Of a stretch of DNA of 41,847 nucleotides, positions 1 through 41,847 are shown piece after piece. Within the stretch, counting starts at the first letter, position 1. Every line of letters begins with the position of its first letter. The position numbers were made by a program, and so were the translations under genes. The notes below the pieces were generated by a model, which was not told the DNA's origin, made no database searches, and was given only the letters and a program-made list of their open reading frames with translations. The stretch comes from Flavobacteriales bacterium (lineage in GTDB: Bacteria; Bacteroidota; Bacteroidia; Flavobacteriales_E; Vicingaceae). The stretch covers positions 1 through 41,847 of the forward strand of contig PALM01000009.1 in the NCBI GenBank assembly GCA_002706365.1. The letters run 5' to 3'.

Positions 1-266
1 GATGCAGATGATCCACTGATCTCGAAGGCAATGTCGCCAACATTGATATCTTCTCCATCTTTCATGAATTGATCGATCTGAAGACTTGGATCTACTTGAT
101 GAAAGACCTCTTTGGCGATCTCAATTCCAGCCAATACACCTTTTTCTTTTACCAATAGTCTCGCCTTTCCCTTTGCAGAAGGCGGAATACAAGCAAGGGT
201 GGTATGATCACCGTCGGCAATATCTTCTTTTATCGCCAGACTGATCAATTCCTTATAATTCAGCAT
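1..266 (-). CDS. nadC: Nicotinate-nucleotide pyrophosphorylase (carboxylating), N-terminal part
   Basis: Read on the minus strand this opens with ATG at 266 and runs off the left edge, leaving 88 codons. The visible part has the NadC opening: an N-terminal helix, then EDIADGDHTT (residues 14-23), followed by the IPPSAKGKARLLVKEKG barrel-like strand region. NadC makes nicotinate mononucleotide from quinolinate and PRPP in de novo NAD synthesis. The catalytic phosphoribosyltransferase barrel lies outside the window. It starts two bases after the stop of the DUF4783 gene, so the two are surely co-transcribed. Identity is confident from the conserved N-terminal block; nothing can be said about the C-terminus. 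Confidence 0.88.
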   Translation of the reverse strand, partial: MLNYKELISLAIKEDIADGDHTTLACIPPSAKGKARLLVKEKGVLAGIEIAKEVFHQVDPSLQIDQFMKDGEDINVGDIAFEISGSSA

Positions 267-268
267 AA

Positions 269-646
269 TTACTCTTCTTCGATGCGAAGTTCGATAATTT
301 GGATCGTTCCATCGACTGAATTGTAAATAAGGTAAGTTCTATATTCAGCCTTTTTGCATTTGAGTTTGCCGATCTGAAAGCTCGACTTCCTTTTAGAGCC
401 CCCTTCATGCTTCACCTCAAATGATACTGGAGGATTAGCGGCAAAAAAGTTCTTCAAGAGCATTGTGGCCTGTTCCTTTTGATAAATACCATTGTGATCA
501 GGCAAATTCATTTCAACTGAGTTGTTGAAAAAAGCTGCAATACCCTTGGCATCACCATTGGCGAATAGAGTAGCTAAATTTGAATTTTCCTGAGCATTTA
601 AGCTTATTCCAAGGCAAATGCAAAGAGATAGTAGAACTGATCGCAT
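269..646 (-). CDS. DUF4783 family secreted protein
   Basis: A 125-residue protein with a clear signal peptide (about residues 1-19, ending LNAQ) and an NTF2-like mature part: an N-terminal helix with NLATLFANGDAKGIAAFF, then alternating strands including FEVKHEGG. It matches my recollection of DUF4783, a Bacteroidota-specific family of periplasmic or outer-membrane-associated proteins with no known function. The gene sits between rlmH (divergent) and nadC (two bases downstream), which is its usual place in flavobacteria. The high charge of the last residues (RIEEE) is normal for the family. No function is claimed. Confidence 0.8.
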   Translation of the reverse strand: MRSVLLSLCICLGISLNAQENSNLATLFANGDAKGIAAFFNNSVEMNLPDHNGIYQKEQATMLLKNFFAANPPVSFEVKHEGGSKRKSSFQIGKLKCKKAEYRTYLIYNSVDGTIQIIELRIEEE

Positions 647-714
647 ACTTTAAAAGTAGAGTTTTTTAAGCAATCAAAAAATGATGCTCGAATTGAATTC
701 CTTATTTTTTCCCC

Positions 715-1185
715 ATGAAAATCACTCTTTTATGTGTGGGGAAGACCAACAGTCGGGATATTGAGAATCTACTTATCGACTATGAGAAAAGGCTTCAACA
801 TTATATCAAGTTTGAGGTGAGCGTAATTGAATTGCCTTCTAAAATGAGGAGAAAGAGTGAAGATGAGCAGAAACAAGCTGAAGGAGAGCTTATCTTATCG
901 AAATTGAACCTTCAGGCGCCTTTAATTCTATTAGATGAAAGAGGGAAGGGGATGAAGTCGGAAGATTTTGCTCGTTTTCTTCAAATAGAGATGAATCGCG
1001 GTCCCAAAGAGATCTACTTTTGCATTGGAGGGGCTTTTGGCTTTAGTGATGCCGTCTACCAGAAGGCATACAAGAAGGTCTCACTTTCCAATATGACCTT
1101 CACTCATCAGATGGTGCGATTGTTCTTTACTGAACAATTGTATCGTGCTTTTACAATTCTCAAGGGAGAGAAATACCACCACTAA
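715..1185 (+). CDS. rlmH: 23S rRNA (pseudouridine-1915-N3)-methyltransferase RlmH
   Basis: 156 residues, the normal length for this SPOUT-class enzyme, which methylates pseudouridine 1915 in helix 69 of 23S rRNA on the assembled 70S ribosome. The protein starts MKITLLCVGKT and shows the SAM-binding trefoil-knot motifs: LLDERGKGMKS near residue 73, FCIGGAFGFSD near 102, and the C-terminal block SNMTFTHQMVRLFFTEQLYRA ending in the family-typical GEKYHH. The gene is divergent from DUF4783-nadC. Its TAA stop overlaps the TAG stop of convergent galE by four bases, with no terminator between. Confidence 0.96.
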   Translation: MKITLLCVGKTNSRDIENLLIDYEKRLQHYIKFEVSVIELPSKMRRKSEDEQKQAEGELILSKLNLQAPLILLDERGKGMKSEDFARFLQIEMNRGPKEIYFCIGGAFGFSDAVYQKAYKKVSLSNMTFTHQMVRLFFTEQLYRAFTILKGEKYHH

Positions 1186-2195
1186 GAGCGGTCAGGGGAG
1201 TTCTGCTGCCACTTCCAGGCAGAAGTTACAATATCATTGAGGTTTCTCTTTGGCTTCCAACCCAAAACCTTTTCAGCCTTCGTATTTGAAGCATAGATCT
1301 TCTCTACATCTCCGCCTCTTCGTGGACCGATTTCATAATTGAGCTTTAGAGCATTAGCGTTCTCAAAGCTTTTTACCACTTCCAATGTGCTATTTCCATT
1401 GCCGCTGCCAAGATTGAAGACATCGTAATTGGAGTCCATCTTATCGAGATGATCGAAAGCCAATACATGGGCTTCAGCTACATCTGAAACATGTATATAA
1501 TCTCTGATACAACTACCATCAATTGTATCGTAATCATCGCCAAACACAACGACCTTCTCTCTCAATCCAGCTGCCTGTTGAGCGAGGATAGGAACTAAGC
1601 TACTTGGCCTTCCAGTGATTGTTTCTCCAATCTGTCCGCTATAATGCGCTCCAGCAGGATTGAAATAGCGAAGAGATATGGCATTGAACTCTAAATTTAA
1701 TGTGCAGAAATTTTCAATTATCATTTCTCCTAACTGTTTTGTAAGTCCGTATGGAGATTCTGCCTTCGCAAATGGGCTTTCCTCAGAGACTGGAATTTCC
1801 TCTGGATTTCCATACACTGTGCAAGAACTTGAGAAGATGAACTTATTTACCTGATGGGTCTTACAGGCCTCTAGCAGGTTGATCAGGCTGTCTAGGTTAT
1901 TCCTGTAGTACAGAGTTGGTTTCTCAACTGATTCTGGTACCGATTTAAGTGCTGCAAAATGAATTACTCCGGTAATCTTGTGATTCTCGAACAGTTCAAG
2001 ACAAGAATTCCTATCGGCAAGGTCGCATTCTACACTGCTAACTCTTTTGCCAATGATCTTTTCCAATCTATCGTATGAGTCGGCCTTGGAATTCAAGAAA
2101 TTATCTACCGATAAAACATCTTGAAATCCCATTTCATCCAATGCAATTATGGTGTTTGAGCCAATATATCCGGCACCTCCGCTAACTAGAATCAT
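1182..2195 (-). CDS. galE: UDP-glucose 4-epimerase
   Basis: 337 residues of an extended short-chain dehydrogenase interconverting UDP-glucose and UDP-galactose, using tightly bound NAD. Seen are the nucleotide-binding GGAGYIG (residues 6-12), HFAALKSVPESVEKP, the SSSCTVYG block and the catalytic pair Y149/K153 in SPYGLTK. The open frame continues upstream for 59 codons, but that extension is unlike any GalE and would overlap the divergent oxidoreductase. ATG at 2195 (MILVSGG) is the correct start and lies 18 bases after a TACTTTTG promoter box. The neighbour is a WlbA-like sugar-nucleotide dehydrogenase, so a role in surface polysaccharide precursor supply is plausible. Confidence 0.95.
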   Translation of the reverse strand: MILVSGGAGYIGSNTIIALDEMGFQDVLSVDNFLNSKADSYDRLEKIIGKRVSSVECDLADRNSCLELFENHKITGVIHFAALKSVPESVEKPTLYYRNNLDSLINLLEACKTHQVNKFIFSSSCTVYGNPEEIPVSEESPFAKAESPYGLTKQLGEMIIENFCTLNLEFNAISLRYFNPAGAHYSGQIGETITGRPSSLVPILAQQAAGLREKVVVFGDDYDTIDGSCIRDYIHVSDVAEAHVLAFDHLDKMDSNYDVFNLGSGNGNSTLEVVKSFENANALKLNYEIGPRRGGDVEKIYASNTKAEKVLGWKPKRNLNDIVTSAWKWQQNSPDRS

Positions 2196-2213
2196 TCTCA
2201 AATATTGAACTAC

Positions 2214-2221
2214 CAAAAGTA
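2214..2221 (-). promoter_or_regulatory. -7 promoter box of galE (TACTTTTG)
   Basis: Read on the minus strand this is TACTTTTG, a perfect match to the Bacteroidota primary-sigma -7 element TAnnTTTG. It would start transcription near 2209, giving a leader of about 14 bases before galE. I see no clear TTG element about 19 bases further upstream. Confidence 0.6.
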
Positions 2222-2271
2222 CCTTTTCTCCAATTAGTATTAATATTGCAGCTCTATAAATCCCCTTAGAA

Positions 2272-3303
2272 ATGGCCGAAAGTTTGAAGTTTGTAGTTGT
2301 AGGATCTGGTAGGATTGGAAGAAGACATGCTAGTATGGTAAAACTGCACCCAGGTGCGGAGTTAGTAGCCATGGTAGATATAGATACCTATCTAAAAGAT
2401 GAATTAGAGACTGAATTCGATTGTCCTTTCTTTGGCAGTATGGAGGACTATCTGAATAGTGATATTAAAGCAGATATCGTCAATGTTTGTACTCCAAACT
2501 ACCTTCATGCATCGCAATCAATTGCAGCTGTAAAATCCGGTCATCATGTAGTTGTGGAAAAACCTATGGCACTTAGCAAGGCTGATGCAGAAGAGGTGAT
2601 CCACAGTGCACTTCAACACAACCGACAAGTATTCTGCGTGATGCAGAATAGGTACAGTCCGCCCGCTAGATGGTTGAAAGAAGTAGTTAGTTCCGGTGTG
2701 CTTGGCGAGATCTATATGGTGAACGTCAATTGCTTCTGGAATAGAGATGACGATTACTATAAAGGAGGGGATCCTAGCTATTGGAAGGGTAAGAAGGACA
2801 AAGATGGTGGTACTCTATTCACCCAATTCAGTCACTTCGTGGATACCATGTTCTGGCTGATGGGAGATATCAAGAACATCAAAGCTAGTTTTTACGATTT
2901 CAATCATCAAAAGACTACAGAATTCGAAGATTCTGGGCTTGTGCACTTTGATTTTGTAAAGGGTGGTTCGGGTAGTTTTAATTACTCCACAGCGGTATAC
3001 GGACAAAATATGGAAAGTAGTATTTCCATTATTGGAGAGAAAGGTGCTGTGAAGGTTGGCGGACAGTATATGAATGACATAGAATACTGTCATATCGAGA
3101 ACTATGAGATGCCTGAGTTAGAAGATACACTGCCGCCAAATGATTATGGAAAATACAAGGGTAGTGCAGCAAATCACCAATTTGTGATCCAGAATGTGGT
3201 GAATACCCTAAATCAAAAAGAAATCGTGAGCACCAACAGTTTAGAAGGCTTGAAGGTGGTTGAGATCATTGAAAATATTTATCGTCAGAAGGATATTGAT
3301 TAA
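2272..3303 (+). CDS. Gfo/Idh/MocA-family oxidoreductase, WlbA-like
   Basis: 343 residues with an N-terminal Rossmann domain (VVVGSGRIGRRH, residues 8-19), the family's EKP motif (95-97) whose lysine contacts substrate and cofactor, and a C-terminal alpha/beta domain. The second half (FWNRDDDYYKGGDPSYW, then GGTLFTQFSHFVD with H187 and D190) resembles UDP-N-acetylglucosamine/uronate 3-dehydrogenases of the WlbA/WbpB type, which act in making diamino-uronic acids for surface glycans. That specificity is inferred; the family has many substrates. Transcribed divergently from galE. A near-consensus box, TAATATTG at 2241-2248, precedes the ATG. Confidence 0.82.
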   Translation: MAESLKFVVVGSGRIGRRHASMVKLHPGAELVAMVDIDTYLKDELETEFDCPFFGSMEDYLNSDIKADIVNVCTPNYLHASQSIAAVKSGHHVVVEKPMALSKADAEEVIHSALQHNRQVFCVMQNRYSPPARWLKEVVSSGVLGEIYMVNVNCFWNRDDDYYKGGDPSYWKGKKDKDGGTLFTQFSHFVDTMFWLMGDIKNIKASFYDFNHQKTTEFEDSGLVHFDFVKGGSGSFNYSTAVYGQNMESSISIIGEKGAVKVGGQYMNDIEYCHIENYEMPELEDTLPPNDYGKYKGSAANHQFVIQNVVNTLNQKEIVSTNSLEGLKVVEIIENIYRQKDID

Positions 3304-3334
3304 ATTTTAGTAATATTGCTATGTCCCTGTCAAC

Positions 3335-3344
3335 GGGATATCCC
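3335..3344. repeat. 10-base palindrome in the rho leader region
   Basis: GGGATATCCC is a perfect 10-base palindrome in the 129-base gap between the oxidoreductase and rho. The arms also overlap an alternative 4-base pairing (TCCC at 3324-3327 with GGGA at 3335-3338). It could be a weak operator or part of a leader hairpin. No T-tract follows closely enough to call a terminator, and no clean TAnnTTTG box is visible in this gap. Confidence 0.35.
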
Positions 3345-3432
3345 TTTCTTATCTTTCTTTTCAAATTCATTGAAATCACAATTCCCCTAGAATTACCCTA
3401 ATACGATAGTATTTTCAATTTCATAATTTTTC

Positions 3433-5085
3433 ATGTACGACATTTTACAACTTAACCAGAAGACGGTCGCCGACCTTAAGGAGATCGCTAAAGAACTGGA
3501 TATAAAAAAATACCAAAAGCTCAAAAAAGAGGATTTGATCTACACAATTTTAGATCAACAAGCCATTAAACCTAAATCATCTTCTAATCCTAAGAAGAGC
3601 AATGGCGAAGACAAATCGAGCAAAGGAGCCCCAAGAAGCAATCAAAACCGCAATGAGAAGTCGGATTCAAAACCCGATTCAAAGTCGGATGCTGAATCGA
3701 ATGATTCTTCTGAGAAAAAGGTAGCCTATCCTAAGAAGCCTGCTTCCGAAAGAACGATTAGACCTCAGATCCAAGCAAATAAAGAAGGTTCTAAGGATTC
3801 AAAAGAGCAATCAAAAGACAAGAGTTCTGATCAGAATAGAGGAAGAAATCAGTCTAGACCTCAGAATCAGAATCAAGGTCAGAACCAAAATCAAAACCAA
3901 GGTCAGAACCAGAATCAGAATCGCGGACCACAGCAGAAGCCAGCTGAAAAGAAGAAGGAATTCGACTTTGATGGAATCATTAGCAGTGAAGGTGTATTAG
4001 AGATGATGCCTGATGGTTATGGTTTCTTGAGATCTTCAGATTACAACTATTTGAATTCTCCAGACGACATCTATGTTTCTCAGTCGCAGATCAAACTATT
4101 TGGATTGAAGACTGGTGATACAGTGCGCGGTACTGTGCGTCCTCCTAAAGAGGGTGAAAAGTACTTCCCATTGATCAAGTTGGAAGAGATCAACGGTAGA
4201 GAGCCAGATTTCATTAGAGATCGTGTGCCATTCGACTATCTAACTCCGCTTTTCCCATATGAGAAGTTCAATCTAACCGGACATAAAGATGAATCGCTTT
4301 CAACTAGAGTGATCGATCTTTTTACTCCAATTGGAAAAGGACAAAGAGGATTGATCGTTGCTCAGCCAAAGACTGGTAAGACAACCTTGCTTAAAGAAGT
4401 AGCCAATGCTATTGCTGGGAATCACCCTGAGGCATACTTGATCATTCTATTGATCGATGAGCGTCCGGAAGAGGTGACGGATATGGCTAGAAGTGTGAAT
4501 GCAGAGGTTATTGCTTCTACTTTCGATGAGCCGGCTGAGCGTCATGTAAAAGTGGCCAACATCGTGCTTGAGAAGGCTAAGCGTATGACAGAATGTGGAC
4601 ATGATGTAGTAATCCTATTGGATTCGATCACTCGTCTTGCAAGAGCATATAACACTGTTTCTCCTGCTTCAGGAAAAGTACTTTCAGGTGGAGTGGATGC
4701 AAATGCATTGCACAAACCTAAACGTTTCTTTGGTGCGGCAAGAAAGATCGAAAATGGAGGTTCACTTACCATATTGGCAACTGCTCTAACAGAGACCGGT
4801 TCTAAGATGGATGAAGTGATCTTTGAAGAATTCAAGGGTACAGGTAATATGGAACTTCAGTTGGATCGTAAGATCTCGAATAGAAGAATCTATCCTGCTA
4901 TCGATATTGTTTCTTCTTCTACACGTAAAGAAGATCTGCTGCTCGGTAAGGATATCACGCAACGTATGTGGGTATTGAGAAACCACATCGCCGATATGAA
5001 TCCAGTTGAGGCAATGGACTTCTTGAAGGACAGAATTGGCAAAACCAAAGACAATGAGGAATTCCTCATTTCAATGAATGGCTAG
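3433..5085 (+). CDS. rho: Transcription termination factor Rho with disordered Q/N-rich insertion
   Basis: 550 residues against about 420 in E. coli Rho. Order: N-terminal helical Rho_N/SAP-like domain (about 1-43, [20 protein letters not shown]); a lysine/serine-rich then Q/N-rich low-complexity stretch (about 46-178); the cold-shock-like primary RNA-binding domain (about 183-260, [16 protein letters not shown]); then the RecA-like ATPase with Walker A in AQPKTGKTT (310-318), [10 protein letters not shown] and the Q- and R-loop regions. The hexameric helicase ends transcription in the cytoplasm. The insertion is where Bacteroides Rho also carries a disordered segment. The gene ends overlapping the DUF4199 start by eight bases. 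Confidence 0.97.
3862..3927 (+). repeat. QN-repeat tract within rho
   Basis: This stretch encodes an almost pure glutamine/asparagine tract (residues 144-165 of Rho) built from three imperfect units of the form QNQNQG / QNQNQNQG / QNQNQNRG. At DNA level two neighbouring units repeat with a 24-base period and differ by a few A/G changes in third positions. Such a tract can change length by slippage in whole-codon steps without breaking the frame. Confidence 0.8.
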
Positions 5086-5593
5086 TATGGCATTTAAGAA
5101 TAGAAGATCAATAGTGGCCAGCATGCTGGCCATTTCTTTTTTGTTGAAACTGTCGGTCTATTTCAACGGACTGCAATTCAGCACATATGAAAATGTGACA
5201 ATATTTGCCAATCTCTTTGTCTTAATGACCGGAGTGTTCTTTGGTATTCGCTTGTTCAAGAGCAATCAAAAGGAGGCTACATCTTTTTTTGATGACTTCA
5301 AAGCAGGTATGCGCGTGGCATCTATTTATGCACTCCTGATTTCCGTTTTCTTTTATGTTTATTATTCATATATCGATTCCTCATACTTTGATATCAGAAT
5401 TCAAACTCAAATTGAAAGCATGCAGAACTTAGATCAGATCGATAAGGACAATGCTAGGGAAATGCTCGACTTGATCTACTCACCATATATATGGAGTACA
5501 TCTAGCTTGCTAGGGTATTTGTTTTTAGGTAGTTTCTATTCGGCAATTATCGCTTTCTTAGTAAGAAAGTTCAGCGGTTTCCGTCACGACTGA
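5078..5593 (+). CDS. DUF4199 family membrane protein
   Basis: 171 residues with four hydrophobic segments: about 12-30, 42-60, 84-101 and 144-163. The middle contains a soluble, acidic loop with [17 protein letters not shown]. This pattern and the final VRKFSG fit DUF4199, an inner-membrane family of unknown function common in Bacteroidota. It begins at ATG 5078 inside the last codons of rho; ATG at 5087, two bases after the rho stop, is an equally good start (MAFKNRR). The overlap points to translational coupling with rho. Its stop overlaps the convergent Mur-ligase gene by ten bases. Confidence 0.75.
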
Positions 5594-6948
5594 TCTGCTA
5601 GCAACTCCTTGCCAAAATCATCCAGCTTAATGCCGTCGAAATTGCCCGATGTCATCAAAAGTAAAATGGTGTCTTCGTAGTTTTCTGCTTCCAGACTCTT
5701 TCTAATTTCAGATGAATCGTTGAATACTTCGATATCAGAAGGGGAGAAGGCAGATTTTACTTCTTCTTTGCTGATCTCTTCTAATCCTTTGTGAGCGATG
5801 GTATGCGGATTGTAATAAACCATTGCACGGTCGGCCATATCCATACTTCCAGAATACTGATCCAAGAAAGCCTTGGTAAGACTGCTGAAGGTGTGTAACT
5901 CCACACATGCGATCAATCGTTTATTCGGGAATTGTTCTTTAGCTGCCGCTACGCTTGCCTTTAGCTTAGAAGGAGCATGAGCAAAGTCTTTAAATACTTT
6001 ACTATTTGCACTTTCGGCAATTAACTCCATTCTTTTTGCCGCTCCTTTGAAAGTAGCAATGGCATCATAGAAGTCTGATTTATCTGCACCCAGTTTCAAG
6101 CACACATTTAGTGCAGCATTGAGGTTTTGCAGATTGTGTTTTCCGAAGATCTCAACTTCATGTTTGTCTCCATTATCTAGAAGTAATGTCCTTCCATCTT
6201 CTACTTGATAAGGATGTGTATTATAGGCCTTTAGCTCAAATGTAGGCTTTTGTGATTTTAAGATCGATTTGATTTGTTCGTCATCTTCGTAGTAGATCAG
6301 ACTGCCATCATCACTTATTGAATTAACAAATGCGGCAAATTGAGATTTGTAGTCCTCAAAAGTTGGGAAGACATTGATATGGTCCCAGGCAATCCCACTG
6401 ATCACCGCAATATTTGCCCTGTACCATAAGAATTTTGGCCTTCTATCAATTGGAGAGGAGAGGTATTCGTCCCCTTCTATGATCATGAGCGGGGCATCGC
6501 TCAATTTTACCATGGTGTGAAATCCTTCCAATTGTGCACCTACAAGGTAATCGCAATTGATATTCAGCTTAGAGAGCACATGAAGGATCATGGCTGTCAT
6601 GGAGGTTTTTCCATGACTTCCGGCTATTACCACTCGTTTCTTGTCCTTAGCCTGCTGATAGATGAATTCAGGATAGGAAACCACATTCAAACCCAATTCC
6701 TGTGCTCTTAGAAGCTCAGGATTGTCTTTTCTGGCGTGCATCCCAAGGATTACAACATCAAGGTCTTCTGTGATCCTATCTGGATCCCAACCGATCTCTT
6801 CAGGCAATAGCCCAGCTTCTTTAAGTCTACTTTTCGACGGCTCAAAGATCTCATCGTCTGAGCCACTCAATTGATATCCTTTTTGATGTAGTGCAAGTGC
6901 AACATTGTGCATGGCACTGCCCCCAATAGCGATAAGATGTATGCGCAT
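5584..6948 (-). CDS. mpl: Mur-ligase family protein, Mpl-type (murein peptide ligase)
   Basis: 454 residues. N-terminal domain IHLIAIGGSAMHNVALAL (nucleotide-sugar binding, like MurC/Mpl), then the ATP loop GSHGKT (110-115), the EGDEY motif of the central domain, an AWDHINVFP segment and a C-terminal domain with KDFAHAPSK. Mpl joins the recycled tripeptide L-Ala-gamma-D-Glu-meso-DAP to UDP-N-acetylmuramate in peptidoglycan recycling. MurC is the close alternative, but it normally sits in the dcw cluster and starts differently. ATG at 6948 is chosen. The open frame extends 54 codons further, but that part is unlike the family and crosses the divergent promoter region. A TAGATTTG box lies just upstream. 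Confidence 0.85.
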   Translation of the reverse strand: MRIHLIAIGGSAMHNVALALHQKGYQLSGSDDEIFEPSKSRLKEAGLLPEEIGWDPDRITEDLDVVILGMHARKDNPELLRAQELGLNVVSYPEFIYQQAKDKKRVVIAGSHGKTSMTAMILHVLSKLNINCDYLVGAQLEGFHTMVKLSDAPLMIIEGDEYLSSPIDRRPKFLWYRANIAVISGIAWDHINVFPTFEDYKSQFAAFVNSISDDGSLIYYEDDEQIKSILKSQKPTFELKAYNTHPYQVEDGRTLLLDNGDKHEVEIFGKHNLQNLNAALNVCLKLGADKSDFYDAIATFKGAAKRMELIAESANSKVFKDFAHAPSKLKASVAAAKEQFPNKRLIACVELHTFSSLTKAFLDQYSGSMDMADRAMVYYNPHTIAHKGLEEISKEEVKSAFSPSDIEVFNDSSEIRKSLEAENYEDTILLLMTSGNFDGIKLDDFGKELLADQS

Positions 6949-6960
6949 AAGTCCTTTTGT

Positions 6961-6968
6961 CAAATCTA
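6961..6968 (-). promoter_or_regulatory. -7 promoter box of mpl (TAGATTTG)
   Basis: On the minus strand this reads TAGATTTG, a perfect TAnnTTTG. A start of transcription near 6956 would leave about eight leader bases before ATG 6948. It lies back to back with the plus-strand box at 6989-6996, so the 63-base gap holds a divergent promoter pair. Confidence 0.62.
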
Positions 6969-6988
6969 AAGAATCCCTCTTGAAAGAG

Positions 6989-6996
6989 TACTTTTG
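6989..6996 (+). promoter_or_regulatory. -7 promoter box of the saccharopine-dehydrogenase-like gene (TACTTTTG)
   Basis: TACTTTTG matches TAnnTTTG exactly and predicts initiation near 7001, about 11 bases before ATG 7012. A TTG that would extend the reading frame to 6994 lies inside this box, which argues for the ATG. Confidence 0.62.
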
Positions 6997-7011
6997 AAAA
7001 AATTTTTTTCT

Positions 7012-8220
7012 ATGAAGCTCGGCATCATCCGCGAAGGTAAAACCCCACCAGATAAGAGAGTACCTTTTACTCCTGAACAGTGCAATTTGATCGAAGCCAG
7101 ATATCCACAAGTAGATGTGTTGGTACAGAAAAGCGAGGTGAGAGCATTTACCGATGAAGAGTATGAAATTGAAGGCTTAAGTCTTGTATATAACTTGCAA
7201 GAAGCGGATGTGATCTTTGGGGTAAAGGAGGTTGAACTGGCCGACTTAATTCCAAATAAAACCTTTTTCTTCTTTTCGCATACCATCAAGAAGCAGCCAT
7301 ACAATCGCGAGCTTTTGAGAAGAGTGCTTGAATTGAATATAAAGCTGGTCGACTACGAATGCCTTACAGAGGCAAAAGGAGGTAGGATATTGGGGTTTGG
7401 AAGATTTGCCGGGATAGTAGGAGCTTATAATGCTTTTCTTACCTATGGTAAGAGAAGTGGAAGGTTTGAGCTCAAAGCTGCTCATCAGTGCAAGGATCAG
7501 AAAGAGATGGAGTCTGAGCTAAGTAAAGTGAGTTTACCACCTTCTTTCAAGATCGCTATATCAGGATTTGGTAGAGTAGCTGGCGGAGCAAGGGAGATCC
7601 TTGAGAAACTAGATTTGAATGAAGTGGACCCAGACACTTTCTTAAGCGGAGAGATCAATGAGCCAACATTCACTCAATTGTCTGTAGTAGACTACTTCAA
7701 AAAACCATCTGGCGAAAGCTTTGAAAGAAAAGAAGCTTTTGATCATGCAGATCGTTTTGAAAGTGATTTCTTCAAGTTTGCTAAAGTGACTGATATATTT
7801 ATTCCTTGTCACTATTGGGATGATAAAGGTCCTGGATTCATTACTGCAGAAGAGCTAGCTCATCCAGATTTCAATATTCAAGTCGTAGCCGATATCAGTT
7901 GCGATATTGATGACCCTATTGCCTCCACAATTCGTCCTAGCACCATAGAATCACCTATATATGATGTTGACAAGAAGAGTCGCAAAGAAGTAGATGGCCC
8001 TTCTGATGATACTGTCAGTGTGATGGCAGTGGATAATCTACCATGTGAGCTCCCGAGAGAGGCCTCAGCCGACTTCGGTGAAGCTTTGTTAGATAAAGTA
8101 TTACCTCAACTATTTGGTAGCGATAATGATAGAGTTATCGACAGAGCAACAATTGCAGAAGGAGGGAAGTTGAAGCCGGATTTTGAATATTTGCAGGATT
8201 ATGTGGATGGGGAGGAATAG
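7012..8220 (+). CDS. Saccharopine dehydrogenase (lysine-forming)-like NAD-dependent oxidoreductase
   Basis: 402 residues of the alanine dehydrogenase/transhydrogenase-like fold. The N-terminus (LGIIREGKTPPDKRVPFTP) and the pair K72 (FGVKEV) and H90 (FFFFSHTIKKQPY) match the positions of the catalytic lysine and histidine of yeast-type saccharopine dehydrogenase Lys1. The NAD loop is GFGRVAGGA (185-193). In Bacteroidota such genes are annotated as saccharopine or alanine dehydrogenase; the true substrate is unknown to me. A role in lysine breakdown is possible, since these bacteria make lysine by the DAP route (see dapB in this window). ATG 7012 is chosen because the upstream TTG lies in the promoter. 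Confidence 0.78.
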   Translation: MKLGIIREGKTPPDKRVPFTPEQCNLIEARYPQVDVLVQKSEVRAFTDEEYEIEGLSLVYNLQEADVIFGVKEVELADLIPNKTFFFFSHTIKKQPYNRELLRRVLELNIKLVDYECLTEAKGGRILGFGRFAGIVGAYNAFLTYGKRSGRFELKAAHQCKDQKEMESELSKVSLPPSFKIAISGFGRVAGGAREILEKLDLNEVDPDTFLSGEINEPTFTQLSVVDYFKKPSGESFERKEAFDHADRFESDFFKFAKVTDIFIPCHYWDDKGPGFITAEELAHPDFNIQVVADISCDIDDPIASTIRPSTIESPIYDVDKKSRKEVDGPSDDTVSVMAVDNLPCELPREASADFGEALLDKVLPQLFGSDNDRVIDRATIAEGGKLKPDFEYLQDYVDGEE

Positions 8221-8295
8221 AATTCAGCCAATGTAAATCAGAAATCAGAGTTCAGAAATTTCGTTTTAACTTAGATCGTCATTTCTTATTAAATG

Positions 8296-8346
8296 TCTCT
8301 GTGAACCTCTGAGAAAGCGAAGCGCCCCCGTGAACCTCTGTGTAAC
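8296..8346 (+). repeat. Two copies of a GTGAACCTCTG element between genes
   Basis: The 161-base gap between two convergent genes holds GTGAACCTCTG twice (8301-8311 and 8330-8340) with similar flanks, 29 bases apart and separated by a short GC-rich piece (GCGAAGCGCCCCC). Text of this kind (repeated GTGAACCTCTGTG / TGTAAC) is, as I recall, scattered between genes of many Bacteroidota genomes. No T-tract terminator is visible in the gap and no small gene is supported there. Confidence 0.55.
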
Positions 8347-8381
8347 AGCTAATAAATGAATTTTAGGAAAGGGTTTAGATT

Positions 8382-9035
8382 TTAAATTCCCGACTTCAAA
8401 TCGGCAATCGTTTTCACCGGATCATCCGACCCAAACACAAAACTACCCGCCACTAGAACATCAGCACCTGCATGAACGAGCTTCGCGGCATTCTTATCGC
8501 TAACACCACCATCGATCTCAATTAGAGTCTTGGTGTTTTGTCTTTCGATCATTTCTTTGAGTTCGCCGATCTTATTGTAGGTGTTCTCTATGAATGATTG
8601 TCCACCGAAGCCTGGATTTACAGACATCATACAAACCAGATCAATATCGGCAAGGGTGTCTTTTAGTACTTGAACCGGGGTGTGCGGATTTAGTGCCACT
8701 CCTGTCTTCATACCAGCTTCTTTAATTGCTTGTAAGCTTCTATGAAGGTGATTGCAAGCTTCATAATGAACTGTTAGAATATCCGCTCCGGCTGCTTTGA
8801 AGTCTTTGATATAGCGATCTGGTTCTACGATCATCAAATGCACATCAAAAGGCTTTTTCGACTTCTTTTTGATGGCCTTGATGATGGGCATCCCGAAAGA
8901 AATGTTGGGTACAAAGACTCCATCCATCACATCAATGTGATACCAATCTGCTTCAGAAGCTTCAATTAGGTCGCAATCTGCCTGTAAATTGGCAAAGTTT
9001 GCAGCAAGTATGGAAGGAGCAACTAAGTGGGCCAT
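8382..9035 (-). CDS. rpe: Ribulose-phosphate 3-epimerase
   Basis: 217 residues, full length for this TIM-barrel enzyme interconverting ribulose-5-phosphate and xylulose-5-phosphate in the pentose phosphate pathway. Seen are APSILAANFANL at the N-terminus, the metal/catalytic aspartate in HIDVMDG (D35), DVHLMI, MSVNPGFGGQ with the phosphate-gripping loop, and the second catalytic aspartate in EIDGGVSDKNA. It follows the sigma factor gene by 35 bases on the same strand, but a TAATTTTG box in that gap suggests its own promoter. Confidence 0.97.
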   Translation of the reverse strand: MAHLVAPSILAANFANLQADCDLIEASEADWYHIDVMDGVFVPNISFGMPIIKAIKKKSKKPFDVHLMIVEPDRYIKDFKAAGADILTVHYEACNHLHRSLQAIKEAGMKTGVALNPHTPVQVLKDTLADIDLVCMMSVNPGFGGQSFIENTYNKIGELKEMIERQNTKTLIEIDGGVSDKNAAKLVHAGADVLVAGSFVFGSDDPVKTIADLKSGI

Positions 9036-9043
9036 TTTTAGCG

Positions 9044-9051
9044 CAAAATTA
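9044..9051 (-). promoter_or_regulatory. -7 promoter box of rpe (TAATTTTG)
   Basis: On the minus strand this reads TAATTTTG, a perfect TAnnTTTG placed nine bases before the rpe ATG. Initiation would fall within about five bases of the start codon, so a nearly leaderless mRNA is implied if the box is used. Confidence 0.5.
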
Positions 9052-9070
9052 CGCTTTATGTCTTGAGCAT

Positions 9071-9937
9071 TTATCCCAAATAGGTCTTTAAGACTTCACA
9101 TTTGGCGTTGATCTTCAATCGGCGTACAGCCTTTTCCTTGATCTGACGTACTCTTTCTCTTGTGAGTTCGAAGATTGCTCCGATCTCTTCAAGACTTCTT
9201 GGAGCTCTTCCATTCAAGCCAAAGAACATACGAATTACTTCCGCCTCTCTTTTGGGAAGAGATACCAACATGGATTCGATTTCACTTCTCAGAGATTCAT
9301 TCACCAGCTCTTTGTCGGGGTCTGGAGTATCTTCATTGGTCATGAGCTCATACATGGTGCTACTATCCTCATCATTGGATAGGGGAGCGTCCATGGATAC
9401 ATGACGTCTGGAATTCTTCATAGAGATCTTTACATCAATCTCAGGAAGGTCGAGCATTTCTGCAATCTCATGTTCTTGAGGCTCTCTTTCAAATTCTTGT
9501 TCCAGTTCATTAAACGCTCTTCGCACCTTATTGATGGCTCCGATCTTATTTAGAGGGAGTCTAACTATTCTAGATTGTTCAGCCAATGCTTGTAGAATAG
9601 ATTGTCTGATCCACCATACTGCATAGGAGATGAATTTAAACCCTCTGGTTTCATCGAAACGTTGTGCTGCTTTGATCAAACCCAGATTACCTTCATTGAT
9701 AAGGTCGGGCAGACTCAATCCCTGGTTTTGATATTGTTTGGAAACTGATACTACAAATCGAAGATTTGCTTTGGTTAGCTTTTCTAGTGCTTCGGTATCA
9801 CCTTGCTTGATTTTTCTGGCTAATTCTACTTCCTCTTCTGCTGTAATGAGGTCAACACGTCCGATTTCTTGTAGGTAACGATCAAGAGATACTGTTTGGC
9901 GATTAGTGATACTCTTGCTGATCTTGAGTTGTCGCAT
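9071..9937 (-). CDS. rpoD: Primary RNA polymerase sigma factor (sigma A), short Bacteroidota type
   Basis: 288 residues, much shorter than E. coli sigma 70 because region 1.1 and the non-conserved region are absent, as is usual in Bacteroidota. Region 1.2 starts near residue 17 ([17 protein letters not shown]). Region 2 follows ([46 protein letters not shown]). Region 3 has [12 protein letters not shown] and the acidic linker with SNDEDSS. Region 4 ends in a helix-turn-helix ([22 protein letters not shown]). This protein would read the TAnnTTTG boxes found across the window. The 176-base gap upstream holds the pnp terminator and no clear -7 box, so its own promoter remains unseen. Confidence 0.97.
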
Positions 9938-10059
9938 ATTCCCTGTTAAAATTGGTTAGTAAATGGTTAGTAGTCTAATGACTTGGTAGATAAGTCCTTA
10001 TAAAAATAGAGAAAAAAAGCGCTGATTTGTCAGATAATGATAATAGATTCAGACTAAAT

Positions 10060-10093
10060 AAAAAAAGGGGCTGCCAATTGGCAAGCCCCTTTT
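10060..10093 (-). terminator. Intrinsic terminator after pnp
   Basis: On the minus strand the sequence folds as GGGGCTTGCCAATTGGCAGCCCC, with an inner GCCAATTGGC palindrome and one bulged base, flanked by AAAA and followed by a run of seven T. It lies about 20 bases past the pnp stop. It should separate pnp from the sigma factor gene downstream. Confidence 0.88.
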
Positions 10094-10113
10094 CTATGCT
10101 AAAATATTGATTC

Positions 10114-12249
10114 TTAGTTCTGTTGCTCAGGTTTTGGCAGCAGGGCTTTTCTCGATAATTTGAACTTTTTAGTTTTAGGATCAATAGCCACTAATTTGAC
10201 CTCGACCATATCACCTTCTTTCAATTCATCTTCTACCTTCTCAACTCGCTTATGCGCAATTTCTGAGATGTGTAGCAAGCCATCCTGACCTGGTAGGATC
10301 TCAACAAAAGCTCCGAAAGCCACGATCGACTTCACTTTACCCTTGTAAGTCTCACCAACTTCAGGAACTGCTGTGATTGCTTTAATTCTAGCAACTGCCG
10401 CATCAGAACCTTCCTGATCCGTAGAAACGATATCAATTACTCCTTCATTATCTACTTCTTCAAGAACAATAGTAGTTCCCGTTTCTTCTTGGATCGCTTG
10501 AATGATCTTACCACCTGGTCCGATCACTGCACCGATCATATCCTTAGGAATTCTCATCTGGATGATACGTGGAGCATTCGGCTTGTAGTTGTCTCTTGGC
10601 TCGGCAATGGTCTTGTTCATTTCACCAAGGATATGCAATCTTCCTTCTTTTGCTTGATTCAGGGCTTCAGCCAATACTTCAAATGAAAGTCCACTTATCT
10701 TGATATCCATCTGACAAGCAGTGATACCATCTTTAGTACCGGTTACTTTAAAGTCCATATCTCCTAAGTGATCCTCATCACCAAGTATATCAGAAAGCAC
10801 AACATAGTCACCATTCTCTCCGCTGATCAATCCCATAGCAATACCTGAAACAGCTTTCTTCAATTTAACACCTGCATCCATCAATGCTAGTGAACCACCA
10901 CAAACTGATGCCATAGAAGAAGAACCGTTAGATTCTAGAATATCTGATACCACACGAATTGTATATGGATTATCTACACCAGTAGGAATCATTGGCTTCA
11001 ATGCTCTCATGGCAAGGTTTCCATGTCCGATCTCTCTTCTTCCAGGACCTCTATTTGGTCTTGCTTCTCCTGTAGAGAATGAAGGGAAATTATAATGTAA
11101 AATGAATTTTTCAGATTCTGTGATCAAGGTTCTATCAACTCTTTGTTCATCCATTTTGCTACCTAAGGTAACTGAAACCATAGATTGAGTTTCACCTCTA
11201 GTAAAGATTGCAGATCCATGAGAGCCTGGCAAGTAGTCAATTTCCGACCAGATATCTCTTACTTCATTCATTTTTCTTCCGTCCAATCTGATCTTCTCTT
11301 TAAGCATGCAATCTCTTACCGCATTCTTTTGAACTTTAGAAAAGTATTGCTTAAGCAAGAATCCATTAGATTTTGCATAGTCTTCTTCAAGACCGGCAAT
11401 GAACTCTTCTTTAACAGCTCCGAATTCAGATCCTCTTTGATGCTTATCGTTCATGCCTTTCTTAGCAATAGCATAAAACTTATCGTAAGCAAAAGCTTTT
11501 ATCTTTTCGTAGAGCTCTTCATCGCTCTTCTCATGATTGTACTCTCTCTTTGTCTTGGCCTTTTCAACCTTTGCAGCTAGCTCATTCTGTGCTTTACACT
11601 GTGCTTGAATGCTTTCATGTGCCTTTTTGATTCCCTCTAGCATTTCTGCTTCAGAGACTTCCTTCATTTCTCCCTCTACCATTACCACACTATCCATTGT
11701 GCCGGCAACCATAAGGTCGATATCTGCATCTTCTAGCTCATCCAAATTTGGATTGATCTTCCACTCTCCATTCAATCTTGCTACCCTTACTTCAGATGTA
11801 GCTTCTTTGAAAGGTATATCTGAAACCATAAGTGCAGCTGATGCTGCTAGACATGCAAGTGAGTCTGTAGCTACATTCTCTTCTGCTGAGATCAGAGAAA
11901 TTGACATGATCGTACTGGCGTGAAAATCATCTGGGAATAGTGGTCTTAATGCTCTATCAACTAGTCTTGAGATCAATACCTCTCCATCTGATGGTCTGCT
12001 TTCTCTTTTTAGGAATCCTCCTGGGAATCTTCCGATTGCTGAAAACTTCTCGCGATAATCAACCATCAAAGGAAGAAAGTCTACATCTTCTCCTGCTTCT
12101 TGTTCTGCAACTACCGTAGCGAGTAACATGGTGTCACCCATTTTTAAGACGATAGATCCGTCTGCCTGTTTTGCTAGCCTACCTGTTTCTAAGCTAATCT
12201 CCCTGCCATCAGGGAGTGTCATTGTTTGTGTTATTCCTTTTACTGACAT
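10114..12249 (-). CDS. pnp: Polyribonucleotide nucleotidyltransferase (PNPase)
   Basis: 711 residues. Two RNase PH-like domains (about 10-145 and 320-545) flank an all-helical linker rich in lysine and glutamate. A KH domain has the GxxG loop in [10 protein letters not shown], and an S1 domain starts at about [19 protein letters not shown]. Active-site features of the second core are visible ([28 protein letters not shown] with the metal-binding acidic residues). The trimeric enzyme degrades RNA from the 3' end using phosphate. It follows rpsO, the same order as in E. coli, with hairpins between the two genes and a terminator after it. Confidence 0.98.
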
Positions 12250-12296
12250 ATTATTTATTATTCTAAACTATTATTTTTCTTCTCGATGTATAAATA

Positions 12297-12327
12297 GAAA
12301 AGGGGGACGTGTTTCACTTGTCCCCCC
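12297..12327 (-). terminator. Hairpin between rpsO and pnp (attenuator or RNase site)
   Basis: On the minus strand GGGGGAC and GTCCCCC pair around an 11-base loop (AAGTGAAACAC) and are followed by TTTTC. It ends transcription of rpsO at least in part, or it forms a processing site ahead of pnp. The T-run is short and pnp has no TAnnTTTG box of its own in the gap, so read-through from rpsO is likely. Confidence 0.65.
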
Positions 12328-12380
12328 TCTACATGAAATATTATTTATTGGCCAAGACGGCCGAAAATGCTTACGCTAGC

Positions 12381-12650
12381 TTACTTTCTGATGTTAAGCT
12401 CTTTGATCAGTTCTCTGTACTTGAGAATGTCTTTGTTCTTTAGGTAATCCAACAATCTTCTGCGCTTACCTACCAAAGTAACCAATGCCTTTTCAGTGGC
12501 AAAATCCTTCTGATTAGACTTTAGATGTCCTGTCAAATGGTTGATTCTCTCAGTAAAAAGAGCGATTTGACCTTCGGTGCTTCCGCTGTCATTCTTTCCT
12601 TTACCGTACTTCTCGAAAATGGCTACTTTTTTCTCGCTTGTTATGGCCAT
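12381..12650 (-). CDS. rpsO: 30S ribosomal protein S15
   Basis: 89 residues, exactly the usual length. It binds the 16S rRNA central domain. The sequence shows the four-helix pattern with the conserved DSGSTEGQIALFTERINHLTGHLK and the RRRLLDYLK motif. ATG 12650 is preceded by a perfect TACATTTG box with about 23 leader bases, so rpsO starts its own unit even though accD lies 46 bases upstream on the same strand. pnp follows 131 bases downstream. Confidence 0.98.
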   Translation of the reverse strand: MAITSEKKVAIFEKYGKGKNDSGSTEGQIALFTERINHLTGHLKSNQKDFATEKALVTLVGKRRRLLDYLKNKDILKYRELIKELNIRK

Positions 12651-12677
12651 GTGTTTCTATTAATTTTTTTGAGGCTG

Positions 12678-12685
12678 CAAATGTA
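12678..12685 (-). promoter_or_regulatory. -7 promoter box of rpsO (TACATTTG)
   Basis: Minus strand TACATTTG, a perfect match to TAnnTTTG. Predicted initiation is near 12673, giving a leader of about 23 bases. This is among the best-placed boxes in the window. Confidence 0.68.
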
Positions 12686-12696
12686 GTAATAAATCT

Positions 12697-13551
12697 TTAA
12701 TTATCGCCTTTTTTTAACATACTCAATAATTGAGCTAGCTTGTCTTTAAGATCCTTACGTTCAACGATAAAATCGAGGAAACCATGCTCCAATAAAAACT
12801 CGGATCTCTGGAAGCCTTCAGGTAGGTCTTTACCAATGGTTTCTTTGATAACTCTAGGTCCTGCAAAACCAATCAAGGCGTTAGGTTCAGCAAAGTTGAA
12901 GTCACCCAGCATTGCAAATGATGCGGTAACACCTCCGGTTGTTGGATCGGTGAGCATTGAAAGATAAGGCAATTTAGCCTCTGCTAATTGGGTGAGTTTA
13001 GCTGATGTCTTAGCCATCTGCATTAATGAGAATGCTGCCTCCATCATTCTGGCTCCTCCAGACTTGGAGATCATCATGAAAGGCATATCATTCTTAAGAC
13101 AGTAATCAATTGCCCTGGCGATCTTTTCACCAACAACAGATCCCATAGATCCACCGATAAAAGAGAAATCCATGGCGGCAACCATTAATTTATTGCCATT
13201 TACTGTTCCGTGTGCGGTACGCACTGCATCTTTTAGCTTGGTCTTTTCCTGACTGGCCTTGATGCGACTCTTATAATCTTTGGTATCGATAAATTTTAGA
13301 GGATCTGCAGAACTGAGATTCTTATTGATCTCAGAATACTTCTGATCGTCGAAAAGAATATTGAAATACACCTCTGAACTAACTCTTTCGTGATGTTCAC
13401 ATTCAGGACATACGAAAAGATTTTCAGCATGGTCTTCCTGTGGGATCACGGCATTACAGCTCGGACACTTATACCACAGTCCTTCCGGTGTTTCTTTCTT
13501 TTCTTTAGTAGGAGTACTTACCCCTTGCTTTAATCGCTTAAACCAACTCAT
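12697..13551 (-). CDS. accD: Acetyl-CoA carboxylase carboxyltransferase subunit beta
   Basis: 284 residues. The N-terminal zinc ribbon has C29, C32, C48 and C51 (KCPSCN ... CPECE). The crotonase-like carboxyltransferase domain follows, with [21 protein letters not shown] and [11 protein letters not shown], and [17 protein letters not shown] in the second half. Together with AccA it moves the carboxyl group from biotin to acetyl-CoA to make malonyl-CoA in the cytoplasm. The gene starts 23 bases after the fbaB stop and is probably in the same transcript. Confidence 0.97.
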
Positions 13552-13574
13552 GAATTATCTAATACAGTTTAAAG

Positions 13575-14633
13575 TTAGGAAATGCTTACCTCTTTCGAAA
13601 GGTAAACGTCTTGAATCGCATTTAGCAATTCAACTCCTTCGTTCATTGGTCGCTGGAATGCCTTTCTTCCTGAAATCAATCCATGACCGCCCGCTCTCTT
13701 GTTCACAACAGCAGTTGTTACTGCTTCTGCTAGATCAGATGCTCCTGATGAAGCACCTCCTGAATTGATCAATCCAGCTCTTCCCATATAACAGTTCGCC
13801 ACCTGATATCTGCAAAGATCAATCGGGTGATCACTACTTAATTCAGAGTATACTTTATCGTGGGTCTTACCAAAATTGATGGCTTTGTAACCACCATTAT
13901 TAGTCGGAAGCTTTTGCTTGATGATATCTGCTTGAATGGTAACTCCAAGATGATTTGCCTGGGCTGTTATATCACTAGCCGTATGGTAATCCACACCATC
14001 TTTCTTGAAGTCACTATTTCTCAAATAGCACCAAAGAATGGTTGACATACCCAACTCATGCGCTCTCTCAAATGCTTCAGCGATCTCAATGATCTGTCTG
14101 TTGCTATCGTCAGATCCAAAATAAATGGTTGCTCCAACAGCAGTAGCTCCTAGGTTCCAAGCCTCATCCACACTTCCAAATTGAATTTGGGAATAGGTGT
14201 TAGGATAAGTCAATAGCTCATTGTGATTCAGTTTCACAATGAATGGGATCTTGTGAGCGTACTTTCTAGAAACAGAAGCCAAAACTCCAAAAGTAGAAGC
14301 AACGGCATTACAACCTCCTTCAATAGCGAGCTTTACAATATTCTCCGGGTCAAAATAGATCGGATTTGGAGCAAATGAAGCTCCAGCTGAATGCTCGATA
14401 CCCTGATCTACAGGTAAAATGGAAACATAACCTGTTCCACCTAATCTACCGTGATCATAAATGCTTTGCAAACTCTTCAGTACTTGTACTGAACGATTTG
14501 AATCTTTGAATACACGATCCACAAAATCCGCAGCCGGAAGGTGGATCATATCTTTACTAATTGTTTTACACTCGTGATTGAGTAGTGAGTCTCTATCCGA
14601 CCCTAAAAGTTCTTCGATCTTTGCTATAGACAT
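13575..14633 (-). CDS. fbaB: Class I fructose-bisphosphate aldolase, FbaB/DhnA type
   Basis: 352 residues of the DhnA-type Schiff-base aldolase family, distinct from the zinc-dependent class II enzymes. It splits fructose-1,6-bisphosphate in glycolysis. Seen are [20 protein letters not shown] near residue 72, IVKLNHNE, and [12 protein letters not shown], where K239 is at the usual Schiff-base position for ADxxK. Glycine-rich phosphate-binding segments follow ([27 protein letters not shown]). It has its own TAGCTTTG box and leads an fbaB-accD transcript. Confidence 0.95.
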
Positions 14634-14660
14634 CTTTTCTGCTAGTTAAAAAAGCGGTGA

Positions 14661-14668
14661 CAAAGCTA
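14661..14668 (-). promoter_or_regulatory. -7 promoter box of fbaB (TAGCTTTG)
   Basis: Minus strand TAGCTTTG, a perfect TAnnTTTG in the 82-base gap between tamL and fbaB. Predicted initiation near 14656 gives about 23 leader bases. No clear upstream TTG element is visible. Confidence 0.62.
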
Positions 14669-14715
14669 ATGAATTTATGCGGCTATGGAAGTATGAATAG
14701 AGATTATCCTGATGA

Positions 14716-17037
14716 CTAGAATGGGTAGCCAATTCCGAAGTTCAAATTGGTTTCATTCCAGTACAATTTCAACAGGTTTGGATTGTTTTTTCCGGGATCT
14801 TTGAATGGGGCTGCAAAGTCGAATCGCAATATGAAAAAGGTGAAATTCAATCGCAGTCCGGCTCCCAATCCAATTGCGGTTCCATCCCAAGCTGTTCCCA
14901 ATTTGAATTGAGTTTCTTCCCGACTGTTATCTTGCTTGTAGTTCCAGATGTTACCCATGTCCACAAAGGCTGCACCCTCGAAGATGTCTGTAATTGGAAA
15001 TCTCAACTCTACATTTGCCTCAAGGCTTAGGTTACCAATTTGATCCACATTGGATTGAATGGAATCATTTAAAGTTCCCGGACCAAGATCCCTCGCTAAC
15101 CAAGCTCTAATTCCGTTTGCACCCCCGGCAAAGAAGCTTTTTTCAAATGGTAGGGCTGAACTGTTTCCATAGGGAATTCCCAATCCCGCTGCAAAGCGAT
15201 AGACCACGGTGTTGTAAAAGAACTTTCTATAATATCGGAAATCGAAATCTCCTCTTACATATTGGGCATAGGGTGTACCTGCAATCAATGCTGCACCTTC
15301 ATCATTCTTTTCTAGATTATTTTCATTGGTGACCAGAGAAAGTAAATTCCCCGCAGGTTCAATGTTTCCTCTAAAGAAGAAGTCGTGATTGCCAAATTTG
15401 TCATCCAATTGAGTATTGAGAATGTAGCTGTACCTGAAGGCAAGAATCAAGTTATCTGTGTATGAATTCCTCAGGAAAGGATCATTCACATCTTCCAATA
15501 ATTCTTCAAACTCAGGACTGGGGTCTAAGTTGATGTATGAGAGATCAAATGGAGTGATGATATGCGTCTTGGCCGGAGTTTCATTCCAGGAATATGAAAT
15601 ATAAGTCTTGGTTACATTCCTTCTAAAGTCGGGTCTTCTTTGAAAATTATACGAAATACCAAAGGTTGTGCTGGGACTACCCCTTGGCGAGAACTTATCC
15701 ATATCAATTGGTAGAAGAAATCTAGGAACTCTCAAAGATACCTCTGGTCCAAACTCTAAAGTGTTGAAAGGCAGAACCTCACCGGCAATTCTCTCATCCC
15801 CTTGATTCGTGAGAAGCTGCTGTGCCTCAATACCTCCACTTAATGTGACATTCAACAACTCTGCCCCTCTGAATGTATTTCGATTAAGGAATGTTAAGTC
15901 TGCATTGATCCCAAGGTTCCCACCATTGTTGGTGCCTTCCGTAAGGATAGTGTATGCTTTTTGTTTTCTTGGATTCAAGTCGATATACACCACCAAATAC
16001 GGACCGGCCTTACTGTAGTCTTGCTCATATTTAATACTCACATATGAGAATACTCCCAATGAGGTTAAGTTTCTATAGCTATCTTCTTGTCGCTTTAGCT
16101 CATAAAGTTGGCCGGGTCTAATGAAGATTGATCTCGCTACCACTTCATATCTGAATTGGGGTTCACCGCTCTCTGTGAAGATCAAACCATCAACTTCAGT
16201 GGTGTCTATAGGTACGTTTACCATCCCTCTTTCATCGAAATCCATTCGAACATAGACTTTGCTAATGCTGAAGATCTCATGCGGACTCTCAATCAGACTA
16301 TCAGAAGCACCTAATTCTTCCTGCTTGTTTTTGATGTTCAGCTTGAGGCGGCTGCTTTTTCTATTCATGAAGGTGTCTGCCTGAAAGACTACAAACTCTC
16401 TAGAGAATTCATAGTAACCTTTATTCTTCATGATCTTTTCAATTCGACTCCTTTCTTCCTTGAGTCTTTCAAGATCAAAAGGCTTTCCAACCGCCAGAAC
16501 GGCTTTATTGCTATCGGCAAAATACAATTCGCGCATACGTTCGTTTGGGATGATATAATCGAGACTTTCGATCGAGTAGCGTTCTCCTTTATCAACTTTG
16601 TATTTAGCGATTGCATTCTTCTTTGTGATCTTCGCCTCAAAGTCGACTTCATTATCGTAATAACCGCGATTGTTCAAATAGGTCTCCATCCGCTTAGCGC
16701 TCTCCTTATGCAAGGTTGAATCGAAAACTACCGGTGGTTCACCGATTTTTTCCTTGATCTTGCTGTCTTCTTTATGATAATAGAGATTGTAAACTCCTAA
16801 ATAGACCTTGAAAAGGCCTAAGAGCTTTCTATTTGGCTTTTGTTTGGTGAGTGAAAATAGCTCGTCGTGAAATTTTGCCTGCTTCTTTTGACTGATCTTT
16901 GTTCTCTTCAACAAGCGTTGATCACCTTCTAAATGACGTGCGGGACCGCAAGCTGTAAAAGAAATTACTAGCCATAGCAGACTTATGCCAAAGAGGCATT
17001 TATTTAGACAAGAACGCCGTTTTAAGGGAAAATTCAT
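14716..17037 (-). CDS. tamL: TamL-type outer-membrane assembly lipoprotein (BamA/TamA superfamily)
   Basis: 773 residues. A lipoprotein signal ends at SFTAC (C30), so unlike proteobacterial TamA it should be lipidated. POTRA-like modules follow (for example YLNNRGYYDNEVDFEAKI and MKNKGYYEFSREFVVF). A C-terminal Omp85 16-strand-type barrel includes the lid-loop-like LPFEKSFFAGGANGIRAW and ends in a strand closing with aromatic residues (LNFGIGYPF). In Bacteroidota the family pairs with a TamB-like protein for outer-membrane biogenesis; no tamB is in the window. Divergent from the SpoU methyltransferase with only 27 bases between starts, an arrangement I recall from related genomes. Confidence 0.88.
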   Translation of the reverse strand: MNFPLKRRSCLNKCLFGISLLWLVISFTACGPARHLEGDQRLLKRTKISQKKQAKFHDELFSLTKQKPNRKLLGLFKVYLGVYNLYYHKEDSKIKEKIGEPPVVFDSTLHKESAKRMETYLNNRGYYDNEVDFEAKITKKNAIAKYKVDKGERYSIESLDYIIPNERMRELYFADSNKAVLAVGKPFDLERLKEERSRIEKIMKNKGYYEFSREFVVFQADTFMNRKSSRLKLNIKNKQEELGASDSLIESPHEIFSISKVYVRMDFDERGMVNVPIDTTEVDGLIFTESGEPQFRYEVVARSIFIRPGQLYELKRQEDSYRNLTSLGVFSYVSIKYEQDYSKAGPYLVVYIDLNPRKQKAYTILTEGTNNGGNLGINADLTFLNRNTFRGAELLNVTLSGGIEAQQLLTNQGDERIAGEVLPFNTLEFGPEVSLRVPRFLLPIDMDKFSPRGSPSTTFGISYNFQRRPDFRRNVTKTYISYSWNETPAKTHIITPFDLSYINLDPSPEFEELLEDVNDPFLRNSYTDNLILAFRYSYILNTQLDDKFGNHDFFFRGNIEPAGNLLSLVTNENNLEKNDEGAALIAGTPYAQYVRGDFDFRYYRKFFYNTVVYRFAAGLGIPYGNSSALPFEKSFFAGGANGIRAWLARDLGPGTLNDSIQSNVDQIGNLSLEANVELRFPITDIFEGAAFVDMGNIWNYKQDNSREETQFKLGTAWDGTAIGLGAGLRLNFTFFILRFDFAAPFKDPGKNNPNLLKLYWNETNLNFGIGYPF

Positions 17038-17064
17038 TCTTTTGCGAAGTTAGTATTTCGGTCA

Positions 17065-17799
17065 ATGTGGAGTAATAAGCAAGAAAAATTAATTCGATCA
17101 CTGCAGCAGAAGAAGTACCGCAAACAGCATTCGCTCTTTGTGGTAGAAGGTTTGAAGTCGGTAAATGAATTGATAAATAGTGATCTAGAGATAGAATATA
17201 TCTATACAACAGATTCTATTCAGTTTAATGATTTGGAAAAGATAGACATTGAGGCAACTATGATCAGTGAGCTTCAAATGAAGTCGATCTCATCTTTGAC
17301 CAACCCTCCAGGAGTGCTAGCTGTAGCCAAAATTCCAGAACAAGAGTTAATTACTGGAGACTTAGTTCTTTATCTTGATGAAGTAAGAGACCCAGGTAAC
17401 CTGGGTACGATCATTAGATCAGCAGAGGGTTTTGGTGTTTCTCAATTGGTTCTTTCTCCAAATTGTGTCGACCCATTTTCTCCGAAGGTAGTTCAGGCAA
17501 GTATGGGATCATTATTTCGATTGCCTTTGGCTGTTGAAAGCTTTGAATCACTCTATAAAAGGCTTTCAAATGATTATTCATTCTACGCTGCCGATATGGA
17601 TGGAGAGAACCTTCATCAATATGAACTAGGAATGCCAGCAGTGATTGTAATGGGAAACGAATCTCAAGGCTTGTCGGACGATATTCAATCTAAGATCAAA
17701 ACACTGTCAATCCCAATTGCAAAAAGCTTGGAGTCTTTGAATGTAGCAGTTTCTGCTGCAGTTATTCTAGCTGAGTTTAGGCGTCAATTTCCGCTTTGA
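17065..17799 (+). CDS. SpoU/TrmH-family RNA 2'-O-methyltransferase
   Basis: 244 residues. An N-terminal substrate-binding domain (KYRKQHSLFVVEGLKSVNELI) precedes the SPOUT catalytic domain with all three motifs: motif 1 LDEVRDPGNLGTIIRSAEGFG (about 109-129), motif 2 MGNESQGLSDD and motif 3 IPIAKSLESLNVAVSAAVIL. It methylates a ribose 2'-OH in rRNA or tRNA using SAM; the target base (RlmB-like G2251 or another) cannot be read from the sequence. Its 3' end overlaps the convergent COG2509 gene by 23 bases. Confidence 0.92.
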   Translation: MWSNKQEKLIRSLQQKKYRKQHSLFVVEGLKSVNELINSDLEIEYIYTTDSIQFNDLEKIDIEATMISELQMKSISSLTNPPGVLAVAKIPEQELITGDLVLYLDEVRDPGNLGTIIRSAEGFGVSQLVLSPNCVDPFSPKVVQASMGSLFRLPLAVESFESLYKRLSNDYSFYAADMDGENLHQYELGMPAVIVMGNESQGLSDDIQSKIKTLSIPIAKSLESLNVAVSAAVILAEFRRQFPL

Positions 17800-19366
17800 T
17801 GGCTCTTGCTAGCTTCATTCCATCCATGGCTGCGGAGACAATTCCACCCGCATAACCTGCACCTTCACCTGCAGGGTAGAGGTTGAGCATCTGAGGATGA
17901 TTAAGACCGTCTCTATCTCTTGGGATCTTTACAGGAGAAGAAGTTCTACTTTCAACACCCACAACAACGGCTTCATCACTGATAAAACCCTTCATGCGTT
18001 TGCCGAAGAATTTGAATGCCTCTCTTAAACTATCGTGAATAAAGGCCGGTAGGATCTCTGAAAGCGGATGTTCTTTCAAACCCGGGAAATAAGAGGCATT
18101 TGGAAGACTACCACTTTTGCCACCATTTACAAAATTGCTCATGCGTTGAGCGGGCGCAATCTGGCCTAATTCAGCATGTTCATTGACGGCTTTAAAAGCT
18201 TTCTGCTCGATCTCCGACTGGAATTGCATAGCGGCCAGATCTCCGCTGAATTTTTTGCCCCAATCTTTGGCATTCACTTCTACCACCATTCCTGAATTGG
18301 CGTAGGGATTGTTTCTTCTGGAGGGAGACCAGCCGTTGGTGACGATCTCGGCCGGAGCAGTAGCGCAAGGTGCAATGATTCCCCCCGGACACATACAAAA
18401 TGAATACACGCCTTTGTTCTCAACTTGCTTTACCAATTTGTATGAAGCAGGTGGGAGGTATTTGGCTAAAGCATCGCCATATTGGATCTGATTGATCAAG
18501 CTTTGTGGATGTTCAATGCGCACTCCCAATGCAAAAGGCTTTGCTTCGATCTGGATCTTATGTTTTTCAAGAAGTTGGAAGATATCTCTAGCTGAATGAC
18601 CAGTGGCTAGAATGATCTGTTTTACTGGGATCCATTCTGAACCATTTATCTCAATGGCTTTAATGCGATCGGATTCGACTTTTAAGTCGGTGAGTTTCCT
18701 TTCAAAATGCACTTCTCCTCCACAGGATCGAATGAATTCTCTCAATTCTTCGATCAGTTTAGGGAGCTTATTGGTGCCAATATGAGGATGCGCATCAACC
18801 AATATACCTTCCTCAGCTCCAAATTGAACTAAAGCTCTTAATACTTTATCGACATCACCTCTTTTCTTGGAGCGTGTATATAGTTTACCATCCGAATAGG
18901 TTCCTGCACCTCCTTCACCAAAGCAGTAGTTAGATTCCGGATTAACGACCTGTTCTTTATTCAGTTTGGCCAGGTCCCTTCTTCTTTCTCTAACTGCTTT
19001 CCCTCTTTCAAAGATTACAGGCTTAAGTCCATTCTGAATTAACTCCAAGGCGGCAAACAATCCGGCCGGACCGGCACCAATGATATGCACTTCTTGAGCA
19101 TTGCTCACATTATTGGGAGGGAAGGGGAAATCCACATCTTCTAATTTGCCTTCAGTGGAATATTGGATACGCAGATTCACTTTAACCTGCTTTGATCTTG
19201 CATCAATGGATCTGCGAATTACTTTGCAATCGGCTATATCAGCCTCAGGAACACCACCATGCTTACTGCAGATCGATCTGAGTTTTTCGATTGCATCATT
19301 GCCTTCAGTGTCCTGAAGTTCATATGCTGCTTGCGCAGATAGTTGGAGATCAATGGTCAATTGCAT
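17777..19366 (-). CDS. COG2509-type FAD-dependent dehydrogenase
   Basis: 529 residues. An N-terminal ferredoxin-like module of about 90 residues (VIRRSIDARSKQVKVNLRI) precedes the dinucleotide loop IIGAGPAGLFAALE (about 95-108). Then come NYCFGEGGAGTYSDGKLYTR, HPHIGTNKLPKLIEELRE, ILATGHSARDIFQLL and a C-terminal AGEGAGYAGGIVSAAMDGMK that closes the FAD site. This matches the uncharacterised flavoprotein group COG2509, related to HI0933/GidA-like oxidoreductases. The substrate is unknown. Divergent from the EEP nuclease gene with 81 bases between starts; convergent overlap of 23 bases with the methyltransferase. Confidence 0.88.
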   Translation of the reverse strand: MQLTIDLQLSAQAAYELQDTEGNDAIEKLRSICSKHGGVPEADIADCKVIRRSIDARSKQVKVNLRIQYSTEGKLEDVDFPFPPNNVSNAQEVHIIGAGPAGLFAALELIQNGLKPVIFERGKAVRERRRDLAKLNKEQVVNPESNYCFGEGGAGTYSDGKLYTRSKKRGDVDKVLRALVQFGAEEGILVDAHPHIGTNKLPKLIEELREFIRSCGGEVHFERKLTDLKVESDRIKAIEINGSEWIPVKQIILATGHSARDIFQLLEKHKIQIEAKPFALGVRIEHPQSLINQIQYGDALAKYLPPASYKLVKQVENKGVYSFCMCPGGIIAPCATAPAEIVTNGWSPSRRNNPYANSGMVVEVNAKDWGKKFSGDLAAMQFQSEIEQKAFKAVNEHAELGQIAPAQRMSNFVNGGKSGSLPNASYFPGLKEHPLSEILPAFIHDSLREAFKFFGKRMKGFISDEAVVVGVESRTSSPVKIPRDRDGLNHPQMLNLYPAGEGAGYAGGIVSAAMDGMKLARAIKAEIDA

Positions 19367-19410
19367 GAAGCGGTAAAGTTAACTTAAGCTTTTATTCATA
19401 TTCAGCTGCT

Positions 19411-19418
19411 TACCTTTG
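19411..19418 (+). promoter_or_regulatory. -7 promoter box of the EEP nuclease gene (TACCTTTG)
   Basis: TACCTTTG is a perfect TAnnTTTG 29 bases before ATG 19448, predicting initiation near 19423. It is the only perfect box I found ahead of the 19.4-31.9 kb surface cluster, so it may drive more than the nuclease gene. Confidence 0.6.
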
Positions 19419-19447
19419 TTTTTTATAGACCTATTTTTCAACTACTT

Positions 19448-20770
19448 ATGTCGTTTCGAATTTCAGTTACATTCCTTTTAGTCTTCACTCTACTCAGTTC
19501 AGCAGCCATAGCTCAGAGTTTGGATACCATCAGAGTGATGTCTTATAATCTCCTCAACTACAGGAATAACAGCATAAGTGGATGCAGCAACACAAATAAC
19601 AATCCCTCTACGAAAGAGAATAATCTAAAGACGATCATTGACTTTTATCTTCCAGAGATATTAGTGTGTAATGAAATTGGGACATCTGATCCAGCGGCTT
19701 CCTTTAGAATCCTTCAGAATGCATTGAATCAAAACGGAAGGACCTATTACAATTTGACCAATATGCAGACCGGAGCGCGACAAAATAACAATGGCTCTGC
19801 AACTGGAAATATGATCTATTGGGATACTAGAAAACTGGAATTGCACAGCAGTGATTATATCGAGTTCGATCCCTTTAATAGGGCACTAGTTCGTGTGATC
19901 GATCTATATCGCCTATATTATAAAGACCCCAATTTGGCTGTGCATGGAGATACCATCTTCATCAACATATTCATCGCACATCTGAAAGCGGGAAATACCA
20001 CTGCAGACCGAAATGAGAGAGATTGGGCAACGGATGCGGTAATGGCCTATTTAGATAGTAACAACATCAGTGGAAATTATCTTTTTGCCGGCGACTTGAA
20101 TTTATACACAGCCACCGAAAATGCCTATCAAAACTTGATCAATTATTCAGTACCTGCCCTGAGATTCTATGACCCTATAAATGTGGCAGGTAACTGGTCG
20201 AATAACAGTCCTTTTGCAATAGTTCATACCCAATCCACTAGAACTACTGGCGGTTGCGGAGCAGGAGGAGGTATGGATGATCGCTTCGATTTTATACTCG
20301 CTTCTGATGAGATCATGAATGGCACTGACAGCCTGCGCTATATTAATAACTCATATAAGGCTCTTGGTCAGGATGGATTTCGATTCAACGGCTCACTTAC
20401 AGGCACTCCTACTAATAATTCAGCTCCTACAGCTGTCTTACAGGCCATGGAAAGTTTAAGTGATCACTTAGCAGTGCAGATCGATTTGGAGTTGAGTTAT
20501 CCTCAATCAACTTCATTGGCGGAACAGACTGAAGCCCTGAATATTGGAATTAATAATCCAGTTGCTGAATTGTTGTATATTAGGGTCGAAGATCCACAAC
20601 AAATTAATCGACTTCAACTGCTGAACATGGCCGGACAAGTCATTTGGGAGTTACGTCCTGAAGCTAGGCAAATCGAACAAGATTGCAGTGATCTTAAGGC
20701 TGGTGTTTACTTCATTAAAGTAATTGGAAATCAAGGTGAAGTGAGCATTCAAAAATTAATAAAGATTTAA
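19448..20770 (+). CDS. Secreted endonuclease/exonuclease/phosphatase-family nuclease with T9SS sorting domain
   Basis: 440 residues. Signal peptide about 1-22 (ending AIAQ). The EEP domain spans about 28-348 with the catalytic set complete: N34 in SYNLLNY, E76 in CNEIG, HLKAG at 178-182, GDLN (D216, N218), RFDFIL (279-284) and SDH (338-340). These residues bind the metal and the scissile phosphate in DNase I-like enzymes. The last 80 residues (NIGINNPVAELLYI to IQKLIKI) form a T9SS type A sorting domain, so the protein should be exported by T9SS to the surface or medium. Whether it cuts DNA, RNA or a phosphoester is not decided by sequence. It heads the plus-strand surface cluster, 129 bases before the next gene. 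Confidence 0.88.
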   Translation: MSFRISVTFLLVFTLLSSAAIAQSLDTIRVMSYNLLNYRNNSISGCSNTNNNPSTKENNLKTIIDFYLPEILVCNEIGTSDPAASFRILQNALNQNGRTYYNLTNMQTGARQNNNGSATGNMIYWDTRKLELHSSDYIEFDPFNRALVRVIDLYRLYYKDPNLAVHGDTIFINIFIAHLKAGNTTADRNERDWATDAVMAYLDSNNISGNYLFAGDLNLYTATENAYQNLINYSVPALRFYDPINVAGNWSNNSPFAIVHTQSTRTTGGCGAGGGMDDRFDFILASDEIMNGTDSLRYINNSYKALGQDGFRFNGSLTGTPTNNSAPTAVLQAMESLSDHLAVQIDLELSYPQSTSLAEQTEALNIGINNPVAELLYIRVEDPQQINRLQLLNMAGQVIWELRPEARQIEQDCSDLKAGVYFIKVIGNQGEVSIQKLIKI

Positions 20771-20899
20771 CATTGAATCGATTGCCTTAGTGGGCTGATT
20801 TTCGATTTTTGTTGTGCCAATTTTCCAGTCAAGGCACCTATCCCTTTCTATGGGATTGATAAACGGCGGACTGATAAGTATTGTACTTAAAGAACGCTA

Positions 20900-23026
20900 A
20901 TGAGGTTATTCTACTTGATACTGGGCTTAATCGCCAGCTCCCTACTTAGGAGCCAGACCTCATTTGATGAAAAGGTAACCACCGCTTCCAATGTAAGATT
21001 AGCAGTAACCAATGTAGGTACATTTGGTAATGCCTTTAGAGGCTATAGAGATGGTACTTCTAATGAATCCTGTGAATATCCGGCAGGTTCAGGTATTGAG
21101 CATCTTTTTGAATCGGGCATCTGGATTGGCGGACTTCAGGATGGAACTCAAGTTAGAGTATCCACTGCTGCTGTAGATGCTCCTCAAGGGTATCAAACCG
21201 GTAATTCAGGTTTTGAATTCACAGCGGCTCCGGGGGCTCAGTTAACAGAGCGTTCCAGCTTAAGAGATAGTCCATTCTTTACTCCGGAAGCAATTAGTCA
21301 GCAAGATTTCGTTTGCACTTTCACTGATCGAAACTTGATCATTCCAGGCACCAGTACACCAATTGTCAATCACACCAATCCACTTTTTGTACAGGTCAAT
21401 TTGAAGACCTATAACTTCAACTTCTCATTCAGTGATTTTGTGGTCTTTGTGGATATGGAGATCATCAATTTGGGAAATCAAGGTAGTGCCAATGTGATCG
21501 ACAGTCTATTCTTTGGTCTATGGGGGAATACTGTAGTGAGAAATATCAATGTCACTCCTCCTGGTTCGGGTGGTGCTGCTTTTTATAATAAAGGAGGCAA
21601 TGGTTATGACACCTCTCTGCATATGGCATATTGTTATGATTATTCAGGAGATGTTGGATTTACAAATACCTATGTAGCACAGAAGTTTTTAGGTGCTGAA
21701 GATAAATTTGGATTCCATCACCCTAGATTGGATTCCACATTCAATTCGAATTACAATGTGTGGCAGTTCAATAATCCCGGTACAGGGGTTTTTCAAGCAC
21801 CGGCTGGAGAGAACCAACGTTATCAAAAGCTAAGTAGAGGAGTAGAAGATGATCCTTGTTGGACAATTGACAACAATTGCGGTGGAGGAACCTTTCCAGA
21901 TCAATTGAATAGAGAAGGAAATAGGTCTGATTTAGTATCTATTGGTCCTTTTAGAGATTTCCGAAGCGGAGATACCATCAAAGTTGCTTACGCCTTTGTT
22001 TTGGCGAATAAGCTCGAAGACGGCAATTCTTATACTGCGAACACCGAAGCTCAAAGAGCAGAGCTGATCTCCAATGCACAAAGAGCTCAAACAGCATACA
22101 ATGGCGAAGATGCAAACTTCAATGGCGTCTTGGATGAAGGAGAGGATAAGGATAACAATGGGGTGATCACTCGTTTTATTTTACCTGCACCTCCAGAAAT
22201 CCCAAAAACAAGAGTTGAAGCAGAAGAAGGAAAGATCAATGTGTATTGGACTGATAATTCAGAGCGTTCGGTTGACCCAATCTCGAGAATAGAGGATTTT
22301 GAAGGATATCGAATTTATTTATCGAAGCTTGGTTTTGATGTGGTAGGAGTTCCGAACCTATTAGAGGATTTGGTTCAAGTTGGAGAGTATGATATTGCCA
22401 ACAATGGCTTTGCCAATGAGGTGGGCTTGGATGCAATCCAGCTTGAGGATCCGGTGACATTTGAAGGAGATACGAATGTATATCGATACAGATATACCAT
22501 AGACAAGGTTTTGAATGGTTGGCAGTATGCGATTGCTGTTTCGGCTTTTGATAGAGGTAATGATGAGCAGAATCTCGATCCACTAGAGTCATCCTTATTG
22601 GGAAATAACTTCAGAGTATTTCCGGGCAAGGCTGTCAATGACGACATAGAGAAGAGTGCACCTTATGCTTATCCTAATCCATATTATTTTGGCGCCTCAT
22701 GGGAAGGGAGAAGTAACTTCCAGGAACAGAGTCGCAAATTGATATTTGCCAACCTTCCGGAGCGTTGCTATATCAGAATATTTACTCCAGCGGGAGATCT
22801 TATTGATGAGATCTATCACGATCAAGATTATAAGGGAGAGGATATTAGATGGTACCAAACATTTGGAGCAGAGAATTCTGAAGAGAATGTATTCTCAGGA
22901 GGCGAGCATGCATGGGATCTATTGTCCTCGGCCACGCAGATCATAAGCAGAGGAGTATATGTATTTGCAGTGGAAGATCTAGAGACCGGAGAAGTGAGAA
23001 AAGGAAAATTCACAATATTAAAATAA
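20900..23026 (+). CDS. Large secreted surface protein with Fn3-like and FlgD-like C-terminal domains
   Basis: 708 residues; I do not recognise the N-terminal part as a named family. Signal peptide about 1-19 (ending LLRSQ). Residues 30-390 are beta-rich with DFVVFVDMEIINLGNQG and cysteine-containing loops (CWTIDNNCGGG). Residues 404-421 (DANFNGVLDEGEDKDNNG) look like calcium-binding EF/dockerin-type loops. An Fn3-like domain follows (about 436-552, GKINVYWTDNS ... FEGYRIYLSK). The end (YPNPYYFGASWEG from 591, then RIFTPAGDLIDEIYH and SRGVYVFAVED) is the FlgD-like Ig sorting-type domain seen on T9SS cargo. Inferred to be displayed at the cell surface. Downstream genes are co-directional. Confidence 0.75.
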   Translation: MRLFYLILGLIASSLLRSQTSFDEKVTTASNVRLAVTNVGTFGNAFRGYRDGTSNESCEYPAGSGIEHLFESGIWIGGLQDGTQVRVSTAAVDAPQGYQTGNSGFEFTAAPGAQLTERSSLRDSPFFTPEAISQQDFVCTFTDRNLIIPGTSTPIVNHTNPLFVQVNLKTYNFNFSFSDFVVFVDMEIINLGNQGSANVIDSLFFGLWGNTVVRNINVTPPGSGGAAFYNKGGNGYDTSLHMAYCYDYSGDVGFTNTYVAQKFLGAEDKFGFHHPRLDSTFNSNYNVWQFNNPGTGVFQAPAGENQRYQKLSRGVEDDPCWTIDNNCGGGTFPDQLNREGNRSDLVSIGPFRDFRSGDTIKVAYAFVLANKLEDGNSYTANTEAQRAELISNAQRAQTAYNGEDANFNGVLDEGEDKDNNGVITRFILPAPPEIPKTRVEAEEGKINVYWTDNSERSVDPISRIEDFEGYRIYLSKLGFDVVGVPNLLEDLVQVGEYDIANNGFANEVGLDAIQLEDPVTFEGDTNVYRYRYTIDKVLNGWQYAIAVSAFDRGNDEQNLDPLESSLLGNNFRVFPGKAVNDDIEKSAPYAYPNPYYFGASWEGRSNFQEQSRKLIFANLPERCYIRIFTPAGDLIDEIYHDQDYKGEDIRWYQTFGAENSEENVFSGGEHAWDLLSSATQIISRGVYVFAVEDLETGEVRKGKFTILK

Positions 23027-23114
23027 TCAGGAAACACACACTTAATTCATTGATCGTCTTTTTGTTAAACTAAAAATTACCCTTAAACCTAATCTAAATT
23101 AAATTGAAACTATT

Positions 23115-25301
23115 ATGAAAAAAGTTCTATTATCTGTCTTCGGAATTTGTTTGTCGGCCTTGCTTGGGGCGCAGACATACCCTTACGTAGACGTAAATCA
23201 GATTGGTTTTGTAAGTCAGATGGATTTGCAAAACTGTAACGACTCTTCACAGTATCTAGGGGATACAGTGGTGACAAGAGGAGTAGTAATTGTAGACGGA
23301 AATCTTTCTGAAGTGGCATCTAGCTCAGTTCAAGGAGGAAGCCGTCCATTCATCTCTATAGTAGATACTGCCTGGAATGGTATATCAGGTGGTCCTTTTG
23401 AAAGTATCATTGTAATGGGAGTTGTGAACTCTACCAATATCCCAGTTTCAGATATCGAGAACGCAGTTGCAGGTGATATTCTTGAAATGACAGTTGAGGT
23501 TTCTGAGTTCAATGGATTGATCCAATTGGCTCCTATCAGCTCTACTTCAGTTCAATTGGTAGGACAAACAAACGCACCTACTTTCAGAACCATTAGCGCT
23601 GGAGATATTCAGGATAATCAGCGTAATAATGTATTGCCAACAGGTGAGCAGTGGGAAGGAGCTTATGTTGAGCTACAGAACATGACCGTTACCAATGTGA
23701 GTATCTTCAGTTCTGGATCTAGATGCGAGTTTACTGTTGCCGATGCAAATGGCAATCAAGTATTGGTAGCTGATAGATATCTACCAATGGTGGTTAACAA
23801 TATCCCTACGGTGAATCCAAATTCACCTGATTCATTCGGAACCCTTGTTCCTCCATCAGTTAACACTGTGTACAATCACATTAGAGGTTTGATCTTCCAA
23901 GATGAGAATGGTTGTCAGGGAGTTAGCCAGTTTGCCGGTGGATACGAGATCAACCCATTCGATTCAACAGATTTTGATAAGGCTGCATCTCCAGCAAATG
24001 TGAGCAATGTGAGAAGAAACCCGTCTGTACCTAATGCATCTCAAACGGTTACAGTTACTGCTGATATCATTGATAATGATGGTGTAGTTACAGGTGCAAC
24101 TCTTTACTATAGCGCAGATACTTCAACTGCTTTGAATCTTTTCCAATCTGTAGCGATGACGAACACTACTGGAATCGAATATTCTGGAACAATTCCAGCA
24201 TTTCCATTGGATTCAATCGTGCGTTATTACATTGAAGCAACTGATGACAGTTCTAATGTGACTACTAGTAGTGTAGAGTACTATACTGTTAGAGCTAATG
24301 GTGCTACGATCATGGACATCCAGTATACATTACCTGGAACTCCAACCACTTCTTCACTTGAAGGCGATACTGTTACAGTAACTGGTATTGTTACTGCTTC
24401 ATATCAGGCTGGTGATCTGGGTTACTTGTATATTCAAGACCCATCTGCTACCCAGTATGCAGGTATCTTCGTTGAAGGTGGTCCTACAGCAGTTTTCGGA
24501 TTCAATAGAGGTGATGAGGTTACTATCACTGGTGTAGTTGCTGAGCAGTTTGGTTTTACCAAGATCCAAGCTACCAATGCGGTTGCTACTTCTAATACAG
24601 GTACAATCACTCCAGTTGTTCTTGATCCTTCTGATGCTACATATTTCGGTTCAAATGGCGCTAGCACTAATGCAGTTGAGCCTTACGAAAGTATGTTGGT
24701 GAGATTTGAGAATCCAATGATGGCCGGACAAGTATGGGTGATCAATCCTGATAGAGGATTTGGTGAGTACACTGTTGGTTCTGGCCAGTCGGCAACGAAC
24801 AGCGCTAGAGTATTAGCTGGTCGTCAGTCTGGTACTTCAGCTCAGTCTTCTTTAGATGTATCTTACATCTCTGATACTGCAGCTTATGGTTCTGGATTGA
24901 ATGTTACTCCAATTCAAGTGAATACTGCAACTTCTATGGATTATCTAGAAGGTATGATGTATTTCTCTTTCAGTAACTTCAAATTGACTCCTAGAAACAA
25001 TGCTGATTTCGGAAACATCTTGGTTTCTCTTGCTGAGCAGCAAGCTAAAGCTCAGGAGTACGAATTGAGCATGTATCCAAATCCAGCTCAGGATAGAGTA
25101 TATCTTGAAGTTGATGAAAATCTTGACTTCGACATCCTAGATGTGGAAGTATTCGATCTGCAAGGAAGAAGAGTGATCTACTCTCAATCTTCAGTTCGTA
25201 GAATGTCTTTGAATCTGGCAGGACTTGACAAAGGTGTATACCTTGTTAAGGTAACTACTAGAGGCGAAGTGGTGAATAATTCAAAATTGGTGATTGAATA
25301 A
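23115..25301 (+). CDS. T9SS-exported protein with duplicated nuclease-type OB-fold modules
   Basis: 728 residues. Signal peptide 1-20 (ending LLGAQ). Module A (about 47-288) has an OB-like strand set GDTVVTRGVVIVDG, then EGAYVELQNMTV and GYEINPFDSTDF. An Ig-like domain (290-395, YYIEATDDSSNVT) follows. Module B (about 413-632) has GDTVTVTGIVTASYQ, YLYIQDPS, GDEVTITGVVAEQFGFTKIQ, YESMLVRFENP, GFGEYTVGSG and FKLTPRNNADF. The module B pattern is that of OB-fold (YhcR-like) regions in large secreted EEP nucleases such as ExeM, but no EEP domain is present here. A T9SS type A domain closes the protein (YPNPAQDRV from 654 to SKLVIE). Third-position T-rich codon use in the second half suggests high expression. 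Confidence 0.82.
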   Translation: MKKVLLSVFGICLSALLGAQTYPYVDVNQIGFVSQMDLQNCNDSSQYLGDTVVTRGVVIVDGNLSEVASSSVQGGSRPFISIVDTAWNGISGGPFESIIVMGVVNSTNIPVSDIENAVAGDILEMTVEVSEFNGLIQLAPISSTSVQLVGQTNAPTFRTISAGDIQDNQRNNVLPTGEQWEGAYVELQNMTVTNVSIFSSGSRCEFTVADANGNQVLVADRYLPMVVNNIPTVNPNSPDSFGTLVPPSVNTVYNHIRGLIFQDENGCQGVSQFAGGYEINPFDSTDFDKAASPANVSNVRRNPSVPNASQTVTVTADIIDNDGVVTGATLYYSADTSTALNLFQSVAMTNTTGIEYSGTIPAFPLDSIVRYYIEATDDSSNVTTSSVEYYTVRANGATIMDIQYTLPGTPTTSSLEGDTVTVTGIVTASYQAGDLGYLYIQDPSATQYAGIFVEGGPTAVFGFNRGDEVTITGVVAEQFGFTKIQATNAVATSNTGTITPVVLDPSDATYFGSNGASTNAVEPYESMLVRFENPMMAGQVWVINPDRGFGEYTVGSGQSATNSARVLAGRQSGTSAQSSLDVSYISDTAAYGSGLNVTPIQVNTATSMDYLEGMMYFSFSNFKLTPRNNADFGNILVSLAEQQAKAQEYELSMYPNPAQDRVYLEVDENLDFDILDVEVFDLQGRRVIYSQSSVRRMSLNLAGLDKGVYLVKVTTRGEVVNNSKLVIE

Positions 25302-25321
25302 TTCAGTTAGACTTTAACAAT

Positions 25322-25349
25322 GGGAGTGCGCTTCGGTGCACTCCCTTTT
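25322..25349 (+). terminator. Intrinsic terminator inside the surface cluster
   Basis: GGGAGTGC and GCACTCCC form an eight-pair stem around GCTTCGGT, followed by TTTTC. It lies 20 bases after the OB-fold protein stop and 10 bases before the next gene. I see no new TAnnTTTG box after it, so the downstream genes probably depend on read-through, which would lower their expression relative to the OB-fold gene. Confidence 0.85.
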
Positions 25350-25359
25350 CAATTTTTAA

Positions 25360-26814
25360 GTGAGAATACTTTTTCTATATATCTTTCTATCTTTTTCATC
25401 CCTAGCTTTTCTAAGCTCATGCAGGGATGAGGGTGATAAAGAGGAGAATCAGGCTCCTGAGACTTCCTTTTCACTTGATGCGATCAACCTTAGTGGAGAA
25501 GATCGCTTGAATAGTATTGTCCGATTAAGCTGGTACGGTAGAGATGCCGATGGTTATGTTAAAGGATATGAGATATCCACTGACCAGATCAATTGGACCT
25601 ATACCACCTCACAAGACTCCACTTTTCAATTTACAATATCTTCGGGTTCAGATACTGTGGATATTGATCTCTATGCAAGAGCCATCGATAATGAGGGACT
25701 TGCTGATCCAACTCCATCTTATCTAAGAGTTCCCATAAGAAATACCGCTCCGGTTATTGAGTTTTCCAATAGTTTGAGCATACCGGATTCTACATTTTTA
25801 GTCGCCACCACAGAATGGACAGCTTCCGACCTTGATGGTGATGAAACCATAACCGATGTTTATCTGAGCATCAATGGTAAAGCATGGTATCCTATGAACC
25901 GATCTGAAAGGATCTTTAGCCTTGTTCCACAGGATTTTAATGCCACTGATACCACATCTGCCTTGATCTATTACGGAAGTAGAACCAATCCTGAAGCACA
26001 ACCAATCGACGGTTTGGTGCTAGACGATACCAACAGGATCTATATCAAAGCAGTTGACCAAGCAGGCTCTGAAAGTAAAGTAGATACTTCAGAGGTCTTC
26101 TTCATGCGCACAAAGCAAAATGACATTCTTGTGGTAGGAGGTGTAGCTTCAGCCCATACTGATTATCTCAATCTGATGAATGCGGTGAATTTGCAGTACG
26201 ATTTCCTCAATCTTACTATAGCGAATGGTATTTACCGTCCAAACCTCTGGAACATTACATTCCGTCTGCAGCTTTCTTTTTACGATAAGTTGTTTTTCTA
26301 TTCAGATGAAACTACTTTCTTGAATCCTTACACCAATCTAAGATTGTTGCTATTGGAATATGCCGCAGCTTCACTTCAAGAATATGCGAACTCAGGAGGA
26401 AAGTATTTGATCTCCACATCTTTCGACTGGAACACTAATATAGATGGATTTAGAGGAGTACTTCCTATACAGTCGGTCTCTACCAAGAACTACGGTGATG
26501 CTAGATTGTATGGCGACTCAGCTGTACTTCCCGAAATAGCAAGCTTCCCCACTCTTAGCACTTCTTCATTTGCACTGAGTGGAGTAGGAGTGTTCAACAT
26601 TGATTCCACAGATACTGAAGTGCTCTATACAGCCCAGCTTTCAGATCGAAGTAGAACCGTACCATGGCCAGATACAGAAATCGTAGCTTCGGCTCGAAGG
26701 CTGAATGGAAATTTGAATCAGATCTTCTTCAGCATGCAGCTATTTGAACTGGATGGAGACCAGCTGGCTTTAGAAGCTCTATTCGACCAAATCTTTAATG
26801 TAGAGTTTAACTAG
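25360..26814 (+). CDS. Surface-cluster lipoprotein with Ig/Fn3-like repeats and a possible GATase-like C-terminal domain
   Basis: 484 residues, GTG start. A lipoprotein signal ends LSSC (C21) and is followed by acidic residues (CRDEGDKEEN), which in Bacteroidota often marks export to the outside of the outer membrane. Residues 34-128 and 131-250 are two Ig/Fn3-like domains with DxDG motifs (RDADGYVKGYEIS; ASDLDGDETITDVY) that may bind calcium. From about 255 (DILVVGGVASAHTDYLNLM) the chain switches to an alpha/beta pattern, with DKLFFYSDET and LLLEYAAASLQEYANSGGKYLIS, reminiscent of class I glutamine-amidotransferase/ThuA-like folds. That last assignment is tentative and no catalytic Cys is evident. 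Four bases separate it from the TonB receptor gene. Confidence 0.7.
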   Translation: MRILFLYIFLSFSSLAFLSSCRDEGDKEENQAPETSFSLDAINLSGEDRLNSIVRLSWYGRDADGYVKGYEISTDQINWTYTTSQDSTFQFTISSGSDTVDIDLYARAIDNEGLADPTPSYLRVPIRNTAPVIEFSNSLSIPDSTFLVATTEWTASDLDGDETITDVYLSINGKAWYPMNRSERIFSLVPQDFNATDTTSALIYYGSRTNPEAQPIDGLVLDDTNRIYIKAVDQAGSESKVDTSEVFFMRTKQNDILVVGGVASAHTDYLNLMNAVNLQYDFLNLTIANGIYRPNLWNITFRLQLSFYDKLFFYSDETTFLNPYTNLRLLLLEYAAASLQEYANSGGKYLISTSFDWNTNIDGFRGVLPIQSVSTKNYGDARLYGDSAVLPEIASFPTLSTSSFALSGVGVFNIDSTDTEVLYTAQLSDRSRTVPWPDTEIVASARRLNGNLNQIFFSMQLFELDGDQLALEALFDQIFNVEFN

Positions 26815-26818
26815 AAGA

Positions 26819-29638
26819 ATGAAACAGATCCTATCCATACTGTTATTGCTCTTTACTTCCCAGCTTCTAGCTCAGAATACGGGTAATCTTCAGGGGCAAG
26901 TTACAGATGCGGAAACCGGTGAGCCTCTCATTGGAGCAACTGTGGTTGTGGTGGGAACTTACAATGGAAAAAGCACGGATCTAGATGGTAGATTTTACTT
27001 TGAAGACATCAAAGCAGGCGATTACTCCATCAAATTCACTTACATAGGTTATACCGAGAAGATCTTTAACGGAATTAGAATCGAGGCTGGTGAAACCAAA
27101 ATACTCGATGCTACTATGTCGCCCAGTAGCACCGATCTTGAAACAGTTGAGGTAGTTGGTGAACGAAATCTAGTTAATCTGGAATCAGCTAAATCAGAGG
27201 TCACTATCAGTCAGGAAGAGATCAGCCAAATGAACGTGCGAGATGTACAAGAGATTGCATCCATGCAAACCGGTATCAATAAGACTCCAGACGGACTGCA
27301 AATCAGGGGTGCTAGGGTATATGAGACCAAATACCTTATTGATGGAGTATCAGCTCAAGATCCACTTGCAGGAACGGGATTTGGAGTGGAAGTGGCTTCC
27401 AGTTCAATTGGCAAATTGAATATCATCACTGGTGGTGCAGGTGCCGAATATGGAGATGGATCTTCTGGAGTGATCTCTACAACGATAAGGGAAGGTGGAG
27501 ATGAATTGCAAATCGCAGGGAGCTGGCAAAGAGATAACCTCGGCATTAACACCAATGATGCTGACTCCTGGAATACGGACATTGTTGAACTATCTATAGG
27601 CGGACCGGTACCCGGAACAAAGAAGAAGATGGGCTTCTTTACAAACTTTACCGCCAACATGAACGATACCTATTTCGGTTCAGAAGCCAATCAATTGAAT
27701 AGTTCCCTCTTTAGCAACAATCCAGATTTCTGGGCTCCCCGTCAGGACAATCGATTTACACACACCATAAAACTATCCTATCAGTTAAAAGGAGGGAGTA
27801 GCATTAGCATTACCAATCAGCATAGTTTGAATATCAACCAGAACTCTAGGACTCTTCAGATCGTTGGTTTTGATGCTATTCTTCAGCCTGGATTCCAGTT
27901 TGAAAGAAGCTTGAATCTGGATAATGCCACCACCTACACGCACCATTCAAATTTAACGGTACTCAATTACAAGAAGGTGATCAATGATCAGTGGTTGTTT
28001 AAGGCAGCTCTAGGCCGACTCTTTACAAATCTTAGAGCAGATGCCAATGGAAGGCCATTCCGCGAAGAAACGATCGATCAGATCTATAATGAAGCCTCAA
28101 TTGTGACTGATCCGGTAAGCATATTCAATCCTGGAGATCCAATACAGTTTGTACTTCCAGGTCCGGGTTTGGTAAATAATGGTGGAATCACCCCTGTATG
28201 GCATGATCACTATGCTAGGGAGTATACAATCAGCGGTAGGTTTAGCAGATATTCAGAGAATCAAAATAATGTGCTCACCTTCGGTTTTGAACATATTCTA
28301 AAAGAGTATCAATGGGTTGATGTAAGTAGTCCTTGGATTGGTGCACCAATTGTGATCGATTCGAATACTACCTCTCCTACAACCAGCATAGGTTCATCGA
28401 ATGATATTTGGAAGGTAAACCCTTTCAATGGTGCATTATTCATCTCAGATGAGATATCCTATAGAGGAATTATAGCTACCCTCGGTATGAGATTGAGCTA
28501 TTGGGCTCCTGGTAAGTTTGCCGATAATGCGGTAGAGAACCCTCAATCGCCGGTGATCGATCAGGTTAGAACTGATTATAACAACAATACTTTTGGTCTA
28601 TTCGGATACCGAATGAAGGCTAGAATTCTTCCTTCTATCAATGTTTCTTTCCCTGTTACGGAGAATAATGTGCTTTACTTCAACTACGGTCACAAAATGC
28701 GTTTGCCACATCCTAGATTCGTCTATGCAGGCCTAGACCCGGTTTATCAAGATAGATCATTCCTTTCTAACTTAGGTAATCCAGACATCAATCCTGAAGT
28801 AAACATCTCTTATGAGGTAGGTTACAAGACACAGATCAATAGAGATATTGGGCTAACCCTTGCCGCTTTTAACAATAACCGTTTTGATTACATCGTGCAA
28901 AGAAGGGTGATCGTAGAAGATCAGACGGGCCGACCGGTGACTAAGCGTATGTTCATTAATCAAGACTATGCTAGGATCTTTGGAATGGAAGCAGGCTTAT
29001 CATGGAGATTTGCAAAGTACTACCGAGCCTTTGTAAATGCCACTTATCAGGTGGCTAGAGGTAAGTCGAACACCGCAAGAGAATCCGGCTTGCAGATCGA
29101 ACAGAATGGAGCGGTCTCCTTAACCACCGAGCAGTATCTTGCATTTGACCGTCCATGGGATATCACGGTTGGATTTGTATTCAACAGTGATAGCACATTT
29201 AAGATAAGAGGTAAAGCCCTTGATGGAATCAATGTATTCATCTCAGTGAATTATCAATCTGGTCTGAGATATACTCCTTATGAGCAAGATGGCCAAAATG
29301 ATCTGGGAAGACCATTGTTTGTAAGACTTGATGAGCAATATCTCTCAGAGATTTCAAAGGCTTGGTGGCGGTCCGACTTGAAGATCAGTAAGACCTTTAA
29401 GTTTGAGAATAACACCGGTCTAACCCTTAGTATAGAAGTTAGAAACTTATTGGATTATAAGAATGGACAGATCATCAACCCGATTACGGGGAGAGCCTAT
29501 GAGGATGGGGATGATGTGCCGAATGATTGGAGGGATCCAAGGTATGTTGGTCCATTTGAAACTGGTGTGCCACCAAATGATCCAGCTAGATATTTACAGC
29601 CAAGACAAGTGCTTTATGGCATAGCCTTTAGATTTTAG
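26819..29638 (+). CDS. TonB-dependent receptor with carboxypeptidase-regulatory-like domain
   Basis: 939 residues. Signal peptide about 1-19 (ending LLAQ). A CarbopepD_reg-like beta sandwich (about 22-107, LQGQVTDAETGEPLIGATVVVVG ... FTYIGYTEK) precedes the plug (about 115-230, QTGINKTPDGLQIRGARVYETKYLIDG and the GGAGAEYGDGSSGVIS end). The 22-strand-type barrel ends in VLYGIAFRF with terminal phenylalanine. No SusD homologue follows, so it is not a classical SusCD pair. The substrate is unknown. The gene ends one base before the PorV/PorQ-like gene (TAG then A then ATG). Confidence 0.93.
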   Translation: MKQILSILLLLFTSQLLAQNTGNLQGQVTDAETGEPLIGATVVVVGTYNGKSTDLDGRFYFEDIKAGDYSIKFTYIGYTEKIFNGIRIEAGETKILDATMSPSSTDLETVEVVGERNLVNLESAKSEVTISQEEISQMNVRDVQEIASMQTGINKTPDGLQIRGARVYETKYLIDGVSAQDPLAGTGFGVEVASSSIGKLNIITGGAGAEYGDGSSGVISTTIREGGDELQIAGSWQRDNLGINTNDADSWNTDIVELSIGGPVPGTKKKMGFFTNFTANMNDTYFGSEANQLNSSLFSNNPDFWAPRQDNRFTHTIKLSYQLKGGSSISITNQHSLNINQNSRTLQIVGFDAILQPGFQFERSLNLDNATTYTHHSNLTVLNYKKVINDQWLFKAALGRLFTNLRADANGRPFREETIDQIYNEASIVTDPVSIFNPGDPIQFVLPGPGLVNNGGITPVWHDHYAREYTISGRFSRYSENQNNVLTFGFEHILKEYQWVDVSSPWIGAPIVIDSNTTSPTTSIGSSNDIWKVNPFNGALFISDEISYRGIIATLGMRLSYWAPGKFADNAVENPQSPVIDQVRTDYNNNTFGLFGYRMKARILPSINVSFPVTENNVLYFNYGHKMRLPHPRFVYAGLDPVYQDRSFLSNLGNPDINPEVNISYEVGYKTQINRDIGLTLAAFNNNRFDYIVQRRVIVEDQTGRPVTKRMFINQDYARIFGMEAGLSWRFAKYYRAFVNATYQVARGKSNTARESGLQIEQNGAVSLTTEQYLAFDRPWDITVGFVFNSDSTFKIRGKALDGINVFISVNYQSGLRYTPYEQDGQNDLGRPLFVRLDEQYLSEISKAWWRSDLKISKTFKFENNTGLTLSIEVRNLLDYKNGQIINPITGRAYEDGDDVPNDWRDPRYVGPFETGVPPNDPARYLQPRQVLYGIAFRF

Positions 29639-29639
29639 A

Positions 29640-30659
29640 ATGAAGAGTTTATTTACATATCTGTTTCTATTCGCAATCTGTTTCAGCAGTGGATTAAAGG
29701 CACAGCTGATTCCAAACTTTGGCGGACAAAGGGCTGGTTTATCCACTTTGAGCTTTCTAAAGAACGATATCAATCCTCGTTCAGCTGCTATGTCAGGAGC
29801 TAGTGTTGCATTGGACAGCGACCCTTTCGCACTGTATACCAATCCGGCTGCAGCCGCAGACCTATCATCACCAACAACAGCTATAAGTAACTATACAGTG
29901 GGTGCGGGTATTCAACAATCATTTGTTTCTGTTACAATACCGAGAAAAAGTAGGGAAGCATCATACGGTATCTCTTTGAATATGCTTAATAGCGGTGCCA
30001 TGGATGTGAGAACTGAGTTCCAACCGGAAGGTACAGGGGAGAAGTTCTATGTAACCAATCTAGCTGCTGGATTCACATACTCTCAAAAACTTTCTGATAT
30101 GTTCGCGGCTGGAGTTACCTTGAAATACATCTATGAGCAAGTATCCGACTTCACAAATTCAACAGCTGCTGCTGATGTGAGCTTCCTGTACACTACAGAT
30201 TATAAAGACCTGAAGTTTGCGGTGATGGTGAGGAATTTTGGTGGAAGTTCAGCACTTGACGGGGGAGAGCTGATCACAGATTTCAATCGCCCAGCTCAAT
30301 ATGATGCCGATAATTATTCTGTCCCAACGGTCTTCAGTTTAGGTGCAACCATGATTCCATGGAAAGAAGATCAGCAGTCACTTTTAGTGAGTGTGCAATT
30401 GAATCACCCCAACGATAACGCAGAGAATTACAGATTTGGATTGGAGTATGAGTATTTGAAATTACTTTACCTAAGAGCTGGATATATGCTGAATGTAGAT
30501 GGACAGTCGCTCCCAACTTTGGGTTTGGGAATCCGTCATCGCTTCTTTGGCTATCCAATGAACATTAGTTATGCTGCAAATCCGACAGATTATTTAGGTC
30601 TGCAACATACTGTTGGTTTTACATTCACTTTTAATCAAGAGGGTCGTGAGCGTGAATAG
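29640..30659 (+). CDS. PorV/PorQ-family outer-membrane beta-barrel protein
   Basis: 339 residues. Signal peptide about 1-21 (ending LKAQ). Mature N-terminus LSFLKNDINPRSAAMSGASVALDSDPFALYTNPAAAADL is the hallmark block of the PorV/PorQ (FadL-related) family. Then come paired amphipathic strands and a closing HTVGFTFTFNQE. PorV helps release and attach T9SS cargo; PorQ-like paralogues are common and their roles are mostly unknown. This copy lies between the TonB receptor and the NHL lipoprotein rather than beside porU, so it is probably a cluster-specific paralogue. The last codons overlap the following gene's start. Confidence 0.85.
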   Translation: MKSLFTYLFLFAICFSSGLKAQLIPNFGGQRAGLSTLSFLKNDINPRSAAMSGASVALDSDPFALYTNPAAAADLSSPTTAISNYTVGAGIQQSFVSVTIPRKSREASYGISLNMLNSGAMDVRTEFQPEGTGEKFYVTNLAAGFTYSQKLSDMFAAGVTLKYIYEQVSDFTNSTAAADVSFLYTTDYKDLKFAVMVRNFGGSSALDGGELITDFNRPAQYDADNYSVPTVFSLGATMIPWKEDQQSLLVSVQLNHPNDNAENYRFGLEYEYLKLLYLRAGYMLNVDGQSLPTLGLGIRHRFFGYPMNISYAANPTDYLGLQHTVGFTFTFNQEGRERE

Positions 30660-31851
30660 TCAGCTATATAAAAAATACTTCCTACTCATTGGCATATTAT
30701 CAATGCTGGGCTTGATGAGTTGTGAGGATTATTTGGGTGAAGAAACGGATCTCGACTTTATTGAAGTCCCAACACAGACTTACAGAGAAGTAGCTTATGT
30801 TCCGGTACAACCAATACTCAACCAGTTCATGGAGCCCACTGACATTATCGCTGGATTTGATGAGCTGATCTATGTGGTTGATAGTGCAACACAAGAAGTA
30901 ATTGCAATGGATGAGAGTGGCAGGGAGCTGGCTAGAAAGTTTGTAAGAGGAGCAAGGGCTATTGCTCAAGATAGAGGTTTGGATTTGCTAGTGATTGGCT
31001 TAAAAGACACCACTGTGAACAGTACCCCTTATAGTCAATCCTGTATCTATAGACTAGATCTAAGCTCTCCAGACGGTTTCGGTTTACAGTATGCCAGCAT
31101 TGAGAACGAACTAATTCATCCTTTTTATGGAGGAATTAGTGTGATCAATAGTGGCAACGCTGCGGCTAGATTCAACCGAATTAGCGTGTTGTGGGATAAT
31201 ACTTATTATGTCACTCGCAGCGGTCCCAGGGTTTCCACAACACTACCGGATGATGCTGTACTTCTATTCGATGCACAAGACGAATTGATCACACCAATTT
31301 CTATTGCAAGTCGCTCAGGCGGACAATTCAACGATTTCTTCAAGAAGCCCTTTTCAATTACCACATTGGCAAAACCCCCACAGCTAAGTGTGGATCAACG
31401 AAACGACTTTATATACAGCTCTTTAGATCCAAATGGTGTTTTAAAAGTGCAGTATATAGAGAATCAGTTTTCAGTAGATGGAAGTGCTTATCTGCCTAAA
31501 ACAGATTGGAGTGCAGATACTTCATTAGCAGATAATTTCATCAATGAACCATTTCGATTCAAACAGCCTGTAGGATTGGAATTTGCTGGAGATGGAACCA
31601 ACTATATATTCGTTGTAGACAGAGCAACTGATTCATTGTATCAGTTTACTTCGAACGGATTGGAAGGGGTTCAGCCTCCTCCTGCATCAGGTCAAACCAA
31701 GTATGTGAAAACTTCATTTGGAGGAACAGGTATTGGGCCAACTCAATTCAACAAGCCTTCTGCTGTGGCCTATAAGGATGATATCCTCTATGTTGCTGAT
31801 CAGGGAAATGGAAGGATTCTGAGGTTTACCCTCACTCTGGATATTCGGTAG
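30652..31851 (+). CDS. NHL-repeat/beta-propeller lipoprotein of the surface cluster
   Basis: 399 residues. GTG at 30652 overlaps the stop of the PorV/PorQ-like gene; GTG at 30646 is an alternative. The lipoprotein signal ends GLMSC (C24), followed by EDYLGEE. Propeller-like strands follow: IIAGFDELIYVVDSATQEVIAMDESG, then QPVGLEFAGDGTNYIFVVDRATDSLYQF, and a clear NHL repeat GPTQFNKPSAVAYKDDILYVADQGNGRILRF at the end. Probably an outer-membrane lipoprotein acting with the receptor or PorV-like protein; no enzyme motif is seen. Convergent with porT, 11 bases apart. Confidence 0.78.
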   Translation: MNSQLYKKYFLLIGILSMLGLMSCEDYLGEETDLDFIEVPTQTYREVAYVPVQPILNQFMEPTDIIAGFDELIYVVDSATQEVIAMDESGRELARKFVRGARAIAQDRGLDLLVIGLKDTTVNSTPYSQSCIYRLDLSSPDGFGLQYASIENELIHPFYGGISVINSGNAAARFNRISVLWDNTYYVTRSGPRVSTTLPDDAVLLFDAQDELITPISIASRSGGQFNDFFKKPFSITTLAKPPQLSVDQRNDFIYSSLDPNGVLKVQYIENQFSVDGSAYLPKTDWSADTSLADNFINEPFRFKQPVGLEFAGDGTNYIFVVDRATDSLYQFTSNGLEGVQPPPASGQTKYVKTSFGGTGIGPTQFNKPSAVAYKDDILYVADQGNGRILRFTLTLDIR

Positions 31852-31862
31852 TATTCTGCTGC

Positions 31863-32567
31863 TTAACCTTCAAATAGGAAGGTGACAAAGAACATTTTTG
31901 GGAGAATACGATCGATTGGAGTCGACAGCTCGGTATTATCAGGAATAAGCGCATCATCCAAAGTGTACGACATCTTTGCTTCTATGGCAAATTTGAAATA
32001 AGGAAGGAAGAAATCGGCTCCAATACCTACTTCAGCTGAATACGTATTCTGCTTGAGCTTTATGATCGATTCAGGGATGTCTTCATTATTCACATCTTCA
32101 TTTGAAGCAAGGTCTATTGAGTATTTAACTCCACCTATTACATAAGCTGCAAAATTATTTAGACGAGCAGAACGGTATTTCATTAGGATTGGAAAGTCTA
32201 AATAGGTCGATTCAACAACCCTTTGGACTACTTCTACATCTCCAGTCGGATCTACGAAGGTGAAGTCGAGATTTCTTTGGCCAAAAACCAAGGTTGGGAG
32301 AAATCTGATCCCGAAGTATTGATTCAAATGTATTTCAGATACAATTCCAAGGTTGAAACCAGATTGGTTGATCACTTCTATATTGGCAAGTGAATCTTGC
32401 ACACCAATGGGTTTTCTGTGGAGTGAAAATCCTCCATTGTTAATACCCAATGAAAAGCCAAAGTGTACTTTCTTTTGATCGAATCGTTGCAAATTCTCCA
32501 CTTTGATCTTCTGTGAGAAAGCAAAGCAGGAACTGAATAAAAGAATGGTTAGGATTAGGTTTCTCAT
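31863..32567 (-). CDS. porT: T9SS protein PorT (outer-membrane beta-barrel)
   Basis: 234 residues from ATG 32567. The frame could start at GTG 32579, but that codon lies in the promoter box. Signal peptide about 1-19 (ending FAFSQ). The mature part is an eight-strand-type barrel with the PorT pattern: HFGFSLGINNGGFSL, NLGIVSEIHLNQYFGIRFLPTLVFGQR, STYLDFPILMKYRSARLNNFAAYVIGGVKY and a terminal FFVTFLFEG. PorT is a core gene of the Por/T9SS secretion system in the outer membrane. ubiE directly upstream is its usual neighbour in flavobacteria. Confidence 0.9.
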   Translation of the reverse strand: MRNLILTILLFSSCFAFSQKIKVENLQRFDQKKVHFGFSLGINNGGFSLHRKPIGVQDSLANIEVINQSGFNLGIVSEIHLNQYFGIRFLPTLVFGQRNLDFTFVDPTGDVEVVQRVVESTYLDFPILMKYRSARLNNFAAYVIGGVKYSIDLASNEDVNNEDIPESIIKLKQNTYSAEVGIGADFFLPYFKFAIEAKMSYTLDDALIPDNTELSTPIDRILPKMFFVTFLFEG

Positions 32568-32578
32568 ATCTATCGCCA

Positions 32579-32586
32579 CAAACGTA
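32579..32586 (-). promoter_or_regulatory. -7 promoter box of porT (TACGTTTG)
   Basis: Minus strand TACGTTTG, a perfect TAnnTTTG between the ubiE stop and the porT start. Initiation near 32574 leaves about seven leader bases. It supports the ATG at 32567 and means porT can be expressed apart from ubiE. Confidence 0.6.
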
Positions 32587-32593
32587 CGCTTTA

Positions 32594-33328
32594 CTATTTT
32601 ATTTTTCTAGCCTGATAGATTGAGGCAATTCCAAAAAATAAAGAATGAGTAGGTAGCAATTTAAAATCCAGATTTTCAAGTATGGATTCAAATTCTTTGC
32701 CTTCCGGAAAAGCATTTACAGATTCAGGTAAATAGGTGTATGCCGAATCATCTTTAGAGACCATTTTACCAATCTTCGGTAAGATGTGATTAAAATAGAA
32801 ATTGTAGAGTTGCTTGAATGGGAAGGACTTTGGTTTTGAGAACTCTATGATTACCAACCTAGAGCCAATTTGCATCACTCTATTGATCTCTTTTAAGCCT
32901 TTTTCGAGGTTTTCAAAGTTTCTAACCCCAAAAGCTACAGTAACAGCGTCAAAAGTCTCATTTTCAAAGGGAATGTCTTCAGAATCGCCATAAATGAGCT
33001 CAATTTGTTCGCTTTTACCCAATTTATCGACTTTTTGTCGGCCTATTTCAAGCATTCCTTCACTTATATCAATTCCTTTGATCGATTGTGGAGATAGTTT
33101 GCTTGATGCAAGGGCAAAATCACCTGTTCCGGTAGCCACATCTAGAATGCGCTTGGGATTGTCTTCGGAGAGCAGTTTTACTGCTTTCTTTCGCCAACGT
33201 TTATCAATTCCCATTGATAAAAGGTGGTTTAAGAAGTCGTATCGTTTAGAGATATTGTCGAACATCTCTGCAACCTGCTCCTTTTTGCCACTTTTCTTCT
33301 CTTTGTATGGTAATACTTTCTCACTCAT
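32594..33328 (-). CDS. menG: Demethylmenaquinone (bifunctional ubiquinone/menaquinone) methyltransferase
   Basis: 244 residues, also called ubiE. Class I SAM fold with DVATGTGD (63-70), KGIDISEGMLEIG, VTVAFGVRNFENLEKGL and LVIIEFSKPKSFPF, all hallmark blocks of the family, and an ending GIASIYQARK. It methylates demethylmenaquinone in the last step of menaquinone synthesis; Bacteroidota use menaquinone, so menG is the fitting name. It lies 49 bases after lepB and 26 before porT. Confidence 0.96.
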   Translation of the reverse strand: MSEKVLPYKEKKSGKKEQVAEMFDNISKRYDFLNHLLSMGIDKRWRKKAVKLLSEDNPKRILDVATGTGDFALASSKLSPQSIKGIDISEGMLEIGRQKVDKLGKSEQIELIYGDSEDIPFENETFDAVTVAFGVRNFENLEKGLKEINRVMQIGSRLVIIEFSKPKSFPFKQLYNFYFNHILPKIGKMVSKDDSAYTYLPESVNAFPEGKEFESILENLDFKLLPTHSLFFGIASIYQARKIK

Positions 33329-33377
33329 AAATCACGCTCTATTCAATATCCCAAAGGGGCAGATTGTTCGAGAAAAT

Positions 33378-34919
33378 TTATTTTTCTTGATATGCTCCAT
33401 CATCGGAATGTATGATGGAAAATAAACGATTCCAACGAATTTTATTAAACCAGCTCTTGTTTGGATCCAATGACAGCCAAACAAATACTGCCTTTCCCAC
33501 AATATGATCTTCCGGAACAAAGCCCCAGAAACGACTATCTTGAGAGTTATGACGGTTATCTCCCATCATCCAATAATAGTCCATCTTCACTGTATATGAA
33601 TCGGCAATTTCTCCATTGATGTAGATATCATCTCCCTTTACTTTCAGCTCATTTCCTTCATAGACTCTAATGATCCTTTCATAAACGGGAAGATTCTTCA
33701 AGCTAAGCTCCACAACTTGTCCTGCATATGGAATCTCCAATGGACCGAAATTATCTTCTGTCCAGTCGGTAGTATCTGTATTGGGAAAGATGTTATTCTT
33801 AAACCTTCCGTGCTTTTCATAGTACCCTCTAGGACGGTTGCGCTTTTCTACTTTTTCTACCTGCGGAAGACTTCTGATATAAGCTAGATTCTCCTCAGTA
33901 AGGTGCATCTCCAACACATTCTTCATAGAAGTAAGATAGATTTCAGTAATATTTCTATCTAACAATTCCTGAGTATTGAAACCTGAACCATCCGTCACCA
34001 CATAATAACCAAATTGTAAACCTTCCGACTGGTAGGCTTGCTCTCCATTAATAAATAGATCAGTGTTCTCGATCTTAAGGATATCTCCAGGTAGACCAAC
34101 GCAACGCTTGATGTAGTTCTCTCGCTTGTCTACAGGACGTGTGATCACATCATTCATTTTCCACACTTGCTCTCTTCCTTGATCGCGAACCATTTGATCG
34201 TAGACTTGATCCTGATGTTGCACCACTACCGTATCTCCTGCCGGGAAGTTGAAGACCACAGCTTCATTTCGTTTTACATCTTGGAACTTTGGCAATCTGG
34301 CGTAGGGCAATTGGATAAGCTCAGAATAAGACTTTACTTTCTCGGTTCCCCAGAAGGTGTGATGAGCAAAGGGAAAGAAGATAGGAGTGTTAGGCACTCT
34401 GCTTCCATAATGGACTTTACTCACGAAGAGGAAATCTCCCACCAATAGACTCTTCTCCATTGAAGAGGTTGGAATGGTAAATGCTTCAATGTACAATGCG
34501 CGGATAATCGTCGCCAATATCACTGCAAATGAAATGGCATCAGCCCATTCGCGACTAGTTGGCTTCTTGTAATTATCCATGAACTCATATCCTTTCCACT
34601 GGATTTCTTTGTTAAAGCCGACATAAATAAGGTAAAAGGGAGCAAATATTACAGCTAGGGCATGTTCCCAGTATTTGAGAATTCCCATATGCTTTAAGAG
34701 CTCCACAATGATTCCAACCCAGGAGATGAATCCAATAAAAGGAATATAATAAACGATGAACCACCATATTGGTCGTCTGATCAGTTTTACTGCTACATAT
34801 GTGCCGTAGAAAGGAATAAGTGCTTTCCAGCCTGGGGTACCCGCCTTTTCAAAGATGAGATAGAAACCGATGTGCGAAATGAGGAAATAGGCACTAAGGA
34901 TAATGATTAGTAGATCCAT
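33378..34919 (-). CDS. lepB: Signal peptidase I, long Bacteroidota form
   Basis: 513 residues. The N-terminus has several hydrophobic segments (about 2-20, 52-72, 88-101: a DUF5684-like membrane part), then a further membrane segment (about 127-147). The catalytic serine is S153 in IPTSSMEKSL and the general base is K271 in YIKRCVGLPGD. The C-terminal GDNRHNSQDSRFWG box is intact. About 120 residues lie between the two catalytic positions, and there is another insertion between the GLPGD and GDNR boxes. It cleaves Sec signal peptides on the periplasmic side. Three bases separate it from dapB. Confidence 0.95.
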   Translation of the reverse strand: MDLLIIILSAYFLISHIGFYLIFEKAGTPGWKALIPFYGTYVAVKLIRRPIWWFIVYYIPFIGFISWVGIIVELLKHMGILKYWEHALAVIFAPFYLIYVGFNKEIQWKGYEFMDNYKKPTSREWADAISFAVILATIIRALYIEAFTIPTSSMEKSLLVGDFLFVSKVHYGSRVPNTPIFFPFAHHTFWGTEKVKSYSELIQLPYARLPKFQDVKRNEAVVFNFPAGDTVVVQHQDQVYDQMVRDQGREQVWKMNDVITRPVDKRENYIKRCVGLPGDILKIENTDLFINGEQAYQSEGLQFGYYVVTDGSGFNTQELLDRNITEIYLTSMKNVLEMHLTEENLAYIRSLPQVEKVEKRNRPRGYYEKHGRFKNNIFPNTDTTDWTEDNFGPLEIPYAGQVVELSLKNLPVYERIIRVYEGNELKVKGDDIYINGEIADSYTVKMDYYWMMGDNRHNSQDSRFWGFVPEDHIVGKAVFVWLSLDPNKSWFNKIRWNRLFSIIHSDDGAYQEK

Positions 34920-34922
34920 TCT

Positions 34923-35639
34923 TTAAATATTTAAAACGTCTTTCATGTTATAGATCCCTTCCTTGTCTTTTAAGAATTCTGCGGCAATCACGGCACCCAA
35001 AGCAAAACCTTTTCTGCTTTTTGCCAGATGTGTGATCTCTATGCTGTCGATTTCTGATTCGTATTTTACAATATGGGTTCCTGGAACTTCGGCCTCTCTT
35101 TCAGAGATGATCGGCAGAACTTCTGACTGTGAGCTAGCTTCATTCACCCATTTAGAATATTCAGGGTGGTTTTCAATTAATCCTTCTGCAAGGGTAATTG
35201 CCGTGCCTGAAGGACTGTCCAGTTTTTGTAAATGATGTATTTCTGTCATGCTGGCTTTATAATCGGACTGATCCGACATCAATTCAGCCAGTTTCTTATT
35301 CAAAGCGAAGAATAGATTTACCCCAACACTAAAGTTGGTAGCAGCTAGTAATGCAGTATTTGCATCTTTTACTGCTTTCGACAATCTATCATATTGATCA
35401 TACCATCCGGTAGTTCCCACAACTACAGGAACAGAAGCTTGAATGCATTTTTCAATGTTCTTGGCTGCAGATTCTGGGCGACTGAATTCTATTGCTACAT
35501 CGCAAGAAGCAAGTAGGTCCATATCAAAGTCATTGGCATTCTCACTTCCAAGCTTGAGCGGAATTTCATGTCCACGTTCAAGAGCTATAGCTTCAATAGC
35601 CTTGCCCATCTTCCCATAACCTATAATTGCGATCTTCAT
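34923..35639 (-). CDS. dapB: 4-hydroxy-tetrahydrodipicolinate reductase
   Basis: 238 residues. NAD(P) loop IIGYGKMGKAIE (5-16), VVVGTTGWYD, the catalytic HH pair in EIHHLQKLDSPSGTA (H135, H136) with K139, and the final NMKDVLNI. It catalyses the reduction step of lysine/DAP synthesis, supplying peptidoglycan. ATG 35639 is used; a TTG six codons upstream lies partly in the promoter box. It sits in the typical parA-parB-DUF5683-dapB-lepB order. Confidence 0.97.
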   Translation of the reverse strand: MKIAIIGYGKMGKAIEAIALERGHEIPLKLGSENANDFDMDLLASCDVAIEFSRPESAAKNIEKCIQASVPVVVGTTGWYDQYDRLSKAVKDANTALLAATNFSVGVNLFFALNKKLAELMSDQSDYKASMTEIHHLQKLDSPSGTAITLAEGLIENHPEYSKWVNEASSQSEVLPIISEREAEVPGTHIVKYESEIDSIEITHLAKSRKGFALGAVIAAEFLKDKEGIYNMKDVLNI

Positions 35640-35654
35640 ATCTTGAATATGCCC

Positions 35655-35662
35655 CAAAAGTA
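35655..35662 (-). promoter_or_regulatory. -7 promoter box of dapB (TACTTTTG)
   Basis: Minus strand TACTTTTG, a perfect TAnnTTTG identical to those before galE and the saccharopine-dehydrogenase-like gene. Initiation near 35650 leaves about 11 leader bases, so dapB-lepB can be transcribed independently of parAB. Confidence 0.6.
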
Positions 35663-35687
35663 CTTCTATACTACGAGAATACAGAAG

Positions 35688-36263
35688 CTAATAGTAGGTC
35701 TGACGGGGCTTTTTACCAAATTTTAACGAGAGGGTTAGGGATGGGATCAATTGGTTCTGCATGGGTTCAAACTGAATGTTTGGTCTCAGATTAGCAGAAA
35801 GGTCATCGCTCACATCAAAATAATAGAGATGAGCATCAACGGCTGCATCAACTACATTAAGCACATATGCGACTACCGTGAGCACATAGAGCAAGTCTCT
35901 ATTTTCTCTGTGATAATCTATTAGTGAGAGTAGATTCTCATCAGAATATACATTTTGATATTTGTCGTCTACAGTGTTAGGATCATCATCTACTCTTGCC
36001 ACATAGGCGTCTTTGAATTCATTGAATGATTTGTCTTGCTCTCTCGCAAAATAGAATGCAGAGCCAATAGCTGCATAGACGATCGGTATTTTCCAATACT
36101 TCTTATTGTAAGCTTGTCCGGCTCCAGGTAAGGCCAATGAAAGAAGTGTAGCTTTAGTAGGAGAGTGCCTAGGCACCGAGTCGATGTATGTTGTATCGCT
36201 TTGAGCCTGAGAACTGAAAATCATCAAGCTTAATATAGCTGCTAAGAGCAGACGTTTCATCAT
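35688..36263 (-). CDS. DUF5683 family membrane-associated protein
   Basis: 191 residues. Signal peptide about 1-20 (ending SSQAQ). Then SPTKATLLSLALPGAGQAYNKKYWKIPIVYAAIGSAFYF, the glycine-rich turn and hydrophobic segment typical of DUF5683, and a second hydrophobic region (YVLTVVAYVLNVVDAAVDAHL). The C-terminus is beta-like (IPSLTLSLKFGKK). Function unknown; almost always found just after parB in flavobacteria. Seven bases separate it from the parB stop. Confidence 0.82.
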   Translation of the reverse strand: MMKRLLLAAILSLMIFSSQAQSDTTYIDSVPRHSPTKATLLSLALPGAGQAYNKKYWKIPIVYAAIGSAFYFAREQDKSFNEFKDAYVARVDDDPNTVDDKYQNVYSDENLLSLIDYHRENRDLLYVLTVVAYVLNVVDAAVDAHLYYFDVSDDLSANLRPNIQFEPMQNQLIPSLTLSLKFGKKPRQTYY

Positions 36264-36270
36264 AGAGTGT

Positions 36271-37167
36271 TTAGCTCTTCAGAGAGTTGAGTATATGACT
36301 CAATTCTTCTTCTGAATCAAAAGGGATCACAATCTTCCCCTTATCCACATCGTTTCTTTGGAAACGCACATTCACATTCAATAGGTCTGAGAGTTCTGCT
36401 TTGAGCTTCTTATCTGTAAGAGATAGAGGAAAAGACTTCTTGTCAGTAGTGCTCTTTGGCTTCTCGCTACTTTCCTTCAATCCTTTGCTGATCTCTTCAA
36501 CTTTCCTAACTGATAATTGATCTTTTACAATTTGCTTGAAAACTTTGATCTGCTCTCTAGGATCTTCAATGTTCACTAAGGCTCTTGCATGACCCATTGC
36601 TATGAGTCGCTCGCGAATACCAGCCTGAACTTCAGCCGGAAGCTTAAGCAATCTCAAATAATTGGTAATAGTGCTTCGTTTCTTACCAACGCGCTTACTC
36701 AACTCTTCCTGAGTGATACTGCATTCGTCGATCAGTCGTTGATAGCTAATGGCCACTTCTATTGCATCGAGATTACTACGTTGAATGTTCTCAACAAGCG
36801 CCATCTCAAGCATACTTTGATCGTTCGCAATTCGGATATAGGCTGGGATCTTATCCAAACCAGCCATCTGCGACGCTCTAAATCTACGTTCTCCAGATAT
36901 CAGCTGGAATTTCTCATAACCTAGTTTACGAAGTGTAACAGGTTGAATAATGCCCAATTCTTTGATCGATTGAGCGAGTTCTTCAAGCTCTTGCTCTTCA
37001 AAATGTGTACGAGGCTGGAATGGGTTTGCCTCGATATTCTTAATAGGGATTTCAGAAATAGATCCAACAGTACTACTACTTCCAGACCCTTTGCCTTTCT
37101 CGGTGGGGTCTGTTTTCTCATCCTCAAGTAGGGCGCTTAAGCCTCTTCCCAGTGCTGGTTTTTTCAT
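36271..37167 (-). CDS. parB: Chromosome-partitioning protein ParB
   Basis: 298 residues. N-terminal ParA-stimulating peptide (KPALGRGLSALL), the CTPase/ParB-N domain with NPFQPRTHF (48-56), GERRFRA (92-98) and ENIQRSNL (126-133), and a helix-turn-helix (TQEELSKRVGKKRSTITNYLRL) that binds parS. After a charged linker (KSTTDKKS) comes the C-terminal dimer domain. It loads at parS and slides as a CTP-dependent clamp. ATG overlaps the parA stop by four bases (ATGA). I found no parS of the standard 16-base form in the window. Confidence 0.97.
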   Translation of the reverse strand: MKKPALGRGLSALLEDEKTDPTEKGKGSGSSSTVGSISEIPIKNIEANPFQPRTHFEEQELEELAQSIKELGIIQPVTLRKLGYEKFQLISGERRFRASQMAGLDKIPAYIRIANDQSMLEMALVENIQRSNLDAIEVAISYQRLIDECSITQEELSKRVGKKRSTITNYLRLLKLPAEVQAGIRERLIAMGHARALVNIEDPREQIKVFKQIVKDQLSVRKVEEISKGLKESSEKPKSTTDKKSFPLSLTDKKLKAELSDLLNVNVRFQRNDVDKGKIVIPFDSEEELSHILNSLKS

Positions 37168-37976
37168 TTCTCTTCAAGGTCAATTTCCTTCTCCGAATTC
37201 TTGAACTGCGTAAGGTTGTTCTTTTGGAGAATTTCTCTAGCTAAATTAAGATAATTTACAGCCCCCTTGCAGCTTGCATCGTGCATGATGATGGTTTCAC
37301 CATAACTAGGAGCCTCACCCAATTTGGTATTTCTCTGAATGATGGTATCGAAAACCATTTGCTGAAAGTGGGTTTTCACTTCTTCCACTACTTGGTTCGA
37401 CAAACGCAAGCGAATATCGTACATGGTAAGCAGTAAGCCTTCAATACTCAATTCAGGATTCAATCTGGATTGAACGATCTTAATCGTATTCAATAGCTTT
37501 CCTAGGCCTTCAAGTGCAAAGTATTCACATTGAACCGGAATGATCACAGAATCAGAAGCCGTTAAAGCATTCAAAGTGATCAATCCCAATGAAGGGGAGC
37601 AGTCGATAATGATGAAATCATAGTCGTCTTTTACCTTATTCAAGGCTACTCGCATCATCTTTTCACGACTGGGCAGTGAGATCATTTCGATCTCTGCACC
37701 AACTAGATCGATATGGGCTGGCAAAAGATGCACATTTGGAGATTCAGTCTCCAGAATGATATCCTTGGGCTCAATTTCATTGATAATGCATTCGTAAATG
37801 CTTGTTTTCACGTTTCGTGGATCCATGCCCACGCCTGAAGTAGCATTTGCTTGTGGATCTGCATCCACTAACAATACTTTCCTTTCCAACACACCTAAAG
37901 CGGCTGCTAGATTAATAGCTGTAGTAGTTTTACCTACTCCGCCTTTCTGATTTGCTACTGATATAATTTTGCCCAT
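37164..37976 (-). CDS. parA: Chromosome-partitioning ATPase ParA (Soj)
   Basis: 270 residues. Deviant Walker A KGGVGKTT (11-18), LLVDADPQANAT, the Walker B strand FIIIDCSPSLGLITLNAL and the C-terminal FDTIIQRNTKLGEAPSYGE: all ParA/Soj features. It positions the replication origin with ParB. A GTG two codons upstream (37982) is a possible alternative start. The 212-base gap upstream is shared with the divergent FMN-reductase gene; no perfect -7 box faces parA (the nearest is a one-mismatch TTGGTTTG). Confidence 0.97.
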   Translation of the reverse strand: MGKIISVANQKGGVGKTTTAINLAAALGVLERKVLLVDADPQANATSGVGMDPRNVKTSIYECIINEIEPKDIILETESPNVHLLPAHIDLVGAEIEMISLPSREKMMRVALNKVKDDYDFIIIDCSPSLGLITLNALTASDSVIIPVQCEYFALEGLGKLLNTIKIVQSRLNPELSIEGLLLTMYDIRLRLSNQVVEEVKTHFQQMVFDTIIQRNTKLGEAPSYGETIIMHDASCKGAVNYLNLAREILQKNNLTQFKNSEKEIDLEEK

Positions 37977-38075
37977 CTGCACGAATTTAATTCTTTCTAT
38001 TGGCTATCTCGATTTTCCGGGAAAAAAATGCCAAACCAATCGACATCTCGACTGTTTTGGCTAAGTATTATTCAG

Positions 38076-38083
38076 TTCCTTTG
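38076..38083 (+). promoter_or_regulatory. Near-consensus promoter of the FMN reductase gene (TTCCTTTG)
   Basis: TTCCTTTG differs from TAnnTTTG at one position. Sixteen bases upstream is TTTTG (38055-38059), a plausible -33 element, making this the only box in the window with both elements. Initiation near 38088 would give a leader of about 100 bases containing an inverted repeat. Confidence 0.45.
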
Positions 38084-38097
38084 CACAAATTGGAACC

Positions 38098-38147
38098 GAG
38101 ACCGGCTTTGGTTAAAAGTACTTCTAAACAGTCTCCCGAGCCGTCTC
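38098..38147 (+). repeat. Inverted repeat in the leader of the FMN reductase gene
   Basis: GAGACCGGCT (38098-38107) and GAGCCGTCTC (38138-38147) can pair as GAGAC-GGCT with one bulged C across a 30-base loop. A second GTCTC at 38131-38135 offers an alternative partner for GAGAC, and the loop holds the palindrome AAGTACTT. A T-run follows at 38158-38164. This could be an attenuator-like leader, but the match to any known riboswitch class is poor by eye. Confidence 0.4.
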
Positions 38148-38188
38148 TTTAAGGTCATTTTTTTAAACAAAATCTTGTTAACAGGAGC

Positions 38189-38707
38189 ATGGTCACCATA
38201 ATTTCAGCCAGTAATAGATTGGGTAATTACACTTCCCTTTTTGCTAAAAAATGCGAAGAGCTTTTTAAGGAGAAAGGAGTTGAGGTTCAGCTCTTAGAGT
38301 TGGATAGCTTACCCAAAGAAGTGGCTCTTCAATCGGTATATGAATACGACACTTCTGTCTTTGCCGACTATGCAAAAAAGTACTTTAAAAATGTTGATAA
38401 GTTCTTATTTATCATTCCAGAATACAATGGCAGCTTTCCGGGTATCCTAAAATTGTTCATCGATGCTATTCACCCTAGAAACTACGAAGGTAAAAAGGCT
38501 GCATTGATCGGTGTTTCTGCTGGCAGAGCAGGTAATTTAAGAGGAATGGACCATCTAACAGACATCTTACATTATCTTCAAGTGACTGTGATGCCGCACA
38601 AACTACCTGTATCTCAATTGAACAAGCTTGTTGATGGTGAGAAGATCATTGATAAGGTCACTTTGGAGCTATTGGAAACCCAAGTGCAGAAACTCATCGA
38701 ATTTTAA
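38189..38707 (+). CDS. NADPH-dependent FMN reductase-like flavoprotein
   Basis: 172 residues with a flavodoxin-like fold. The phosphate-binding loop is ISASNRLGNYTS (5-16), and the family hallmark PEYNGSFPGILKLFIDAI occurs near residue 92, followed by ALIGVSAGRAGNLRGMDHL. It reduces FMN, quinones or similar acceptors with NADPH; the physiological acceptor is unknown. It has an AGGAG Shine-Dalgarno-like sequence just ahead of ATG, which is rare in this window. truA follows seven bases after the stop. Confidence 0.9.
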   Translation: MVTIISASNRLGNYTSLFAKKCEELFKEKGVEVQLLELDSLPKEVALQSVYEYDTSVFADYAKKYFKNVDKFLFIIPEYNGSFPGILKLFIDAIHPRNYEGKKAALIGVSAGRAGNLRGMDHLTDILHYLQVTVMPHKLPVSQLNKLVDGEKIIDKVTLELLETQVQKLIEF

Positions 38708-38714
38708 GATTAGT

Positions 38715-39461
38715 ATGAGGTATTTTGTCGATCTAGCTTTTAAAGGAACTGCCTACCACGGTTGGCAGCGACAAGAAAACGCGCACAGCGTTCAAGAGGA
38801 GATTGAGAATGCATTGTCTACATTTTTATCTGAAAAGATAGAGGTGGTTGGTGCCGGCAGGACAGATACCGGAGTGCATGCATCTCATATGGTGCTGCAT
38901 TTTGATTTGGATAAGGAAGTTGATCTTCAATCGGCAGTTTTTCAATTGAATTCCATTCTGCCTAAGGATATTGCTTTTAGGAAGATCAGAAAAGTAAAAG
39001 ACGACTTCCATGCGCGTTTTTCGGCAACAACTAGGACATACAGGTATTATATTCACCGACAAAAAGATCCCTTTCAGGAAGATGCTTCCTATTTCTTTAG
39101 ACCTGAGCTTGATCTACTGGCTATGAATGAAGCAGCTAAGCTATTATTGGGTAAGAAGGACTTTTCTTCCTTCAGTAAAGCTCATACCCAAACATTTACC
39201 AATGACTGTGATATAAAAGAAGCCCTTTGGATTCAAGAAAATGAACACAGACTGTACTTTCAGATCACGGCAGATCGTTTCTTGCGCAATATGGTAAGGG
39301 CTATTGTGGGAACGCTGATCGAAGTTGGACAAGGCAAACGAACAGTAGACTCCATAGTGGAACTAATTGCCTCTAAAGACAGAAAGAAAGCGGGATATTC
39401 AGTACCTGCTGAAGGATTGTATCTCTATCATATTGAATACCCTGAGGAGGGCTTTATTTAA
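38715..39461 (+). CDS. truA: tRNA pseudouridine(38-40) synthase TruA
   Basis: 248 residues from ATG 38715 (MRYFVDLAFKGTAYHGWQRQ). The reading frame extends upstream into the preceding gene, but only this start matches the family. The catalytic aspartate is D51 in GAGRTDTGVHA. Then come FHARFSATTRTYRYYI and FLRNMVRAIVGTLIEVGQGK, both standard TruA blocks. It converts U38-40 in the anticodon stem of tRNAs. The gene ends 13 bases before the ABC exporter gene. Confidence 0.97.
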   Translation: MRYFVDLAFKGTAYHGWQRQENAHSVQEEIENALSTFLSEKIEVVGAGRTDTGVHASHMVLHFDLDKEVDLQSAVFQLNSILPKDIAFRKIRKVKDDFHARFSATTRTYRYYIHRQKDPFQEDASYFFRPELDLLAMNEAAKLLLGKKDFSSFSKAHTQTFTNDCDIKEALWIQENEHRLYFQITADRFLRNMVRAIVGTLIEVGQGKRTVDSIVELIASKDRKKAGYSVPAEGLYLYHIEYPEEGFI

Positions 39462-39462
39462 A

Positions 39463-39470
39463 TAACTTTG
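39463..39470 (+). promoter_or_regulatory. Possible -7 box of the ABC exporter gene (TAACTTTG)
   Basis: TAACTTTG is a perfect TAnnTTTG, but it ends only four bases before ATG 39475. If used it would produce a leaderless mRNA starting at or next to the A of the start codon. No upstream TTG element is seen at the right distance, so chance is a real possibility. Confidence 0.3.
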
Positions 39471-39474
39471 AAGC

Positions 39475-41238
39475 ATGAGTGAAGTTAGCGGTAAGGCCTG
39501 GGATACGGCCCTTCTAAAGCGGGTGATGAGGTATGTAGGGCCTTATAAACTTACCTTCTATATCTGCCTAGTACTCGTAGTTCTGCTTGCCGGACTGGCG
39601 GTGGTAAGACCAAAGATTATTCAGGTCATTATTGATGTTGAAGTAGCTCAAGGAGATACTCAAGGTGTGCTAAACTTAGTATTGGTATTGATTGGGGTTC
39701 TCATTATTGAGGCTGTGGTGCAATTCTACCAGACTTACTTAGCGAATTGGCTGGGACAAACCATCATTAAGGATCTAAGGGTCCAGCTCTACGAACATAT
39801 TCTGAAATTCAAACTTTCCTATTTCGACAAAACGGCAATTGGAACCCTTGTGACCAGGGCAGTTTCAGATATTGAAACCATTGCGAATATCTTTTCTCAG
39901 GGAATAATTGTGATCGTAGGCGATATCTTAAAACTGATTGCAGTAATCGGATATATGTTATATATCGATTGGGTACTGACTTTAATAAGCTTAATACCAA
40001 TTCCAATATTGATCATTGCCACAAGCGTATTTAAAAGGGTAATCAAGAAAGCATTCCAAGAGGTGAGAACCCAAGTCTCAAGATTGAATGCATTTGTTCA
40101 AGAAAGAGTAAGTGGTATGAAGATCATTCAAGTCTTCAATCGCGAAGAAGTGGAGAAGAGTCGCTTTGAAAAGATGAATAAGTTGCATCGTAATGCGCAC
40201 ATCCAAACCGTATGGGCATATTCTATCTTCTTTCCGGTTGTGGAACTTTTGTCAGCCGCATCTTTAGCCCTATTAGTGTGGTGGGGTACTAAAGGCGTTA
40301 TAGCGGGAATTACCACCCTAGGGGTCCTAAATGCTTTCATCCTTTATATCTATATGTTATATCGCCCTATTCGTCAACTGGCCGATCGTTTCAATACCCT
40401 TCAGATGGGTATGGTGAGTTCAGAAAGGGTGTTTAAGGTTTTGGATACCAAGAGTACGATTGAAGATCAGGGGGACTTCAAGAAGGAGCATTTAGATGGG
40501 AATATCAGCTTCAAAGATGTGTGTTTTGCCTATATCGATGAAGATTATGTGCTGAAGAACATCACTTTTGAGGTGAAGGCCGGAGAAACCATTGCCTTTG
40601 TGGGTGCTACAGGATCTGGAAAGACATCGACAATTAATCTTTTGGGAAGATTCTATGAATTCCAAAAAGGAGATATCCTTATCGATGGTAGATCTATTCG
40701 CGAATATGATCTTGAGAATTTGCGAAGGAATATGGCGGTTGTGCTTCAAGATGTCTTTTTATTTTCCGACACCATCTACAACAACATTACTTTGAATAGC
40801 TCTGAGATTAGCGAGGAAGAAGTGATTGAAGCTGCTAAGAAAGTCGGTGCGCATGAATTCATTTCCAAACTTCCAGGTGCCTACCATTATGATGTGAAGG
40901 AGAGAGGTGGGATGTTGTCGGTTGGACAAAGACAGCTGATCTCATTCATCAGAGCTTATGTACACAATCCTAGTATATTAATTCTAGATGAGGCAACCTC
41001 ATCCATTGATACTGAGTCTGAATTGCTCATTCAAAAGGCAACAGAAGTGCTTACCGAAGGTAGGACTTCCATTGTGATTGCCCACCGTTTATCAACCATT
41101 CAGAATGCAGATAAGATCGTGGTTTTGGAGAAAGGAAAGATCATAGAATCAGGTTCCCACCAAGAACTTCTCGATCAAGGCGGACATTACCGTAAGCTAT
41201 TTGAGCTTCAGTTCAAGTCGGAAGGACAAGCAGTTTAG
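39475..41238 (+). CDS. MsbA-type ABC exporter (fused permease and ATPase)
   Basis: 587 residues. Six hydrophobic segments lie in about residues 25-300 (type IV/ABC exporter permease), followed by the ATPase domain: Walker A VGATGSGKT (376-384), Q-loop VLQDVFLF, signature LSVGQ (481-485), Walker B ILILDEATS (501-509) and switch histidine in IAHRLS. It works as a homodimer or heterodimer half exporting lipids, peptides or drugs; the substrate is not readable from sequence. MsbA/LmrA-like naming is family-level only. The stop is one base from the convergent stress-protein stop. Confidence 0.93.
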   Translation: MSEVSGKAWDTALLKRVMRYVGPYKLTFYICLVLVVLLAGLAVVRPKIIQVIIDVEVAQGDTQGVLNLVLVLIGVLIIEAVVQFYQTYLANWLGQTIIKDLRVQLYEHILKFKLSYFDKTAIGTLVTRAVSDIETIANIFSQGIIVIVGDILKLIAVIGYMLYIDWVLTLISLIPIPILIIATSVFKRVIKKAFQEVRTQVSRLNAFVQERVSGMKIIQVFNREEVEKSRFEKMNKLHRNAHIQTVWAYSIFFPVVELLSAASLALLVWWGTKGVIAGITTLGVLNAFILYIYMLYRPIRQLADRFNTLQMGMVSSERVFKVLDTKSTIEDQGDFKKEHLDGNISFKDVCFAYIDEDYVLKNITFEVKAGETIAFVGATGSGKTSTINLLGRFYEFQKGDILIDGRSIREYDLENLRRNMAVVLQDVFLFSDTIYNNITLNSSEISEEEVIEAAKKVGAHEFISKLPGAYHYDVKERGGMLSVGQRQLISFIRAYVHNPSILILDEATSSIDTESELLIQKATEVLTEGRTSIVIAHRLSTIQNADKIVVLEKGKIIESGSHQELLDQGGHYRKLFELQFKSEGQAV

Positions 41239-41239
41239 A

Positions 41240-41847
41240 TTATTCGGGAATTACCAAGACAGGTAACTTCGCATGCATAAGTGCTTTGCGACTATCGCTG
41301 ATATTGAAAAGGCGTTCCCAGAACGACTTCTTATGACGGATCAAGACCAATAAAGCTTCACGATCATCAGTTATTTGCTCCAATCCTTCTTCGAATTCAT
41401 CTGCCTCTATTTCAACCAGCTCTGTATGAAGATCGCTGAAAAGCTCTTGAATCTTATCCCAATTGTCAACAGCCTTCCCATCTTTTGTCATTACATGAAA
41501 GAATGTAATTGGTAGGTGATGTCTTTTGGCAAATGTGCTAATTGGTTTGCAAGAGTCTTCAAAAGGTTCTTGTCCATCATAAGCCACCAAAACCTCATTG
41601 ATCGCTTTGTATTCATGCTCAGCCGGAACTGCATACATCGGAAGTTTTAATGAGCTCATAAGCTTAACTGCATTGCTACCGATCAAGACTTCCTTAAGAC
41701 CAGTGGCACCTTTAGTGCCCATAACCACGCAATCGGCCTTATGCTCTTTAGCAAGGGCATTGGTTTGATCAGCTAGATCACCTTGCAAAACCTTTGATTC
41801 AATAGCTGGTTTTTTATTGCTGTAGCGGCTCGAGAGTTTCTCCATGA
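41240..41847 (-). CDS. Tandem universal stress protein, N-terminus beyond the window
   Basis: The 201 visible codons (from ATG 41845) begin in the middle of a universal stress protein domain. The opening strand and Asp loop of domain 1 are missing, so the real start lies past the right edge and this ATG is internal. Domain 1 keeps the ATP-binding pattern G-2x-G-9x-GS in MGTKGATGLKEVLIGSNA. Domain 2 starts at AINEVLVAYDGQEPF, but its matching region (IRHKKSFWERLFNISDSRKA) has lost the glycines, so only domain 1 is likely to bind ATP. Tandem proteins of this kind are common in Bacteroidota; their roles are poorly known. Confidence 0.85.
   Translation of the reverse strand, partial: MEKLSSRYSNKKPAIESKVLQGDLADQTNALAKEHKADCVVMGTKGATGLKEVLIGSNAVKLMSSLKLPMYAVPAEHEYKAINEVLVAYDGQEPFEDSCKPISTFAKRHHLPITFFHVMTKDGKAVDNWDKIQELFSDLHTELVEIEADEFEEGLEQITDDREALLVLIRHKKSFWERLFNISDSRKALMHAKLPVLVIPE

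Follow-up and report, generated by a model that had tools for sequence, protein, structure and literature searches.

A six-gene outer-membrane system of Bacteroidota, with an exchangeable nuclease gene, that probably serves the capture and import of nucleic acid or a related polymer

Gene content of the locus

The window is the whole stretch of DNA analyzed, 41,847 nucleotides of contig PALM01000009.1 (Flavobacteriales bacterium, class Bacteroidia). Seven genes occupy its positions 19448–31851 (Table 1). The ORF coordinates, read from the sequence, place all of them on the + strand, and each product has a Sec or lipoprotein signal at its N-terminus; the earlier note on this DNA had described the set in the same way, as co-directional and with a signal on every product. 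The gaps between the first three genes (EEP, 708-aa and OB) are 129 and 88 bases. For the remaining genes, the earlier note gave gaps of 10, 4, and 1 bases and then an overlap. We found again the 4 bases from lipoA to the TonB receptor gene, the 1 base from there to the PorV-like gene, and the overlap with the NHL gene (about 8 bases), but the gap between the OB and lipoA genes is 58 bases, not 10. A Bacteroidetes-type promoter matched once in the window, below chance expectation, and sigma-70-type matches were at chance level; neither was retained. None of the seven proteins matched a PADLOC model for anti-phage defence.

Table 1. Features of the seven-gene locus, in window positions
Feature	Position	Strand	Remarks
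EEP-superfamily nuclease/phosphodiesterase with T9SS tail	19448..20770	+	Variable slot; at the 5' end in the window's family
708-aa secreted surface protein	20900..23026	+	Core component; without known family
OB-fold protein with T9SS tail and two DUF5689-like modules	23115..25301	+	Core component
Intercistronic hairpin with T-rich tail (terminator/attenuator)	25322..25345	+	Between the OB and lipoA genes
lipoA, FN3-like surface lipoprotein	25360..26814	+	Core component
TonB-dependent receptor (CarbopepD_reg and Plug)	26819..29638	+	Core component; without SusD
PorV/PorQ-family outer-membrane barrel	29640..30659	+	Core component
NHL-repeat (propeller-like) surface lipoprotein	~30652..31851	+	Core component; GTG start overlaps the PorV-like stop

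Domains of the encoded proteins

The EEP protein carries a Por_Secre_tail (33.2 bits; cut-off 27) and matches the MnuA nuclease model weakly (23 bits). All of its catalytic residues (N34, E76, H178, D216, N218, D281, D339, and H340) are present and conserved in the homologues of the family, and Exo_endo_phos scored above its cut-off in the homologues L197, L209–L211, L214, and L042.

The 708-aa protein had no match in Pfam, NCBIfam, or the PDB, and none to the model of the T9SS C-terminal sorting domain; we infer that it would be exported by the T9SS. No Pfam or NCBIfam model backs the label "FlgD-CTD" that the earlier note gave to it. The labels EEP, OB-fold, two lipoproteins, TonB receptor without SusD, and PorV/PorQ-like all stood.

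The OB protein ends in a T9SS C-terminal sorting domain (Por_Secre_tail, 50.8 bits; cut-off 27). The ExeM/NucH model matched it at 422–640 with 64.2 bits (cut-off 300), through the N-terminal part of the model only. Both halves of the protein aligned with DUF5689-like segments of adjacent nucleases (hhalign, 98%). The DUF5689 model itself (PF18942) had no match in the window protein; in locus L196, the gene that takes the place of OB gave 45.8 bits. Pfam and NCBIfam revealed no catalytic domain, and a PDB profile search with the OB protein matched nothing but T9SS tails and the Ig domains of deiminases.

LipoA has a lipobox, LSSC, at residues 18–21. The PDB profile search gave nothing for lipoA or the TonB receptor, and AlphaFold predictions of the 708-aa protein and lipoA, each with a single relative (L047), had mean pLDDT values of 29.7 and 36.2, too low to serve for a fold comparison. 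The receptor has a Plug domain (PF07715, 37.9 bits) and an N-terminal carboxypeptidase-regulatory domain (PF13715, 65.7 bits), and retains many invariant residues; against the SusC/RagA model TIGR04056 it reached 60.6 bits, under the cut-off of 368. SusD was matched by neither lipoprotein in Pfam or NCBIfam, and no other gene recurred as a neighbor. The barrel belongs to the PorV/PorQ family (NF033709, 156.3 bits; cut-off 90) and lies below the equivalog cut-offs of PorV (NF033710, 65.1 vs. 250) and PorQ (NF033711, 80.3 vs. 220). Its only PDB match was the solved F. johnsoniae PorV chain, and the BamG model gave 12.9 bits against a cut-off of 250. The last lipoprotein has an NHL repeat in Pfam (24 bits).

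Conservation of the core across Bacteroidota

Our results showed that the 708-aa protein, lipoA, and the NHL lipoprotein, taken as markers, were each present in 62 of 295 genomes of the class, and 58 genomes had all three. Pairwise overlaps were 60, 60, and 59 of 62 each, where 13 were expected; the p-values of this co-occurrence take no account of shared ancestry. Orthologs of the receptor, the PorV-like barrel, and the OB protein were encoded by 52, 51, and 50 of 53 positive genomes, respectively, and by none of 27 negatives. The three genes track marker-positive genomes even when they sit at separate loci; in most such dispersed genomes the NHL gene adjoins the PorV-like gene.

The 708-aa protein, matched just once in almost every positive genome, was also found in 76 genomes of other classes. 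There, 49 of 50 positives and 0 of 30 negatives had the receptor ortholog, in a comparison that includes positive and negative species of one genus. The core order 708-OB-lipoA-TBDT-PorV-NHL was kept in 16 of the 20 loci examined from other classes. All seven genes stood in identical order in 12 loci besides that of the window. This repeated order and the phylum-wide retention indicate that the cluster is more than chance. The search for additional core genes through recurrent neighborhoods found none. The T9SS gene sprA was present in all 53 positives and also in 25 of 27 negatives; it was rejected as a discriminator, and the T9SS is necessary at most.

It is thus well supported that the six genes are retained or lost together and form one all-or-none system throughout the phylum, occurring in about one fifth of the sampled genomes of the class and also in many from other classes. 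Conservation beyond close relatives was a check set beforehand for the set proposed in the earlier note, and the six genes passed it. That note had also expected the OB and nuclease genes to stay with the TonB, PorV, and lipoprotein genes; this is true of the OB gene (50 of 53 positives), but the nuclease proved optional.

The nuclease slot

The EEP gene is an exchangeable slot outside the invariant core. In other classes, a gene for an EEP, PLD, or type I phosphodiesterase lies directly 3' of the NHL gene in 22 of 41 loci, and the 5' neighbors are ordinary metabolism, envelope, or glycosyltransferase genes, with no nuclease or phosphodiesterase among them. An endonuclease I gene adjoins the core in one subgroup of the class. 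The slot is taken by secreted EEP, PLD, or endonuclease I enzymes, whose catalytic motifs are intact, or by a lipoprotein of the type I phosphodiesterase family; in families f77 and f95, one relative has PLD at the very position where another has EEP. The core stands without an adjacent nuclease in about half of the loci from other classes and in the dispersed genomes. The earlier note had read the cluster in terms of nucleic acids or phosphoesters, and this reading is now stronger, because unrelated nuclease and phosphodiesterase families fill the slot.

A candidate system for the import of nucleic acid

The six genes probably encode an undescribed machine for the capture and import of nucleic acid or a related polymer; no description of them was found in the literature searched. 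The reading that we favor, with a probability of about 0.55, is that a TonB-powered surface system captures and imports extracellular nucleic acid, which an exchangeable nuclease would cut first. Once exported, the 708-aa protein and the OB protein with its T9SS tail would bind an extracellular polymer, most likely DNA; the OB modules of the latter suit nucleic acid binding, and DUF5689 is also part of a Riemerella protein required for natural transformation (PMC8459023). The two lipoproteins and the PorV-family barrel may assemble on or beside the TonB receptor, which would take the polymer or its fragments into the periplasm. Cutting beforehand would fall to the secreted enzyme of the slot, which is an EEP protein in the window and a PLD, endonuclease I, or type I phosphodiesterase in other genomes, in a role like that of the glycosidases of polysaccharide-utilization loci (PULs). 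We infer the physical complex, the DNA or RNA substrate, import, and the direction of transport.

Against this import reading, about half of the other-class loci and the dispersed genomes have no adjacent nuclease, so cutting may not belong to the core function. T9SS cargo is common, and part of the adjacency may be opportunistic; moreover, no fold is known for either the 708-aa protein or lipoA. More tentatively, and at somewhat less than even odds, the system might be a dedicated nucleic-acid importer of the Bacteroidota outer membrane, TonB-powered and pilus-free, in which the receptor is supplied with DNA or RNA by surface OB proteins and a PorV-type barrel, for nutrition, transformation, or both. 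If this were true, it would bear on outer-membrane DNA uptake by bacteria without type IV pili. Should the system handle nucleic acid, it would provide concrete genes for the outer-membrane passage of DNA or DNA fragments in pilus-less Bacteroidota and would name genes for feeding on extracellular DNA, with the nuclease slot as a PUL-like logic applied to nucleic acids.

Comparison with known systems

Sus-type PULs share with the window system a TonB-dependent receptor, surface lipoproteins, and exchangeable secreted enzymes that cut polymers. The window system differs in having no SusD, a receptor far under the SusC/RagA cut-off, a PorV-family barrel, OB-fold surface proteins, and nucleases in place of glycosidases. 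In the phosphate utilization systems (PUS I–IV) of Flavobacterium, TonB receptors also stand beside phosphodiesterases and lipoproteins, and PUSIII has T9SS proteins and no SusD (PMC8115612). However, no PorV-like barrel, NHL lipoprotein, or OB/708-aa surface pair is listed for these loci, which have other lipoprotein families, an S41 peptidase, and FecR/sigma regulators (PMC8115612).

The window barrel is in the same family as the T9SS proteins PorV and PorQ but far under both equivalog cut-offs. ExeM/NucH DNases have an N-terminal part related to the OB-type domain, and an EEP nuclease is encoded near the latter in the window; there, OB and EEP are separate proteins and the OB protein is non-catalytic. 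In the Bacteroidota BAM complex (BamG, BamH, BamM; PMC12611786), too, a larger barrel is surrounded by surface lipoproteins and a barrel of the FadL type, whereas the window set has no BamA, a low BamG score, and is dispensable within genera.

Alternative explanations

One of the closest described systems is the pair RA0C_RS04920/RA0C_RS04915 of Riemerella anatipestifer, a DUF5689 surface protein beside an outer-membrane CarboxypepD_reg protein, both essential for natural transformation in a species without pilus homologues (PMC8459023). The window system likewise couples a CarboxypepD_reg receptor with DUF5689-like modules, and transformation of R. anatipestifer is impaired in tonB mutants (PMC8383284). 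The window system could accordingly be an outer-membrane DNA-uptake machine for competence, in which dsDNA travels intact by way of the TonB receptor to ComEA/ComEC and the nuclease does no more than nick or trim it, although we consider this unlikely. The Riemerella system is two genes versus six, with no PorV-like protein, NHL, or FN3 lipoprotein reported and RA0C_RS04915 homologues reported in Flavobacteriaceae only (PMC8459023); the likeness is one of described domains, and of the two tonB effects one was put down to iron starvation (PMC8383284). ComEA-like HhH proteins are present, but equally so in system-negative genomes; they were rejected as a discriminator, and the system has no specific tie to competence. 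That the secreted nuclease varies is more in keeping with digestion.

Enzymes of the EEP, PLD, and type I phosphodiesterase families can also act on phosphoesters other than nucleic acids. The system could be a phosphodiester-utilization locus for broader scavenging of organic phosphorus (phospholipid headgroups, teichoic acids, or similar), as in the PUS loci, where TonB receptors, T9SS proteins, lipoproteins, and phosphodiesterases occur together and are induced by phosphate depletion (PMC8115612). Endonuclease-I proteins are likewise induced (PMC8115612). We find this quite unlikely, since both the OB/DUF5689 modules and endonuclease I speak for nucleic acid, and no phosphatase, Pho regulator, or PusD recurs beside the core. 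It is very unlikely that the set is a surface assembly or display apparatus without import, in which the receptor-like barrel serves as scaffold and the two secreted proteins are shuttled by the PorV-like protein and anchored by the lipoproteins. The PorV-family member, the BamG/BamH precedent of the Flavobacterium BAM (PMC12611786), and the many genomes that retain the core without a nuclease would suit such an apparatus; the receptor, however, keeps its Plug domain, its carboxypeptidase-regulatory domain, and many invariant residues, and the system is cleanly lost within genera, unlike essential assembly machines. That roughly half of the cores lack an adjacent nuclease might also mean that what the core imports or displays has nothing to do with phosphoesters and that the nucleases, as T9SS cargo, lie by chance in a neighborhood of secreted proteins. 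We regard this as highly improbable, because one end of the operon repeatedly carries unrelated nuclease and phosphodiesterase families, and none occurs among the 5' neighbors.

A hairpin after the OB gene

The hairpin in the gap between the OB and lipoA genes (Table 1) is strong, with a 10-bp stem, seven GC pairs, and a T tail. Hairpins that differ in sequence were found at this junction in all 13 scorable loci of the family and in 30 of 44 loci overall, compared with 1 of 180 behind the remaining genes of the operon as far as PorV. The hairpin probably allows the secreted half to be expressed above the membrane half.

Organization of the gene cluster

The cluster consists of a core of six genes and, 5′ of it, an EEP gene in what we call the slot, an exchangeable nuclease or phosphodiesterase position. 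lipoA had no Pfam match, and no model was found to support the "FlgD-CTD" label that the earlier note gave to the 708-aa protein. The gap before lipoA, previously put at 10 bases, is actually 58 bases long and contains a hairpin. A distance of 12 bases separates the end of porT/sprT (NF052311, 208 bits) from the last cluster gene; in locus L029, from another genome, the two are likewise convergent, about 1 kb apart. The upstream oxidoreductase gene is kept in most loci of the family.

Features of the cluster and its flanks in the window
Feature	Position	Strand	Description
Upstream neighbor	17777-19366		FAD-dependent oxidoreductase gene, divergent
Cluster	19448-31851	+	Seven co-directional genes
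Gene 1		+	Secreted EEP-type enzyme with T9SS tail
Gene 2		+	Secreted 708-aa protein, no known family
Gene 3		+	728-aa OB protein: OB/ExeM-NucH-like region and T9SS tail
Hairpin	25322-25345		T tail; between OB and lipoA genes
Gene 4		+	Lipoprotein lipoA; FN3-like by eye
Gene 5		+	TonB-dependent receptor; CarbopepD_reg and Plug domains
Gene 6		+	Barrel of the PorV/PorQ family
Gene 7		+	Lipoprotein with NHL repeats
porT/sprT	31863-32579	−	T9SS component, convergent

Distribution of the system

lipoA orthologs were present in 19 of 60 relatives. By tblastn, another 12 loci carry the seven genes in an unchanged order; 11 belong to the window's family and one to a different family. Among 295 genomes drawn evenly from the class, each of three markers (708-aa protein, lipoA, and NHL lipoprotein) occurred in 62; their pairwise overlaps were 60, 60, and 59 genomes (13 expected), and 58 had all three. 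The remaining core genes were scored on 80 of the 295 genomes (53 with the system, 27 without). Receptor, PorV-like, and OB orthologs were found in 52, 51, and 50 of the 53 positives, respectively, and in none of the 27 negatives, with a wide score gap between the PorV-like orthologs and their paralogs. Several exceptions were incomplete assemblies; in near-complete genomes from about 16 families, single components were hardly ever missing. Because the co-occurrence p-values take no account of shared ancestry, the case rests on the pattern of presence and absence.

In other classes of the phylum, 76 genomes encoded the 708-aa protein, and the window's order (708-OB-lipoA-receptor-PorV-NHL) was kept in 16 of the 20 loci read. 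The receptor was found in 49 of the 50 positives scored there and in none of the 30 negatives; the sole positive lacking it had the 708-aa protein only as a broken fragment. Positive and negative species occur side by side within four genera (g177, g190, g193, and g203), a pattern to be expected of an accessory system that is acquired or lost as a block. In a tree of the 708-aa protein, sequences group by family, and the class falls into two lineages.

Many positive families have the system genes scattered as pairs or singles: the 708-aa protein with OB, lipoA with the receptor (or each alone), and PorV with NHL. These genomes still hold the complete set, so operon hitch-hiking does not account for its retention. 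No further recurrent neighbor family of the system genes was found. At two dispersed loci (L044:8098-9561 and L045:8893-10380), a lone lipoA adjoins a purN-like phosphoribosylglycinamide formyltransferase gene.

The nuclease slot

In the window's family and part of family f5, the EEP gene precedes the core; other f5 genomes (L078, L083, L085, and L086) lack it and encode an endonuclease-I protein with a T9SS tail directly after NHL. In 22 of 41 other-class loci, the product of the gene directly 3′ of NHL was of one of three kinds: EEP enzymes (9), PLD proteins with a T9SS tail (8), and type I phosphodiesterase lipoproteins (5); one additional locus had a phosphodiesterase one gene further away. 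In families f77 and f95, some relatives have EEP here and others PLD. The independent slot events number fewer than 22, because related species inherit slots by descent, with at least five distinct enzyme/position combinations. Catalytic motifs were intact (EEP residues, two HKD motifs in 8/8 PLD, and the endonuclease-I motif). Among 20 genes 5′ of the core there was no recognizable nuclease; the nine checked against Pfam encoded enzymes such as lipoyl synthase, HypF, and glycosyltransferases, or a transglycosylase.

Past the EEP slot, L197:5489-11792 and L215:5711-10642 encode large T9SS proteins with lamin-tail domains; an endonuclease-I protein of L197 also carries DUF5689, and this single cluster holds more than one nuclease. 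In two genomes (L226:2500-5253 and L228:2865-6137), a second CarbopepD_reg TonB-receptor-like gene lies directly 3′ of NHL, and in one genome of family f82 (L212:9356-10582) the post-NHL slot holds a 409-aa protein that matches no Pfam family.

The intergenic hairpin

The hairpin divides the secreted-protein genes from the membrane half. All 13 scorable family loci have a GC-rich hairpin with a T-rich tail 6-20 nt past the OB stop; its sequence differs in most of them, and its position recurs at many loci throughout the phylum. Overall it followed OB in 30 of 44 loci, against 1 of 180 positions after other operon genes up to PorV, and it was never found in shuffled sequences. It probably tunes the ratio of the secreted to the membrane half through expression.

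Interpretation

The earlier note proposed one outer-membrane machine acting on an extracellular polymer, with DNA or RNA indicated. The phylum-wide distribution supports the system and the recurrent nucleases its substrate class; capture and import stand as proposals. The receptor, surface lipoproteins, FadL/PorV-type barrel, exported OB proteins, and exchangeable nucleases would together capture, cut, and import extracellular nucleic acid, and this component set is compatible with such a machine. In its mode of working the set resembles a PUL, without being one. Membership tests failed for SusC/SusD, PorV or PorQ proper, BamG, full-length ExeM/NucH, and PADLOC. No description of this gene set was found in the literature searched, which took in few subscription papers and preprints.

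Of the possible roles, nutritional scavenging agrees best with the variable nucleases. Natural transformation is a less probable role, suggested by a parallel in the only paper found to name DUF5689: in R. anatipestifer, which lacks pilus homologues, transformation is reported to require the products of two adjacent genes, a DUF5689 protein and a CarboxypepD_reg outer-membrane protein (PMC8459023), a pair whose likeness to the window genes is one of domain content, compared by description. In profile comparisons (hhalign, 98% for either half), the two halves of the OB protein aligned with DUF5689-like segments of adjacent PLD nucleases. In L196, the gene that takes the place of OB matched Pfam DUF5689. 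ComEA-like genes do not discriminate between scavenging and transformation. As to substrate, the main alternative to nucleic acid is a PUS-like phosphoester role (PMC8115612). T9SS was present in all positives, yet is not specific to them.
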